Part shown: piece after piece, positions 1-64,000 of the stretch
Layout: each line of letters opens with the position of its first letter
Numbering within the stretch: position 1 is the stretch's first letter
NCBI RefSeq assembly: GCF_016902415.1
Contig: NZ_JACJLV010000001.1
Coordinates: 62,001-126,000, forward strand
Length of the DNA: 64,000 nt
Source: Mordavella massiliensis
GTDB lineage: Bacteria; Bacillota; Clostridia; Lachnospirales; Lachnospiraceae
Direction of reading: 5' to 3'
Notes under the pieces: model-generated
The model's database searches: none
What the model saw: the letters and a program-made list of their open reading frames with translations, nothing else
What the model was told of the DNA's origin: nothing
Program-made: the position numbers and the translations under genes

Positions 1-884
1 AATAGGCTTCTACTTTCGTGAGACACAATCATAAAATAAAAAGGATGGGAAAGGCTGATTTCAGCCAAAGTCTGGAAACCAGTAAGGGAGTTTGGATTGT
101 TCTGGAAGAACTCGGTAAATTCATCCCAAACAAACAGGATAGCCTTAATCTGGTTCTCAGAAATAATATTCTTAATCCAGTTTGCCATACCTTGAATATC
201 TAGACGTAAAGCAGTAATACCATTGTCTTCTGCAACGGTAATAATGTCTCTCATTGTCTTGGCAATTTGTGCCGGTGTGCCATTTTGCAGGCGATCAATA
301 ACAGCGTCTACATCATTACCGCCAAAAGTCCATGCATACTGTTCCTCTGCAATCAAAGTATTGAAATAGTCACGATTTGCTTTTTTCTCTAACCATTTGA
401 GTGCCGCAACACGCAGAGATGCTTCGCCACGGTTAGTGATACCATTCTTCTCCAAGGCAGACATAATACTGTCCTGAACTGCAAGAATCAAATCCTGATC
501 GGAGCGAATAGAACCCGAACCTATTCTATGGATGGTAATAAGCAGACCATCATTCTTATCTGCGATAATCTTTTGACAGAGATCTTGGCTTAAACCGTAG
601 TCATTAAAATAGTCTTTTACTTCTTCATCTGTAGCGTCCAGCAAAGATTTTACAGTAAGTGCAGCATGTGACTTACCAGTGCCATATGCCCCTTCAACCC
701 AAAGAGAGCGAGGGTCTTTACCGGACAATACCGTATGAGTTTTTTCAAGCAGCTTCACAAAAGTATCGTGAGGATAAAAACTTTTCCAGCTTACCATGCC
801 ACTTTCAATCAAATCTGCGGTTACTGCCGCATAATACTTGGGGTCTATATTAAAATAGTCCCTATAAAGTTTTTTGCCCGCCAT
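1..884 (-). CDS. P-loop ATPase, BrxC-like, N-terminal part (cut by window edge)
   Basis: Open minus-strand frame running off the left edge, about 294 codons present. It begins MAGKKLYRDYFNIDP; a GGGGG ribosome site precedes the ATG. Walker A is GAYGTGKSHA at about residue 67-76, and a Walker B-like ILFVWDEFTEFF stands near residue 262-273. The reach of the frame and the early Walker A suit the large ATPases (over 1,000 residues) of BREX-type defence systems. It starts 17 bases after the PAPS-reductase gene, so the two are in one operon. Seen: P-loop ATPase, N-terminal fragment. Inferred: BrxC-like, from its neighbour. It could be another STAND/AAA defence ATPase. Confidence 0.7.
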   Translation of the reverse strand, partial: MAGKKLYRDYFNIDPKYYAAVTADLIESGMVSWKSFYPHDTFVKLLEKTHTVLSGKDPRSLWVEGAYGTGKSHAALTVKSLLDATDEEVKDYFNDYGLSQDLCQKIIADKNDGLLITIHRIGSGSIRSDQDLILAVQDSIMSALEKNGITNRGEASLRVAALKWLEKKANRDYFNTLIAEEQYAWTFGGNDVDAVIDRLQNGTPAQIAKTMRDIITVAEDNGITALRLDIQGMANWIKNIISENQIKAILFVWDEFTEFFQNNPNSLTGFQTLAEISLSHPFYFMIVSHESRSL

Positions 885-901
885 GCGTCATACCCCCTTA
901 T

Positions 902-3322
902 TTAGAACAGTCGCAATACATCTTCAGAAGTTAACTCAGAACCAGTAGGACGTAGAGTAATAGTGTCCAGGTCAAGAGTGAAGGATGCAGAAATAAACTC
1001 AGGATAGTTTACTGTAAGTCCATTCAGAATGCGAATCATACATTCTCTATCCAACCCGAAAATACGAGTAGGACTTACTCCATCACGCTCAATAGAATCA
1101 TCAAGCAATGTTTCGAGTGTAAACTGGTAGTAGTCACCACAGGCTTCAGCAAATTTGTACAAGCTATACAGAATTACTCTGGCATCCGGAGAATCCCATC
1201 CACATCTCACCAAAGAGTTTAAGGTGATGGTTTCCTTACCAGATGCACTAATCTTTTCCTCCACATCACATTCAGCAAAAATGCGAGAGGTACCGAGAGG
1301 TGTTTTGTCCATGACAATTTTGAAAGCATCCACAACATTTCTTTTACCAAGCCCCTTCAAGTCATTCTCCATGACATCGGAGAGCATCATCTTAATGGAG
1401 TCCGGAGTATAAGAAACGCCCAGCTTCAGATTATTAACAAACCAGTTATATGCTGGAGTATAAACAAGATTACACAAAATCAAAGCCCATGCAGCATCTT
1501 CTGTTGCACCAATTTTGCATACAGCTTCTGCTACTGCGGTAGGAACACACTTACAATATTTGTCTCCTTCTGCTTTTTTATCATACACAACAAGACCGGC
1601 ATCCTGAACGAAATTTTTAAATGCGTCCTTCTTTTTATTCGCTACCAGTCCATCACCATCAGACATCCAAAATTCCGCACCGCAATCATAGTTGCAGAAA
1701 ATATTCATCCATTCAGCACGAGCACCAAAGCTAAAGTACCTATCTAATCCAGTCATCTTTCTCCCCTCCGAAATCTTATTTCTAATTGAATTGTATCTTA
1801 AACAATGTTCATGTATATCATGGCACTTGTGACAGTGAGTACAATTATCACCGATTTTTATGCCATTTGACATATCAATACAATGGCTCTTACACTCTGC
1901 TTCACATACACCACAGCCAATGCAATATAGCGTCTTTACAATAACGCTTCTGAATAGTGAGAAGAACCTGACATCATCCTTGCTCTTTGTACAATTCAAC
2001 AGCAAGAAAGAAATGCTTATGTCAGTTCTTTCAAGTTTGATTTGGTACAGTTTATCCAAATATTTGATAATATACAAATCAGGTTCCGCTTGATAAAACT
2101 CGCCAACTGTTTTTGCCCACATTTCCCAACGAAACTGAGTTTTGTAAACTGTGATCGTCGGAGGAGTTGCGTCAGACTTTACTTCAAAGCAGTCATGCCC
2201 GAAATTGAGTTCTCTACCAGATTTTCTGGTTCTCCAGTAACCAGAATCGATGAACATTTTCATTTCCTCAGAGCTATAGTTTGTTTTACCGCTTGTAGAA
2301 ACAATCATTTCTAAATAACTGTCGGTTTCTGTCGGATAACACGTTCTCTTGATGTATTCATGTCGTCCAGACGAGTTCGGACACACAAGGCACCCTGCAC
2401 GAGAATTACCTTTCTTATATGCTTCGTTTATGATAAGTCCTCTTGCGAAAATATAAAGAAACAGTTCCGCAGAACTCCACTCCAGAATACCATGACAGCT
2501 TAGCTGACCACTATGCTTCTTTCCATCATTCACAGAATCGTATTCACTTCGAGTCAAACTTTCTTCTGCACGAATACCTGTAAATGCCATCCCTGTAAAG
2601 TCATGCTTTCCTGTTATCTTTCTCAGCAAATTGATCTGCGGAGAGGTTTTATGAACACTGCAACACCATCTGCTCGTAGTAGACGGTGGTCCAAATATCT
2701 TCCATGTTTGAGAAGGAACCAATTTGGATTGTGCCCTGTAAAACTTTATTCCTTGCTTCTGACAATACTGCTCAATCTGTTTAATGACTTTATATGTATC
2801 AGGGAACTCCATTCGTGTATCCCCAAATAAAACAAGGAAATCGTCATGTGGTAGTGACCTTTGAACCAAATCAAGTGCTACAACACTATCCTTTCCACCG
2901 CTAAACGCAACGTAAAATATGTCAACTTTATTTTTATATTCACGGTAAACATTATATATTTTTTGAATCGTTTCCTGGGTCAATGTTTCTAAAAGATTTT
3001 GATTCTTTTGAACCATTGCCTCGATATCAACAAACTCCAACACTCCATTATCAGGTTCAGGGGAATCCAGAATAACAAGCTCTGGTGCTGTATAAACGGA
3101 ACCGCCCTTTGTTCTTGCTACAGTGCGTCCTTTGTATATGTAATTATTGGCTTCTGCCCACATTAGTGGTGCGCTATCATCCTTTGGATAATTCCAATAC
3201 CGGTCAAAACCAAGGATATCTAGTTCTTTATAATAGACGGGACGGGGTTCCTTACTAAATCTAGAGATTTCAGTTGTAAGTAGTAGTCCACCGGTCTCCG
3301 CATCCCATATATATTGGTACAT
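902..3322 (-). CDS. PAPS-reductase family / 4Fe-4S / DUF4007 fusion protein (BrxP-like)
   Basis: 806 residues in three parts. About 100-400 is an adenine nucleotide alpha-hydrolase (PAPS reductase, DndC-like) domain with P-loop SGGKDS at 141-146 and cysteines at 220-221 and 311/314 (GCLVCP). About 467-507 is ferredoxin-like: C467, C470, C473, C477, then C494, C497, C500. The rest matches my memory of DUF4007. Family knowledge: PAPS-reductase proteins supply sulphur chemistry in Dnd phosphorothioation and mark type 4 BREX as BrxP. Start ATG has AGAGGA 7 bases upstream. The next gene is a BrxC-like ATPase. The target, DNA modification or nucleotide signal, cannot be told from sequence. Confidence 0.82.
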   Translation of the reverse strand: MYQYIWDAETGGLLLTTEISRFSKEPRPVYYKELDILGFDRYWNYPKDDSAPLMWAEANNYIYKGRTVARTKGGSVYTAPELVILDSPEPDNGVLEFVDIEAMVQKNQNLLETLTQETIQKIYNVYREYKNKVDIFYVAFSGGKDSVVALDLVQRSLPHDDFLVLFGDTRMEFPDTYKVIKQIEQYCQKQGIKFYRAQSKLVPSQTWKIFGPPSTTSRWCCSVHKTSPQINLLRKITGKHDFTGMAFTGIRAEESLTRSEYDSVNDGKKHSGQLSCHGILEWSSAELFLYIFARGLIINEAYKKGNSRAGCLVCPNSSGRHEYIKRTCYPTETDSYLEMIVSTSGKTNYSSEEMKMFIDSGYWRTRKSGRELNFGHDCFEVKSDATPPTITVYKTQFRWEMWAKTVGEFYQAEPDLYIIKYLDKLYQIKLERTDISISFLLLNCTKSKDDVRFFSLFRSVIVKTLYCIGCGVCEAECKSHCIDMSNGIKIGDNCTHCHKCHDIHEHCLRYNSIRNKISEGRKMTGLDRYFSFGARAEWMNIFCNYDCGAEFWMSDGDGLVANKKKDAFKNFVQDAGLVVYDKKAEGDKYCKCVPTAVAEAVCKIGATEDAAWALILCNLVYTPAYNWFVNNLKLGVSYTPDSIKMMLSDVMENDLKGLGKRNVVDAFKIVMDKTPLGTSRIFAECDVEEKISASGKETITLNSLVRCGWDSPDARVILYSLYKFAEACGDYYQFTLETLLDDSIERDGVSPTRIFGLDRECMIRILNGLTVNYPEFISASFTLDLDTITLRPTGSELTSEDVLRLF

Positions 3323-3349
3323 GATGGTGTCCTCTTTTCTATATTTTTG

Positions 3350-3557
3350 TTACTCTTTTCGAGCTGCTATTATCAAGTTTCCTTCAAGAGAAACTACCTC
3401 GTCAAACAAATCAAATATATTCCCATAAAAACGTACTAAATTCACGAATCTTCCCTGTTTATTATCATCTTTTCTTTCTTATGGTAGAAACAATGGGACT
3501 GATGAGATGTAAATGCCATGGACTGATTTTTGATAACATCATGATTTTCTTGCCCAT
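3350..3557 (-). pseudogene. Small gene of about 68 residues broken by one extra A
   Basis: An ATG at 3557 preceded by GGAGG opens a frame that stops after 30 residues (3465). Removing one A from the AAAA run at 3470-3473 joins it to a second frame ending at 3350. The rebuilt protein of 68 residues begins MGKKIMMLSKISPWHLHL and ends EGNLIIAARKE. It fills the gap between the 1,140-residue gene and the PAPS-reductase gene with normal operon spacing. Family not recognised. The break may be real, a sequencing error in a homopolymer, or slippage; a GTG at 3445 could also start the second half separately. Confidence 0.5.
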
Positions 3558-3577
3558 AACCAGTTCCTCCGATTCTC

Positions 3578-6500
3578 TTATTTTTTTTGCACGCTCATGC
3601 GAATTTTTGCTTCCTGCATTACTTTTTCAATATCGCTATAACTTCTTCGTTGCTGATAACCCAAATCAACTAATAGCTGAAGGGCATCTTTTTTAGTTTT
3701 CCAACCAGTATTCTTTGAAAGGACATCAACAATTAGTGTTCTATAATCAGAAATACCTGATTCTTGTCGAACCATGGCGCCGCAGCAATCAGTAGCAGCA
3801 TAGCTTGCATGGAGCAATCTGAATTTTTTGCTATAGTTTGCAACATAGCTTTCCAAAACAAAATTGTTCCAAGGAACATCTATTGTCGGAAAATGTAGAA
3901 ACAGATTGATGTTTTTAATAGGCGTATATTCACTCCGAACAAGACTATCTAAAACAGCATCCGTCTGTTCAACATTAAAATGGATTTGATCCCGACGAAT
4001 AAACTCATTTTGGTTTATTCGAACCATTTCGCCATACACAGAATCCCAATAAATTACAGTATTCAACTCATTTGCAAATTTTTTAAGTTCTTCGACTGTA
4101 ATATGTTCAGATTGCTGGCAGAAGTCTGAGAAGACTTCTGCCATACTGATTTCCTCATCCTTATCGCTGATGATTGCACCTCTGAATGAAAACCTTTCTC
4201 GAAGAAGATATGCAAGTGCATTGCGAAGTCCCCACATTGGATAATCCGGTGTGTTCATAAGAACGGACGGACAATGCTCCTCAATTAGCTGCATAAGTTC
4301 CACATCAGAAATGTAGCTTCTTTGTAACAAAGCATGGCTTATTAACTCTGCAATCTTTTGTAATTCATTTCCACTAACAGGCAGGTTTGGGGCATATAAA
4401 TATGCTTCAGGTGCAACATTCACTATTCCTGGCGTCGTAACTAATGTGTGTTTAATTTTATCCAATGGTATGTACCAAAGACTACTTTCTATTTCAGAAT
4501 AAATTACTGGTAAATGAGATTTTTTCATATACTCAATAACATCTTTGGCAGGGGCAGGTTCTTTGTTATATCCAAACAGATAGTTGTATCGTTTGAAATA
4601 GTTTCTCTTTTGGGAACTAAACAGAATACTTTCCAAAGAGTTAACATTATAAACATGAAGTATTTCTGCTAGTTCTTCTTGGAACTTCTCAAACAAGCAA
4701 TCCAAGTAAATACACGAAGCCCCCTCCTTAAAGGTTTCCATGATTGTCTCATTGATTTCTTCGATGAGATCTTTTTGTTCCATGTCATCTTTTACATAAA
4801 TACGCTCATCACGAAGGCTACCAATCCTTATCAACGTATGAACCAGCTGCTCGTCTTCTTCGGTCAGTTCCTGTCCGAACATATCAAAATAATACATTCT
4901 AAAGCGATTGCGATCGATTGCTTTTCCAGGTCTAAAACCATCCACAAAATTTTCTGCCAATATTGCGGTATATCGTTCTTTAACCTGTGGATTAACAGCA
5001 ACTTCTATTTCAGATGCAATCGGTCGCTGTTCCGTTTTTTCTACTGGCTCTATTTGCAATGTTGAAACAGGAGAAACTATTGCATTATTTCCAGTTGCTC
5101 TGCGGAAGGCAATAAGTTTATTCATTGCGGAAATAGGTCGCTTCTGTCGCTCGTTGATAAACTCAACAAATCTGCTGTCCTTTCGCATTTCCCAAAATAT
5201 ACGCTCAAGAACATTTGCATCTTCTATAAGAAGAAAATGTTCTTCTTTTATGTAATCATGTTCCTTTGCAAATTCACTGCATTTATTAATATCGGACAGG
5301 TATGCCAAAATAGCTGCTTTCTGCATTTGTTGTTCCTGTGCCCAAGCAATAAAAGCAATGCGAGTTTTCGTAACTTCATCTTTTTGCTCTGGTGCAGATT
5401 TGACTGGAGCTTTTATAGTTATTCCTCCAGCAAGAGCATTACAGTAATCCCAGTATTTTGACAAAGCAGCACGATAGCGATTATGCTGACTTTCATTCAA
5501 CTGTGCAAACTCAGGATTAGCCAAAAGTTTCATGTTAATCTGATATACTTGTTCTGCATCCAAAATGAAATACAGTTCTTTTTCAGAAAATCCTAATCTT
5601 ACAGAATACTGTCCTGCAACATTTACAGCAGAGCTATAGCTCTGAGCCGAACGTTCTGCAAGACCTGCACCTGATATAAGCCAATTCTCAAAAGCTGACT
5701 TTCCCTCATACACGGAGGTAATAATCACTCTATTTTCTGTTTCAATATGTCTGTTTTGGGTGCGTTCCTCGATAATAGGTAATTCTAATGAATCATCTGT
5801 CCCAACCGATAAATGCTTACCCTGTTTTTTTTCATAAATGATTTCGATGTTATCGTAATCCATATTGCATTTGCTCATGAGTAAGTGCAATATAGTAACA
5901 ATTTCATCAGGTGTACAATCTGTTTCGAGATACAGACCATCATTTATTTTTTCAGCTTTACTAAGTCTATCAATACCAGCTCTACCAGTAAAAATAACTT
6001 TACCGACTCCAGCAAAATAATATCCAACCATTCCTCGAATAATGGCAGGATAGTCCTCCTGTAAAAACTCAATGATACATACGAACACATTTTGCCATCC
6101 ATGACATTTTCTTTTTTCATCAAAATAAGAAACTTCAATAGGAATAGTAAAAGTAAAGTCTATTCTCTCATTTGCAAAATTCCAAATGAGAGTATTGGTT
6201 TTATTCTCAGCTACATTGGTAGAAATAATATTGTTCGATTCAGAAATCGCATTTTCATTTCCTATAGTTATAACTTCTTCTATAGTTGAAACTATATGAT
6301 TTGTATCAGCATCCTCCGTAGGCTTAGTGCTGATAGCTTCAGCATCTTCTTTAGTGGCATTAATCGGCACTGCTTTTTGAACAGGATTCTCACGGAGAAA
6401 TGCCAAGTAATACTCCATGACTTTTTTCATTTTTCCAATCTGACGGAAGTACTTAAATTGAAACATCTTATTTGTTTGGATCGTATTTTTAACGTACTGT

Positions 6501-7000
6501 AATGTTTCAAAATCTGTTGTTTCAAATAATGGCACAGCCAAAATGTGCTTGTTTAGGCAAAAGGCTTCTAAGTCCTTGCAAACAATATAAAATTCAGAAA
6601 GTTGCGCCGAGGAGACTCTTGAAGAAAGCCACGCAAAGAAATTCTCCTGGATATTGACTTGCACGGTACATTCTCCTTTCGCTTGAATTAGTATCTCATC
6701 AAATTCCGATCGCCTGTTTTTATATAAGGCGACCATTTCTGCAAACATCTTTGTTGCATTATGTAAACCGGAAGGTTTTTCATCAACCAAACCACCGACA
6801 ATTTTCATCTGCATAGAAATTCCGTTTTCATTACGGAATACTTCATCTATCTCAATGCCAGAAAGAATCGCTCGACACCTAAGAAGTGTTGATACTTCTT
6901 TTATTGCTTCCTGTTGAGACAACTCTTTACCTTTCACTCTTAGATACGCATCAATAAGCAATGCTGTTTCCTGTTTGTCCCACGGAATTCGTAGTGCCAC
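3578..7000 (-). CDS. Large protein of unknown function with three integrase-arm-like repeats
   Basis: 1,140 residues, GTG start with GGAAG upstream. No catalytic motif is evident. Residues 1-110 form a charged domain (IPWDKQETALLIDAYLRVK). Three segments, about 118-205, 433-525 and 545-640, share a pattern: aromatic-x-x-W, a Ser/Ala-rich helix with Tyr, then L..N..F and an Arg/Ser helix ending in Tyr or Phe. This resembles the SAM-like core-binding domain of tyrosine integrases, without their catalytic domain. Residues 675-1140 form a long module that I associate with recurring, unassigned large Clostridial proteins. The position, second in a defence-like operon behind a small HTH gene, suggests DNA recognition or sensing; this is inference. 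Confidence 0.75.
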   Translation of the reverse strand: MALRIPWDKQETALLIDAYLRVKGKELSQQEAIKEVSTLLRCRAILSGIEIDEVFRNENGISMQMKIVGGLVDEKPSGLHNATKMFAEMVALYKNRRSEFDEILIQAKGECTVQVNIQENFFAWLSSRVSSAQLSEFYIVCKDLEAFCLNKHILAVPLFETTDFETLQYVKNTIQTNKMFQFKYFRQIGKMKKVMEYYLAFLRENPVQKAVPINATKEDAEAISTKPTEDADTNHIVSTIEEVITIGNENAISESNNIISTNVAENKTNTLIWNFANERIDFTFTIPIEVSYFDEKRKCHGWQNVFVCIIEFLQEDYPAIIRGMVGYYFAGVGKVIFTGRAGIDRLSKAEKINDGLYLETDCTPDEIVTILHLLMSKCNMDYDNIEIIYEKKQGKHLSVGTDDSLELPIIEERTQNRHIETENRVIITSVYEGKSAFENWLISGAGLAERSAQSYSSAVNVAGQYSVRLGFSEKELYFILDAEQVYQINMKLLANPEFAQLNESQHNRYRAALSKYWDYCNALAGGITIKAPVKSAPEQKDEVTKTRIAFIAWAQEQQMQKAAILAYLSDINKCSEFAKEHDYIKEEHFLLIEDANVLERIFWEMRKDSRFVEFINERQKRPISAMNKLIAFRRATGNNAIVSPVSTLQIEPVEKTEQRPIASEIEVAVNPQVKERYTAILAENFVDGFRPGKAIDRNRFRMYYFDMFGQELTEEDEQLVHTLIRIGSLRDERIYVKDDMEQKDLIEEINETIMETFKEGASCIYLDCLFEKFQEELAEILHVYNVNSLESILFSSQKRNYFKRYNYLFGYNKEPAPAKDVIEYMKKSHLPVIYSEIESSLWYIPLDKIKHTLVTTPGIVNVAPEAYLYAPNLPVSGNELQKIAELISHALLQRSYISDVELMQLIEEHCPSVLMNTPDYPMWGLRNALAYLLRERFSFRGAIISDKDEEISMAEVFSDFCQQSEHITVEELKKFANELNTVIYWDSVYGEMVRINQNEFIRRDQIHFNVEQTDAVLDSLVRSEYTPIKNINLFLHFPTIDVPWNNFVLESYVANYSKKFRLLHASYAATDCCGAMVRQESGISDYRTLIVDVLSKNTGWKTKKDALQLLVDLGYQQRRSYSDIEKVMQEAKIRMSVQKK

Positions 7001-7054
7001 CCAATTTACTTCCAGCTATAGTCTCTCAAAATAATCTAATAATATAACTACTTT

Positions 7055-7249
7055 CTATTTAGTAGCATCTTTATTGTCACATTCACACACAAAAGTATAT
7101 TTGGGTCTCTGTGTACCTTCAGGAATTAACCAGTTCGTTCCGACTTTCATTACACCGGTTATGCGACCACTTTTACAATGGTTCTGTACTTGCCTTACTG
7201 TGATATTCCACTTTTCAGCAGCTTCTTTCGTTGTCATATAACCGTTCAT
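7055..7249 (-). CDS. Small helix-turn-helix regulator (HTH_17/excisionase-like)
   Basis: 64 residues from the ATG at 7249 (MNGYMTTKEAAEKWNITVRQV). AGGAGG lies 9 bases upstream, so this start is better than the upstream one. The sequence TTKEAAEKWNITVRQVQNHCKSGRI is a MerR/excisionase-type winged HTH. It is the first gene of the minus-strand cargo operon, so it probably represses or tunes that operon; such small HTH proteins often head defence loci. An excisionase role is less likely because no integrase is next to it in this window. Confidence 0.7.
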   Translation of the reverse strand: MNGYMTTKEAAEKWNITVRQVQNHCKSGRITGVMKVGTNWLIPEGTQRPKYTFVCECDNKDATK

Positions 7250-7622
7250 AGAATCATTCCTCCTACTACTATACAATTATCATATAATGACACCACTTTA
7301 CATTATACTGTGCTATAAGCGAAGTGTCAATTCGTTTAAACGAAATCAAGAGACTTGCTAAAATAAAGTGAGATGACAAATTGGCAAGCAGTGTAAACCT
7401 GTACAGGTTCACTCATTTTTTCAATTTCGCCTCTGGCTCAATTTTCAAAAATTGCTTGTTGGGGCAACGTCCCCAATCCCCTTTGAACGCCATCTCCGAT
7501 GTCGGCTGCACGGTCATTCTGACCGTTTCATAACCTGTATTCAGGTCACAGGTTTCATTTGGACTTGAAGAAAAAGAAAAAACCTGAACAGCCGAAGCCA
7601 TTCAGGTTAATTACATACCGAA
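7250..7622. other. Structured non-coding stretch rich in inverted repeats
   Basis: No convincing gene. It holds a perfect 14-base palindrome AACCTGTACAGGTT (7396-7409), a hairpin with arms TTGGGG/CCCCAA (7459-7476), a hairpin with arms ACGGTCA/TGACCGT (7510-7526), a further AACCTG...CAGGT dyad (7532-7546) and a terminator-like stem (7581-7608). A 62-codon frame (7413-7601, minus) crosses these dyads and lacks a clear ribosome site, so it is probably not a gene. The part nearer 7250-7330 should hold the promoter of the cargo operon. The dense dyads could be an origin of transfer or operator cluster; unproven. Confidence 0.5.
7570..7608 (-). terminator. Intrinsic terminator after the XRE gene
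   Basis: Read on the minus strand, AACCTGAA (7601-7608) pairs with TTCAGGTT (7581-7588) around a small inner stem with a TTCG loop, followed by a T-rich run. It starts 14 bases after the XRE stop codon. Confidence 0.7.
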
Positions 7623-7946
7623 CTATTTTGCGATCCAATTTATAAAAGTGGCGACCTTCTTCAAATCATCGTCACTTAAACTTTTCAGCTGCTCGCAGAG
7701 TTTGTGATAAAGAGATTCGTCCTCTTGTAATGGAGCGAAAAAATCCGCTGGTGTCATATCAAAGTACGCAATGATATTAAACAATTCTTTGAGTGACGGC
7801 AGGGCGGCTCCGCTTGTTATTCCACGAATATATGAACCGCTTTTTCCCAAATCCAGGCTCATGCGATGCTCTGAAACAGCTTTGGACATTCGTAACTCTG
7901 TAATTCGAGAACGAATAAACTCATCATACTGTTGTGTATCAGCCAT
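7623..7946 (-). CDS. XRE-family HTH transcriptional regulator
   Basis: 107 residues from ATG at 7946 (MADTQQYDEFIRSRI), chosen because GGGAGG lies 7 bases upstream. The stretch SKAVSEHRMSLDLGKSGSYIRGITSGAALPSLKELFNIIAYFDMTPADFF is a Cro/cI-type HTH of the kind common in ICEs. It is transcribed away from the 178-residue gene across a shared promoter region with dyads. It probably represses itself and neighbouring ICE functions. Targets are unknown. Confidence 0.85.
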   Translation of the reverse strand: MADTQQYDEFIRSRITELRMSKAVSEHRMSLDLGKSGSYIRGITSGAALPSLKELFNIIAYFDMTPADFFAPLQEDESLYHKLCEQLKSLSDDDLKKVATFINWIAK

Positions 7947-7988
7947 TTCACGTCCTCCCTTCACTGACTATTTTATTATGAATCGGGA

Positions 7989-8127
7989 GCTGACGTTGGT
8001 ACTGTAAAAATGAAATTTCGCTTTATTCATCTCCGTATTAGTAGTATAATCACTAATATCAAAATATATTTATGATTCTACCGCTAACCCACCTTTAAGA
8101 TTGATAATTCAGCAATGTAACGTCAGC
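7989..8127. promoter_or_regulatory. Divergent promoter region with two dyad pairs
   Basis: GCTGACGTT (7989-7997) recurs inverted as AACGTCAGC (8119-8127). Inside, TATTAGT (8036-8042) and ACTAATA (8052-8058) flank a TATAAT box (8045-8050). The arrangement fits operators for the adjacent XRE regulator controlling itself and the plus-strand gene. Confidence 0.45.
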
Positions 8128-8153
8128 GGTGTTATCACAACCAAGGAGGCAGA

Positions 8154-8690
8154 ATGAAAAAAGAGGTTGATTTCATCGCAGAATTTGAAAAGGAAGAAGC
8201 CGAGTTAAATAGCGAAAAAGCAAATCCGTGTCCGCCAACAGAAGAGCAGTATCAGAAAATGAAGCTCGGCATTGAGCTTGTGGAATTAAAACAGTCACAG
8301 TACCAGAAACGTAAAAACGAAAAACTCTGGGACTTATGGACAAACACTTTTTACTCCATTATGTGCGATACCGCTCGCATACAGGGGGGACGTGTTACCC
8401 TTGAGATTAACGAAGAAAATCTAACTGGTTCCCTGATTTACTACGGTCATGGTCTTATCATAGACTCTCTTGCCGGAAACCGTACCTGCCTTGCTGTCAT
8501 GATGGATAAAGCCCATGAGGTTTCGATTGATACCGTCGATGGGCTTCTGAAAATCACATTCCTGTTCCATCTGTATGACAAAATAAAAGTTGCTGATTAC
8601 TCTGATGAGATCAAAGAACTGGCAGCGCAGATTTATTCTCCGCAGTATTTGGAACATTTGAACCTGGATGACGATGAGGAGTTTATCTGA
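8154..8690 (+). CDS. Hypothetical acidic ICE protein
   Basis: 178 residues, ATG preceded by AAGGAGG with good spacing. The N-terminus is highly charged (about 1-60, probably helical), followed by a compact domain with alternating hydrophobic strands (RVTLEINEENLTGSLIYYGHGLIID). It ends in an acidic tail LDDDEEFI. No signal peptide, membrane segment or recognised motif. It is the only plus-strand gene of the ICE backbone here, divergent from XRE and convergent with the relaxase gene, with which it shares a terminator. Function unknown. Confidence 0.75.
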   Translation: MKKEVDFIAEFEKEEAELNSEKANPCPPTEEQYQKMKLGIELVELKQSQYQKRKNEKLWDLWTNTFYSIMCDTARIQGGRVTLEINEENLTGSLIYYGHGLIIDSLAGNRTCLAVMMDKAHEVSIDTVDGLLKITFLFHLYDKIKVADYSDEIKELAAQIYSPQYLEHLNLDDDEEFI

Positions 8691-8731
8691 TTTCTTTTTG
8701 GAACCGCATACAATTTTCCACGAAAAAAGCA

Positions 8732-8770
8732 GCCACAGACCGCATACGAAACTGAAATGCGATCTGTGGC
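8732..8770. terminator. Bidirectional terminator between the 178-residue gene and relaxase gene
   Basis: Arms GCCACAGACCGCAT (8732-8745) and ATGCGATCTGTGGC (8757-8770) form a long stem with one mismatch or wobble. T-rich runs follow on both strands, so it can end both convergent transcripts. Confidence 0.8.
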
Positions 8771-8780
8771 ATTCTTTATT

Positions 8781-10175
8781 TTAGCGTTCTTTCCGCTGTT
8801 GTTCCTCTTTCTTTTTCCGATCCATTCCAAGGATATGCTCCACCGTTTGTTTCGCAGTCAGATATTCCTGCATATCCTTTCGTACCTGCCGGTATTCAGC
8901 GTAGGCTTTTTTCTTTTCTGTCAAAAGACGATTGTACTCCTCATGCAGTGATTGTCTGGACGGAACCTTTTTCCCAGGCAGCTGATCGAACGCCTGCTTT
9001 GCGACTTTATGAATCTGAATCTCTTCCCGGTGTTCTTCAAAAAACTTTTTGCTGTATCCGGATTTACGGTAGGCTTCATATATTGGTCGAGTCTTTGAAT
9101 AGTTATTGATGTGCGTCTGCAACGCTCCGATCTCAACCATTCTCTTTTCATCAGCTTTAATGATTTCGGACAATTCTCCAAATCGCTGACTCAGACGTTC
9201 CGCCAATGCAGACAGTTCTTCATAGTTGCCAATTCCTTTTTCCTTCAGAAGGCAAACGGTACGGGCAGCTTCTTTGCGGTTATATTTTTTCGCCCAGCGT
9301 TCATAGCCCGCCGATTTTCCTTCAGCCAGCTTTGCCTGAATATCAATCAGAAGGTTAAATTCTCTTTGCGTGTGAACCTGTTTGCTGGCTCTCGGAGTTT
9401 TCTGAACGGACTTTCCTGACAGTATTGCGGTTATATCCTCCAGGCTGTATCCGTCTCTAAGAGAGCGTAAACGAAGAAAGCTCTTTTCTCCGCTGTGCCG
9501 GAAAGCCGGGTTCTTCCCATCCTTAAATTCATATCCCAACTCCGAAAGCTGAAGAACAAATTCAGAAAAATCTTTTGGCTTCTTTTTCAGCACCTGGTCA
9601 ATCGTCGCACAAAGCTCATCTCGTTTGGAACGCTTTTTGGGGAAGACTGTCCTTTTTACCCGTTCCCGATATGGCTTCGGCTCAATAACCGACAATCCAT
9701 GCTCAATACAAACCATGTCACTTAATCGCTGAACCGCAAGTCCGGAAAGGAAAAAGTTCTTAAACTTGCGAGTACAATCCAGGGAAGTTGAATTATAAAT
9801 GATATGGTTATGGATATGCGACCGATCAATATGCGTCGCCACGATAAAGGCATGTTTTCCTTTTGTCCATCGCATTGCTGTTTCATAACCAACACGGTTC
9901 GCTTCTTCCGGTGTAATCTCCCCAGGTTTAAAAGACTGTCGTATCTGGTACGCAATGATGTCATTTTTCTGTTGCCTGCCTGTGATATGCTGGTACTGCC
10001 GCTTCGTCAGAAGAAACTCCTCATCAGCTGTTTTCGGGTCACATTCATAGGAACTGATATACTTTCCGTCATCCGTTTTTGCTGCGTTCTGGGAATAATC
10101 TGTACGGTCTGCCAGACACTGTGCCACCGTTTTTCCTTTGTTTACATGAAGGGCAATCAGTCTTGTTGCCGCCAT
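8781..10175 (-). CDS. MobP-type relaxase / mobilisation nuclease
   Basis: 464 residues, start MAATRLIALHVNKGKT. The relaxase nicks oriT and leads the strand into the recipient. Seen: the histidine triad region THIDRSHIHNHIIYNST near residues 113-129 and a candidate nucleophile Tyr near residue 27 (TDYSQ), then a long charged C-terminal half. This is the VirD2-like/MOBP pattern of Tn1549-type elements. It is separated from MobC by the CD1845-family membrane gene. It is the last gene of the transfer block before a strong terminator. Confidence 0.88.
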   Translation of the reverse strand: MAATRLIALHVNKGKTVAQCLADRTDYSQNAAKTDDGKYISSYECDPKTADEEFLLTKRQYQHITGRQQKNDIIAYQIRQSFKPGEITPEEANRVGYETAMRWTKGKHAFIVATHIDRSHIHNHIIYNSTSLDCTRKFKNFFLSGLAVQRLSDMVCIEHGLSVIEPKPYRERVKRTVFPKKRSKRDELCATIDQVLKKKPKDFSEFVLQLSELGYEFKDGKNPAFRHSGEKSFLRLRSLRDGYSLEDITAILSGKSVQKTPRASKQVHTQREFNLLIDIQAKLAEGKSAGYERWAKKYNRKEAARTVCLLKEKGIGNYEELSALAERLSQRFGELSEIIKADEKRMVEIGALQTHINNYSKTRPIYEAYRKSGYSKKFFEEHREEIQIHKVAKQAFDQLPGKKVPSRQSLHEEYNRLLTEKKKAYAEYRQVRKDMQEYLTAKQTVEHILGMDRKKKEEQQRKER

Positions 10176-10197
10176 CTTCTCACCATCCTCTCAAAAA

Positions 10198-10221
10198 ATA
10201 AGACTGCCCGCAGGCAGCCTT
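10198..10221 (-). terminator. Short hairpin with T-tract before the relaxase gene
   Basis: CTGCC and GGCAG arms around TGCG on the minus strand, then TCTTATTTTTT. It lies between the CD1845-family gene and relaxase, so it may lower read-through into relaxase. Confidence 0.5.
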
Positions 10222-10231
10222 ACCGATAGCT

Positions 10232-10537
10232 TTATGAAAAAATAAAATCGTGCAGGTTCTCTTTGATTCGTTCCCCGATTTCCTGAAACAAAACAAACAG
10301 AAACAATGCCGCATATACTGCAAGCCCAATTCCCACAAGCAGAGCAAGCTGCAACCACAGGGACTGAAAAACGCAGTAGATGCAACATCCGATGATGTAC
10401 AGGATCAGTGCTCCTATGGCAAAAGATGAAACATCCAGAGCAAGCTTTGCCAGAAAACAAATCAGACTCAGAACAAACAATACCGGCAGTACAATCAGCT
10501 TTAAAATGATTTTCAATAAAAATTTCAGGAATCTCAT
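10232..10537 (-). CDS. Small multi-pass membrane protein (CD1845 family)
   Basis: 101 residues, start MRFLKFLLKIILKLIV behind AAGGGG. Three hydrophobic helices cover about residues 5-30, 36-58 and 62-84, with a short charged tail. It matches the small membrane protein found beside relaxase in Clostridioides difficile-type conjugative elements. The role is unknown; location suggests membrane support of transfer. A longer overlapping frame (10191-10640) is not the gene. Confidence 0.75.
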   Translation of the reverse strand: MRFLKFLLKIILKLIVLPVLFVLSLICFLAKLALDVSSFAIGALILYIIGCCIYCVFQSLWLQLALLVGIGLAVYAALFLFVLFQEIGERIKENLHDFIFS

Positions 10538-10646
10538 AGAAGCACACCCCTTTCTTTCTTACTCTTATTATACTGTTTTGAAAAACGAAACACAACGATG
10601 TCAATATGTACAGCTGCTGCATTTTCATGCCGCAGCCCATGTTTGA

Positions 10647-10979
10647 TTACTGAATACTGGACAGACGAACCAGCACCTCCTTCATGTCGTCCCAGATTTC
10701 CTCCAGCCGTTCCTGCAAATCTCTGATATCAGATTCATAAATGCTGCCTGTTTCATTGGCTCTCCTGGCATATTGATTCAGGTTGTTACTGCATCTTCTC
10801 AGAAGGGAAACCAGTGCTTTCACGTCCTGCAAATCCAGATTGATGCAGTATCCGTCCAATGCCATTTTCCGAAGGTAGGCTCCCATGCTCCGAATACCCA
10901 GCTCATCCATTTTTTCATGGATTCTCTGTACTTCTTCTTTGGATGCCAGAAAATGAACGTCCTGATCCCGTCTGCCCAT
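10647..10979 (-). CDS. mobC: Relaxosome accessory protein MobC
   Basis: 110 residues. The N-terminus is a ribbon-helix-helix-like region (DVHFLASKEEVQRIHEKMDEL) followed by the typical MobC stretch NLNQYARRANETGSIYESDI. MobC proteins open the DNA at oriT and help relaxase bind. Its ATG overlaps the helicase stop as TAATG, so the two are translationally coupled. The relaxase gene lies two genes downstream. Confidence 0.88.
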   Translation of the reverse strand: MGRRDQDVHFLASKEEVQRIHEKMDELGIRSMGAYLRKMALDGYCINLDLQDVKALVSLLRRCSNNLNQYARRANETGSIYESDIRDLQERLEEIWDDMKEVLVRLSSIQ

Positions 10980-12751
10980 TACAGCACCTCCTCACGCCCC
11001 GCAGATACACGATACGGAAGAACGTGCTCTGATCTGGATTTCAAGTCTGCCAGAACAGACGGCTTTTCCGAATACTCCACTTCCTCATGTTCAGGCAACG
11101 TATCTTCCATGTTCAGAGCCGCATCCAGTTCCGCCAGACGAGCACTCTTTTGAGCAAGTTCCGCTTCCTGTGGGAATGGTTTACCCAATTCTGCTTTTGT
11201 TGCTTCCTGCTGATTATAGAGATTTATCAGCCTGTCTCTGGCATTTTCCATCTTCTCCGGAATACCGGAAAGAGCATTATCCAGTCGAATGATATTTCCC
11301 CTAGCATCAGTTCCAAGCGGTACTCGATGGCTTACAGCGCCTTTCAGGACAATATCAAACTCATACTGAAAACTGTCAAATGAAAGCTCCATCTGAAAGC
11401 CACGATAATTTCCAAGAGAGATTGGCTCAGTCCCTTTCATCTCTTTGCAGGCGGCAAGAATCATCTCACCGGCATCCGCTTTTTCTGAATAGTGTTTTCC
11501 CAAAATCTCCATGCCACAGAATCCATCAGTAATCTGCGGATGAGATTCCGCTGTTTTGTTGTCTGCTTCAAACCCATGAACATAACCTGTCTGCTTTTCA
11601 ATCTCTGCCGGGAAATATTTCAGGAGCTTATCCTCCATCCGGTACTGCTGGCTCTGATAATCAGCTTTCAAAACCTTCAGCCTTGCCACATCAATATCCA
11701 AGTCCATCTTTTCCTTAATCAGCGGATTTCCGGCACACAGAGCCTTGATCTCCGCATAGGACAATGCCTGTTCATCCACATCATCACAGGAACGGACGGG
11801 TGATTTCGATGTCATAATCTGCGAGATAAACTTCTGTTTGTTTTCCAGAGTTTGGTAAAGATACGCATCGAAGGTTCCTTCCGTGACGTACTGGTAAATT
11901 TGTACTTCCTTATTTTGATTTCCCTGACGGATAATACGCCCATTTCGTTGTGTCATATCAGAAGGACGCCAGCCCACATCCAAATGGTGGAGTGCAATCA
12001 GGCAATCCTGGCAGTTTGTCCCGGCTCCCATTTTCTGCGTACTGCCAAGCAGTACACGCACCTGACCGGTACGAACTTTCGCAAACAGTTCCTTCTTCTT
12101 CGCTTCCGAATCGGCATCATGAATAAATGCTATCTCATTTTCCGGAACACCTCCCGCAATCAGTTTTGCTTTGATGTCATCATAAACGTTGAAATTCCCA
12201 TCGTTTTTCGGAGTGGATAGGTCACAGAACAGCAGCTGTGTCAGCCTGCCCTCTTTCCCTTCTTCCCAGATACGGAGCACATTCCGGACGCAGGCGTTGA
12301 GTTTGCTGTTTGGGTCATCGGGAAGAAGCGGATTCATCAGACGCTGATCCAGCCCCAGCTTTCTTCCATCTGACGTTATCTTGAGCATATTATCTTCCGA
12401 TGGGTCTACCATGCCGGAGTGTACCGCCGCCGCACGCTCGGAAAGTTCTGCTACCATGTCTCTTTGATAGTCGGACGGCTGAACAACAACGGTTTCAAAC
12501 TTTGCTTCCGGAACAGGAAGATTGAGCTGGTCGGAGGTTTTTATATCTGCCACTTCCCGGAACATATTCATCAGCTCAGGCAGATTAAAAAACTTCGCAA
12601 ACCTGGTTCTGGCACGGTATCCCGTACCTTCAGGAGCCAGTTCGATGGCAGTGGTTGTTTCACCGAAAATAGATGCCCAGCAATCAAAATGCGTCAGGTT
12701 CTTCTTCTGGAGTGTATCATATTGAAGGTAACGCATTACCGTGTAAAGCTC
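10979..12751 (-). CDS. Methylase-helicase protein, 3' exon (C-terminal 590 residues)
   Basis: Second exon of the giant ICE helicase. Translation resumes at GAG CTT TAC ACG (ELYTVMRYLQYDTLQ) directly after the intron end at 12752. It carries the second RecA-like helicase lobe, seen as LLGSTQKMGAGTNCQDCLIALHHLDVGWRPSDMTQRNGRIIRQGNQ, which includes SNF2 motifs V and VI (QRNGRIIRQG). Coiled, charged segments follow. The gene ends in a TAATG overlap with mobC. Without splicing this half would have no start codon of its own in a natural position. Confidence 0.9.
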   Translation of the reverse strand, partial: ELYTVMRYLQYDTLQKKNLTHFDCWASIFGETTTAIELAPEGTGYRARTRFAKFFNLPELMNMFREVADIKTSDQLNLPVPEAKFETVVVQPSDYQRDMVAELSERAAAVHSGMVDPSEDNMLKITSDGRKLGLDQRLMNPLLPDDPNSKLNACVRNVLRIWEEGKEGRLTQLLFCDLSTPKNDGNFNVYDDIKAKLIAGGVPENEIAFIHDADSEAKKKELFAKVRTGQVRVLLGSTQKMGAGTNCQDCLIALHHLDVGWRPSDMTQRNGRIIRQGNQNKEVQIYQYVTEGTFDAYLYQTLENKQKFISQIMTSKSPVRSCDDVDEQALSYAEIKALCAGNPLIKEKMDLDIDVARLKVLKADYQSQQYRMEDKLLKYFPAEIEKQTGYVHGFEADNKTAESHPQITDGFCGMEILGKHYSEKADAGEMILAACKEMKGTEPISLGNYRGFQMELSFDSFQYEFDIVLKGAVSHRVPLGTDARGNIIRLDNALSGIPEKMENARDRLINLYNQQEATKAELGKPFPQEAELAQKSARLAELDAALNMEDTLPEHEEVEYSEKPSVLADLKSRSEHVLPYRVSAGREEVL

Positions 12752-12813
12752 ATAAGGTAGGAAACGCCACGCCATACTTCCTTTCGTCCGTGGTCTTGGC
12801 GTAACCCCCTCCA

Positions 12814-12847
12814 GAACCGTGCTTACACCTCTCGATGTACACGGCTC
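12814..12847 (-). ncRNA. Group II intron domain V
   Basis: 34 bases, the standard length. Minus-strand sequence begins GAGCCGTGTACATC and ends AAGCACGGTTC, forming the two-helix hairpin with the catalytic AGC triad near its 5' side. It lies 8 bases after the maturase stop codon. Confidence 0.92.
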
Positions 12848-12855
12848 GCCATCTT

Positions 12856-14670
12856 TCATAGTTTAAGTGATTTTGTCTTTGCTTCTTCGTAGCATTTCGG
12901 GCAGAGAGCCAATGACTTCCGCCTTTTCAGTAACATCAGTTCATCAAATTCATTATCAGCGTTCAAATCTTTTAAGCGCTTTACATGGTGCATATACACT
13001 TTCACGGGGTTTGCTCCGCACATCTCGCATTGTCCGCTTTTTAAACGTCCTGCAAGACTATTCGGTTTTATCTGCCCTCTGTATTTCGGCATAATGTCTA
13101 CAAATTCAGGTGCGATATTGTTATTACGCCTAAATCCTTCATTGTAAAACTCACACCGCTTTGTTCCACTCTTGGTTTTGTAATCTGCGCCAAAGTCGCC
13201 CTTTACGCTACGGTATTTCTTATACATCTTCATAACAGAAGAATTATATTTTGCCGCCAACGTCTTTAAACAGCTTCCACGCATGATAGAATGAAATTTC
13301 CCCAGATTGCATACATTGATTGCTAACCTGTAATAATTGTACAATCCTCTGATTTCAGAATTATATTTACTGATGATTGCCACATCGTCTAATGGCATAA
13401 GCGCCCCTCTGTGGAGTGGCTTCCAAATCTCTTTGCCGTTTTCGTCTTTTTTGATTTTAAACGCACCGTATTCGTGCAGTTTCGCAATCCATTTTTCTTT
13501 CGGCATATATAACTGCACTTTTCCATACCACACCCGTTGCAGACCTTTTTTCGTCCGCTTTGTGTCCTGACTTCTTGATATTCTTATGTCGTATCCAAGA
13601 TACCGCACCTTTTCAGAGGAATGGGTAACGTGAGTTTTCTCCTCCGACATTGTGAGATTTAGCTTGTCTTTTAGAAATATCTTTACCTGTTCCTTGATAT
13701 TTTCAGCATCCTGCTTTGAACCTGTTATTGAAATCAGGAAATCGTCAGCGTAACGGTTGTATTGAAGTCTTTTGTAATTCTCATCCATCTCGTCTAAATG
13801 TGGTGTGGACAACATCACTTTCCTTGCTTCTTTAAATGCTGCTAGGTTTGCTTCTGTGCGCTCTATTTCCAGATTTTTCTGCGCTTTCCGATAAGCCCAG
13901 CGTACCTTATCATGGTCTTTGTGGACTTTACGGCTTCTTGTATCGCCTTTGTCAAAACTCTTTTTCATCCTTGCCATGAACTCATCAAGTTCATTCAGAT
14001 AGATGTTGGCAAGTATCGGACTGACACCGGAGCCTTGTGGACTGCCGGAGTACGTTTCATGGTATGTCCACTGTTCCATATATCCTGCCCTTAGAAACTT
14101 CCACATCAGCGATATGAACGCTTCATCTTTTATGCGCTTTCTCAAAAGCTGTATTGTGATATGGTGGTCGAAGCTGTCAAAACAAGCCTTAATGTCTCCT
14201 TCGATTATCCACTTTGCACCAGTGAACAGCGTTACGATTTCTTTTAACGCTGTGTGGCAACTTCTTTTCGGTCTGAAACCATGTGAATTATCAGAGAATG
14301 TCGGCTCATAGATTGCTTCAAGTATCATACGGACAACTTCCTGTAACAGTTTATCGTCCGTTGACGGAATCCCCAATGGGCGCTTTTTACTGCTGTTTTT
14401 CTTCGCAATATAAACACGCCTTGCAGGGTTCGGCTGGTATGAGTGGTCTCTCAGCTTCTGAATGAGCTTTTCAATGCGCTCCATGCTCATACCGTCAAGA
14501 GTGAATCCGTCTGCACCTGCCGTCATGCTCCCCTGAGAGGTCGCAATATTCTGGTATGCAAGCAGATAGAACTCTGGGTTGTACAGGTTACGGTATAATT
14601 TCTCGTACCTGTACTCTTTGTTTTTTGCTTTTTCACTTAAACTTTTCAATACATTTTCGGGACTTCTCAT
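12856..14670 (-). CDS. ltrA: Group II intron reverse transcriptase/maturase with HNH endonuclease
   Basis: 604 residues. It assists splicing and copies intron RNA into a DNA target. The reverse-transcriptase domain spans about 50-380 with the catalytic NRYADDFLIS near residue 304-313. The maturase (X) domain spans roughly 400-530. The C-terminal endonuclease is an HNH zinc type: CEMCGANPVKVYMHHVKRL, then LALCPKCYEE. All parts look whole, unlike many decayed copies. ATG at 14670 is preceded by GTGAGG. The gene is on the same strand as the host helicase gene, as expected for a splicing intron. Confidence 0.95.
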   Translation of the reverse strand: MRSPENVLKSLSEKAKNKEYRYEKLYRNLYNPEFYLLAYQNIATSQGSMTAGADGFTLDGMSMERIEKLIQKLRDHSYQPNPARRVYIAKKNSSKKRPLGIPSTDDKLLQEVVRMILEAIYEPTFSDNSHGFRPKRSCHTALKEIVTLFTGAKWIIEGDIKACFDSFDHHITIQLLRKRIKDEAFISLMWKFLRAGYMEQWTYHETYSGSPQGSGVSPILANIYLNELDEFMARMKKSFDKGDTRSRKVHKDHDKVRWAYRKAQKNLEIERTEANLAAFKEARKVMLSTPHLDEMDENYKRLQYNRYADDFLISITGSKQDAENIKEQVKIFLKDKLNLTMSEEKTHVTHSSEKVRYLGYDIRISRSQDTKRTKKGLQRVWYGKVQLYMPKEKWIAKLHEYGAFKIKKDENGKEIWKPLHRGALMPLDDVAIISKYNSEIRGLYNYYRLAINVCNLGKFHSIMRGSCLKTLAAKYNSSVMKMYKKYRSVKGDFGADYKTKSGTKRCEFYNEGFRRNNNIAPEFVDIMPKYRGQIKPNSLAGRLKSGQCEMCGANPVKVYMHHVKRLKDLNADNEFDELMLLKRRKSLALCPKCYEEAKTKSLKL

Positions 14671-15257
14671 AATGCCTCACGCACCTTTCCTTATTATTTG
14701 TATTGAAGAAAGACTGTCTCCCTTCGCCATGTGGACGGCTTTCCCGTCCTCGGACTACTACGGAGACTCTGTTGCCATAGTAAATATTCAGAGTCACTTT
14801 TCTCATAGCACTCATAGCCGATTTTCGGCATTTTACCTTAGGCAATCCCCGTTTAGAACTGTAATAACATAAGCCTGTTATGATTTCGGATGTGACGTTC
14901 GTCGTTTTCCATTATCCTATGGCTGATTTACTCTGGGTATCTTGTGGATACGCATGGCCGACTCATATCCACCAGAGTACATGCGAGTATAACTTCCTTA
15001 CGCATGGAGCAACATTTTGCCCAATCTCCGACTGTCATTCAGGCAGTTTAGCTTTCATCCTTATTCATAACTTTTCGCCACTACCACGCAAACACTTTGG
15101 AAGTTTCCGTGTTTCGTGCCCTCCGACATGCTACACTCCCCATCGGGTTTCCCCTTTTGGATAAGTCGGGTGACGATAGGGTGCGGATTATTCCGCTTTG
15201 ATACCTTGCCCTATTACTTGCTCAAGGTAAGATTATTACAGCCCCTTACGGGCGCAC

Positions 15258-18200
15258 GGTCATGGAATTGGACACGGGAGTGCCAGTCGCAAAGACCACG
15301 CCACGCCCGCCGGTCAGTTCATCCATATAGCGGCATTTCATGAACATATCCGAAGATTTCTGGGCTTCCGAAGTGGACAGACCTGCCACATTCCTCATTT
15401 TTGTGTACAAAAAGAGGTTTTTGAACGCATGACTCTCATCCACATACAGGCGGTCAACCCCCAGCTGTTCAAAGGTTACCACATCATCTTTGCGGTCAGT
15501 GGCAAGAAGTTTCTCCAGCCTTGTTTCCAGGGATTTCCGTGTTTTTTCCATCTGCTTGATCGTGAAATTTTCGCCACGCTGATATTTCAGCTCTGCAATC
15601 GCATTTTCGATCTCGTCAATCTGTTCCCGGAGCTGTCGTTCCTGCCGTTCCGGAGAAAGCGGGATTTTTTCAAACTGGCTGTGCCCGATAATCACCGCAT
15701 CGTAATCACCGGTCGAAATCCTCGCACAAAATTTTTTGCGGTTTGCCGTTTCAAAGTCCTTTTTTGTCGCTACCAGAAGTTTTGCACTGGGATACAGCCG
15801 CAGAAACTCATTTGCCCACTGTAAAGTCAGATGATTCGGCACGACAAACAACGCTTTCTGACTCAGTCCCAGACGCTTGCTTTCCATAGCGGAAGCCGCC
15901 ATTTCAAAGGTTTTTCCTGCGCCTACTTCGTGCGCCAGAAGTGTATTGCCACCGTAAAGTACATGAGCAATCGCATTCCTCTGGTGCTCCCGAAGGGTAA
16001 TATCGGGATTCATGCCACCGAAGCGGATATGACTTCCATCATATTCACGGGGACGGGTCGAATTAAACAGCTCATTATAGGTTCGAGTTAAATCTTCCCG
16101 GCGTTGCGGGTCTTTCCACACCCAGTCACGAAACGCATCTTTGATTGCCTGTTGTTTCTGCTGTGCCAGAGTTGTTTCCTTTTTGTTGAGGACACGTTTC
16201 TGTTTTCCGTCTGCACTCTCGACAGTATCATAGACACGAATATCTTTCAGATTCAGCGTTTCTTCCAGGATACGATACGCATTGGCTCTTTCGGTTCCAT
16301 AGGTCATATATGCCGCCACATCGTTATAGCCCGGAGAACTTTTTCCGGTGATTCTCCATTCCGCAGTAAATTCGGAATACTTTACTTCAATATTTTTCCG
16401 AAGATAGAATGGAGTTTCAAAGGTTTCCTGCATGAACTGCTGGATATAATCAGGAGAAACCCAGGTCGCCCCCAGCCGCACGTCAATCTCGGAAGCATCC
16501 AGGTCTTTCGGCTGTGCTTTCTGCAATGCCTGTACATTGATTTCAAAAGAAGCATCGTTTTGTGCCGCTATCTGAGCAATACGCAGCTTGTTTCGTACAT
16601 CGCCGGAAAGGTATTCATCGGCGGTCTGCCAGCCGGAAACCGCATCGTCCGGAGCCATCGGGTCTTTGAAGATAACTCCTTTCAGCTCTGCTTTGATGGA
16701 ATCATATTCGCCTGGAGTCCCCAGAAGTTCCGCCATATAAGGCAGATCCACCTTGCCACGCTCACCAATGGAAACCGCCAGTGCTTCCGACGGAGTATCA
16801 ACGCCGCTTATCCGGCGTTCCGGTTTGATCGTCCGCCTGGTGAACATATCCGCCTTGCTTTTCAGATTGCCGTCTTCATCAATGTTTTCCAGTGAACACA
16901 GAAGATAGTAAGAAGAATCATCCGCAAAGACCTGACCATTGGCACGGTTATTGATCAGCCCGTTTTTGTCGGTAAAAGCATCATAGGCAGCGTTTAACTC
17001 TTCCTGTTTTTTCCGGATCATCTCATCTGGATAATCTTCCAGCTGATATTCAATCAGCTCGTTGACAATCCGGCGAAGCTCTACCATACCGCAGACACGC
17101 TCTTTGGCTTTTTCATTCAGCTCTACCAGACGCATTACGGAATTTTCTCGGAAATATACGTCACCATCCACCACAGCGTAAGAGAAATTTTTCACGTCCG
17201 GTCTAGCTGGAATCGTAAGCTGCTCTTTTTTCTGACTGCCAGCTTCCTCGGTAAGCTCCACTGGCGTATAAGTGCCCCCGATCTGAGCTACAGCTTTATG
17301 AAGCAGTTCCGCCAGCTCCGCACCTTCACGGGGATGCACTGTAAGCTCATCCTTGCCGTATTGTGTGCTCTCCGCCGAAAGCTCACCAAGAATCATTTCC
17401 GGATGCTCCACAAAATAGCTGTTCATGGTGTATCCATCCGGTGTAGTGTTCAGATGAACCCAGTCCGGTACAATATCCACCGGGTGGTCACGCTTCTGAA
17501 GAAAGATAATATCAGATACCACTTCTGTACCGGCATTTGCCTTGAACGCATTATTAGGCAGACGGATTGCTCCCAGCAGTTCTGCTCTCTGTGCAATATA
17601 CCGGCGAGCATCGGAGTTTTTGGAATCCATCGTAAAACGGCTGGTCACAAAGGCAACTACACCGCCCGGACGCACCTGGTCTAAGGCTTTGGCGAAAAAA
17701 TAGTTGTGAATCGAAAATCCCAGCTTGTCATAGGGCTTATCCGCAACCTTGTAGTTTCCAAAGGGAACATTGCCAACTGCCAAATCATAAAAATCACGAC
17801 GGTCGGTAGTTTCAAATCCTGCCACCCTAATTTCCGCATTGGGATAAAGTTTCTGAGCGATACGCCCGCTGACGGAATCCAGCTCCACACCGTACAGATT
17901 GCTGTTTCGCATGGTATCCGGCAGCATTCCGAAAAAGTTTCCGATTCCCATTGCAGGCTCCAGAATATTCCCGCTTTCAAATCCCATTTGTTCAACAGCA
18001 TCATAAATGGCACGGATAACGGTAGGACTGGTGTAATGAGCGTTCAGGGTACTGGCTCTTGCCGCCGCATATTCCTCCTGAGAAAGAGCTGCACGAAGTT
18101 CCCGGAACTCACCTGCCCAATTTGCCTTGTTTTCATCGAAAGCGTCCGCAAGTCCGCCCCAGCCGACATACCGGGAAAGGATTTCCTGCTCTTCCGGTGC

Positions 18201-21200
18201 AGCATTCCTGTCTTCAGATTCCAGTTCCCTGAGCACCTGTATCGCATCCATATTGGCTCGGAACTTTGCCTTCGCCCCGCCTTCGCCAAGACGGTCGTCT
18301 GTGATATGAAAGTTGACCGCCGGAACATCCAGGATTTCCTTTGTCTGAATTGTGGTTTCAATATTCTGTACCAAACTCAGAATCTCAGGATTCTGCCAGC
18401 CGTCTACCTTCATATAGTCCTGAACGATTGTATCTTCGCCATCTTTGCACTGAATCAAATCCAGGCTGCCAGGGAGAGGAGTTCTTGTGTTCTGCACACC
18501 CAGGGCTTTCATCCGGTCAGCAGGAAGGAACTGGTATGCCCTCATTGCTTCTTCAAACGTGCCGTACTCTCTGAGCTGAAGCGCCCCCTGAACCTGCAAA
18601 TCTTCCACAACATAGTAATGGTCGATAAAATGGTCAGATTCGGATGAGACATCTGCTTTTACCTGCTCTGCACCTGAAAGAAATCTGACATTCCGCTCAT
18701 CCTGTCCCAGAAGGCGTTCAAAATTCTCCTTGCTTTCCGCCCGATAAATGGGGTAGACCATGCCCGGTGGCAGCAATTCCACATTGAATGTTCCGATTCT
18801 GGTAATGTTGTACGGTTCTCCCTCCAGGTAGACGGTATCACCTACCTGATAAGACGGCTCAGACACTGCTTCAAATTTGGCGTGCTCGATATATTCCCAT
18901 TCCGTAGCTTCTCTGGCAGTAACAGCCTTTTTTACTTCCTGCAAATAGTCGTTTGCCTGCCATTCGCTGTCAAATTCTTCGGTAACGCCTTCTTCGTCCA
19001 CATAATAATCGTTGGTCTGGTCATCCCAGATTGCATACGCAATTTTGGAACCACGGTCAACATCAATGACAAAAAATCTTTCATACGGTTCCTCTGCGGC
19101 AGCAATCGTTTCCGCATCCCGCATTACCTGTTCGACAAACGGGCTGTCTTCTGGTTCTTCCGGAATATCCGCCTGCTGTTCCGGTTTAATCTCCTCCGGA
19201 GCCATATAACGATCCTGCGAAATCAAAGAATCAATACGGGAAGCAACCTGTGTCCAGGAAAGCTGTACTTTATCACAACCGTCTTTCGTGTAGCGAATCC
19301 CTTTTGCATCGTGATCTTCAGCGCTGCCGGAAGCACCGGAAAGAGCATGAGAGTGACCGCCCGTACCATACTCGTTTTTCAAAAAGTCAGCTTTTTCTTT
19401 TGCCGAATGTCCTTCCTGCCAGTATTCATAGATGCGGGCTTTTCCACCGGAAACACCACTGCCGCCGGAAAGGGACGCATTGATTTCATCATCGGTGATA
19501 AACTGACGCACAACTGGCGGCATTGTCATAGTGCTCTGATATTCTCTGAGTGGCAGATCAAGCTCATCCAGTCGCTGTGCCATGTGTTCCAGCTTGTGAT
19601 AATGGAATCTTAACAGGGAAGAATCTTCGCTGTGTGCCTGTAAAAAATTCTGATATTCAGCTCTCAAAGTGGCTCTGAACTGCCTGTCTGCCAGTTTGTC
19701 AGCCAGTGCAGCCGTTTCCTTCGGAAATCCATTACCACGAATCTCCTGCAAAGAAGTCAGAAAACCCTGTTCTTTGGCTTCATCGGAAAGGTCATGGTAA
19801 AGATACCAGAAAGATTCTGCAACCTTTGTTCGTTCGTAGCCGGGAGCTTCTTCCAGTTCCACATTGGTGGCATACTCACCGCTGTCCAGAAGCTTTCCGA
19901 TACGCTCAGCTGCTTCCTGCCAGGATACCACCTGCCGGAACGGAGCAAAACGGGCAGTTTTTCCTCTGGCAAGATGAATACACTGGTCGTCGAACCACAC
20001 GCTGACCTCAACCCCATCCAGTTTGAACCCATTGCTACCACGATACAGTTCCGGCAAACGCTTTGCTATCTCCTCGGTGGATTTTCCCTTCATATATTCC
20101 AGCGCCACCGTCATTCTGAGATTGGATTCGTTACCGCCAGTGACAAGCACCTGGTCAATTTCGTTTTGAGCGAAAGAAAAAGCAGAGGGCGTTTTGCTCT
20201 CTGCTTCATCAATAAAGTTAATTTGTTCCGCTTCAGAAAGGAAAAGGTTCAGGCTTAACTGTTGATAAGTTCCGCTGTCACGATTTCCTCCGCCTGTGCT
20301 TTCAGGCTGTTCATGTGCTGTACCCATGCCATCTGCTGCGTCGCTTTGTCCGGTGCCGGATTCTTCTCCAGCAGCTCGCTCATCAGCTGCTCGACTCTGC
20401 GGTGTGCTGTTTCGTCGATCTCCTGAAGGTGCGGAAACAGCTCCTCGCTGAGAATCAGGTCGTTCAGCAGCATCGGATTGTTCTCTTCCAGATACGCTCT
20501 CCGCATCCTGCCGTACTTGCCCAGGGGCTTCTCTTCGCTGTTCTTCAGTTCGATGTCCGGAATCTGATAATCCCCGGCTTGTCTGTAAGTCATTTCGCTC
20601 ATAATCATGGCTCCTTTCGATGGTTTTCGTTTTTTCATAGGCTTCGATTGCTTTTTCCAGTTCAGCAAACATTCTGGAGCTGACTGCATTGACCGCTGTG
20701 CCAAGTGCGTTGACAGTCTGCCGTGTGTTGAACTCAAATACATTGACAAAATCTTCATGCTCGAAGTAGTCGTCCGGATTTCCGGCAAGACGGCTGTACA
20801 TTGCATAGGATACACTGTTTGCCACTGCGGTCTTAAAAGCTACTTCGATGTTATATTCATCATACTCCTCCAGGAAGCTGTTCGCAACGATGTCGAGGAT
20901 TGGTTTTCTGAAATCAGTCCAATATTCCGAAGCCTGTTTCATTGCGATATTTTCAAGCTGATTTTCCAGCATTCCTTCTGCCGGAACCTGAAAAATACGT
21001 TCCATCTCCTCCATAATATACGGACGGTTCTCATTGGTCACTTTCCATGTGCTCAGTGCCGGAGAAGAACGGCGCACACCGGTATCTGACACATCAAAGA
21101 CATATCTCAGATACGGCTTATCCTGATTCATCACAAAAAGAGCTATCCCTTTGGAACCTCTTTTCACATAACGTCGATACTGCTCAGTGTTCCATTCCTC

Positions 21201-21380
21201 ATAAGGCTTGCAGAGTGTAGCATCGGGACGCTGGGCATAAATCATAACCTGTTCCGGATAGGTGAACTCATAATTCCGAGCCATTGTGGTCAGAAAAGAA
21301 GTCCAGTTTTCCCGACTGGCTGTAATTCTGTTGATGGTTTCCCTTGCCACACCGGAATAAAACCTCGCTTTAGCGTTCAT
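15258..21380 (-). CDS. Methylase-helicase protein, 5' exon (N-terminal 2,041 residues)
   Basis: Start ATG 21380 (MNAKARFYSGVARETINRI) with GGAGGG upstream. With the 3' exon it makes a protein of about 2,631 residues. N-terminal about 1-250 is ArdC-like. Residues 260-375 are a hydrophilic linker overlapping TnpV. Around the middle is an N6-adenine methylase-like core, ILEPAMGIGNFFGMLP with AVGNVPFGNY. The SNF2 lobe has LLAHEVGAGKTFEMA (Walker A), DESHAFKN (box II) and VFATGTPVSNSMT (box III), where the intron interrupts. The protein is the standard large DNA-processing factor of Tn1549-type ICEs; its exact task in transfer is unknown. Confidence 0.9.
20255..20602 (-). CDS. tnpV: TnpV-family protein nested inside the helicase gene in another frame
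   Basis: 115 residues from MSEMTYRQAGDYQIPDIEL to AEEIVTAELINS, read in a shifted frame within the helicase 5' exon. AAAGGAG lies about 8 bases upstream of this ATG. The sequence has the TnpV hallmarks GKYGRMRRAYLEENN and WVQHMNSLKAQAEEIV. TnpV is a small transposon-encoded protein of unknown function frequent in Clostridial mobile elements. The overlapping helicase residues (about 260-375) are low-complexity and hydrophilic, rich in R, E, S, G and Q, as expected if that frame is the by-product. A GTG upstream (20815) would extend it, but lacks a ribosome site. Confidence 0.78.
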   Translation of the reverse strand: MSEMTYRQAGDYQIPDIELKNSEEKPLGKYGRMRRAYLEENNPMLLNDLILSEELFPHLQEIDETAHRRVEQLMSELLEKNPAPDKATQQMAWVQHMNSLKAQAEEIVTAELINS

Positions 21381-21396
21381 TGTTTCCCTCCAATCT

Positions 21397-21603
21397 TCAA
21401 AAATCAAGAGAAAGGTTCAGATTCTCAAAGGCTTCATCATCCATATCGGATAATTTTTTCAGCACCGAATCTGTCAAAGACAAAAGCTCCGTTTCGTCAT
21501 CCTGAAGCTGCTCCTTCATCTCTTTCAATACTCCGCACAGTCCCATTCTTGTCCCTGGGCTGTACAACATAATCAACATTTTTTCATCACTGGTCAAATC
21601 CAT
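21397..21603 (-). CDS. Transposon-transfer assisting protein (TTRAP family)
   Basis: 68 residues, MDLTSDEKMLIMLYSPGTRMGL followed by an acidic helical stretch. The TSDEKMLIMLY.PGTR signature is that of the small TTRAP proteins of Tn1549/CTn elements. It overlaps the stop of the YodL-like gene and sits 17 bases before the helicase start, so it is within the same operon. Biochemical role is unknown. Confidence 0.82.
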   Translation of the reverse strand: MDLTSDEKMLIMLYSPGTRMGLCGVLKEMKEQLQDDETELLSLTDSVLKKLSDMDDEAFENLNLSLDF

Positions 21604-22205
21604 TACTCCATCTCCCTTTCCGGATGGGATTTCGCAGGCTTATATGGGGCATCCAAAGCGGATCGCTCTTTTAACTGTGCCAACACAGAAGAGCGTTCTT
21701 CTGTAACAGGAGCCTTCCCGTTATTGACAATGCCATCCAGCATCCCATAATCGTCCTCCACAGCCATCTCTGCATTCTTCAGATAATTTTCCGGTTTCAT
21801 AAATCCCTGAAGTTCCCTGAACCCAATCGAGTCCACATAGTGAAAGGATACCACATCATCTGTTTTCAACGCCACGATGTCGCTGACAGACAGGCTGTGT
21901 CCCCGAAAATCCTCCGGCTGATCCACATTGAATTTCGTGTACAGCCCCTCCAGCATAGCAGTCTGGTCCGTATAAGAGGAAAGAGGAGCCATATATACCA
22001 CATCATAGTGGTCAATATCCGGCTCTTTTCCCTGGCGTTTCAGAGAATCATAAGATTCAAAGCGTTCATATACCGTTTCATCAATGTGCCTGAGCTGTAA
22101 GATTGCATACGCATCAGTGGTACTGTCCAAAAACGCCTGCATTTTTTCCGAATTATCCAGATTGCCGTCCACTTCATTCCAACGTTCAATTTTATCCTGT
22201 GACAT
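21603..22205 (-). CDS. YodL/DUF4316-like ICE protein
   Basis: 200 residues from ATG 22205 (MSQDKIERWNEVDGNLDNSEK), chosen for the GGGGG ribosome site. The middle part (AILQLRHIDETVYERFESYDSL...DHYDVVYMAPL, then VSDIVALKTDDVVSFHYVDSIGF) matches the YodL-type domain; the C-terminus has the short tail motif SVLAQLKERSALD that recurs in several ICE proteins here. Cytoplasmic, no catalytic motif. Located between LPD28 and TTRAP genes. Confidence 0.75.
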   Translation of the reverse strand: MSQDKIERWNEVDGNLDNSEKMQAFLDSTTDAYAILQLRHIDETVYERFESYDSLKRQGKEPDIDHYDVVYMAPLSSYTDQTAMLEGLYTKFNVDQPEDFRGHSLSVSDIVALKTDDVVSFHYVDSIGFRELQGFMKPENYLKNAEMAVEDDYGMLDGIVNNGKAPVTEERSSVLAQLKERSALDAPYKPAKSHPEREME

Positions 22206-22216
22206 AAACATCCCCC

Positions 22217-22816
22217 TTATCTTTCCGGTTCTTCGCAACTGTGCAGCATTTTGGACGGTGCTGGCTGTCCTGAAATCTGCTTCAACTGAGCGATCACAGA
22301 TAATTTCTCCGCAGAATCAAGAAGCTCCGCAGCTTCTGCCTTTTCCATAATGTCTTCATATACCTCAGCCCGCAGCTCCCGCATCTGAAGCCCGAAGTCC
22401 TCCAAAATCTCAGTCCTTGCTTCCAGCATGGAAAATTCCGGATTATCCAGCTGACCGCCATCAATTTCCCGAAAATCCCTGTCAAACAGGGTATAGTCGT
22501 AACCGTCCTCACAGGTCTGGAGTACCAGATACCGGTCACGCCCAACCTGCCATGCTTCTTCGTCCCCCATGATTTCCGGTTCCGCCTGACAATAGCTTCC
22601 GTTACGCTCCAGGAGTTCTGCAAACTGGCAGATATGAAAAACATTATTTCCAATCTGCGTATGGTACTCATCAATGAACTTGCAGGGTTTGATGACTACC
22701 GAATCATCGGAGTAGTGTACCTGAATGGTTCCGCCATCCGGGATATGAAACAAATCCTTATAATGACTGTCGATAAAACGAATATCTTTTCCTTCCGGAT
22801 TAAACTCATTGATCAT
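22217..22816 (-). CDS. LPD28-type large polyvalent-protein-associated domain protein
   Basis: 199 residues, start MINEFNPEGKDIRFIDSHYKDLF. The N-terminal half (GGTIQVHYSDDSVVIKPCKFIDEYHTQI, HICQFAELLERNG) looks like the LPD28 domain, followed by a helical part and the tail LSVIAQLKQISGQ, a relative of the SVLAQLK tail in neighbours. ATGA overlap with the topoisomerase stop indicates translational coupling. Function unknown. Confidence 0.72.
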   Translation of the reverse strand: MINEFNPEGKDIRFIDSHYKDLFHIPDGGTIQVHYSDDSVVIKPCKFIDEYHTQIGNNVFHICQFAELLERNGSYCQAEPEIMGDEEAWQVGRDRYLVLQTCEDGYDYTLFDRDFREIDGGQLDNPEFSMLEARTEILEDFGLQMRELRAEVYEDIMEKAEAAELLDSAEKLSVIAQLKQISGQPAPSKMLHSCEEPER

Positions 22817-24891
22817 TTTGTTTTTCCTCCATTTTCAAATTCCATGCTGTACTGCGCTTTCCCTTCCGCTGTGACATTCATGACAACTGTTGCGTCAAAC
22901 ATCCTGCCGGTTTTGGCGGATTTACAGCCTTTCAGCCTGATTTTCCTGTCCGACAGGAGTTTTTGTGCCACTGTGGCTGTCAGGTTCTTGCCGATGCTCT
23001 CAAAATAGCGGTTATTTTTCCATAATGCGAACCGGCACTGCCTGTTTGAGCAGAAGAATCCCTTTTGCCGTTCCTCTACAGAACTGCCACAGACCGGACA
23101 AACGCCGACCGTCCGGACTTCCTTTGCCATCAGCACTTCGGAACCCTGTACCTTTTCATAGGTCTGCACCAGTGCGGAAATCATCTCCTGAATTTCATTC
23201 AGAAACGCTTCGCTTTCGTATTTCCTACGCTCAATCAGAAGCAGCTTTTCTTCCCAGTCGGCTGTCATGGACGGAGATTGAATCTGTTCCGGCATCACTG
23301 TCACCAAGGCAGTTCCTTTATGAGTGGGAATCAGGTGCTTGGTTTTCTTATCGCCCTTACGTTCCAGAAAACCAATCCGTACCAGTTTTTCGATTGTGGC
23401 AGCACGGGTAGCTGGTGTCCCCAGCCCTTTACGCTCTGCATCTTCCGGCATTTCCTCCGCACCGGCGGCTTCCATACTCTGAAGAAGCGTATCTTCCGTA
23501 AAATGTTTGGGCGGAGAGGTTTTTCCTTCCCTGACTTCTGCGGAATGAACGCTCAATCCCTCGCCAACCGTAAAGGATGGGAGCTGCTTTCGATTCTCCT
23601 TTTCCTCATCACCGCCTTTTCCAGAGAACTTTTTCCACCCTTCCTGCACGATGGTTTTGCCCTTTGCAGAAAAGATATAATTTCCATCGGAAAGCTCGAT
23701 CACGCTTTCGTTGTACCGGAACGGTTCACCGACCGCACAAAACAGGCGGGTGGCAATCAGTCGAAGAATAGCCTGTTCGCCTTTAGGAAGTTCCTCCAGA
23801 CTGTATTTCAGGGTTTCTTTGGTGGGGATAATTGCGTGGTGGTCAGAAACTTTCTTATCGTTGATCACCTGCGCTGCATGAACCCGAACGTTTTTCACAT
23901 CCTCCACTGGGAAAATGTTGAAAAGCGACTTTATCAATTCCGGAAGCATATCTTCCATATCGCTTGTCAGATACCGGCTGTCAGTACGAGGATAAGTGAC
24001 CAGTTTTTTCTCGTACAGCCCCTGGGCATAGTCCAGCGTCTGCTGTGCTGTGAATCCCAGAACACGGTTTGCATCTCTCTGCAAAGAAGTCAGATCATAC
24101 AGAGCAGGCGGTTTTTCTGATTTTTCCTTATTTTCTGCCTTTGTGACAGTCAGCACAGCTCCGACACAATTCCGGCAGACTTCATTTGCCTGATCTTTCT
24201 CCTTTATACGCTGACTGGATGCCGTAAAATCCTGCAAGGTCAGTTCCACAGTATAAAAAGGTTCCGGCTTAAAAGCAGAGATTGCCGCTTCACGCATCAC
24301 AACCATTGCCAGAGTCGGCGTCATGACACGCCCTACATTCAGCGTCTGCCCGTAAAGGGTTGAAAAAAGCCGGGTAGCGTTAATTCCGACCAACCAGTCA
24401 GCTCGCTCCCGGCATAATGCCGCTTCGTACAAAGCATCATATTCTGTTGATGGTTTCAACTGCTCGAATCCTTCTCTGATAGCGGAATCTTCCATAGAAG
24501 AAATCCAGAGCCGTTCAAAGGGCTTTTTACAGCCGCACTGATGATACACCAGACGGAAAATCAGCTCGCCTTCCCGTCCGGCATCCGTTGCACAGACAAG
24601 GCTTTCCACGTCTTTTCTTGCCATCAGTTTTTTGAGAATCCCAAACTGCTTTTTGGTACTGGCAGATACCTGGTACTTCCACTGCTCAGGGAAGATCGGT
24701 AAATCCGCATACGTCCACTTGCTGTATTTCTCGTCATAAGCTTCCGGCTGCGATAATTCTACCAGATGCCCGACGCACCAGCTGACAACGTAGCCATGTC
24801 CCTCCAGGTATCCATCCTCACGCTTTGTTGCTCCCAGCACTTTCGCAATGCTCTGTGCCACAGATGGCTTCTCAGCCAATACTAATTTCAT
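22813..24891 (-). CDS. topB: DNA topoisomerase III (type IA)
   Basis: 692 residues from ATG 24891 (MKLVLAEKPSVAQSIAKVLG). The Toprim domain opens the protein (AEKPSVAQS, then ATDAGREGELIFR), and the active tyrosine lies in LVTYPRTDSRYL. The C-terminus has a zinc-binding part CPVCGSSVEERQKGFFCSNRQC and a small basic domain. Relaxes and decatenates single-stranded or plasmid-like intermediates; carried by Tn1549/CTn ICEs as a standard part. Stop overlaps the LPD28 start. Confidence 0.95.
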   Translation of the reverse strand: MKLVLAEKPSVAQSIAKVLGATKREDGYLEGHGYVVSWCVGHLVELSQPEAYDEKYSKWTYADLPIFPEQWKYQVSASTKKQFGILKKLMARKDVESLVCATDAGREGELIFRLVYHQCGCKKPFERLWISSMEDSAIREGFEQLKPSTEYDALYEAALCRERADWLVGINATRLFSTLYGQTLNVGRVMTPTLAMVVMREAAISAFKPEPFYTVELTLQDFTASSQRIKEKDQANEVCRNCVGAVLTVTKAENKEKSEKPPALYDLTSLQRDANRVLGFTAQQTLDYAQGLYEKKLVTYPRTDSRYLTSDMEDMLPELIKSLFNIFPVEDVKNVRVHAAQVINDKKVSDHHAIIPTKETLKYSLEELPKGEQAILRLIATRLFCAVGEPFRYNESVIELSDGNYIFSAKGKTIVQEGWKKFSGKGGDEEKENRKQLPSFTVGEGLSVHSAEVREGKTSPPKHFTEDTLLQSMEAAGAEEMPEDAERKGLGTPATRAATIEKLVRIGFLERKGDKKTKHLIPTHKGTALVTVMPEQIQSPSMTADWEEKLLLIERRKYESEAFLNEIQEMISALVQTYEKVQGSEVLMAKEVRTVGVCPVCGSSVEERQKGFFCSNRQCRFALWKNNRYFESIGKNLTATVAQKLLSDRKIRLKGCKSAKTGRMFDATVVMNVTAEGKAQYSMEFENGGKTK

Positions 24892-24983
24892 TTGCATCTG
24901 CTCCTTTCCTGGCAAAATAAAAGCAGCCATACACCGAAATGTACGACTGCTATGTAACAGAGGTATCTGCCTCATTTATAAAA

Positions 24984-25017
24984 TATCTCCGTCATTTTCG
25001 CTTCGAATGACGGAGAT
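24984..25017 (-). terminator. Terminator after the AAA_14 gene
   Basis: Arms ATCTCCGTCATT (24984-24995) and AATGACGGAGAT (25006-25017), perfect 12 base pairs, located just beyond the AAA_14 stop, with ATTTTAT after the stem on the minus strand. Confidence 0.75.
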
Positions 25018-25027
25018 AGCTGAATTA

Positions 25028-26224
25028 CTATTCCTGTAACAGCCACTCTGCAATATCATGAATTTCAATGCCTTCATAGCTGTACTCTGGATGTCTGGTT
25101 CGTGCGATAATCATTTTCGGATACGCATCTCGAATTTGCAACAACGGAGAATATTCTCTTTCAAAAGTTTCCTGCCCGGAGATATTGTCGCTGACCTGAA
25201 TATAGATTTTCTCGCTGCCTTTCTGGGCTACAAAGTCAATCTCTTTCTGATACAGCTTTCCAACATAAACATCGTAACCACGGCGCAGAAGCTCAATGCA
25301 GACCATATTTTCATAAACTCTGCCGTAATCCATGTTTCTGCTGCCCAAGATTGCATAACGAATACCCGTATCACACAGATAAAACTTCTCGGAGCTTTCC
25401 AGATACTTCTTGCCACGAATATCATATCGCTTAATATCATAGAAAACAAAGGCATTACACAGATATTTAATATATTTGCCCACTGTTACATGATTTGTAG
25501 TTACATTATTCGCATTTAAAAGCTGACTGACCTTATTCGGAGAAGTCAGATTGCTGATATTATCCATCAAGAACTCGCTCAGTCTTTGCAAAACAGTTGT
25601 ATCCGGTAAAGCGTATTTCTGCACCAGATCTCTTGTAACAATGGTCTCATAGACTTCCTTGATATAGGCGCTTCTGTCCCTGTCATTTGGATAGACATAG
25701 GAGCCAGCCAAACCACCTTTGAAAGAGTATTCATCAAAGAGCTTATCCTTATCAGTGACATCATCGTAGTATTCGCAATATTCTTTAAAGCTGAACGGGA
25801 ACACATGGATTTGAATATATCGCCCGGTAAAGAGGGTTGCCAAGTCAGCACTCAACAGGAAGGCATTGGAACCAGTTACATAAATATCGTACTTGCCTTT
25901 GGAATAAAGACTGTTAATAGCCAACTCAAACTTCGGACACATTTGAACTTCGTCAACAAAGAGGTAATTGGTTTTACCTGCTACATAATGCTGCTCCACA
26001 TAAGAATGGAGAGCGTGATATTCTTTGATTTCTTCAAATTCCAAATCCATGAAGTCAATGAAGATGATATTGATATTCTCGCAATTTTCTTTCAGGTGTT
26101 CAATGTATGCCTGCATCAGCTTGGACTTGCCAGAACGTCGGATACCAGTAATGATTTTGATATCCGGCGTACCATTCAACTCGATGATTCTATCGAGGTA
26201 TTTTTTTCGCACAATTGTTTTCAT
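25028..26224 (-). CDS. AAA_14 / DUF4143 ATP-binding protein
   Basis: 398 residues from MKTIVRKKYLDRII. The P-loop GIRRSGKS is at about 27-34, Walker B-like NYLFVDEVQMCPKFE near 107, sensor-like YVTGSNAFLLS, and the C-terminal DUF4143 half ends in a PD-(D/E)XK-like stretch (VYVGKLYQKEIDFVAQKGSEKIYIQV). Members are frequent in gut Firmicutes as free-standing genes and may be toxin-like or nuclease-linked; function unproven. It has its own promoter and terminator and breaks the usual topB to CD1107 spacing, so it is an insertion in the ICE backbone. Confidence 0.88.
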   Translation of the reverse strand: MKTIVRKKYLDRIIELNGTPDIKIITGIRRSGKSKLMQAYIEHLKENCENINIIFIDFMDLEFEEIKEYHALHSYVEQHYVAGKTNYLFVDEVQMCPKFELAINSLYSKGKYDIYVTGSNAFLLSADLATLFTGRYIQIHVFPFSFKEYCEYYDDVTDKDKLFDEYSFKGGLAGSYVYPNDRDRSAYIKEVYETIVTRDLVQKYALPDTTVLQRLSEFLMDNISNLTSPNKVSQLLNANNVTTNHVTVGKYIKYLCNAFVFYDIKRYDIRGKKYLESSEKFYLCDTGIRYAILGSRNMDYGRVYENMVCIELLRRGYDVYVGKLYQKEIDFVAQKGSEKIYIQVSDNISGQETFEREYSPLLQIRDAYPKMIIARTRHPEYSYEGIEIHDIAEWLLQE

Positions 26225-26230
26225 ATATCC

Positions 26231-26361
26231 ACCCACTTTCAAAAGTTGATATTTTTTTGAGTTTTGAAACCAAACAGCTACTCTTATTATACAGTTTCAA
26301 AATAGTATATGCAAGATGCCGCTTTCTAAAACGTAAAATTTTTTATTTTTTGAAAGTGGGT
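26231..26361. repeat. Four TTTTGAAA/TTTCAAAA boxes around the AAA_14 promoter
   Basis: ACCCACTTTCAAAA (26231-26244) is exactly inverted at 26348-26361. An inner pair TTTTGAAAC (26262-26270) and GTTTCAAAA (26294-26302) brackets the -10 box. This suggests a binding site for a dimeric regulator, or the borders of the inserted module. Confidence 0.5.
26286..26314 (-). promoter_or_regulatory. Promoter of the AAA_14 gene
   Basis: Minus strand: -35 TTGCAT (26309-26314), 17-base spacer, -10 TATAAT (26286-26291). It is surrounded by TTTTGAAA repeats that may be operator sites. Confidence 0.6.
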
Positions 26362-26368
26362 ATGTAAA

Positions 26369-26389
26369 GGGCAATCCGAAGATTGCCCC
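26369..26389 (-). terminator. Hairpin after the CD1107-family gene
   Basis: GGGCAATC and GATTGCCC arms around CGAA (plus strand) just beyond the CD1107-family stop; TTTACAT follows on the minus strand. Confidence 0.55.
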
Positions 26390-26410
26390 AGGTTCAATGC
26401 CTTACTTCAA

Positions 26411-27106
26411 TTACACGGGTTCGTTGTCTTCGCTGTCGTAAACGAAGTCGCCATCATCTTCCTCGACATCCCCATAATCTTCCTCATCCACATAATCGGC
26501 ATCCGGATCAGGCTTTTCCTGTGCTTTTTCCGCTTTTTTACCCTTGAGCTTTTTGAACGCAAAGAATCCGCCGCCAGCAGCAAGAAGAACAATAGTCAAA
26601 ATAGCCGGAAGAAGGTTCGGCTCTTTTTCCGGCTCAAGCTCTTTTTCCGGCTCAGGCTCTTTTTCCGGCACTTCCGGTTCCGGCTCAGGCTGAGATTCCG
26701 GTTCAGGAGTCGGCGTTGTTTCCTCAACAGGCTGTACCTGTTCCAGCTCCTTCTCATCCATCAGCTTCATCAAATCGGCTTCATCCACCTGATTCAGGAA
26801 GTGGACAGTTTCCTTGCCTTCATCATCACGGTCGATAATGAGATAGAAATAATTACCGGTTTTCGTCACAACAGTAATGAACTGTTTCCCCGCAGAAGGG
26901 TGTTCACCCTCATCATCCACCAGTGTCATATTCCCGTCAGGCGTAAGCGGTTCCATCGGCTCACTTTCTTCCTCGGCTGCTGCTTCCTCCGTCTGCTCCT
27001 GTGTAGTTTCGGCAGGAGCATCTGAATAGGCAAATGCTGTTGTAGAAAACATCCCAATGCTCAAAAGCAGTGCCATACAGGCAGTACCCAAATATTTAAT
27101 TTTCAT
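26411..27106 (-). CDS. CD1107-family (DUF4366) mobile-element membrane protein
   Basis: 231 residues from [15 protein letters not shown], with GGAGG 9 bases upstream. A signal peptide (about 1-27, cut near FAYSDA), an acidic extracellular part, a Pro-Glu repeat region (about 135-170, EPEPE/EKEPEP), one membrane helix ([20 protein letters not shown]) and an acidic cytoplasmic tail. Topology fits a surface component of the mating apparatus. Follows DUF4315 and the CD1108-family peptidase in the usual ICE order. Confidence 0.85.
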
Positions 27107-27353
27107 GTGCATTTTCCTCCTCTGTTACAGATTGAATGGTTTCAGGCTTCGGTACGGCATTTTCTGCAAACATACGAAGCAGTTCTGAAAGCTGGTCAGG
27201 TGTCAGATTGGCGGCGTGTACCATCTCATGAATTTCGGAGTTCTCCTCTTCACGATACCGGCGTTCCAAATCCTTTACCCTGGAATCCCATTCCGCTTTC
27301 TTTTTTCGTGCTTTTGCAAGCTCCGCACCAAGCTTTTCTAATTTTGCTCCCAT
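27096..27353 (-). CDS. DUF4315 family protein
   Basis: 85 residues from [19 protein letters not shown], a basic coiled-coil start followed by [33 protein letters not shown]. This is the DUF4315 protein that normally sits between the CD1108 and CD1107 genes. Its 3' end overlaps the next gene. Function unknown; probably cytoplasmic. Confidence 0.85.
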
Positions 27354-27373
27354 AACTTCTCCTTTCCGGCAGC

Positions 27374-29125
27374 TTACGGGATTCTGCCAAAGCAGTAAAA
27401 GTGTTGCTGCCAATAATTCGTTTCGATTGAAGCGTAGGAAATCGGATCGCCACAGTGAATCATCATTCCATCGCCGACATAAATGCCGACATGAGAAGCT
27501 CCGGACGTATTGTAGGTTCCCTGGAAGAAAACCAGATCACCAGGTTTCGCTTCAGACGGCGGGATAATGTCACAGAGATTTTTGAGTCCGTTGGCAGTTT
27601 GTCTGCCGACGCTCCAGCCATTGCCGCAATTATTGATGACCCAACTCACAAAGCCAGAACAGTCAAAACTGGTGGATGGGGAAGAACCGCCCCAAACATA
27701 CGGATAGCCCAGATACTTTTCTGCTTCCCGTATCATATTGGCAAATGCGGTATCGGTCAGAGCTTCCCCTGGAATATCATAATCCGTATATTCTCCGCCA
27801 CCACCAGGTGCTGAAGAAATGTCATCGCCAAACAGGTAGGAGCGATTTCCCAGCGTTTCCAGCAACAGCTCATATCGTTCCATCTGATCTTCGGTTAAGC
27901 CAGCGGAACGAATCACATTGCCCAGTCCATAATTCCGCAAGGTGACATTGAGAATATAATACTCGTATTCGACTTCTACCTCGTACTCATATTCTTCTTC
28001 CCATGTTTCACCGGTTTCCGGGTCAGTGTGGGTTCGTGTGCCGGTTCTGGTTTCTGTCCGTGTGCGGATTTCAATTTCTTCCTCCAATATCAGTTCATAT
28101 TGCTGCTCAAACAGACTTTGCAACGTTGCCTGCACTTCTTCACGGGTATAATCCTCAAATATGACCGTCAGATATGAAGCAAGCTCATAAGGGTTGTGCC
28201 CGATTTCATCCAGAGAGTAACGATACTCGTCATATCCCGGATGGGTGGATTCAATATTATCCACCTGACTCCGCAAATCATTTTCCAAAGCCGTATAATC
28301 TTCATCTACGCCCAGAATGTCCTCGTCTTCCGCAGTAAAGGAAGTACCAAGAACAACCTGAGTGCCGCCCTGGAACATGGTAGAACAGGCAGAGAACATT
28401 CCGGACACCACCATAAACAGCAGAGCCAGTGCCAGTACCCAAAGAAGCACCGTTTTATGGGATACACAAAAATCTGTGATCTTCTGCGTTACCGTTTTTG
28501 TCCCCTTTGCAGTCTTTTCTGCACCTTTTGCAGTGGCTTTTCCGCCTTTCCCGGCTCGTGCGGCGGCATATTCCTTTTTGATATTGTGCTTTTGCCGCCA
28601 GCGGAAAACGGGATTCGAGGAAGCGTCCGGATTCTCTTTTTTGAACTTTTCAAACAGAGCGTTGACATTTGCCTTATCAGATTTTCCGACCAGTTTTTCC
28701 GCCTTGTCATAGGCTTTCAGCTTATGGCTGTATGCAGCATGGCTGGCAACATGATAAGCAGTTTCTGCCCCCAATTCCGTCTGGTGGGCTGCCTGAACGC
28801 CCACATTATCATCTTCATATTTGGAGATGGATTTGTGGGCGGTAGCAGACAGCGTATCTACCGGAGCACGAGTTGCAACCCGTTTGATACTGGAAGGCTT
28901 CGGCGGAATTTCTTCTGATTTTGCCTTGTCAAATCGCAGTTTTTTCGTCCGGTCAGCAGATATATCCGATTCCTGCCGCAGTTTCCGGTGCTTCTTCGGA
29001 GTGAGCCTGTCCACCGCCTTTTCTGCCTTTGTTGCGGCTTTATCCGCCTTCCCGGCAGCTTTTTTCACGGCATCACTGGACAGATCATCTTCGGTAAATT
29101 GAAGGCGGGTAGGTCGTTTCACCAT
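27374..29125 (-). CDS. CD1108-family cell-wall hydrolase, NlpC/P60 (C40) peptidase
   Basis: 583 residues. A long basic cytoplasmic N-terminal part, one membrane helix near 223-245 (TVLLWVLALALLFMVVSGMF), an extracellular helical region and a C-terminal NlpC/P60 domain. Catalytic Cys is in SFDCSGFVSWV, His in ASHVGIYVGDG and a third polar site near MIHCGD. It opens peptidoglycan locally for the conjugation channel (VirB1-like role). Lies directly behind the VirB4-like gene. Confidence 0.9.
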   Translation of the reverse strand: MVKRPTRLQFTEDDLSSDAVKKAAGKADKAATKAEKAVDRLTPKKHRKLRQESDISADRTKKLRFDKAKSEEIPPKPSSIKRVATRAPVDTLSATAHKSISKYEDDNVGVQAAHQTELGAETAYHVASHAAYSHKLKAYDKAEKLVGKSDKANVNALFEKFKKENPDASSNPVFRWRQKHNIKKEYAAARAGKGGKATAKGAEKTAKGTKTVTQKITDFCVSHKTVLLWVLALALLFMVVSGMFSACSTMFQGGTQVVLGTSFTAEDEDILGVDEDYTALENDLRSQVDNIESTHPGYDEYRYSLDEIGHNPYELASYLTVIFEDYTREEVQATLQSLFEQQYELILEEEIEIRTRTETRTGTRTHTDPETGETWEEEYEYEVEVEYEYYILNVTLRNYGLGNVIRSAGLTEDQMERYELLLETLGNRSYLFGDDISSAPGGGGEYTDYDIPGEALTDTAFANMIREAEKYLGYPYVWGGSSPSTSFDCSGFVSWVINNCGNGWSVGRQTANGLKNLCDIIPPSEAKPGDLVFFQGTYNTSGASHVGIYVGDGMMIHCGDPISYASIETNYWQQHFYCFGRIP

Positions 29126-29128
29126 AAA

Positions 29129-31516
29129 TTACCCCTCCTTCTCTTTGGAAACCTCGGACAATTTTGTGGTCATGATACGGTACAGTTCAATATCCTTCGG
29201 GAAGTGGTCAACAAACGGCAGAATCACATTACCGTAAAACAGAAGCCCTTCTCCTTCACCGGAGTTTGTGACATAAGAAAGCTGATGCGGAGAGATATTC
29301 AAACGCTGTGCCAGAATAGCTCTGTCCTCGCTTGCCTGATTGAGCATATAGATGAAATCTGAGTTTTCCAGAATGTTGGCGATTTCCGGACTGCGAAGCA
29401 AGTCTTTTACGTTCTGGGTAATGCCTGTAGGAATGCCACCCCACTTTCTGAATCTCTTCCAGATTTCAATGGAATAGGTCGCAGTCTGCTCTTCTTTCAG
29501 GAGCAAATGGAACTCGTCAATATAATACCGGGTGGATTTTCCGGCATTGCGGTTCTGAGTGACACGTCCCCAGACCTGATCCTGTACGACAAGCATACCA
29601 ATCTTTTTCAGCTGATTGCCCAATTCTTTGATGTCATAGCATACCAGGCGGTTCTGAATATCCACATTAGTCCGGTGGTTGAACACATTAAGGGAGCCTT
29701 TGACATAGATTTCAAGTGCAGTCGCAACATGACGGGCTTCCTTTTCATCCTGTTTCAGCAGGGCATTGTACAAATCCTCCAAAATCGGCATATTTTCCGG
29801 TTTCGGGTCATCAAAATACCGCTGGTAAATCTGATGCACACAGCGGTCAATAACTGTCTTTTCCACCGGCTGTAAACCGTCCTTACTGCCCACAATCAGC
29901 TCACAGAGCGACAGAATAAAATCAGCTTTCAGTGCCACCGGATTATCGTCCTCTGAATAATTGAGGTTAATATCCATCGGATTGATATAGTTGGTGCTGG
30001 AAGAGCTGATTTTTACCACCTGTCCCCGGAATTTCTGAACCAGTGCGGTATATTCTGCTTCCGGATCGCAGATGATAACGTCATCATCTGTTACCAGAAA
30101 GGCATTGGTGATTTCACGCTTTGCACTGAAGGACTTACCGGAACCAGGAGTACCCAGAATCAATCCATTCGGATTCTTCAGCTTTTTCCTGTCCACCATA
30201 ATCAGGTTGTTAGACAGTGCGTTCAAACCATAGTAGAGCGTTTCGCCGTCGCTCTGGAACAGTTCCTGCGTGGTGAACGGAACGAAGATTGCTGCGGAAC
30301 TGGTAGTCAGCCCCCGGCGAATCTCAATCAGGTTATGGGCAAGGGGCAGACTGCTCATCACTCCCTGTTCCTGCTGAAAGTCCAGCCGCCGCAGATTGCA
30401 GTTGTGCTTCTGAGCAATGCTCTGAGCCTGAAACACATTGTTTTCCAGTTCCTGCTCAGTGCGTCCGGTATTCATAACAAGGAACGTCACCATGAACATA
30501 CGCTCATTCTGGCTTTGCAGCTCTTTTAGGAGTGCTTTCGCATCCTTCCCATAAGTTGCAAGGTCGCTCGGAAGAATATCCATATCATATCCGGCACGAA
30601 CCGCCTTCTTCTGTTCCTCAATTTTACTGCGGTCAAGCTCTGTGATTGTCCGCTTGATACTTTTAATAGCGGCGGTCTGATCTACCGACTGGATGTGCAT
30701 GGTTACAATCTGGCTGGACTCCATATCCAAAAAGTCTGCCAGCATCCGGTCGCTGAGATCGGATGCCGTAATGGAAAGAAAGGACATGGAGCCGTACAGA
30801 CTGCCCATCTGAAACGTGCGGTTATTTTTAAATACAAAAGCAGTGGGAGCAATAAAATCCTTGACGGAAAGCCCGGATTCCACCAGCCACTTCCAGTCAA
30901 AAAAGAACTTATCGTCGTCCCCCATGTGGAACATAGAATGCATGAGCCGCAGACGTTCCTTTCCGTCCAGTGCATTGGCAATGACTCCCAACCGGCGGAA
31001 ATTGTTGAGCAAATCATTCTCAATATGAGTAAGTCTCGGCTTTGCCTGACGCATGGACTCTGCTTCGATACCGAAAGTCAGATATTTTGTTTTTGTCAGA
31101 CCATTATTACCCTGAGAAAGCTGCTTTTTCAGCATCTGGCTGTATTCTGCCCGCACGGAATTAAAGTCATCTTTTTTGAATGGGATACGGACGCTTTTTT
31201 CAAAGCTCTCCGCATCGGTACTCATATTCATGAAGGACAATTCAAAATGGATGGAGCTGTCAAAAAAGTTGAGAAAACTGCACCATTCATCGAAGATGGC
31301 TGTTTTATCTTCCTGCTGTGCCAGCTGATAGTTGATGTCCTGAAACTGAATGGTTTTGGTGTAGTAGCTGTCTGTCACACGGCAAATCCCATCCGGAAAC
31401 ATCCGCTGAAACGGGATAGACTGCTGGGCTGTCTGCGGAATCCCGTTATCCTTTTTCGCCCGTTCAATCACAGCTTTAATTTCTCTCTGCTGTTTTCTGC
31501 TGAGATGAGTGGGCAT
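29129..31516 (-). CDS. VirB4-like conjugation ATPase
   Basis: 795 residues from MPTHLSRKQQREIKAVIERAKK. The ATPase core has Walker A LGTPGSGKSFSAKRE, Walker B-like DDVIICDPEAEY, and the C-terminal TraG/VirB4 region YYIDEFHLLLKEEQTATYSIEIWKRFRKWGGIPTGITQNVKDLL. It powers substrate transfer and pilus-like assembly at the membrane. Its start lies inside the end of the PrgI gene, a common arrangement that keeps PrgI and VirB4 levels equal. Confidence 0.94.
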   Translation of the reverse strand: MPTHLSRKQQREIKAVIERAKKDNGIPQTAQQSIPFQRMFPDGICRVTDSYYTKTIQFQDINYQLAQQEDKTAIFDEWCSFLNFFDSSIHFELSFMNMSTDAESFEKSVRIPFKKDDFNSVRAEYSQMLKKQLSQGNNGLTKTKYLTFGIEAESMRQAKPRLTHIENDLLNNFRRLGVIANALDGKERLRLMHSMFHMGDDDKFFFDWKWLVESGLSVKDFIAPTAFVFKNNRTFQMGSLYGSMSFLSITASDLSDRMLADFLDMESSQIVTMHIQSVDQTAAIKSIKRTITELDRSKIEEQKKAVRAGYDMDILPSDLATYGKDAKALLKELQSQNERMFMVTFLVMNTGRTEQELENNVFQAQSIAQKHNCNLRRLDFQQEQGVMSSLPLAHNLIEIRRGLTTSSAAIFVPFTTQELFQSDGETLYYGLNALSNNLIMVDRKKLKNPNGLILGTPGSGKSFSAKREITNAFLVTDDDVIICDPEAEYTALVQKFRGQVVKISSSSTNYINPMDINLNYSEDDNPVALKADFILSLCELIVGSKDGLQPVEKTVIDRCVHQIYQRYFDDPKPENMPILEDLYNALLKQDEKEARHVATALEIYVKGSLNVFNHRTNVDIQNRLVCYDIKELGNQLKKIGMLVVQDQVWGRVTQNRNAGKSTRYYIDEFHLLLKEEQTATYSIEIWKRFRKWGGIPTGITQNVKDLLRSPEIANILENSDFIYMLNQASEDRAILAQRLNISPHQLSYVTNSGEGEGLLFYGNVILPFVDHFPKDIELYRIMTTKLSEVSKEKEG

Positions 31517-31910
31517 TTTTATTTCTCTTTCCTTTGTTTTCTTTCTTAAAAACAATTCGTTCTACCTCCTTTTCGAGCTGATACTGACGGATCAGCACTT
31601 CATAATAGTTATCCGTCTTGTACGGTCGGATTTTGGGACGAACAAATTTCGCCTGAATAAAATGACGTGCAATAACCTCAAGCGGCTGACCATCCTTTTC
31701 GTACATGGCAAGGAAAAACAACGGGAGCATGATGATGATCATGCCCAGCGCCGCCAGACTGACATTACCGGCAGATTTGAGCAGAAAGAAAAACGGCACT
31801 CCAATGAGCGCCGCTGTCCCAAAACAAATAAGCTGTCGTTTTGTCAGATTAAAAAACACCTTAGATTTCACCCTCGTCAGGTCACGAGGAACGGGGATAT
31901 ATGCTGCCAA
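31476..31910 (-). CDS. PrgI family membrane protein
   Basis: 144 residues, start MAAYIPVPRDLTRVKSKVF. Two close membrane helices (about 28-45 and 50-68), then a basic cytoplasmic tail. PrgI/VirB3-like proteins join VirB4 at the inner membrane. It overlaps the VirB4 start by about 40 bases. Confidence 0.9.
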   Translation of the reverse strand: MAAYIPVPRDLTRVKSKVFFNLTKRQLICFGTAALIGVPFFFLLKSAGNVSLAALGMIIIMLPLFFLAMYEKDGQPLEVIARHFIQAKFVRPKIRPYKTDNYYEVLIRQYQLEKEVERIVFKKENKGKRNKNAHSSQQKTAERN

Positions 31911-32462
31911 CTATACCACCTCCATTTCCGGCAGTTGCACACTGTCTGGAGCTTCATTTCCCCAAACATCCCAACCTTCTGTTTTTTGTCGTGCAAACAG
32001 TTCAATACGTGGAACATTTCCCATCAGTTCTACAATCTTTTCCCTGGTTATATCAGGTTTTTTACTATGCTGTTCAATCGGAGAAATGATAAACTGGTGT
32101 ACTGATGCAGAACTGCGTTTTGGCTTTCCCCTCTTTGCCAGCAGACATACTTCTGCATTTCCTCTTGTCCAGAATCCCAGTCCGTAAAACCATGAAGGGC
32201 TTTTCTTATTCTGTTTCAGCCACACAAACGCTACTGTCTTGTACTCAAATCCCCATGCTTTAATGAGCTTTAATGCTTCCGGTAACATTGGAAAGGTAGC
32301 CCATAAGAATAAAGCACAATCTTTATCTGCCAAATCTGTCACCGGTAAAGCACAAATATCATTGATGTTCATTGTTGCATAGTGCTTTTCAGCTGCCCCC
32401 TGTAAACGTTTCTGATCATATCTCCACGGAGGATCTGCATAAATTATTTTGTATTTTTTCAT
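31911..32462 (-). CDS. MT-A70 family adenine methyltransferase
   Basis: 183 residues from MKKYKIIYADPPWRYDQ; the catalytic motif ADPPW is DPPW, typical of N6-adenine methylases. The rest (FLWATFPMLPEALKLIKAWGFEYKTVAFVWLKQNK, then the GNAEVCLLAKRGK motif) is a compact MT-A70 domain with no separate recognition domain. It stands between VirB6-like and PrgI, where backbone ICEs usually have none. Likely modifies ICE DNA to avoid host restriction, or regulates; inference. Confidence 0.9.
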   Translation of the reverse strand: MKKYKIIYADPPWRYDQKRLQGAAEKHYATMNINDICALPVTDLADKDCALFLWATFPMLPEALKLIKAWGFEYKTVAFVWLKQNKKSPSWFYGLGFWTRGNAEVCLLAKRGKPKRSSASVHQFIISPIEQHSKKPDITREKIVELMGNVPRIELFARQKTEGWDVWGNEAPDSVQLPEMEVV

Positions 32463-32472
32463 ACCGACCTCC

Positions 32473-33339
32473 TTAATGAGCATTGAATACGCTTTTGGCA
32501 AGCGTACCTGTTTTAAACAAAGTGAAGCAAAGCAGTACGGTGTAACCCATAACACCCCAAATATCTGCGATAATATCGTCCGAAAATGCTACGCTCTGTA
32601 CCAACACCGCATAAATAGCGACGCAGACCAGAATCAGAAATCCCTGGAAGCCGAGAGCCAGCAGTGAACGGAGATAATTCTGTCCAAGCTGATTCTGTTC
32701 CCGGTTCGCAAAGGTGGCAAACGGAATCGGAGCAAGGCTCACCATTAAATAAATTTCAATCATTCTTCCGTAGACGATAATGAAAATGATGATAGAAAGG
32801 GCATACATCGTGATCTGCACAACAAAAGATTGCAGTAATAAACCGATCAGCGGACCCAAATCCATTCCCTGAAGTGTTTCCTCCAGTGCTTCCAAGCCGG
32901 AAGCATCTATGGCTGTGTCACCGGCTATGATGCCGCCGCTGGCGTTTATCACGTGTTGTGCCACATCGAAAACTGCCATTGTAATATTGAATGTGTTCGT
33001 GATTAACATGACCGCAACGAAAGTTTTGAAAATCCATTTGAAGAAAATCCAGGTTTCAAAATTTGCCAGATTGTTGTGGTCAATAATCAGCTGAATCAGC
33101 TCATAGCAGGCAATGAAGGTTAAAATCAAGCCTGCTATGGGAATAATCACTGATTCGGAGATGTTTCGAACCATAGCAAAAATTTCCGGAGAAAAGCTCT
33201 CCGGCGTTCTGCCCACGGAGGTTGCTATCTCGCCAACCTGGTTGTTGACGGACTCAAACATCCCCGACAGATTTCCCATAATAGCTCCGATGAGCATTTC
33301 TTTCAGCCAGTCTGTGATCTGTTGGAGTATGCTGTCCAA
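32473..33339 (-). CDS. VirB6/TrbL-like membrane protein (CD1112 family)
   Basis: 288 residues with six or more membrane helices, start MDSILQQITDWLKEMLIGAIMG. Hydrophobic blocks include VIIPIAGLILTFIACYELIQLI, FFKWIFKTFVAVMLITNTFN and the paired helices near 170-200 and 240-275. It is the polytopic channel component of the mating complex. Follows Maff2 and precedes the MT-A70 gene. Confidence 0.9.
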   Translation of the reverse strand: MDSILQQITDWLKEMLIGAIMGNLSGMFESVNNQVGEIATSVGRTPESFSPEIFAMVRNISESVIIPIAGLILTFIACYELIQLIIDHNNLANFETWIFFKWIFKTFVAVMLITNTFNITMAVFDVAQHVINASGGIIAGDTAIDASGLEALEETLQGMDLGPLIGLLLQSFVVQITMYALSIIIFIIVYGRMIEIYLMVSLAPIPFATFANREQNQLGQNYLRSLLALGFQGFLILVCVAIYAVLVQSVAFSDDIIADIWGVMGYTVLLCFTLFKTGTLAKSVFNAH

Positions 33340-33362
33340 AGGCGATTACCTCCTTTTGCGAA

Positions 33363-33578
33363 TTAACCAAATAATCCGGAAAGCAGCGGAACCAGTGTGA
33401 TACCAATCAGGGCAACACCGCCGCCTGCCATCAACTGTTTCATGCCCTGGGATTTAGCCCCGGGATTGTCATTGCCGTAGCCCTCAAGCAAGTTAATTGC
33501 ACCCCAGATACCAAGACCGGCGCCGAGAGCCACTACCAAAGTCTGAAGAACGGTTACTGCTTCATTAAAAAAACTCAT
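33363..33578 (-). CDS. Maff2 family protein, copy 1
   Basis: 71 residues, MSFFNEAVTVLQTLVVALG. Two membrane helices enclose the core GYGNDNPGAKSQGMKQLMAGGG. The small two-helix form recalls pilin-like VirB2 subunits, but this is analogy. It is nearly identical to copy 2 and close to copy 3; differences cluster at the N-terminus. Confidence 0.9.
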   Translation of the reverse strand: MSFFNEAVTVLQTLVVALGAGLGIWGAINLLEGYGNDNPGAKSQGMKQLMAGGGVALIGITLVPLLSGLFG

Positions 33579-33590
33579 ATGGTTTCCTCC

Positions 33591-34211
33591 TTATCGTGAT
33601 AGAAATTCCGTTGAAATTTGCCTGTTTTCATTAGTCAGCTGTACAAGACGGTGGGCGATTCTTCGTATGTCCGGATTCCGTTCTGAGCAGATCAAAGCCC
33701 TTTCTTCCAGACTGCTGCTGAGAAACGTGTCCATCAAATACTCCACATAATCTTTTTGATGAATTGCTTCTAAATACCTGGAATCAATCTCATCATCCGG
33801 ATTTTCCGGGGCATACCTTGCCAACCATTCTTGCAGTTGACTGTGATAGCGGGTCAGCACCCCATAGGTGTAACGTTCCCGCTGTTTTGCAATCTGAACT
33901 GCTGTAGCTGTTCGTTTCGGTAAAACATACGGAACATGAGTGTCATATTGAAGCCCGAAATCTGCGGCAATTCTTTCTGCCGCTTCTTTATTGCCGATTT
34001 GAAATAAGCAGGCAACAAAATCGATCACATCACCTGTCGCACCACATCCAAAGCAATAATAATAATCATCGTTCAGTTTCAGGCTGGGAGATTGATCGGA
34101 GTGGAATGGACATTTTGCCATTCCACCCCGCTTAACCTCAATCCCGTAATGTTCTGCGGCAGCTTTTGTAGTAACAGACTGTTTTACCACTTCAAATACA
34201 GACTGTTCCAT
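33591..34211 (-). CDS. CHC2 zinc-finger protein (primase-like)
   Basis: 206 residues. The zinc finger is CPFHSDQSPSLKLNDDYYYCFGCGATGDVIDFV, with C, H, C, C ligands, as in the N-terminal domain of DnaG-type primases. There is no Toprim domain, so it is a partner or a truncated primase form. ICEs of this type carry it near Maff2; a role in lagging-strand synthesis after transfer is likely but not shown. Confidence 0.88.
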   Translation of the reverse strand: MEQSVFEVVKQSVTTKAAAEHYGIEVKRGGMAKCPFHSDQSPSLKLNDDYYYCFGCGATGDVIDFVACLFQIGNKEAAERIAADFGLQYDTHVPYVLPKRTATAVQIAKQRERYTYGVLTRYHSQLQEWLARYAPENPDDEIDSRYLEAIHQKDYVEYLMDTFLSSSLEERALICSERNPDIRRIAHRLVQLTNENRQISTEFLSR

Positions 34212-34247
34212 CGACCATCTCCTCCTGACACCCGAACCCCGAATCTC

Positions 34248-34463
34248 TTAACCGAACAGACCGGAGAGAAGCGGAACCAGCGTGATACCAATCAGGGCAA
34301 CACCGCCGCCTGCCATCAACTGTTTCATGCCCTGGGATTTAGCTCCGGGATTGTCATTGCCGTAGCCCTCAAGCAAGTTAATTGCACCCCAGATACCAAG
34401 ACCTGCACCGAGAGCCACTACCAAAGTCTGAAGAACCGTTACTGCCGAGTTGAAAAATTCCAT
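34248..34463 (-). CDS. Maff2 family protein, copy 2
   Basis: 71 residues, MEFFNSAVTVLQTLVVALG; the rest equals copy 1 except near the N-terminus. Copies 1 and 2 flank the CHC2 gene, which shows a duplication that also moved or enclosed the primase-like gene, or gene conversion between copies. Confidence 0.9.
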   Translation of the reverse strand: MEFFNSAVTVLQTLVVALGAGLGIWGAINLLEGYGNDNPGAKSQGMKQLMAGGGVALIGITLVPLLSGLFG

Positions 34464-34612
34464 ACGTTTTCCTCCTGTGATAAAAAATAGATTGATGGTT
34501 GATTCCGCACTTTCGCCATGTGCACCTGCCGAAAGGATGCGGATATAAAAATAGCCAGATAACCGATAACAGTTACCTGACTATGTAAAGGCAGCAGAAC
34601 GCCGCCTGCGAT

Positions 34613-35287
34613 TTATATGTCACAGGAATTGAGTTTCCTGAATATTTCTGCTTCTCTGTTCAGTTGCGGCAGGGAAGCTGGCAATGGTTCAATCTCAAAA
34701 TGAACCGGCAATAAATTTTCCATTGTCAGCTTTTCCAGTATTTGTGCCTTTGAAATATCTCCCAGATTTCTAATACGGCATCCGGCACAAGTCCGAATCA
34801 GCAGTTCCCGAACCGTATGAATCTGATTTATTTTCAGTGCACGATATATTCTCGTTGGAAATGACAGTTCATAAATATCCTGATAAAAAAGATGCTCACT
34901 GCCGCAAATTCCTCTTCTCTGTCTATAGATTGTTTCTTCTTCAGCCAACTGATGGGTAAGATACTCAACATTGGCACAATAACCTTTCGTGATATAGGCA
35001 AACATCCGCCTGTTTCCATTCAAATCCCCCAGTGCACGGGAAATACACTGGCGCACTCTGTTCTCAGTCAGATGGTATTGTTCAGCTACCTGCCGCCGGC
35101 TTTTGTAATTCTCATAATATTCACGGATAAGAATCTGATTTCGTTCTGTCAGGTAGGAGAGAACATAGTTCAGCCCTTCAAGCTGATCCGCACTCAAATT
35201 TTCATAATCAATGTTTGTTCCCATTTCCTCATTCAGCGATAATTCTGTCAGCAGATTCGCAGGATACAATCTTTTTCTTCTTCCCAT
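34613..35287 (-). CDS. Sigma-like / RNA polymerase alpha-CTD-like regulator
   Basis: 224 residues from MGRRKRLYPANLLTEL. An HTH similar to sigma region 4 (LTERNQILIREYYENYKSRRQVAEQYHLTENRVRQCISRAL) is followed near residue 150 by LSFPTRIYRALKINQIHTVRELL, which resembles the helix-hairpin-helix of RNA polymerase alpha C-terminal domains. A regulator of ICE promoters is likely. It sits between Maff2 copies 2 and 3. Confidence 0.75.
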   Translation of the reverse strand: MGRRKRLYPANLLTELSLNEEMGTNIDYENLSADQLEGLNYVLSYLTERNQILIREYYENYKSRRQVAEQYHLTENRVRQCISRALGDLNGNRRMFAYITKGYCANVEYLTHQLAEEETIYRQRRGICGSEHLFYQDIYELSFPTRIYRALKINQIHTVRELLIRTCAGCRIRNLGDISKAQILEKLTMENLLPVHFEIEPLPASLPQLNREAEIFRKLNSCDI

Positions 35288-35367
35288 TTTTCGTTTCCTT
35301 TCTCGAATAATATTTGATATGTAACAGGCGGCTTTCACCGCCTGCCCAGGGATTTACTCTCCGGTAA

Positions 35368-35583
35368 TCAGGAAAACAGACCCGCAAGCAGAGGAACAAG
35401 TGTGGTTCCGATCAGAGCCACACCGCCGCCTGCCATCAACTGTTTCATGCCCTGGGATTTAGCCCCGGGATTGTCATTGCCGTAGCCCTCAAGCAAGTTA
35501 ATTGCACCCCAGATGCCAAGACCAGCACCGAGAGCAATAACCAAAATCTTCAAAACATCTACTGCGGAAGTGAAAAATTCCAT
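35368..35583 (-). CDS. Maff2 family protein, copy 3
   Basis: 71 residues, MEFFTSAVDVLKILVIALG ... GTTLVPLLAGLFS. The most diverged copy, yet the DNA for the central GYGNDNPGAKSQGMKQLMAGGG is nearly unchanged among all three. It stands just after a strong terminator, so its unit is probably transcribed separately. Confidence 0.9.
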   Translation of the reverse strand: MEFFTSAVDVLKILVIALGAGLGIWGAINLLEGYGNDNPGAKSQGMKQLMAGGGVALIGTTLVPLLAGLFS

Positions 35584-35623
35584 ATTGTAATCCTCCTGAA
35601 TCTGAAATCATGAACTTTGGGTA

Positions 35624-35666
35624 CAAAAAAAGCCTTCCGCTATACCGTTGTTTCGGTCGGAAGGCT
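35624..35666 (-). terminator. Strong terminator ahead of Maff2 copy 3
   Basis: Arms AGCCTTCCG (35631-35639) and CGGAAGGCT (35658-35666), with an inner ACCG/CGGT stem and a run of seven T on the minus strand. Ends the transcript arriving from VirD4 and the 106-residue gene. Confidence 0.85.
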
Positions 35667-35774
35667 GCTATTCGTTCTCATATTTTGTTTTCATGTTCAC
35701 CCTCTTTTTTATGCAGTCATATATATCACCACCACCTTTCGATTCTTTCATCCAAAAGATGAGATACACCAGAA

Positions 35775-36095
35775 CTACACCTCACTTTTGGCAAACTCCC
35801 GATACACCTTTTCATTTCTTGCCCGAAATGCACCCACAGTGCCTGTCGCTGCCAGTTCAGGGTAAGTTGCCTGCACTTTCTGTCTGCTGCGTCTGACCGT
35901 TTCAAACGCCGGAAAGCCTTTCTGCTCCAGCTTCATCAGAAAATCAGGTACAGTCAGCTGATACAGGTTAACGCCTTTTGCTGAGGAATAGTATCGCAAA
36001 ATTTCCAGATACAGAACATTGTCGCTGTTCCTTGCAGAAGCATTTTCCTCCAAAATCTGCTTCACCAGCGAAGATACTGCTTTCAAATCATGCAT
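35775..36095 (-). CDS. Hypothetical ICE protein behind VirD4
   Basis: 106 residues, MHDLKAVSSLVKQILEENASARNSDN. Soluble and helical, with a Lys/Arg-rich middle (FETVRRSRQKVQATYPEL) and FRARNEKVYREFAKSEV at the end. Length and position match the small protein that often follows VirD4 in these elements. It may bind DNA or VirD4; function unknown. Confidence 0.75.
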   Translation of the reverse strand: MHDLKAVSSLVKQILEENASARNSDNVLYLEILRYYSSAKGVNLYQLTVPDFLMKLEQKGFPAFETVRRSRQKVQATYPELAATGTVGAFRARNEKVYREFAKSEV

Positions 36096-36113
36096 CGAAA
36101 TCGCTCCTTTCCA

Positions 36114-37868
36114 TTAATCCGCATCCACCACAACAAATTCATCGTTCGCTTTCAGCCGCAGACGATGGCTGAGAAATTCTTCGATTTTGAACTCATTTTT
36201 CTTGTCATAGTCTGCGGTCAGTTTAAAGTTTGGATGCTGCGTAAGATCATATTTATCCGATAAAAACGGTCTGACTCCACGCAGCTGTAAGATACATTTA
36301 CTGCCATCCAGTACGGCAAGTTCATCCACGGAAGCAAGGTCTTTCCCCAATTTTTGATAATTCATGCCGTAAGACGGGCTGTTACCTCTGGTATTTGATG
36401 TGTTGTACATATCAATGGTTTCTTTCCCAAGTGCCTGATTCAGTTCTTTCAGAGTGGTCGGCTCAGAACCACCAAGAAAGATACGGGAGTCCATGTTACC
36501 AATGATCGTGTCGGCATTGTCCTTGTAAATTGCCTTCAGCTGAGATTGTGCCTGCAATACCAGACAGGCGGAAATCTCTCTGGAACGAATCGTTGCCACC
36601 AGTTTTTCGAGATTCGGAATCTGTCCAATATTGGCAGCTTCATCGATCAAACATCTCACATGAACCGGAAGTCTGCCGCCGTACACATCATCTGCTTTCT
36701 CACACAGCAGATTAAAAAGCTGCGTGTATATCATGGAAATCAGGAAATTAAAGGTGCTGTCCGTGTCCGACATGATAAGGAACAAAGCAGTTTTCTTATC
36801 TCCAAGCGTATCCAGCTGTAACTCATCGTAGGCGGTAATATCCCGCACCTCCTGAATGTCAAAGGGAGCCAGCCGAGCACCGCAGGAAATAAGAATACTT
36901 TTCGCTGTTTTGCCTGCCGCCAGTTTATACTTTTTATATTGGCGGACAGCAAAATGATCTGGCTTTTTCTTTTCAAGGGCTTCAAACATCATATCAACCG
37001 GATTCTGAAATTCTTCGTCATCCTCACGCACTTCCATCGCATTCAGAAATTCAATCAGAGTAGAAAAATTCTGCTCCTCCAGTGGCGCTTCATAATGGAT
37101 ATACCCAATCAAAGCACAGTAGAGGAGTGTTTCCGCTTTCGTCCAGAACTCGTCACCGGCTTTTCCATCTCCCTTTGTGTTTGCTATCAGCGTTGTCACC
37201 AGCTTCAGAATGTCTTTTTCGGAATGGATATATGCCATCGGGTTATAGTGCATCGACTTTTTAAAGTTGATGGTGTTGAAAATCTTGATGTTGTAATTGT
37301 TCTTCAAAAGTGCATTGCCGCACTCAATGACAATACTTCCCTTCGGATCAGTGACAACGTAGCTTGAGTGCATCTGAAGCAAGTTAGGCTTCAGCCAAAA
37401 GCGGGTTTTACCGGAACCGGAACCACCTACAATCAGGACATTTTTATTTCTGGCGTTGGCAGGATTTTTCGGACGGTTGCTCATCATCAATCGCTCCGTT
37501 TTTGTGAGAATGATATTGTCCTCAAATTTCGGAGCCATAAACGGTTCAATATCTTTGGCGGTTCCCCATCGGGCAGAGCCATACTCTACATTGTGACGGT
37601 ATTTTTTTGCGTTTTTTCCCCGCAAATACACTGCCACCCGCAAACCGGCTCCGCAGGCGATGCCAATAAGCAAATCAAACGGGTATAAGCTCGGCAAAGG
37701 GTTTCCAAACGCCGCCGGAAGGGTAGAAAAAAGGCTGAGGATTTTAGCGGAACTGTCCGCACCCTCAGCCATACGCCATGCTTCTCCGAAATTCGTTGCA
37801 ATCAATCCCACAATGAAATATGGGATATTCAGAATCAGAAGCTTTTTAATTTTTTTAGAGTCCATCAC
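36114..37868 (-). CDS. VirD4-like coupling protein (CD1115 family)
   Basis: 584 residues. Two N-terminal membrane helices (about 8-30 and 55-80), Walker A GGSGSGKTRFWLKPNLLQ near 149, Walker B-like LIDEAANIGQIPNLE, and the TraG-type box SREISACLVLQAQSQLK. The coupling protein links the relaxosome to the channel and pumps DNA. ATGA-type contact with the PcfB gene upstream. Confidence 0.95.
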   Translation of the reverse strand: MMDSKKIKKLLILNIPYFIVGLIATNFGEAWRMAEGADSSAKILSLFSTLPAAFGNPLPSLYPFDLLIGIACGAGLRVAVYLRGKNAKKYRHNVEYGSARWGTAKDIEPFMAPKFEDNIILTKTERLMMSNRPKNPANARNKNVLIVGGSGSGKTRFWLKPNLLQMHSSYVVTDPKGSIVIECGNALLKNNYNIKIFNTINFKKSMHYNPMAYIHSEKDILKLVTTLIANTKGDGKAGDEFWTKAETLLYCALIGYIHYEAPLEEQNFSTLIEFLNAMEVREDDEEFQNPVDMMFEALEKKKPDHFAVRQYKKYKLAAGKTAKSILISCGARLAPFDIQEVRDITAYDELQLDTLGDKKTALFLIMSDTDSTFNFLISMIYTQLFNLLCEKADDVYGGRLPVHVRCLIDEAANIGQIPNLEKLVATIRSREISACLVLQAQSQLKAIYKDNADTIIGNMDSRIFLGGSEPTTLKELNQALGKETIDMYNTSNTRGNSPSYGMNYQKLGKDLASVDELAVLDGSKCILQLRGVRPFLSDKYDLTQHPNFKLTADYDKKNEFKIEEFLSHRLRLKANDEFVVVDAD

Positions 37869-38347
37869 AGATCACGCTCCTGTTTCTTTTCCCGAATCTT
37901 CTTCGGCACGGATGCTACCAGATTTTTAAACTTACTGAGCTGTGCCAGCACACTCGGTTTCTTGTCCTTCGTCATTGACCTTGCCTGATGTTCCTTGCAG
38001 ATGGAATCCAGTGCATCGGCATCCTTTGCACGGACAAAAACAAAATAGCGGGGCGGATCAACCGTCTTATCCTTCCGTACCGCAAAATCTACACCATACT
38101 TTTTGGCAAGACGCTCAAAGTCTTTGATGCCTTCTTTTTCAATTTCCGCATTGGCAGCACCCTGATTCTGCCCCAACAGTTTTTTTACCGACTGCTTTCC
38201 ATGCACCGCCGGATCTCTGCCTTTTCTTGCCTTTACCTTCTCACGATGCTGCATATATTTGCGAATACCAGCAATAATGCTTCTTACCGTCAGCCTGGTT
38301 GTACTGATTGCCAGATTGACTGTCCTGTTTTCCACTTCTTCCTGCAA
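37865..38347 (-). CDS. PcfB family protein
   Basis: 160 residues, MQEEVENRTVNLAISTTRLTVRSI. Basic central part and the C-terminal PSVLAQLSKFKNLV tail. PcfB/DUF3801 proteins of conjugative plasmids and ICEs work with VirD4 in relaxosome delivery. Overlaps the VirD4 start by 4 bases. Confidence 0.88.
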   Translation of the reverse strand: MQEEVENRTVNLAISTTRLTVRSIIAGIRKYMQHREKVKARKGRDPAVHGKQSVKKLLGQNQGAANAEIEKEGIKDFERLAKKYGVDFAVRKDKTVDPPRYFVFVRAKDADALDSICKEHQARSMTKDKKPSVLAQLSKFKNLVASVPKKIREKKQERDL

Positions 38348-38388
38348 AGCAATCTACCTCCTTCCACACATGATAGAGAGAATAAACC

Positions 38389-38817
38389 TCAACGGTCTAT
38401 TCCTTTGGATTTTTGCTTCTGCTTCCTGGGCTGCTTGTCAGGAATATCATGAGTTTTCTTAAATTCTGCAATCCCTTTGGGATCAAATTCTTTTAATTTC
38501 TCCAAATCAAACGCCACCACAGAATATTTTCCAAATCCCTGTTTAACGGTATATGGCAGCACTTTTCCCAGTTTATTCTCTTTGATGAACGCTAACAGGT
38601 CTTTGCTGATGTCACCGTTGATGAACGCTTCATTCGGTTCCAAAGAAAAAGCCGGAAGATTTACTGTCATATCAGCAAATGGTTCCGGTCCGTCTTCACC
38701 ATGAGAAGTAATTCCAATATAAAGCCGATCGCCGTATTGATATTCACCAATATGCAGCGATACTTTTTCTTCGCCCAGTTCCCATTTAAAGGGTACAATT
38801 TTCAAATTTTCATCCAC
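38389..38817 (-). CDS. DUF4313-like protein
   Basis: 142 residues, MDENLKIVPFKWELGEEKVSLHIGEYQYG. Beta-rich N-terminal half with MTVNLPAFSLEPNEAFINGD, then a basic Lys/Gln tail (KQPRKQKQKSKG). Belongs by pattern to the small DUF4313 proteins of Clostridial ICEs. Function unknown. Confidence 0.7.
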   Translation of the reverse strand: MDENLKIVPFKWELGEEKVSLHIGEYQYGDRLYIGITSHGEDGPEPFADMTVNLPAFSLEPNEAFINGDISKDLLAFIKENKLGKVLPYTVKQGFGKYSVVAFDLEKLKEFDPKGIAEFKKTHDIPDKQPRKQKQKSKGIDR

Positions 38818-38835
38818 TGTTTTCTCCTTTCCTTT

Positions 38836-39144
38836 TTATCGAACTACATCTTTTTGATCGTAGAACAGATTTCCTCTGGATACTTTGGCATGACTGACAA
38901 TCTTGATATGTCCTTTTTCCTGATTCTCCAGACATTTCTCATATCCTGCCTGTGTCAGATACAGCCGGGTTCTTTCGCCTTTCCATCCAACCGGGGAATC
39001 ATTTGTGAGAACATCAAAAATAATCATATGACGGGTATCATCGGCAAATCGCTCCAGACCCATATAAGAATGTCCGTGATATTCTTTTGCCCCAGCCTTG
39101 AGCCGCATTTCTTCCATCAATTCTCCAATCGTTTTCCCTGCCAT
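38836..39144 (-). CDS. Hypothetical ICE protein
   Basis: 102 residues, MAGKTIGELMEEMRLKAGAKEYHGHSYMGL, with TRLYLTQAGYEKCLENQEKGHIKIVSHAKV. No membrane segment, and I recognise no family. Compact operon position between DUF4313-like and DUF3846-like genes supports it as real. Confidence 0.65.
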   Translation of the reverse strand: MAGKTIGELMEEMRLKAGAKEYHGHSYMGLERFADDTRHMIIFDVLTNDSPVGWKGERTRLYLTQAGYEKCLENQEKGHIKIVSHAKVSRGNLFYDQKDVVR

Positions 39145-39156
39145 CCTGTATCCCCC

Positions 39157-39798
39157 TTAAAGAACATCCCTGTCAGGACTGATTTTCTGCGGCATGGTTT
39201 CCGCTTTCCGGGGAACATCAGCAGATTTCACCTTGTCCTCCGGCAAAGGGAGCGCCATAACACTGCGTCCCATCCGTACAAACATTTCCGGCTGGTGAAA
39301 CTCCTTTTCAAATTGCTCCATCAGTTCCGGGGAAAGGGAAGCGAAATCTTCTTCTCCAAGACCAACCACCAGAAAATCACCGGCGATAATATCATAAATC
39401 TGCCCGTTATCATCCCGCAGTGCCCGGTTCAGCTCGTTTCCATTTATCTTGCCCTCCTCATTCACCACGAGAGCAACTTCTTCATTGAACGGATAGACCG
39501 CTTCAATATCACCGCCCACAGCTTTCTGCAAATCTTCCAGTTCACCGCCAATCTGAACAGCCTGTGGATACATTCCCGGTTTGACCAGAAGAACATCCAT
39601 CAGATTCTTTTGATCCTGCACGATCTCTCGTTCCGCTTCCGTATCAAAGGTAACCCCTGCGAAATTTTCAGAATCCAGAATATATTCCGAATCGTAATAC
39701 GCCTGTCTTACCTGTTCTTCGGCTTCTTCATGGGAAGCGGCTTCCACCGTCACAGTCTTTTCAAGTGTTTCCGTGATTTTGATGTCGTATTCTTTCAC
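39157..39798 (-). CDS. DpnD/PcfM N-terminal plus DUF3846 protein
   Basis: 213 residues. The first 60 (MKEYDIKITETLEKTVTVEAASHEEAEEQVRQAYYDSEYIL) look like DpnD/PcfM; the following MDVLLVKPGMYPQAVQIGGELEDLQKAVGGDIEAVYPFNEEVALVVNEEGKINGNELNRAL is DUF3846-like. A fusion of two small ICE/plasmid domains. Role unknown, perhaps regulatory or antirestriction. Confidence 0.8.
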   Translation of the reverse strand: MKEYDIKITETLEKTVTVEAASHEEAEEQVRQAYYDSEYILDSENFAGVTFDTEAEREIVQDQKNLMDVLLVKPGMYPQAVQIGGELEDLQKAVGGDIEAVYPFNEEVALVVNEEGKINGNELNRALRDDNGQIYDIIAGDFLVVGLGEEDFASLSPELMEQFEKEFHQPEMFVRMGRSVMALPLPEDKVKSADVPRKAETMPQKISPDRDVL

Positions 39799-39832
39799 AA
39801 CTCTCGACCTCCGTTTCTGTTCGACATAGAAA

Positions 39833-39877
39833 AAGCGACCATCTACAAACCTTACAGTTCATAAATAGTCGCTTCGC
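39833..39877 (-). terminator. Hairpin spanning the end of the 170-residue gene
   Basis: AGCGAC and GTCGCT arms on the minus strand around the stop codon at 39852, followed by TTTTTC. A weak to moderate terminator. Confidence 0.45.
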
Positions 39878-40364
39878 TTTCCCATTGAGGAATACACATA
39901 TCATCCAGTTCTTCCATCAGGCTTTCAGGAGTGAAGAACAGGTCATCTCTTTCTTTCAGCAGCTTCACAATGGAACGGTATTCTGTTGTGTAATAATAAT
40001 CTTCAGATTTCACAACCATGCTGACATTGTGTACCACTGCAAAACTCATATCTTCCAGAAGCCACAGTTCCCGATTATAGGAAGTATCCACCATATCAAA
40101 GACGCTGATTTCCATATCGGTGTAAAGCAGGCAGGCTCTCTGCACGAATAATTCCTTACCACGATACTCAAATCCCCGGTCAATATTGGTTCTTATCGTG
40201 TACTCGTAAGGAGTTTCCGCCTTATCTCTCAGAGCCATACAGATTTCCGGCAGGCACAAAGCCACACTGCCGACTTCCTCCTCGTCATACGCTTCATAAT
40301 CCTCCGGCTGGTACAGATCAAACAGCCATTTCAAAGCGTCGCTCATTTCTTTTTCAGTAAACAT
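39852..40364 (-). CDS. Hypothetical acidic ICE protein
   Basis: 170 residues from MFTEKEMSDALKWLFDLYQPEDYEAYDEEEVG; the frame extends 60 codons upstream but that part overlaps ParB and has no ribosome site. Acidic, soluble, with several Tyr-rich stretches (VKSEDYYYTTEYRSIVKLL). No recognised family. Located directly behind parB. Confidence 0.7.
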   Translation of the reverse strand: MFTEKEMSDALKWLFDLYQPEDYEAYDEEEVGSVALCLPEICMALRDKAETPYEYTIRTNIDRGFEYRGKELFVQRACLLYTDMEISVFDMVDTSYNRELWLLEDMSFAVVHNVSMVVKSEDYYYTTEYRSIVKLLKERDDLFFTPESLMEELDDMCIPQWESEATIYEL

Positions 40365-40374
40365 CCATATCCTC

Positions 40375-41301
40375 CTATCGCTCCATAGATTTCTCTCGTT
40401 TTTTCTGCCACTGCTCCAGCAGTTTAATGATGGTGTCCTCCATCTGCTTCGGCGTATAGGACTTCGGAAAATATTTCCGGAGCACATCATTTTTGATGGT
40501 GACCTTATCCAGCTCACTTTTCTTTTCTTCGGACATAATGGCACACATGGCGTCCAGGCTGCATTTTCCTTCCTGACTGAATTTTTTCAGCCGCTGTGCC
40601 TGCGACAGGGAAGGAGTCGCCTGAGCATAGTCCATCGCTTCCAGAAAGTCTTTCTGTTCCTCTTTTTTCAGGTAAGACAGCTCCACCGCCGGATTGAAAG
40701 CGATTTTCTTTTCGTCTACCATATCCAGCAGTTCAGGAATCAGCTCTGTCAGACGGATAAATCGTCGCACCGACTCTCTACTAACTCCCATAGATTCTCC
40801 CAATTCTTCATTAGCTCGCAACTTCGACACAACTTGTGTCGAAGTTAAATCCGACCTTGCTCCCTGATGTTTCATCGCTTCCAATTTCATCTTATAAGCG
40901 AAAGCCCTCTCACTGGGAAGAAGGGTTTCCCTTTGCAAATTGGAATCCACCATCAAAATCGTGGCGGCATCATCGTCCATATCCCGCACAATTACCGGCA
41001 TGGTTTCTTTTCCGGCAAGCTCGGATGCATGGTGGCGGCGGTGTCCTGCAATCAGCTCATAACCGCCTTCCGGACGGGGACGGGCAATCGCCGGTGTCAT
41101 AACGCCAAACTGTGCGATGCTCTCTACAGTTTTCTGCATGGCATCATCGTCCAGTACCTTGAACGGATGTCCCTTAAATGGATGAAGTTCAGAAAGAGGA
41201 ATCTCCTGTACCCGTTCCTGCTGGGATTCTTCCCTTGACTGGTCAGTCTGGAAAATATCATCGTAGCTGCTCAAGCTGATGTTTCCGCTTTTTTTCAGCA
41301 T
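40375..41301 (-). CDS. parB: ParB/Spo0J family partition protein
   Basis: 308 residues. The N-terminal ParB nuclease-like fold has EIPLSELHPFKGHPFKVLDD and the CTP-binding GHRRHHASELAGKETMPVIV; the HTH follows (LGESMGVSRESVRRFIRLTEL). It binds parS sites and spreads. Start lies inside the 3' end of parA. It is part of the ICE replication/maintenance block. Confidence 0.93.
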   Translation of the reverse strand: MLKKSGNISLSSYDDIFQTDQSREESQQERVQEIPLSELHPFKGHPFKVLDDDAMQKTVESIAQFGVMTPAIARPRPEGGYELIAGHRRHHASELAGKETMPVIVRDMDDDAATILMVDSNLQRETLLPSERAFAYKMKLEAMKHQGARSDLTSTQVVSKLRANEELGESMGVSRESVRRFIRLTELIPELLDMVDEKKIAFNPAVELSYLKKEEQKDFLEAMDYAQATPSLSQAQRLKKFSQEGKCSLDAMCAIMSEEKKSELDKVTIKNDVLRKYFPKSYTPKQMEDTIIKLLEQWQKKREKSMER

Positions 41302-42082
41302 TGCGAAGCACCTCCTTTGTCAGTACCCGATAGGCATCCGCCACCTTGCCTTTGGGATCATGCTTAAAAATACTGGTTCCTTCCGCACTGATTTCCTCTG
41401 CACGGACAGAACGGGGAATATCTGTCTTATAAACTTTGAGCTTCCCACCATAGTTTTCCCGAATCAGGCTGCTGATTTCTTTTGAATAATTCGTGCGGCT
41501 GTCCACCATCGTCAGCAGGATACCTTCAATTTTTAACTTCGGATTGATTTGCCTGCGTACCTTATTGATCGTCTGTAAAAGCTGTTCCAGACCTTTTGCC
41601 GGAAGATAAGCTGCCTGCACCGGAATCAGCACATTGTCAGCCGCAGCCAGTGCATTGACTGTGAGCATCCCCAGAGAAGGCATACAATCCAGAAGGATAA
41701 AATCATAGTTCTGTTTCACAGTATCGAGGTACTGCCTGAGAATGGTTTCCCTGCTCATGGCATTCACCAGAGATACCTCCAAACCGGATAATTCGATATT
41801 GGCTGGCATCAGGTCAACACCTTCCGGGTGATGCAGAATACCTTCACCTGGAGCAATCGGCTGTTCAAGCAGGATTTTCCCCATCACATCTGACAGGGTA
41901 GGAGAGAGCTGATCGGGAACAGGATGTCCCAGGCAAATGGTCAGCGATGCCTGTGGATCGGTATCTACCAGGAGCACCTTCTTCCCCTTCATTGCAAGAC
42001 CAATGCCGAGATTCTCACAGGTTGTGGTCTTGCCCGTCCCGCCTTTTTGATTCACTACAGCCATGACCGTTGCTTTCGACAA
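41258..42082 (-). CDS. parA: ParA/Soj-like ATPase
   Basis: 274 residues if TTG at 42082 is used (LSKATVMAVVNQKGGTGKTTTC). The deviant Walker A is KGGTGKTT, the second box VLLVDTDPQASLT. The ATP-driven partner of ParB. A GGAGAGGTGG site lies a few bases before this TTG, while the ATG at 42109 has only a weak site, so I prefer TTG; nine residues are uncertain. Confidence 0.93.
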   Translation of the reverse strand: MSKATVMAVVNQKGGTGKTTTCENLGIGLAMKGKKVLLVDTDPQASLTICLGHPVPDQLSPTLSDVMGKILLEQPIAPGEGILHHPEGVDLMPANIELSGLEVSLVNAMSRETILRQYLDTVKQNYDFILLDCMPSLGMLTVNALAAADNVLIPVQAAYLPAKGLEQLLQTINKVRRQINPKLKIEGILLTMVDSRTNYSKEISSLIRENYGGKLKVYKTDIPRSVRAEEISAEGTSIFKHDPKGKVADAYRVLTKEVLRNAEKKRKHQLEQLR

Positions 42083-42135
42083 TTTTTCCACCTCTCCTTC
42101 GTTTTTCATACTTGTTCAATCTTCATCACCTCCCT

Positions 42136-43026
42136 TCATCCTTCAGACAGATCATGCCGCACCAGTGCGTCAAAATATCCATCTATTGTCAGGATAGAAT
42201 TATATATCGCTGCAAGCAGATACTGTTTGATATTGCGAATCTTCGTTGTATTTTCCTTAAAGCAGTCCATCACAAACTTAATATGCTCCGAATTAAGTTT
42301 CATAAAACGACTTCTCACAATCTCTACTGGTTTATCATCGCCTGCAATACGAATCTGTTTTCTTTTACTGCACATGGTTTCCACGATCAGAGCCACAATA
42401 GAGTCCAGCAGTTCTTTATCATACGGATAATTCTTGTAGAGGATTTCAATCTCAAGATGCTCAAAAAAGTATTCATGATAGTATGAGTAATCCCCATCCG
42501 TTCCGTGTTCCATTCCGAAATCTCCGGAAGGAAAGGAAAGATTCATATTATTATCATTAAGATTATTTTTATTAGTATTATTACCGTGTCCTTTTGACAT
42601 TTCCAAAGATGTCAGATTGCCATTTCCAGAAGTGTCATTTTCACACTTCAAGAAATGTCCTTCCTGTTCGCTCTGTGGAAGAATAAATTTTTTCATATAA
42701 ATCAGATTCGGTTTCCCCAGTCCCTGCTTCTTCCGCCAGATGAGATTCCCCTTTTTCTCAAGTTCTGCAAGCAGCTGAATCGCTTTCTTATTCCCGCAGC
42801 CAAGTGCTTCCATGATATCTTCAACCGTATAGATGATGTAAACTCTTCCGTCTTTATCAATCCATCCGTTTTTCCGGGAAATACCCATCCGATCCAGAAA
42901 TAAGCCATACAGCAGTTTTGATTCCGCTGACAAGCTGCGATACCGTTCATTGGTAAACAGAAGTTTGGGAACCCGGTAAAAAGCGTATTGTTCGGATTCC
43001 TCAATTCCAAAGAATTCCTCATACAT
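42136..43026 (-). CDS. repA: RepA-type replication initiator
   Basis: 296 residues. N-terminal winged-helix initiator domain: MYEEFFGIEESEQYAFYRVPKLLFTNERYRSLSAESKLLYGLFLDRMGISRKNGWIDKDGRVYIIYTVEDIMEALGC. A poly-Asn linker (NNTNKNNLNDNNMN) leads to a C-terminal helical domain (DUF6017-like). ICEs of this class use it to replicate after excision. It is at the head of the partition genes. Confidence 0.9.
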   Translation of the reverse strand: MYEEFFGIEESEQYAFYRVPKLLFTNERYRSLSAESKLLYGLFLDRMGISRKNGWIDKDGRVYIIYTVEDIMEALGCGNKKAIQLLAELEKKGNLIWRKKQGLGKPNLIYMKKFILPQSEQEGHFLKCENDTSGNGNLTSLEMSKGHGNNTNKNNLNDNNMNLSFPSGDFGMEHGTDGDYSYYHEYFFEHLEIEILYKNYPYDKELLDSIVALIVETMCSKRKQIRIAGDDKPVEIVRSRFMKLNSEHIKFVMDCFKENTTKIRNIKQYLLAAIYNSILTIDGYFDALVRHDLSEG

Positions 43027-43219
43027 TTTTCACACTCACCACCTCTTTCGGCGGGAAATTTTCTTTCCTCAGCGGCGTCTTACGAATTGTGCTGTCCCTG
43101 ATCTGATACGGGCATCGTGTGTAATAGCAAAAGCGATACCGCCAGCGTGGCTGAAAGTATTCGCACCTTTTACATTCTTTCGGATACTGATAGCGGGAAT
43201 ATTTTTTTCTCCTTTGCAT
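43019..43219 (-). CDS. Small cysteine-rich protein
   Basis: 66 residues, very basic, with CKRCEYF and CYYTRCPYQI pairs that could bind zinc. Its end overlaps the RepA start by 8 bases, so it is translationally linked. Function unknown. Confidence 0.65.
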   Translation of the reverse strand: MQRRKKYSRYQYPKECKRCEYFQPRWRYRFCYYTRCPYQIRDSTIRKTPLRKENFPPKEVVSVKNV

Positions 43220-43236
43220 CTTCTTTCACCTCTCTA

Positions 43237-43464
43237 CTAACCCTTGATGCCAATCTCACGCATTATCTGTTTTGTACACCATCCGATACAGGGATGTACT
43301 CGTCCGTAAGGGCATCCGTCACAATCGCTTTTTTCTTTTTCCGGTTCAGAAATAATAAAATAGCAGTTCTCTTTTCCGAGAGAGCATCCCTGCCTTGCAT
43401 TTTTCCAGAAAAAGCACAGCGAGCAATCTTCCGGCTTTTCCGCAGCATATTTTTTGTTACTCAC
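43237..43464 (-). CDS. Small cysteine-rich protein
   Basis: 75 residues, MSNKKYAAEKPEDCSLCFFWKNARQGCSLGKENCYFI, with CxxC, CDGCPYG and CIGWC motifs, probably a metal-binding fold. Adjacent to the similar 66-residue gene. Function unknown. Confidence 0.7.
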   Translation of the reverse strand: MSNKKYAAEKPEDCSLCFFWKNARQGCSLGKENCYFIISEPEKEKSDCDGCPYGRVHPCIGWCTKQIMREIGIKG

Positions 43465-43508
43465 AATCGCTCCTCCTGCCTTCCTTTTTTATTTTGGGTA
43501 AAAAAATA

Positions 43509-43547
43509 GAGCGTTTACCCTTCCCCATAGGGGATGAATAAACGCTC
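43509..43547 (-). terminator. Terminator between DUF5348 and the cysteine-rich genes
   Basis: GAGCGTTTA (43509-43517) and TAAACGCTC (43539-43547) with an inner CCCC/GGGG stem; T-rich run on the minus strand. Confidence 0.75.
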
Positions 43548-43612
43548 AATGTAACATTATGTTTGACAAGTTATTCCAGAAAGCCTATCCTGTAAATAGA
43601 GATACCAGCTTT

Positions 43613-43837
43613 TCAGCTCATCCGGACTCTTAATCCGATAAGCGATGAAGTCGGAATGCCAACCAGATACCAGCCAGTGTCTCCGCAGGCATATTCAATC
43701 CGTGTAGGCTTCCAGCGGTTGTTTACGAACACCTCCATACAGGTGCCGCAGTGTAAACCTCCGTAGTATTCCTCCAGATTAAAACGAACATCCATGCGAT
43801 CCGTTTTCTGGTCATAAACCAAAACCCCTTGCTTCAT
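43613..43837 (-). CDS. DUF5348 family protein
   Basis: 74 residues from MKQGVLVYDQKTDRMDVRF, with LEEYYGGLHCGTCMEVFVNNRW, the DUF5348 signature. It is the outermost clear ICE gene on this side, so the element boundary follows in the next 300 bases. Confidence 0.82.
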   Translation of the reverse strand: MKQGVLVYDQKTDRMDVRFNLEEYYGGLHCGTCMEVFVNNRWKPTRIEYACGDTGWYLVGIPTSSLIGLRVRMS

Positions 43838-44137
43838 TTTGAACCTCCATTCTTTTAATCTTAGTTTCACCATGTTTACGGAAACCTAATCAAATCAATG
43901 GGGTTTTGACCTGAAATCTTGGACAAAAATCAGCGAAAACCCTTTGTTTTCAAGGTTTCTAACCGTTGCCCTTATTATAACTGGTTAGTCGATCCTCCTG
44001 ACTATTCCCGTTGCTTTCATAAGTTTCTCCTTCTGAATGATTTTGCTATTAGTATCACTCATTTTGAAAAAAATATGAATGCCGGGCAAAAATTCTGTTC
44101 TTGATTTTTTCATCTTCTGTGCTATACTTTTAGACAT
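43838..44137. other. Gene-free stretch with ICE right boundary and tRNA promoter
   Basis: No gene seen. The right end of the ICE must lie here, because ICE genes stop at 43837 and a chromosomal tRNA begins at 44138. Near 43937-43960 an imperfect dyad (AAACC...GGTTT) could be part of a recombination site. The last part holds the tRNA promoter. Confidence 0.5.
44101..44128 (+). promoter_or_regulatory. Promoter of tRNA-Ala
   Basis: TTGATT (44101-44106), 16-base spacer, TATACT (44123-44128), ending 9 bases before the tRNA. Confidence 0.7.
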
Positions 44138-44210
44138 GGGGCATTAGCGCAGTTGGGAGCGCGCAACATTCGCATTGTTGAGGCCACGGGTTCGAATCCC
44201 GTATGCTCCA
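44138..44210 (+). tRNA. tRNA-Ala (anticodon CGC)
   Basis: 73 bases forming a full cloverleaf. Acceptor arm GGGGCAT/ATGCTCC carries the alanine identity pair G3:U70. D arm GCGC/GCGC, anticodon loop TTCGCAT gives CGC, T arm has GGTTCGAATCC. CCA is not encoded. Confidence 0.95.
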
Positions 44211-44217
44211 TATTTTA

Positions 44218-44249
44218 AAAAACCGCGTATTTTTAACTACGCGGTTTTT
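44218..44249. terminator. Bidirectional terminator behind tRNA-Ala
   Basis: AACCGCGTA (44221-44229) and TACGCGGTT (44238-44246), with A-run before and T-run after. Serves the tRNA (plus) and the MFS remnant (minus). Confidence 0.85.
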
Positions 44250-44255
44250 CTATAT

Positions 44256-44737
44256 CTACATGATTTTCCCTCTGTAATAACTTTCCAATAAGATTCCACC
44301 CGCAACAGACAGGCAGATAAATATCATAACCAGTGAATAACTCAACCCTTTGTCGTCTATAACATATCCCACAAAAGGTAATAAAACCACCTGCGGTACT
44401 TTTGACACCAGGCTTCTGATCGAAAAGTCTGGTTCGCAAAAAATTCTTCTGACAATTCCTTCACCGTTTTAATATCTTTTTTATATTCCCTGACATTTTC
44501 TAATCGAACAGCCATTAGCAACGCCAGTGTACAGATTATAATACTTATCACAAACGGATACCTTTTGTTTATCGCGTACAGATACCCGATACTGATGGAA
44601 AATATACCTGACAGAATAAAATGAATCGAATCCAGTTTCCCTGCGACTTTTGTATAGTCATCTTTATTATCCAGTATCAGATATAAATAGGTCTCATCTG
44701 CGCCGGATGCAAAAACTTTATATAGAGCTACATTCAC
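44256..44737 (-). pseudogene. MFS transporter remnant
   Basis: Two adjoining frames carry parts of one transporter. Upstream part: SGADETYLYLILDNKDDYTKVAGKLDSI plus helices through LALLMAVRLEN, recalling the middle of MFS proteins. After a frame change near 44460 the shifted frame continues with VVLLPFVGYVIDDKGLSYSLVMIFICLSVAGGILLESYYRG to a stop at 44256, like the last two helices. Most of the protein is gone and there is a frameshift, so it is a decayed gene. Confidence 0.7.
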
Positions 44738-45288
44738 TCAATCTCATCACAGATCAGCCGCAGGATCATCTGGGCCGTCTCCACCATATTGGTCCCGTTG
44801 TCCATACTGCATTTCTGAATATACCGGTAGGCGGCTTCCTCTGTCAGGTGATTCCGGTCCATCAGAAGATACTTGGCGTTGCGGATATAGTTTTCTTCCT
44901 GCTCGCTCCTCTTCTTTGGACTTTTTTTGTCCTTCTTATACCGGCGTTCCACCTGATGAAGGACCATCTCCACGGTATTGACAAGGTCATAGATCTTCAC
45001 CGGCATGGTGACGGCGATGATCCCGCCTCCTGCCGCGCTTACCACATTGGGGGAACCGATCAGCAGCATCTCAAAATACCGGGGCATGCATTCCAGAAGC
45101 TGGGTATAATGCATATCCGGCAGCCGGCAGCTGCTGATGAACAGCCCCCTCTGGTGCTGGTTTGCCTCGATTAAAGCTGCAGAGGCAGTCGTACAGGATA
45201 CCACATGTTCAAATCCGTGACTCATCAGGATCTTCCGTATCCGCTTTGCATCTTCCATCTTGGGTAATGCCACAATGATGATGCTCAT
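44734..45288 (-). CDS. ANTAR-domain antiterminator, glutamine-synthetase linked
   Basis: 184 residues. The first 110 form a receiver-like domain without the usual full acidic pocket. The last 55 (EENYIRNAKYLLMDRNHLTEEAAYRYIQKCSMDNGTNMVETAQMILRL) are an ANTAR RNA-binding domain with the conserved A.YLLM...L.E..AY..I...M pattern. ANTAR proteins bind hexaloop hairpins in leaders and block terminator formation. It lies directly behind glnA, and matching leader hairpins precede glnA, pyrG and the GSIII gene, so it is the likely regulator of all three. Confidence 0.92.
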   Translation of the reverse strand: MSIIIVALPKMEDAKRIRKILMSHGFEHVVSCTTASAALIEANQHQRGLFISSCRLPDMHYTQLLECMPRYFEMLLIGSPNVVSAAGGGIIAVTMPVKIYDLVNTVEMVLHQVERRYKKDKKSPKKRSEQEENYIRNAKYLLMDRNHLTEEAAYRYIQKCSMDNGTNMVETAQMILRLICDEIE

Positions 45289-45323
45289 AGACTGCCTCCC
45301 GCCTTTTCTCTTAGTTTAGTCTG

Positions 45324-46658
45324 TCAGATCTGGTACAAATACTGGGCAAGTTCCCACTCGGAGACCTGCTTCATATAACTCTTCCACTCTTTTCTCTTTC
45401 CCTTCTTATAATGTTCCAGGAAAGAAGCTCCAAGGGTCTCTTCCACCCAGGGGTCTTGTTCCATCTCAAATAACGCAACGCTCAGATTCTCCGGAAGCGC
45501 CTGGATCCCCTGCTCCTTCTTCTCTTCCTCAGAGAGTTCCCGGATACTTTTCACCAGTTCCGCCGGGGCTTCCATCCCCTGTTCCATCCCGTGGATCCCT
45601 GCCTCCAGGCACAGGGCGAACACCAGGTAGGGATTGGCCGACGGATCCGGGCTTCTCAGTTCTATGGTCTTCTCCTCTTTCATTCCCCGGCACACTTTGA
45701 CAAGAGCCGTTCTCTGGGTGGCGGACCAGGTTACATCCGAAGGCGCCTCAAATCCCGGCACCAGCCGCTTGTAGGAATTCACCAGAGGATTGAACACAGC
45801 CGTCATGCCCCGGATATGCTCCATGATACCTGCCAGGAACCCATAGGCCTCACGGCTGAGTCCCAGCCGGTCAGCCGGATCTTCGAATACATTTTTTCCG
45901 TCTTGATACAGGGCCATATTGATGTGCATGCCGGAACCGTTCACCTCGGCCTTTGGCTTTGGCATAAACGTGGCGTGAAGGCCGTGGCGCTTGGCGATGG
46001 TCCGCACCGCCACCTTGAAGGTCATCAGCTTGTCCGCCGTCTCCATCACATCCGACATGGTAAAATCAATCTCATGCTGTCCCGGGGCAATCTCATGATG
46101 GGAAGAAGCCACTTCATATCCCATCTCCTCCAGAGTCAGCACAATGTCTCTCCTTGCGTTTTCTCCCAGGTCCACCGGACTTAAGTCCATAAAGCCCGCC
46201 CGCTCATGAGTCAGCGTGGTGGGCGCCCCGTTGTCGTCGGTATGGAACAGGAAGAACTCACACTCCGGATTGACCTTAAAGGTATATCCTTTCTCCTTTG
46301 CTTTCTTTACCGCCTCCTGAAGGATATACCTGGGGCTTTCTTTGTAAGGCGTGCCGTCCGCCTTATAGATATCGCAGATAAATCTGGCCACCTTCCCCTG
46401 CTGGGGCCGCCAGGGCAGAATGCAGAAGGTATCAAGATCCGGATGGAGATACATGTCCTCCTCTTCATTTCTGTAGAAGCTTTCCATGGAAGAAGCGTCG
46501 ATGACACATTCGTTATCCATGGCTTTTTCCAGCTTGCCAAACGGGATCGCGATATTCTTCATGGTACCAAACATATCGGTAAACTGAAGACGGATAAATT
46601 CCACGTCTTCCTCCTCTGCCATGCGTAAGATATCCTCTCTGGTGTATTTCCCCATCAT
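45324..46658 (-). CDS. glnA: Glutamine synthetase type I
   Basis: 444 residues from the ATG at 46658; weak alternates TTG and GTG precede it. Makes glutamine from glutamate, ammonia and ATP. Motifs: NPECEFFLF, HHEIAPGQHEIDF, the NGSGMHIN ATP/substrate segment, NSYKRLVPGFEAP and RSPDPSANPYL. No extra adenylylation-type insertion is obvious. It has its own promoter and attenuator and is followed by the ANTAR gene, so the two probably form one unit. Confidence 0.95.
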   Translation of the reverse strand: MMGKYTREDILRMAEEEDVEFIRLQFTDMFGTMKNIAIPFGKLEKAMDNECVIDASSMESFYRNEEEDMYLHPDLDTFCILPWRPQQGKVARFICDIYKADGTPYKESPRYILQEAVKKAKEKGYTFKVNPECEFFLFHTDDNGAPTTLTHERAGFMDLSPVDLGENARRDIVLTLEEMGYEVASSHHEIAPGQHEIDFTMSDVMETADKLMTFKVAVRTIAKRHGLHATFMPKPKAEVNGSGMHINMALYQDGKNVFEDPADRLGLSREAYGFLAGIMEHIRGMTAVFNPLVNSYKRLVPGFEAPSDVTWSATQRTALVKVCRGMKEEKTIELRSPDPSANPYLVFALCLEAGIHGMEQGMEAPAELVKSIRELSEEEKKEQGIQALPENLSVALFEMEQDPWVEETLGASFLEHYKKGKRKEWKSYMKQVSEWELAQYLYQI

Positions 46659-46690
46659 CACCAACCTGTCCTTTCTCCGTACACCGGTTA

Positions 46691-46744
46691 ATAAAAAGGG
46701 CGCACTTACCCGGGGGTTCCCCGGATAAGAACGCCGTTGTCCTT
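46691..46744 (-). promoter_or_regulatory. glnA leader: hexaloop hairpin joined to an intrinsic terminator
   Basis: Minus strand: hairpin AAGGAC-[AACGGC]-GUUCUU (46727-46744) has a six-base loop with A1 and G4, the ANTAR target rule. Its 3' arm overlaps the base of a terminator stem of 11 pairs (46719-46729 with 46705-46715), then a T-run (46691-46697). Only one of the two structures can form. Likely an ANTAR-controlled attenuator. Confidence 0.72.
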
Positions 46745-46754
46745 TATGGGTGCT

Positions 46755-46783
46755 ATTATAGCAGTGCAGATTTGAAATGTCAA
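46755..46783 (-). promoter_or_regulatory. glnA promoter
   Basis: Perfect consensus TTGACA (46778-46783), 17-base spacer, TATAAT (46755-46760) on the minus strand, about 100 bases before the glnA start. Confidence 0.85.
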
Positions 46784-46809
46784 CCTTCCCAGGACTCGTT
46801 TCCTGGGGC

Positions 46810-48285
46810 TTAATATCCCATCAGGTCGTGATCCACCGCCTCCGCGGCCTTTCTTCCCTCCGTGATGGCCCACACCACCAGAGACTGGCCCCGGTGCATA
46901 TCTCCGCAGGTAAACACTCCCGGCACGCTGGTCTGGTATGCCCCAGGCTCTGTACGCACATTGGTCCTTGGGTCCAGCTCCACCTGAAAGGCGTCGGTCA
47001 CATAGGGCTGACTTCCCAGGAATCCGGCGGCGATCAGCACCAGCTGGGCCTCTACCACCTTCTGGGTCCCTTCTACCGGCACCATGTTCATCCGTCCGGT
47101 CTTCTCGTCTTTCTTTGGTTCCAGGCTGACGATCCGGGCTTTTGCCACATTGCCTTTCTCATCCTTCAGAAATTCTGTCACCGTGGTCTGATAGATCCTG
47201 GGGTCCTTTCCAAAGACGGCGATGGCCTCTTCCTGCCCGTAGTCGGTCTTCAGCACTTTGGGCCATTCCGGCCAGGGATTGCCCGCAGCTCTTCCTTCCG
47301 GCGGCTTTGGCATCATTTCCAGCTGAGTGACCGATCTTGCACCCAGGCGGATCGCCGTTCCCACACAGTCGTTGCCCGTGTCTCCGCCGCCGATGACCAG
47401 CACATGCTTTCCCTTTACCGGGAGGAAGGATCCGTCCTTCAGATCCGAGTCCAGCAGGCTTTTGGTCACGGAAGTCAGGAAATCTACGGCAAAGGCAATA
47501 TTTCCCGCGTCTCTTCCCGGCACCTTGATATCCCTTGGGTTGGACGCCCCGCAGGCCAGGACCACCCGGTCATATTCCTTCAGAAGATCCTTTGCTTTTA
47601 CGTCTTTTCCCACGTCCACAGAGGTCTGGAAAACAACCCCTTCCGCTTCCATCAGCGCCACTCTCCGGTCGATCAGGGATTTCTCCAGTTTCATATTGGG
47701 GATCCCGTAGCGGAGAAGTCCTCCCACCCGGTCCCTTCTCTCATATACGGTGACCAGGTGGCCTTTCCGGTTCAGTTCCTGCGCAGCCGCAAGCCCGGAA
47801 GGACCGCTCCCCACCACCGCAACCTTCTTGCCGGTGCGAACTGGGGGGATCTTTGGCGTTACCCAGCCCTTTTCCCAGGCAGTCTCAATGATGGCTTTCT
47901 CATTGTCTTTCGTACTCACCGGATCTCCGTTCAGCCCGCAGGTACAGGCAGCCTCGCAGAGGGCCGGACAGACATGGCTTGTGAACTCCGGGAAGCTGTG
48001 GGTCTTGGAGAGGCGCTCATAGGCCAGCTTCCATTTCCCCCGGTATACCAGGTCGTTGGTCTCCGGCACCAGGTTGTGCAAGGGGCAGCCGGAAGCCATC
48101 CCTGCGATCATCTGGCCCGCCTGGCAGAAGGGAACGCCGCATTCCATGCACCGGGCCCCCTGAAGGGATTGCTCCTCCAAAGTCAATGGCTTTTTAAATT
48201 CCTGAAAATTGCGGATCCGCTCTGCGGGCGGGATCTGCGCCGCGTCTATTCTCTCATATTCTAAAAATCCTGTTGGCTTTCCCAT
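46810..48285 (-). CDS. gltD: Glutamate synthase (NADPH) small subunit
   Basis: 491 residues. N-terminal Fe-S part: ARCMECGVPFCQ, then MASGCPLHNLVPE and HVCPALCEAACTCGLNG. Two dinucleotide folds: VAVVGSGPSGLAAAQEL (FAD) and VLVIGGGDTGNDCVGTA (NADPH). It feeds electrons to GltB for 2-oxoglutarate plus glutamine to two glutamate. Two bases after gltB, same operon. Confidence 0.95.
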   Translation of the reverse strand: MGKPTGFLEYERIDAAQIPPAERIRNFQEFKKPLTLEEQSLQGARCMECGVPFCQAGQMIAGMASGCPLHNLVPETNDLVYRGKWKLAYERLSKTHSFPEFTSHVCPALCEAACTCGLNGDPVSTKDNEKAIIETAWEKGWVTPKIPPVRTGKKVAVVGSGPSGLAAAQELNRKGHLVTVYERRDRVGGLLRYGIPNMKLEKSLIDRRVALMEAEGVVFQTSVDVGKDVKAKDLLKEYDRVVLACGASNPRDIKVPGRDAGNIAFAVDFLTSVTKSLLDSDLKDGSFLPVKGKHVLVIGGGDTGNDCVGTAIRLGARSVTQLEMMPKPPEGRAAGNPWPEWPKVLKTDYGQEEAIAVFGKDPRIYQTTVTEFLKDEKGNVAKARIVSLEPKKDEKTGRMNMVPVEGTQKVVEAQLVLIAAGFLGSQPYVTDAFQVELDPRTNVRTEPGAYQTSVPGVFTCGDMHRGQSLVVWAITEGRKAAEAVDHDLMGY

Positions 48286-48287
48286 CT

Positions 48288-51200
48288 CTACACCTCCGAA
48301 AATACTTCTGTAAACGCTTCCATCTGTGCCTGCTCCGAGGTCATGCCCTGTTCCTCCAGCTTCATGCTAAGAGACAGCATTCTCTTGTAATCATCGGGAA
48401 TGATCTTCTTGAATTTGGGAAGATAGCTCTCGAAATCCTCAAGGATCTCTTTTCCCCGGCTGGAGCCGGTGCAAGCCGTATGCTCCTCAATCAGGCTTTT
48501 CAGTTCATGGACGTCCGCCTTACTCTCCACCGGTTCGATGGAGATCATAGCTTTGTTCAGATTTTTATAAAGGGTGTTGTGTTCATCCAGTACGTAGGCG
48601 ATGCCGCCGCTCATACCTGCGGCGAAGTTCTTTCCCGTAGTGCCTAAGATCACCACGCGGCCTCCGGTCATATATTCACAGCCATGCTCTCCCACGCCTT
48701 CCACCACCGCATAAGCGCCGGAATTTCGCACAGCGAACCTTTCCCCTGCGATCCCGCTGATAAAGGCTTTGCCGCCGGTGGCGCCGTAGAGGGCCACATT
48801 TCCGGCGATCATGTTGTCACGGGCGGAATACTTCCGGTTCCTGGGCGGATACAGGATCAGCTTGCCGCCGGACAGTCCTTTGCCGAAATAATCGTTGGTA
48901 TCTCCTTCCAGCTTAAGGGTCAGCCCCCTGGGGATAAAGGCTCCGAAGCTCTGTCCCCCGGCGCCCTGCCCATTGACGGTAAGGGTGTCTTCCGGCAGGC
49001 CGTGGGGATACTTTCTGGTGATCTCCGCACCCAGGATGGTGCCGAAGGTCCGGTCTGTATTGCTCACCTTCAGGGAAACGGAAGCCGGTTCCCCTTTCTT
49101 CAGCGCAGGGGCAAACTTCTTCAGAAGCACCCGCTGGTCCAGAGTCTGTTCCAGCTGGAAGTCGTAGACGTCCTCCTGGCGGAAGGTTACGCAGGCGCCT
49201 TCTTTCCCGTAAGGGTTCTTAAGGATGGCGTCAAGATCCAGCGCAGCCGCCCCGGAATGTTCCGGAGCCTTTTTCTGCATAAGAAGGTCTGTCCTTCCCA
49301 CCATCTCATCCACGGTCCTCACACCCAGTTTCGCCATATATTCCCGCAGTTCCTGGGCGATAAATCTCATAAAGTTCACCACATACTCCGGTTTCCCGGC
49401 AAATCTTTTCCGAAGTTCCGGATTCTGGGTCGCCACGCCCACCGGACAGGTATCCAGGTTGCAGACCCGCATCATCACACAGCCCATGGTTACCAGAGGC
49501 GCCGTGGCAAAGCCAAATTCCTCTGCCCCCAGAAGGGCCGCGATGGCCACGTCTCTTCCGCTCATCAGCTTGCCGTCGGTCTCGATCATCACCCGGCTCC
49601 TCAAGCCGTTTTTCAGTAAGGTCTGGTGAGTCTCGGCAAGACCAAGCTCCCAGGGAAGCCCAGCGTTGTGGATGGAGCTTTCCGGCGCTGCCCCGGTGCC
49701 GCCGTCATAACCGGAGATCAGGATCACCTGGGCCCCGGCCTTTGCCACGCCGGCAGCCACCGTGCCCACTCCTGCCTCGGAGACCAGCTTTACGGAAATA
49801 CGGGCGTATTTATTCGCATTTTTCAGGTCATAGATCAGCTGAGCCAGATCCTCGATGGAGTAGATATCGTGGTGAGGCGGCGGGGAGATCAGGCTGACTC
49901 CGGGCGTGGAGTGCCGGGTCTTCGCGATCCAGGGGTAGACCTTCCTGGCCGGAAGATGGCCGCCCTCGCCAGGCTTTGCCCCCTGTGCCATCTTGATCTG
50001 GATCTCTTTGGCGCTGACCAGATACCGGCTGGTGACCCCGAACCTTGCGCTTGCCACCTGCTTGATGGCCGAGCACCGGTCGTCCCTGGTCCCGGCGGAA
50101 TCCAGACGCTCCTCGCTTTCTCCTCCTTCTCCGGTGTTGGATTTCCCGTGGAGCAGATTCATGGCGATGGCCAGAGTCTCATGGGCTTCCTGGGAAATGG
50201 ACCCGTAGGACATGGCGCCGGTCTTAAACCGCTTTACGATCTCTTCCACACTTTCCACTTCTTCCAGAGGAACTCCTTCCTGGGGGAACCGGAAGTCCAT
50301 CAGGGACCGCAGATTGCCGCTTCGCTCCTCATCCACCATCCGGGTATATTCCTGGAAGAGACGGTAGTCCCCCATGCGGGTGGATTTCTGCAGCATATGG
50401 ATGGTGGCCGGATTGTACCGGTGTTCCTCGCCGCCGCTCCTCATCTTGTGTTTTCCCAGGCTGTCCAGGGTCAGATCCACCGCCCTTCCCAGGGGATCAA
50501 AGGCCCTGGAGTGAAGGGCTTCTACATTTTCCGCAAGATCATCCAGGGTGATCCCGCCTACCCGGCTCACTGTGCCGGCAAAATACCGGTGGATCACTTC
50601 TTCTGAGATCCCGATGGCCTCAAAGATCTTGGCCCCCTGGTAGGACTGGATGGTGGAGATCCCCATCTTGGAGGCGATCTTCACAATGCCGTGGAGCACT
50701 GCCAGGCAGTAGTCATTGACCGCCGCATAATAATCCTTGTCAAGAAGCCCTTCTTCGATCAGTTCCCGGATGGATTCCAGCGCCAGATAGGGATTCACCG
50801 CGCAGGCCCCGTATCCCAGAAGGGTTGCGAAATGATGTACCTCCCTGGGCTCTCCGGATTCCAGGATCAGGGAAAGGGAGGTCTGCTTCTTAGTGTCCAC
50901 CAGGTGCTGATGGACCGCGGACACAGCCAGAAGAGAGGGAATGGCCACATGGTTTTCATCCACACCCCGGTCAGAGAGGATCAGGATATTGGCGCCGTCT
51001 TTGTAAGCCTTATCCACCTCCACGAAAAGGCGAGCAAGGGCTCTCTCAAGCCGGGTGCTCTTATAATAAGTGATGGGCACCGTCGCCACCTTAAATCCTT
51101 TCTCCTTCATGTTTTTGATCTTCAGAAGGTCCGTGCTGGTCAGGATCGGATTCTCAATCTTCAGTACCTGGCAGTTGTCCGGCGTCTCCTCCAGCAGGTT

Positions 51201-52823
51201 CCCGTCTTTCCCTGCATAGACCGTGGTGCTGGTGACGATCTCCTCCCGGATGGCGTCAATGGGCGGATTGGTCACCTGGGCAAACAGCTGTTTAAAATAA
51301 TCGAACAGAGGACGGGGCTTTTGGGAGAGTACCGCCAGCGGGGTGTCCACCCCCATAGCGGCAATGCCCTCGCTTCCGTTTAAGGCCATCTCACAGATGG
51401 ATTTGCGGTATTCTTCATAGGTGTAGCCAAAGGCCTTCTGCAGTCTTCTTCTCTGCTCCGGCGTCACTTCCTCCACCTGCATGTTGGGGATCTTTAAGTC
51501 CTTTAACCGGATCAGGTTGCTGTCCAGCCACTCCCCGTAGGGTCTGGCCTTGGCGTAGATCTCCTTGATCTCTTCATCACAGAGGATCCGCTGCTTTCTG
51601 GTATCCACCAGAAGCATTTTCCCCGGGTGGAGCCGTTCTTTCTGCAGGATCTCTTCTTCCGGCAGAGGAAGGACTCCCACCTCGGAAGCAAGGATCACAT
51701 CTCCGTTTTTCATCACATAATACCGGGATGGGCGCAGGCCGTTGCGGTCCAGCACCGCTCCCAAAAGCTCCCCGTCTGAAAATACGATGGAAGCCGGTCC
51801 GTCCCAGGGCTCCATCATGGTGGCATAATACTGGTAGAAATCCCGGATCTCCTGGGACAGGGTCTGGTTGTTGGACCAGGGCTCCGGAATGGTGATCATC
51901 ACAGCCAGAGGCAGTTCCATGCCGCTCATCACCAGGAATTCCAGGGTGTTGTCCAGCATGGCAGAATCCGATCCCTTACGGTCTACCACCGGAAGCACTT
52001 TGTGGAGCTGTTCCTTCAGGTGGGGCGACTCCATGGTCTCTTCCCTGGCCTGCATTTTGTCCGCATTTCCCCGGATGGTATTGATCTCCCCGTTGTGGAC
52101 GATGAACCGGTTGGGGTGCGCCCTCTCCCAGCTGGGGTTGGTGTTGGTGCTAAACCGGGAATGGACGGTGGCAATGGCCGATTCATAGTCCGGATCCTGA
52201 AGATCTCCGAAGAAGGTGCGAAGCTGTCCTACCAGGAACATGCCTTTGTACACAATGGTCCGGCTGGACATGGAGACCACATAGGTGTTGTCGTTGCTCT
52301 GCTCGAACACCCGTCTTGCAATATAAAGCTTCCGGTCAAAATCCAGTCCCTTCTCCACCTGCTCCGGCTTTTTGATAAAAGCCTGCTGGATATCAGGCAT
52401 GCATTCCCTGGCTTTGTGTCCCAGAATCTCCGGATGGACCGGAACCTTACGGAATCCCAGAAGCTCCATTCCTTCTTTCTCCACGATGATCTCAAACATC
52501 TTTTTCGCCTGGTTGCGTTTCAGCTCCTCCTGGGGGAAGAAAAGCTGGGCGATCCCGTACTCCCCTTCTTCTCCCAGCTGGATGTCTGCCTGTTTGCAGA
52601 CCCTGGAAAAGAATTTATGGGAGATCTGAAGCAGGATCCCCACGCCGTCGCCGGTTTTCCCTTCTGCGTCTTTTCCCGCCCGGTGCTCCAGGTTCTCCAC
52701 AATGTGGAGTGCCCTCTCCACCGTCAGATGGCTTTTGATCCCCCGGCTGTTCACCACGGCGCCGATCCCGCAGTTGTCATGTTCAAATGCGGGACTATAG
52801 AGTCCCTTCTGCTGTTCTCTCAT
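48288..52823 (-). CDS. gltB: Glutamate synthase large subunit
   Basis: 1,511 residues. N-terminal glutaminase domain with catalytic Cys in HDNCGIGAV at position 18, so a short propeptide is removed. The FMN/Fe-S synthase domain has [19 protein letters not shown] and [16 protein letters not shown] for the 3Fe-4S cluster; the C-terminal GXGXG beta-helix has [24 protein letters not shown]. Start overlaps the pyrG stop (ATGA), so it is translated with pyrG. Confidence 0.96.
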
Positions 52824-54448
52824 ACCTGGTCCCTCCTTGCTTTTTTCTCCTTCCCATACGTGTCCGCCGCTTTCACAAAGCCCCGGAACAACGGATGGGC
52901 GCGGTTGGGTCTGGATTTCAGTTCCGGATGCCCCTGGGTCCCCACAAAGAAGGGGTGATCCTTTAGTTCGATCATCTCCACAATGTGGCCGTCCGGGGAA
53001 AGGCCCGCCATGGTCATCCCCTGTTCCTCCAGGATCGTCCGGTAATCGTTGTTCACCTCGTACCGGTGTCTGTGGCGCTCAAAGATCTCTTTCTCTCCGT
53101 AAAGGGCATATGCTTTGGTCCCTTCCTTCAGAACGCAGGGGTAGGCGCCAAGCCGCAGCGTCCCTCCGATATTTTCCACTCCGCTCTGCTCCGGCATAAG
53201 ATCGATCACCGGGTGCAGGGTGTCCGGATTCAGCTCCGTGCTGGCGGCGTCCAGAAGCCCCGCCACATTTCTTGCAAATTCCACGATGGCCATCTGCATG
53301 CCCAGACAGATCCCAAGGAAGGGGATCTTCTTTTCTCTGGCGTACCCTGCCGCCTGGATCTTCCCTTCCGTTCCCCGCAGGCCAAAGCCTCCCGGGATCA
53401 GGATCCCGTCCACGCCTTGCAGCAGGGCTTCGCAGCCCTGTCTTTCGATCTCTTCTGAGTCCACCCAGCGGATATGGATGTTGACCCGGCCGGCAATCCC
53501 GCCGTGCTTCAGGGCTTCCACCACACTTAAGTAGGCGTCGTGGAGCTGGATGTATTTCCCCACGATGGCGATCTCCGTCTCCGACTGAGGGTGTCTTAAG
53601 TTGTCCACCATGGTCCGCCAGTCTGTAAGATCGGCTTCGGGACAGGGAATGTGGAGACAATCGCACACCACCTGGGCCAGATGTTCCTTCTCCATAGAAA
53701 GGGGCGCTTCATAGAGATACTCCACATCCAGATTCTGGAGCACATGATCGGAAGGAACATTACAGAACAGGGCGATCTTGTCTTTCAGTTCCACGGTCAG
53801 CGGATATTCCGACCGGCACACCAGGACGTCCGGCCGGAGCCCCAGTCCCTGCAGCTCCTTGACGCTGGCCTGGGTGGGCTTGGTCTTCAGTTCCCCGGAA
53901 GCCTTCAGATAAGGCACCAGGGTCACATGGAGCAGGATGGCGTTTTCCTTTCCCACATCGTGCTGGAACTGGCGGATGGCCTCCAGGAAGGGCTGGCTCT
54001 CAATATCCCCCACCGTTCCGCCCACTTCTATGATGGCGATCCGGTCTTCCTCCGGCGTCTTCCCCCGGTAGAACCGGCTCTTGATCTCGTTGGTGATGTG
54101 AGGGATCACCTGCACCGTTCCCCCGCCGTAATCCCCGTGGCGCTCTTTCTGAAGCACCGTCCAGTAGATCTTGCCGGTGGTCACATTGGAATGTCTGTCC
54201 AGATTTTCATCAATAAACCGTTCATAATGCCCAAGGTCCAGGTCTGTTTCCGTGCCGTCGTCGGTCACAAAAACTTCCCCGTGCTGGATGGGGTTCATGG
54301 TGCCGGGGTCCATATTGATATAGGGATCAAATTTCTGCATGGTCACCTGATACCCTCTTGCCTTCAGAAGTCTTCCCAGGGACGCTGCCGTGATCCCTTT
54401 TCCCAGGCCAGACACCACGCCTCCTGTCACAAATACATACTTTACCAT
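52820..54448 (-). CDS. pyrG: CTP synthase
   Basis: 542 residues from [25 protein letters not shown]. Amidoligase domain 1-265 (SGLGKG P-loop, [16 protein letters not shown]), C-terminal class I glutamine amidotransferase with [10 protein letters not shown], the nucleophile Cys in FLGICLGMQ and His-Glu near HPEL. Converts UTP plus glutamine to CTP. Heads the pyrG-gltB-gltD unit. Confidence 0.96.
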
Positions 54449-54482
54449 TGTTTCTTTCCTCCTTGTCCTGCTCCAGTGAATG

Positions 54483-54533
54483 AAATAAAAAAGGCGCCAG
54501 AATCTCCCATAAGAAATCCTGACGCCTTTGTCA
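54483..54533 (-). promoter_or_regulatory. pyrG leader: hexaloop hairpin inside a strong terminator
   Basis: Minus strand: hairpin UGAC-[AAAGGC]-GUCA (54520-54533). The loop and 3' arm form part of the 5' arm of a 17-pair terminator (54513-54529 with 54490-54506, loop UUAUGG) ending in a T-run (54483-54490). The mutually exclusive folding and the A1/G4 loop agree with ANTAR control, parallel to glnA and GSIII leaders. Confidence 0.72.
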
Positions 54534-54559
54534 TATGTTTCATTTTGAACTTGTTTTCT

Positions 54560-54588
54560 ACTATAATCGGTTTTTGCAATTTTGTAAA
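54560..54588 (-). promoter_or_regulatory. pyrG operon promoter
   Basis: TTTACA (54583-54588), 17-base spacer, TATAGT (54560-54565) on the minus strand. The predicted transcript does not start with GGGC, so the CTP-dependent poly-G mechanism known for Bacillus pyrG does not fit. Confidence 0.7.
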
Positions 54589-54616
54589 TCCCCAAATTTA
54601 TTTTTTGAAAAAAGGA

Positions 54617-54646
54617 TTGACAATTCATTTTTGGCAGGTATATACT
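54617..54646 (+). promoter_or_regulatory. GSIII operon promoter
   Basis: TTGACA (54617-54622), 18-base spacer, TATACT (54641-54646) on the plus strand, divergent from the pyrG promoter. Confidence 0.82.
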
Positions 54647-54655
54647 ACAGGGCAT

Positions 54656-54700
54656 AAAGCAAAGGCGCTTTGGACCACAGGGTTCGGGGCGCCTTTTCTA
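54656..54700 (+). promoter_or_regulatory. GSIII leader: hexaloop hairpin joined to a terminator
   Basis: Hairpin AAAGC-[AAAGGC]-GCUUU (54656-54671), then terminator AAAGGCGC (54661-54668) with GCGCCTTT (54689-54696), extended by an inner stem to about 16 pairs including wobble, loop ACAG, T-rich end. The loop is identical to that of pyrG while stems differ, so pairing, not sequence, is conserved. Confidence 0.75.
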
Positions 54701-54726
54701 TTGCCAAAAGAAAGGAGCTTACCACT

Positions 54727-56826
54727 ATGAAAAAAGAAATCCCCGCTTTATATGGAAGTCTGGTGTTCAATGACAAGGTCATGCGCAATAAACTTCCCAA
54801 GGATGTTTATAAGGCTTTGAAAAAGACCATTGAGAACGGCACCCACCTGGAGCTTGAGGTGGCAAATTCCGTGGCCGTTGCCATGAAGGAGTGGGCGGTG
54901 GAAAACGGCGCCACCCATTTCACCCACTGGTTCCAGCCCATGACCGGATTTACTGCCGAGAAACATGACAGCTTCATCACTCCCACAGAAAACGGGGAAG
55001 TGATCATGGACTTTTCCGGCAAGGAACTGGTGAAAGGGGAACCGGACGCCTCCAGCTTCCCCTCCGGCGGACTGCGGGCCACCTTTGAGGCCAGAGGCTA
55101 CACTGCCTGGGATCCCACCTCTCCTGCTTTTATCAAGGACGGCACCCTGTATATCCCCACGGCTTTCTGCTCCTACGGCGGAGAAGCCCTGGACAAAAAG
55201 ACGCCCCTTCTTCGTTCCATGGAGGCCCTCAGCCAGGAAGCGGTCCATCTCCTTCATATCCTGGGAAATACAGAGGTCACCCATGTATCCACCACCATCG
55301 GGCCGGAGCAGGAATATTTCCTGGTGGATAAGGATCTGTATGAACAGCGCCGGGACCTGGTGTTCACCGGCAGAACCCTTCTGGGCGCTCCCGCTCCCAG
55401 AGGCCAGGAAATGGAAGATCATTATTTCGGCGCGTTAAAGCCAAGAGTGGCCGCCTATATGCACGACCTTGACGAGGAACTGTGGAAGCTGGGGATCCCG
55501 GCCAAGACCAAACACAACGAAGTGGCCCCCTCCCAACACGAACTGGCGCCCATCTTTGACACGGCCAACGTGGCGGTGGACCACAACCAGCTTACCATGG
55601 AAGTAATGAAGAAAGTAGCGGACAAACACGGGCTGGTCTGCCTGCTCCATGAGAAACCCTTTGAGGGGATCAACGGAAGCGGCAAGCACAACAACTGGTC
55701 CATCTCCACCAACACCGGGGAGAACCTTCTGGATCCCGGCAAAACACCGGCCAAGAACATCCAGTTCCTGGTATTTCTCATGGCTGTGATCAAGGCTGTG
55801 GATGAGTACGCGGATCTGATGCGGATCTCCGCCGCCAGCGCCGGCAACGACCACCGGCTGGGAGGAAACGAAGCCCCGCCGGCCATCGTCTCCATCTTTC
55901 TGGGGGATGAACTGACCGCCATCCTGAAATCCATCGAGGACGACACTTATTTTGGAAAGCACCAGAGAGTCCAGCTGGAGACCGGCGCCCATGTGCTGCC
56001 CCACTTTGTCAAGGACAATACAGACCGGAACCGGACTTCGCCCTTTGCCTTTACCGGAAATAAATTCGAATTCCGCATGCTTGGCTCCTCGGCTTCCGTA
56101 GCCACGCCTAACATCATCCTGAACACCGCCGTGGCGGAAGCCCTGGCCCAGTTCTCCCGGGAACTGTCCGGAACCGCTCCAAAAGACATGGAGCAAGCGG
56201 TCCATGAACTGATCAAGCGGGCCATCAAAAAACATAAAAAAGTGATCTTCAACGGAAACGGCTACACCGAGGAATGGGTGGCAGAAGCCGAGAAACGGGG
56301 GCTCTACAACCTGGCCTCCACCCCGGACTGCCTGCCCCAGATCCTGGCGGAGAAAAATGTGGAGCTTTTCACCAGACATCACATTTTCACCCGGGAAGAA
56401 TTGGCTTCCCGGTATGAGATCTTCCTGGAGAATTATGTAAAAACCGTGGCCATCGAGGCAAAGACGCTGCGGGAAATGCTGGCCAAAGACTTCCTTCCGG
56501 CAGTTAGCCGCTATGCTTCCTCCGTCTCTGGTGAGGCCCTGTCCATGAAGACATTTGTCCCGGATCTCTCCACAGATTCTGCCAGGAAGCTGGTGTCCTT
56601 CCTGGGAGCTTCCTATGAGACCATTGCCGGCGCTTTAGATCTGCTGGATCAGGAGATCCTTGCCCTTGATGAGAAGACCTCCCTTCTGGAAGCCGCCAAT
56701 TACTGCCGTAAGACCATCCTTGCCACCATGGAAGAACTGCGCAGCGCTGCCGACCAGGCTGAGGCAAAGATCCCGGAGGAGGAGCTTCCCTACCCCACCT
56801 ATGACGCGCTCCTCTTCTCCGTATAA
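54727..56826 (+). CDS. glnN: Glutamine synthetase type III
   Basis: 699 residues, start ATG 54727, AAAGGAG upstream. GSIII is the long, single-chain family form. Motifs: FTHWFQPMTGFTAEKHDSF, GPEQEYFLVD, NEVAPSQHELAPIFDTANVAVDHNQL and GSGKHNNWSISTNTGENL, the GSIII equivalents of the substrate and ATP sites. A second glutamine synthetase beside GSI suggests duty in different nitrogen states. First gene of a plus unit with purF and asnB. Confidence 0.95.
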   Translation: MKKEIPALYGSLVFNDKVMRNKLPKDVYKALKKTIENGTHLELEVANSVAVAMKEWAVENGATHFTHWFQPMTGFTAEKHDSFITPTENGEVIMDFSGKELVKGEPDASSFPSGGLRATFEARGYTAWDPTSPAFIKDGTLYIPTAFCSYGGEALDKKTPLLRSMEALSQEAVHLLHILGNTEVTHVSTTIGPEQEYFLVDKDLYEQRRDLVFTGRTLLGAPAPRGQEMEDHYFGALKPRVAAYMHDLDEELWKLGIPAKTKHNEVAPSQHELAPIFDTANVAVDHNQLTMEVMKKVADKHGLVCLLHEKPFEGINGSGKHNNWSISTNTGENLLDPGKTPAKNIQFLVFLMAVIKAVDEYADLMRISAASAGNDHRLGGNEAPPAIVSIFLGDELTAILKSIEDDTYFGKHQRVQLETGAHVLPHFVKDNTDRNRTSPFAFTGNKFEFRMLGSSASVATPNIILNTAVAEALAQFSRELSGTAPKDMEQAVHELIKRAIKKHKKVIFNGNGYTEEWVAEAEKRGLYNLASTPDCLPQILAEKNVELFTRHHIFTREELASRYEIFLENYVKTVAIEAKTLREMLAKDFLPAVSRYASSVSGEALSMKTFVPDLSTDSARKLVSFLGASYETIAGALDLLDQEILALDEKTSLLEAANYCRKTILATMEELRSAADQAEAKIPEEELPYPTYDALLFSV

Positions 56827-56841
56827 AGGAGGGCGGCTTTC

Positions 56842-58245
56842 ATGGAACTGGATCCACAATACCAAATCAAAGAGGCCTGCGGGGTCTTCGGGATCTATGA
56901 CCTTTCCGGAGAAAATACTGCACCCTCCGTCTATTACGGCCTTCTGGCCCTCCAGCACCGGGGCCAGGAATCCTGTGGTATCGCGGTATGCGATACCACA
57001 GGTCCCAGAGGAAATATCACCTTCCACAAAGGCATGGGGCTGGTGAGCGAAGTTTTTAAAGAGAACACCCTCCAGGATCTCTCCGGCAATCTGGGGATCG
57101 GCCATGTTCGGTACTCCACCACCGGAGCCCCCACCCTGACTAACGCCCAGCCCCTGGTCTTAAACTATGCCAAAGGAACCCTGGCCCTGGCCCACAATGG
57201 AAATCTTGTCAACGCCGGCGCTCTGCGGGAAGAACTGGAGCGGACCGGCACCCTCTTCCACACCACCACCGACTCGGAAGTGATCGCCTGCTGTATCGCC
57301 AGGGAACGGATGACCAGCAGTACGGTGGAAGAAGCGATCCGGAAAACCGCATCCCGGATCCGGGGCGCTTACGGACTGGTCATCGCCAGTCCCCGGAAGC
57401 TGATCGGCGTGCGGGACCCTCTGGGATTAAAGCCGCTGTGCCTGGGGAAACGGGACCAGGCCTATGTCCTTGCCTCGGAAAGCTGCGCCCTGGCAAGCGT
57501 GGGAGCCACATTTATCCGGGACGTACGCCCCGGGGAGATCCTGACTATCACGGACAAGGGACTTTCTTCCGACTGCAGCCTCTGTCAGGAACACCGCGCC
57601 CACTGTATCTTTGAATACATTTATTTTGCCAGGCTGGACAGCACCCTGGACGGCATCTCCGTCTATGATGCCCGCCTCCGGGCAGGAGCCGCCCTGGCAA
57701 AAGCCTGGCCCGCCCAGGCGGATCTGGTCTGCGGCGTGCCGGATTCCGGCGTACCGGCGGCCAAGGGCTTTTCACAGGCCTCCGGGATCCCCTTTGGCAT
57801 CGCCTTTTATAAAAACAGCTATGTGGGCAGGACCTTTATCAAGCCCACCCAGAAGGAGCGGGAAAACAGCGTCCGCCTGAAGCTCAGCGTGCTGGCGTCC
57901 GTGGTGAAGGGAAAGCGTCTGGTCCTGGTGGACGACTCCATCGTCCGGGGCACCACGATCGCCAACCTGATCCATATGTTAAAAGCCGCCGGCGCGTTAA
58001 GCGTCCATGTACGGATCAGCTCCCCGCCCTTCTTATACCCCTGTTATTTTGGCACGGACATCCCCTCCAACCGGCAGCTGATCGCCTCCTCCCATTCCGC
58101 AGAGGAGATCTGCTCCATGATCGGGGCGGATTCCCTGGGATATCTGGATATCGAAGATCTCCCCTCCATGGCCGGGGACCTTCCCCTGTGCCGGGCCTGC
58201 TTTGACGGCCGGTATCCCATGGACATAGAAACCAACAGAAAGTAG
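56842..58245 (+). CDS. purF: Amidophosphoribosyltransferase
   Basis: 467 residues. N-terminal nucleophile Cys at 13 (KEACGVFGIYD) after a 12-residue propeptide, with HNGNLVNA in the glutaminase site. PRPP loop LVLVDDSIVRGTTI and VCGVPDSGVPAAKGF. Cysteines such as SLCQEHRAHCIFEYIYFARLDS fit the Fe-S form. First step of purine synthesis, uses glutamine. Fifteen bases after GSIII, same operon. Confidence 0.95.
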   Translation: MELDPQYQIKEACGVFGIYDLSGENTAPSVYYGLLALQHRGQESCGIAVCDTTGPRGNITFHKGMGLVSEVFKENTLQDLSGNLGIGHVRYSTTGAPTLTNAQPLVLNYAKGTLALAHNGNLVNAGALREELERTGTLFHTTTDSEVIACCIARERMTSSTVEEAIRKTASRIRGAYGLVIASPRKLIGVRDPLGLKPLCLGKRDQAYVLASESCALASVGATFIRDVRPGEILTITDKGLSSDCSLCQEHRAHCIFEYIYFARLDSTLDGISVYDARLRAGAALAKAWPAQADLVCGVPDSGVPAAKGFSQASGIPFGIAFYKNSYVGRTFIKPTQKERENSVRLKLSVLASVVKGKRLVLVDDSIVRGTTIANLIHMLKAAGALSVHVRISSPPFLYPCYFGTDIPSNRQLIASSHSAEEICSMIGADSLGYLDIEDLPSMAGDLPLCRACFDGRYPMDIETNRK

Positions 58246-58256
58246 GAAACGAAGTT

Positions 58257-59840
58257 ATGTGTACCATTATGTGTTATTGTACCCCAAAAGCAGATTACAG
58301 CCGGTTCGCAGGCGGTCTTTCCAGGACTCACTCCCGGGGACCGGACGATGAAAGGATCCTGGACACCGGGAACGGACTGATGGGCTTCCAGCGGCTCTCC
58401 ATCATGGGACTGACCCCGGAAGGCATGCAGCCCTTTTTGCTCCACGGAAATTATCTGGTGTGCAACGGCGAGATCTACGGCTTCCGCCCGGTGAAAGAAG
58501 AACTGATCCGAAAGGGCTATGCCTTCGCAAGCGACAGCGACTGTGAAATCCTGTTGCCCCTCTATGAGGAACTGGGCACAGAGATGTTCTCTCATCTGGA
58601 CGCAGAATTCGCCCTAGTGCTCTACGACGCCGCCAGAAACTCTTGGATCGCCGCCCGGGATCCCATCGGGATCCGCCCCTTATTCTACGGGTATGACCGG
58701 GAAGGAGCCATCCTTTTCGCCAGTGAGGCCAAGAACCTGGAAGGACTGACAGACGAGATCCGGCCTTTCCCGCCCGGCCATTATTATAAGGACGGCCAAT
58801 TTATCTGCTACCGGGACATCACCAAAGTGGAAAAAGTCTGCCAGGATGACCTGGAGGAGATCTGCCGCAAGATCCACGATAAGCTGGTAAAAGGGGTGGA
58901 AAAACGGCTGGACGCCGACGCTCCCATGGGCTTTCTCTTAAGCGGAGGACTGGATTCCTCCCTGGTATGCGCCATCGCCGCCTCCCGGCTTAATAAGCCC
59001 ATCCGCACCTTCGCCATCGGCATGGAGACCGACGCCATCGACCTGAAATACGCCCGGGAAGCAGCCGAGTATATCGGAAGCAGGCACACAGAGATCCTGA
59101 TCACACGGGATCAGGTGATCGCCGCCCTGCCGGAAGTGATCAAAGCCCTTGGCACCTATGACATCACCACCATCCGGGCCTCCATGGGCATGTATCTTCT
59201 CTGCCAGGCCATCCATGAGACCACAGACGTGCGGGTCCTTCTCACCGGGGAGATCTCCGACGAACTGTTCGGTTACAAATACACAGACTTCGCCCCCTCC
59301 CCGGAGGAATTCCAGAAGGAATCCGTAAAGCGGGTCAAAGAACTGCATATGTACGATGTCCTGCGGGCGGACCGCTGTATCAGCGTCCACTCCATGGAAG
59401 CCCGGGTGCCTTTTGGCGATCTGGACTTTGTCTCATATGTTATGGCCATTGATCCGGCCAGAAAAATGAACACCTACCACAAGGGAAAATATCTGCTCCG
59501 CCACGCCTTTGAAGCGGACGGGCTTCTCCCCCGTTCCATCCTGATGCGGGAGAAGGCAGCCTTTTCCGACGCGGTGGGTCATTCCATGGTGGATGACCTG
59601 AAGGAGTATGCTGAAAGCTGTTACACCGACGAAGTATTCAAGGAAAAAGCGGCACGCTACCGCTATGCCGCTCCATTTACCAAAGAATCCCTTCTCTACC
59701 GGGAACTTTTTGATTCCTTCTACCCCGGACAGGCGCCCATGGTCAAAGACTTCTGGATGCCAAACAGGGAATGGGAGGGCTGCGATGTAGACGACCCCTC
59801 CGCAAGAGTCCTGTCCAACTACGGGGCAAGCGGGATCTAG
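58257..59840 (+). CDS. asnB: Asparagine synthase (glutamine-hydrolysing)
   Basis: 527 residues. Cys2 nucleophile (MCTIMCY), RGPDDERI and GFQRLSIMG of the class II amidotransferase, then the synthetase P-loop LLSGGLDSSLVCAIAA near 222. Makes asparagine from aspartate and glutamine. Eleven bases after purF; the third gene of the GSIII unit and a glutamine consumer. Confidence 0.95.
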   Translation: MCTIMCYCTPKADYSRFAGGLSRTHSRGPDDERILDTGNGLMGFQRLSIMGLTPEGMQPFLLHGNYLVCNGEIYGFRPVKEELIRKGYAFASDSDCEILLPLYEELGTEMFSHLDAEFALVLYDAARNSWIAARDPIGIRPLFYGYDREGAILFASEAKNLEGLTDEIRPFPPGHYYKDGQFICYRDITKVEKVCQDDLEEICRKIHDKLVKGVEKRLDADAPMGFLLSGGLDSSLVCAIAASRLNKPIRTFAIGMETDAIDLKYAREAAEYIGSRHTEILITRDQVIAALPEVIKALGTYDITTIRASMGMYLLCQAIHETTDVRVLLTGEISDELFGYKYTDFAPSPEEFQKESVKRVKELHMYDVLRADRCISVHSMEARVPFGDLDFVSYVMAIDPARKMNTYHKGKYLLRHAFEADGLLPRSILMREKAAFSDAVGHSMVDDLKEYAESCYTDEVFKEKAARYRYAAPFTKESLLYRELFDSFYPGQAPMVKDFWMPNREWEGCDVDDPSARVLSNYGASGI

Positions 59841-59850
59841 GCCCTTCCCG

Positions 59851-60321
59851 CTATTTCTCCATTTCCCGGATCAGATTTACCATTTCCACTGCGCTAAGCG
59901 CACAGTCATAGCCTTTATTTCCGGCTTTTGTACCGGCCCGCTCAATGGCCTGCTCGATATTTTCCGTTGTCAGTATGCCAAAGAGCACCGGTACCCCTGT
60001 CTCCAGGGAAACGGACGCAATCCCTTTGGAAACCTCATTGCACACATAGTCATAATGGCTGGTGCTTCCCCGGATCACTGCACCCAGACAGATCACCGCG
60101 TCATACTTCCCGCTTTTTGCCATTCTGGCTGCGATCAGAGGAATCTCAAATGCCCCCGGCACCCAGGCCACTTCAATATCCTCTTCTCTCACGTCATGGC
60201 GAGTCAGCCCGTCCAGAGCGCCGCCCAGCAGCTTATTGGTGATAAACTCATTGAATCTGGCGGCCACAATGCCCACCTTCATGTCTTCTGCCACTAACTT
60301 TCCTTCTAATGTTCTCATCAT
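59851..60321 (-). CDS. ribH: 6,7-dimethyl-8-ribityllumazine synthase
   Basis: 156 residues, [26 protein letters not shown]. The phosphate loop and active-site [21 protein letters not shown] and CLGAVIRG are typical, followed by [24 protein letters not shown]. Condenses the RibB and pyrimidine products. Last gene of the rib operon, convergent with asnB. Confidence 0.95.
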
Positions 60322-60353
60322 CTTTCCCTTCCTTTTCTTAAAATAAATTCTTT

Positions 60354-61556
60354 TTATTCATACTTCAAAAGATGTCCCATCCGCCTCTGCTTGGTTTCCA
60401 GATAGAACAGATCATGCTCGGTGGCCTGCATCTGGATCGGCACCCTCTCCGTGATCTCCATGCCAAATTCTTCCAGCTGGTAGATCTTATCCGGATTATT
60501 GGTCAGAAGCCGTAAGCTTTTGACTCCAAGATCCTTCAAAATCTGCGCGCCGATATAATATTCTCTCTCATCCCCCTCAAATCCAAGCGCCAGATTGGCT
60601 TCCAGGGTGTCCATTCCCTGCTCCTGCAGCTCATAGGCCCGCAGTTTGTTGATCAGTCCGATGCCCCTGCCTTCCTGACGCATATACAGAAGAATGCCCC
60701 GTCCCTCTTTTTCAATCTGGGTCATGGCTGCTGCCAGCTGCTGGCCGCAGTCGCAGCGCAAAGACCCGAAGGTGTCTCCGGTCAGGCACTCGGAATGGAC
60801 CCGGCAGAGCACGTCTTTTCCATCGCCGATCTCTCCCTTTACCAGCGCAATATGATGTTCCCCATTTAACCGGTTCACATACCCGTAAGCCGTAAAATTG
60901 CCGTATTTCGTCGGCATCTTGTTCTTTGTCACCTGATCCACCAGCTTTTCATGGCATTTCCGGTATTCCTTCAGATCCTGAATGGTGATAAAGGTGATCC
61001 CCCATTTTTCTGCCAGCCCGATCAGCTCGGCAGTCCGCATCATGGTTCCGTCTTCCCGCATGATCTCACAGCAAAGGCCGCATTCTTTCAATCCCGCCAG
61101 CCGGCACAGGTCTACCGTAGCTTCGGTATGCCCTTCCCGCTCCAGCACGCCATTCCTTTTCGCCAGCAGGGGAAACATGTGGCCGGGTCTGCGGAAATCT
61201 TCCGGCTTCGCGTCTTCTGCCACGCACCGCATTGCTGTAATGGACCGCTCTGCAGCCGAGATCCCGGTAGTGGTTTCCACGCTGTCAATGGAGACTGTAA
61301 AGGCAGTCTCGTGGTTATCTGTGTTATCGGCCACCATCTGCGGCAGCTTTAGCTTCCGGATATACTCTGCGGACATGGGCATACAGATCAGTCCCTTCCC
61401 ATGCATGGCCATAAAGTTAATATTCTCCGTAGTGGCAAACTGCGCCGCACAGATAAAGTCTCCTTCATTTTCCCTCTCCGGGTCGTCTGTCACCAGAATG
61501 ATCTTTCCCTGCCTTAAATCCTCCAGCGCCTCTTCAATCGTATGAAACTGAAACAT
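60354..61556 (-). CDS. ribBA: DHBP synthase / GTP cyclohydrolase II fusion
   Basis: 400 residues from [18 protein letters not shown]. RibB half 1-200: [15 protein letters not shown] and [12 protein letters not shown]. RibA half: [22 protein letters not shown] with the zinc Cys cluster, then [10 protein letters not shown]. Two activities feeding riboflavin from ribulose-5-phosphate and GTP. The frame could extend upstream, but without a good ribosome site. Confidence 0.95.
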
Positions 61557-61599
61557 TTGATCCCTTCTTTCTATTATTGCTTTTTCCAAAAACAGATAT

Positions 61600-62256
61600 T
61601 TAGAATCCATATCTGGATAAAAATTCTCTTGTGATCCGGCTCTTTTCTCCGGTCTGTCCCCCTGCAGGCGCAAGCCCCAGCAGCTTCTCTACGTATTTCC
61701 CGATCACATCATTTTCCAGGTTCACCAGATCTCCCTGGTGTTTTACCTGGAGCGTGGTCTCCCGGATGGTATGGGGAATAGCTGATATGGAGAACCATCC
61801 TTCTCCCACCTTGGCCACCGTCAGGCTGATGCCGTCAATGGCGATAGACCCCTTCTCCACCACGTACCGGAGGATCTCATCGCCTGCTCCGATCGTGTAC
61901 CAGACCGCATTGTCGTCTCTCTCTATGCCCCGGATCCTTCCGGTGCCGTCTACGTGTCCTGCCACGATATGGCCGCCAAAGCGCCCGTCTGCCGCCATGG
62001 CCCGTTCCAGATTCACAAGGCTTCCCGGGCGGGCATTCTGAAGCGCCGACCGGTTCAGCGTCTCATGCATCACGTCTGCCGTAAACCTTCCCCCTTCCAG
62101 GGACGTTACTGTCAGGCAGACGCCGCTGACACAGATGCTGTCGCCTACCCTGGTCCCTTCCAGCACCTTGCGCGCCTCGATCTCCATGACGGCGGAGCTC
62201 CGTCCTTTTTGTATCTTCCGGATCTGCCCCAGTTCTTCAACAATTCCTGTAAACAT
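61600..62256 (-). CDS. ribE: Riboflavin synthase alpha subunit
   Basis: 218 residues, [15 protein letters not shown]; two similar lumazine-binding halves ([31 protein letters not shown] and [28 protein letters not shown]). The start overlaps the ribD end by 20 bases. Converts two lumazines to riboflavin. Confidence 0.95.
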
Positions 62257-63361
62257 CCGTATCCACCTCCCCTTCGATCAGCAGGTCTTCTCCCACCTGT
62301 GTTACCTTGAGATGTGTCAGAGGAAAAGCCTCCCCCGGCGATGCCACGCCCCGGCCTTCCACCGGAGTCCCCGCATCTGCTCCGCCAAACAGTTTAGGCG
62401 CCGTAAAGCAGTATACCTTCTGAACGATACCGCTCTTTAAGGCCGACCAGTTTAAGGTCCCTCCGCCTTCCAGCAGAATACTGTCGATCTGCCTCTTTCC
62501 CAGTTCTCTCATCAGCGCTCTCAGATCCACGTGTCCGTCTTCTTCCGGCAGAGTCAGAACCTGACACCCCTTTTCTTCAAACGGACGGATGCGATCCGGA
62601 TCTGCCTGACAGGTAGCCAGGATCGTCGGGATCTCCTTTGCTGTTTCCACCACATTTGCATCAGAGGGAATGCGAAGCCTGGTGTCACAGATGATACGTA
62701 CCGGCTGCCTGGCTCCCGGAATCCTGCAGGTCAGCCTGGGATCGTCCGCAAGCACGGTCCCCGCCCCGGCCATAATACCGGTATACCTGTGCCGGAGTTT
62801 CTGTACAAAGGCTCTGGCCTCTTCTCCTGTGATCCATTTGGATTGTCCGGTGTAGGCTGCGATCTTCCCGTCCATGGTCATGGCATACTTCATCGCCACA
62901 TAGGGAAGCCCGGTCTGTATGTAATGAAAAAACACCGGATTCAATGCGTCGCAGGCCTCTTTCTCCACATGCGTCGTCACTTCCACTCCGTGTTCGATCA
63001 GCTTCTTAAATCCCTTCCCTGCCACCAGAGGATTGGGATCATCCGATCCTGTTACAACCCTTGCAATGCCAGCCTCCAGGATCGCATCCACACAGGGCGG
63101 CTGCTTTCCATAATGGCAGCAGGGCTCCAGCGTGACATAAATCACAGCTCCCTTCGGGGACTCCGTCACAGATGCCAGTGCATTTCTCTCTGCATGAAGT
63201 CCGCCGTACCGCTCGTGATACCCCTCGCCGATGATGCGGCCGTCTTTTACAATCACCGCTCCCACCATGGGATTGGGAGAGGTAAAGCCTTCCCCCTTTT
63301 TCGCCAGTTCTATGGCCCGGCGCATATACTTACGATCCTCTGCTAATCCTTCATCCTTCAC
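62237..63361 (-). CDS. ribD: Bifunctional pyrimidine deaminase/reductase
   Basis: 374 residues, GTG start at 63361 with GGAAGG upstream. Deaminase: HAERNAL and VTLEPCCHYGKQPPCVDAI zinc site. Reductase: MDGKIAAYTGQSKWITG and LLEGGGTLN. First gene of the operon, directly after the FMN riboswitch. Confidence 0.95.
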   Translation of the reverse strand: MKDEGLAEDRKYMRRAIELAKKGEGFTSPNPMVGAVIVKDGRIIGEGYHERYGGLHAERNALASVTESPKGAVIYVTLEPCCHYGKQPPCVDAILEAGIARVVTGSDDPNPLVAGKGFKKLIEHGVEVTTHVEKEACDALNPVFFHYIQTGLPYVAMKYAMTMDGKIAAYTGQSKWITGEEARAFVQKLRHRYTGIMAGAGTVLADDPRLTCRIPGARQPVRIICDTRLRIPSDANVVETAKEIPTILATCQADPDRIRPFEEKGCQVLTLPEEDGHVDLRALMRELGKRQIDSILLEGGGTLNWSALKSGIVQKVYCFTAPKLFGGADAGTPVEGRGVASPGEAFPLTHLKVTQVGEDLLIEGEVDTDVYRNC

Positions 63362-63390
63362 ATTCTCACCTTCCTCTTCCTATAACAAAA

Positions 63391-63411
63391 GCCCCGGAGA
63401 ATCTCCGGGGC
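63391..63411 (-). terminator. Terminator of the FMN riboswitch
   Basis: GCCCCGGAG and CTCCGGGGC arms with a three-base loop, followed by TTTTGTT on the minus strand, just before ribD. This is the off-state switch of the riboswitch. Confidence 0.82.
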
Positions 63412-63525
63412 ATATATGATATCACCAAAAATATTTCTGCCAGTCCACAGATGATCAAAAACGAAAAGCTCCGGAATCTATGATCCCAGAGCTTACAGTC
63501 ATCCTGACATATCACTTTTGCATGT

Positions 63526-63636
63526 CATCTTCTTCCATCCAGACTTTAACTGTCGGCCTCGGAATTTCACCGAATCCTGCCTTATCGGCTCGCGGGCTTT
63601 ACCGCCGGTAGGGAAACGACCCCTGCCCTGAAGATT
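63526..63636 (-). promoter_or_regulatory. FMN riboswitch (RFN element)
   Basis: The minus strand carries the conserved RFN pieces in order: AATCTTCAGGGCAGGG, CCCTACCGGCGGTAA, GCCGAT, GGATTCGGTGAAATTCCG and the closing GTCTGGATGGAAGAAGAT. It senses FMN and controls the rib operon downstream. Confidence 0.95.
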
Positions 63637-63657
63637 ATTTATTCACTTCTGTTGTAT

Positions 63658-63687
63658 AGTATACTGCTGCCGTTCTGTTGCTGTCAA
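63658..63687 (-). promoter_or_regulatory. rib operon promoter
   Basis: TTGACA (63682-63687), 18-base spacer, TATACT (63658-63663) on the minus strand, just upstream of the riboswitch. Confidence 0.8.
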
Positions 63688-63735
63688 TACCTGTTCTCTT
63701 TCCTTGTTGAATACCTGGCAAATCATCAAAAATGA

Positions 63736-64000
63736 CTATAAAATAATTCTGGTAAGAATCAGCAATACAAATACTACAATAGCAATTACATATGCAATCC
63801 TGTCTTTTGAAGTATATCTAAGCGGACGGTACTTCGTTCTTTCCGATGCCTCGCTATACCCTCTTGCCTCCATCGCCATTGCAAGATCTGCTGATCTGCG
63901 GATTGCAGATACAAATAAAGGAATGACCAGAGGCATTACCTTTCCCATTCTTCGAAATATCGACCCGCTGTGGAAATCAACACCTCGTGAAGCTTGGGCA
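63736..64000 (-). CDS. ecfT: Energy-coupling factor transporter membrane protein EcfT, C-terminal part
   Basis: The frame runs off the right edge; 87 residues remain. It reads AQASRGVDFHSGSIFRRMGK, PLVIPLFVSAIRRSADLAMAMEARGYS and a last membrane helix. The two EcfT coupling motifs with ARG (SRG, ARG) are visible. EcfT joins two ATPases to substrate-binding S subunits for vitamin uptake. Confidence 0.9.
   Translation of the reverse strand, partial: AQASRGVDFHSGSIFRRMGKVMPLVIPLFVSAIRRSADLAMAMEARGYSEASERTKYRPLRYTSKDRIAYVIAIVVFVLLILTRIIL

Follow-up and report, generated by a model that had tools for sequence, protein, structure and literature searches.

A predicted multi-winged-helix protein at the head of a type 4 BREX operon in Mordavella massiliensis

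Few BREX types have received less study than type 4. It has been reported as a phosphorothioate system (PMC11931770), and in a 2026 survey its gene set includes a cysteine desulfurase (56% of taxa) and a small zinc-finger protein (PMC12839542). An additional component that is conserved and common to several phosphorothioate-linked systems would be a concrete candidate for the missing part by which such systems select their sites and sense invaders. Two other described defence systems bear on the locus presented here: Pbe, which according to PMC6459918 and PMC10853773 consists of four genes, and MzaABCDE, a validated system of which MzaA has been described as a sigma factor (PMC9523054).

The operon and its setting

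The window, i.e. the whole stretch of 64,000 nucleotides analysed here (G000:C1:62001-126000, from a genome of 2.6 Mb), contains the first part of a minus-strand operon that runs leftwards past the window edge, in the order HTH regulator, 1,140-aa protein, BrxP, BrxC, PglZ, BrxL, zinc-finger protein and cysteine desulfurase. All genes of type 4 BREX (BrxPCZL) as listed in the survey (PMC12839542), namely brxP, brxC, pglZ, brxL, the zinc-finger ORF and the cysteine desulfurase gene, are found at the locus, which differs in adding a 64-aa HTH regulator and the predicted multi-winged-helix protein of 1,140 aa ahead of this core. The features of the window are:

1 to 884, minus strand: 5' part of brxC, residues 1-294 of 1,401; cut by the window edge, the gene runs left to G000:C1:58679
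902 to 3322, minus strand: brxP, 806 aa, with PAPS reductase, 4Fe-4S and C-terminal DUF4007-type region (PADLOC BrxP and PAPS_reduct)
3323 to 3577, no strand: spacer of 255 nt, not a gene, with frames broken by indels relative to locus L025
3578 to 7000, minus strand: head-of-operon protein, 1,140 aa; in other BREX-4 loci, homologues lie immediately 5' of brxP
7055 to 7249, minus strand: HTH_17/excisionase-like regulator, 64 aa (Pfam HTH_17, E 1e-7)
7302 to 7330, minus strand: operon promoter with the sigma-A consensus TTGACA-N17-TATAAT, preceding the HTH gene
7331 to 7344, no strand: candidate operator, a perfect 14-bp palindrome, TTCGTTTAAACGAA, abutting the -35 element

The preliminary description of this DNA had listed five minus-strand genes, four of which are confirmed by open reading frame calling and profile scans, among them the HTH regulator. 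The exception is the small gene said to separate the large one from brxP, and I reject it: the spacer holds only open reading frames of about 30 codons, and in the near-identical locus L025 its length changes are not multiples of three and disrupt the frames. The proposed fusion of PAPS reductase, 4Fe-4S and DUF4007 stands in its first two parts, as BrxP matches the PADLOC BrxP model over residues 1-796 (E 4.9e-231) and PAPS_reduct (E 4e-25), and carries the SGGKDS loop and Cys clusters; the DUF4007 part has no Pfam match, but nevertheless lies inside the coverage of the PADLOC BrxP model. The P-loop ATPase is BrxC (C1:58679-62884), matched by the PADLOC BrxC model over the whole protein (E 4.3e-242) and endowed with the Walker A motif GAYGTGKS and the Walker B motif LFVWDE; it does not reach the threshold of the NCBIfam BrxC model. 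The comparison with PADLOC thus gives matches to BREX models over the full length of both proteins.

Extension of the sequence to the left, where PglZ, BrxL and BrxC had been proposed for a search, shows all three to be present. PglZ (778 aa, C1:56334-58670) scores 474.2 bits against NF033445 BREX_PglZ_4, with a cut-off of 140, and BrxL (507 aa, C1:54788-56311) scores 390.4 bits against TIGR02688, with a cut-off of 329.3, the BrxL match likewise spanning the entire protein. They are followed by a zinc-finger open reading frame of 69 aa (C1:54586-54795, CxxC...CxxC), which lies between brxL and the desulfurase gene and overlaps the end of brxL, and by a cysteine desulfurase of the NifS/DndA type (376 aa, C1:53459-54589). 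The catalytic motifs of BrxP, BrxC, PglZ, BrxL and the desulfurase are intact, and no methyltransferase gene was found inside the operon, BrxP standing in place of the PglX methyltransferase. As the core is complete, with BrxP, BrxC, BrxL and a PglZ of the BREX-4 type, the locus belongs to the known type 4 BREX, so that of the two possibilities raised initially, a BREX-4-like or a new sulphur-dependent operon, the former holds and the latter is rejected. Judged by its gene content, the operon represents type 4 (phosphorothioate) BREX in intact form, carried as cargo by an integrative element, and it is expected to mark DNA with sulphur.

As had been observed before, the operon region is more AT-rich than the backbone of the element (36-40% versus 43-49% G+C; further right in the window the value is about 55%). 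The desulfurase end of the operon is adjoined by a PADLOC PDC-M13-like protein and by an HTH protein paired with an ImmA-type metalloprotease (L002:9573-11187, G000:C1:51573-53187); an HTH/ImmA pair is also found upstream of BREX-4 on a Methanosphaera plasmid (L084), and in L026. Three tandem serine recombinases lie on the element's left side (L002:1832-6779), and serine recombinases are likewise close to the BREX-4 operon of L026.

A small HTH gene upstream of the large gene is also present in L025 and L026; the promoter is conserved in L025, with a similar one in L026, and the palindrome occurs as a single copy within the window and is identical in L025. From these elements, the 64-aa HTH protein is probably a small autoregulator.

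Occurrence and inheritance of the head protein

With the core already known, the head gene is the new part of this locus, and a testable candidate for the missing recognition component. The protein of 1,140 aa matches no model of Pfam, NCBIfam or PADLOC, and no mention of it was found in the main text of PMC12839542 on type 4 BREX. While it was correctly described as unassigned, it is not an extra peculiar to this locus, but a recurrent component of BREX-4. The large protein of L025 is 93% identical to it, and its C-terminal part of about 465 aa is encoded directly 5' of brxP in 20 BREX-4 loci. A class-wide search found relatives, of which those with usable context (L026, L027, L029) directly precede brxP. 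The single match in phage records, on the faecal scaffold L067, belongs to a full BREX-4 operon and again lies before brxP; a plasmid tblastn gave no match. When viral contigs were scanned directly with the large protein, or with a first alignment of the family, no relative emerged, whereas scans with BrxP and BrxC did find loci.

In order to avoid circularity, loci were gathered from the core genes, independently of the large protein. Among 398 Bacillota genomes, 18 full or partial BrxP loci were found, and the family is located ahead of brxP in eight of these; the others have a shorter relative (two, L079 and L082), a sigma-70-like gene (three) or nothing evident (five) in this position. In IMG/VR, six of eight distinct BREX-4 loci, found by BrxP or BrxC, have the family directly ahead of brxP, and the other two have a shorter relative. 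The reverse search with a profile of the C-terminal part matches 14 of the 398 genomes, and all eight strong matches (E<1e-100) adjoin brxP. Several BREX-4 clades have no head gene (L068-L070, L076, L078 and the archaeal L084), which indicates that it is dispensable for the core chemistry. Sigma-70-like genes before brxP are found at L083:4978-6423 and L075:13627-15108, and the former encodes a true sigma-70 factor with regions 1.1, 1.2, 2, 3 and 4.

The pairwise distances of the C-terminal part are correlated with those of BrxP (r 0.82, 16 loci, permutation P 5e-5), and in 13 loci the C-terminal part correlates with BrxC (r 0.915) as strongly as BrxP does (0.909). On a tree of BrxP, head-gene types follow the clades. 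Conserved position and co-divergence show that the large protein is inherited together with the BREX core, in many bacteria, which is not by itself proof of joint function. The family also offers defence-annotation databases a model that they now miss.

Fold and modules of the head protein

Three parts of the protein can be delimited in the window:

3587 to 4981, minus strand: conserved C-terminal array, residues 674-1138, predicted tandem winged helices (alignment A4, AF2, Foldseek)
5453 to 5707, minus strand: core-binding/SAM-like module, residues 432-516; the same module in L067, L026, L194, L115 and L029
6686 to 6997, minus strand: N-terminal 'PWDKxE' module, residues 2-105; other modules in its place in relatives

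From a single sequence, AlphaFold2 (AF2) gave a pLDDT of 31.8 for the 1,140-aa protein; with an alignment of eight sequences (A8), residues 668-1140 reached a mean pLDDT of 86.2. In the model of the array, a unit of helix-helix-helix-strand-strand is repeated about six times, and Foldseek matches it to tandem winged helices of the C-terminal fragment of SelB (1lva, prob 1.00), UFL1, ESCRT-II and RPC62. The TM-scores are low (0.2-0.45), because winged-helix arrays are flexible and bend. The C-terminal 465 aa or so are therefore modelled as a tandem winged-helix array, in which the window protein carries the motif FPxxGxxWNxFLLES; the alignment of this part is too divergent for a pattern scan. 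SelB provides the closest solved bacterial fold; however, this translation factor binds SECIS RNA, and at 12% identity functional homology is not implied. The large protein belongs to an unnamed family of multi-winged-helix proteins, as predicted, that probably bind DNA.

Besides the 'PWDKxE' module, the N-terminal half of the window protein has another helical module and modules of the core-binding/SAM-like type, the last in line with Pfam Phage_int_SAM matches in the relatives from L067 and L077. The N-terminal parts of other relatives are different: sigma-70 region 4 is present in L071, L072 and L113, HARE-HTH in L079 and L120, and an RNA polymerase alpha-CTD (5e-27) together with sigma region 4 (1e-9) in L116. 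Neither a Pfam sigma domain (sigma-70 regions 2-4 were sought) nor an alpha-CTD module was found in the window protein. The BrxP proteins of L116 and the window are 63% identical, and the N-terminal 987 aa of the L116 protein and 673 aa of the window protein have no detectable similarity, which shows that N-terminal modules are swapped, whereas array and core remain associated.

The same C-terminal array also heads other defence operons. These include Dnd-PbeABCD operons (L105, L107, L032), PbeABCD operons with no DndC within the stretch examined (L108, L110, L111, L112), and operons accompanied by the PADLOC candidate PDC-M33ABC or by genes similar to it (L031, and by sequence resemblance L106). 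The DndCDEA-PbeABCD systems, which are CxC ABC-ATPase systems, thus share a head protein of this array type with BREX-4 in several Bacillota, although their effector genes are unrelated to PglZ and BrxL, and no mention of the array protein was found in the main texts of PMC6459918 and PMC10853773. MzaA resembles the family as a sigma-factor-like gene that is a member of a defence operon, and the PADLOC MzaA model weakly matches three of 19 family members (E 3.5e-7); the window protein has no such match in the profile search. A recurrent neighbour in PbeABCD-type operons (L112:15986-18043, L111:3352-4836, L200:4096-5994) has a sequence suggestive of a B12-binding/radical-SAM protein.

Possible roles of the head protein, and further observations

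The reading I favour, with a probability of roughly 0.55, is that the integrative element carries a complete BREX-4 to which the 1,140-aa protein contributes a lineage-conserved seventh component, a subunit for target recognition or sensing, while the HTH protein sets expression. By homology, the cysteine desulfurase would hand sulphur to BrxP, and BrxP and the BrxC ring would put phosphorothioates on self DNA, after which PglZ and BrxL, as established for the family, would stop the replication of unmarked phage DNA. The constant winged-helix array could dock with this exclusion machinery, and the exchangeable N-terminal modules may recognise either a site on DNA or a state linked to an invader, e.g. 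promoters or RNA polymerase, with the small HTH protein acting at the promoter palindrome to control the operon. A role of the BrxA/SspB type is conceivable as well, although DUF4007 in BrxP already fills it. More tentatively, the whole family could be swappable recognition or sensor subunits, in which the constant array plugs into phosphorothioate BREX, Dnd-PbeABCD and PDC-M33, and the N-terminal modules, often derived from RNA polymerase, set the target site or invader signal, so that phosphorothioate defence would follow an HsdS-like principle.

A modular subunit for DNA recognition or sensing in modification-based exclusion is the most likely reading, and the strongest competitor is a transcription factor specific to the operon or to a regulon. 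The large protein might be a sigma/anti-sigma-like or promoter-binding regulator that switches on the BREX genes when needed, without a share in modification or exclusion, which I consider less likely, even though it is encoded at the head of the operon, sigma region 4, alpha-CTD and HARE-HTH in its relatives are equally typical of transcription factors, the full sigma-70 factor of L083 takes the same position, and MzaA of MzaABCDE sets a precedent (PMC9523054). These modules, the L083 factor, the clades without a head gene and the low TM-scores, which flexible arrays lead one to expect, also count against the recognition reading. However, an ordinary housekeeping promoter of consensus sequence and a separate, probably autoregulatory HTH protein with its palindrome lower the likelihood of the large protein being the operon's main transcription factor. 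It is moreover very large, its window copy has neither sigma nor alpha-CTD module, and the divergence of its winged-helix part tracks that of BrxC just as closely as the divergence of BrxP does, which suggests a physical partnership.

Phage factors acting on sigma region 4 and alpha-CTD are well established. RNA-polymerase-like modules may mimic the host parts attacked by phages, so that binding of a phage factor would trigger the BREX, Pbe or M33 effectors. The recurrence of such modules in rapidly exchanged N-termini, at the head of three otherwise unrelated defence systems, would fit a decoy or guard, but I regard it as improbable, as most BREX-4 members, including that of the window, have other modules (PWDK, SAM-like) without a link to RNA polymerase, and no phage trigger is known. 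That the gene is simply an unrelated passenger beside an ordinary BREX-4 operon, as its absence from several clades might suggest, is very improbable indeed, being contradicted by its conserved position and orientation, its co-divergence, and its recurrence in Dnd-Pbe operons.

Finally, several phage-like contigs in IMG/VR (L118:2403-5753, L119:10001-13351, L121-L123) encode one or two tandem homologues of the PAPS-reductase/4Fe-4S part of BrxP; no other BREX genes were seen on these contigs, and the homologues could possibly serve phage sulphur modification or counter-defence. In the IMG/VR BREX-4 locus L114, a transposase-like gene of 438 aa, present as two copies in tandem, interrupts brxP (L114:7156-9969).
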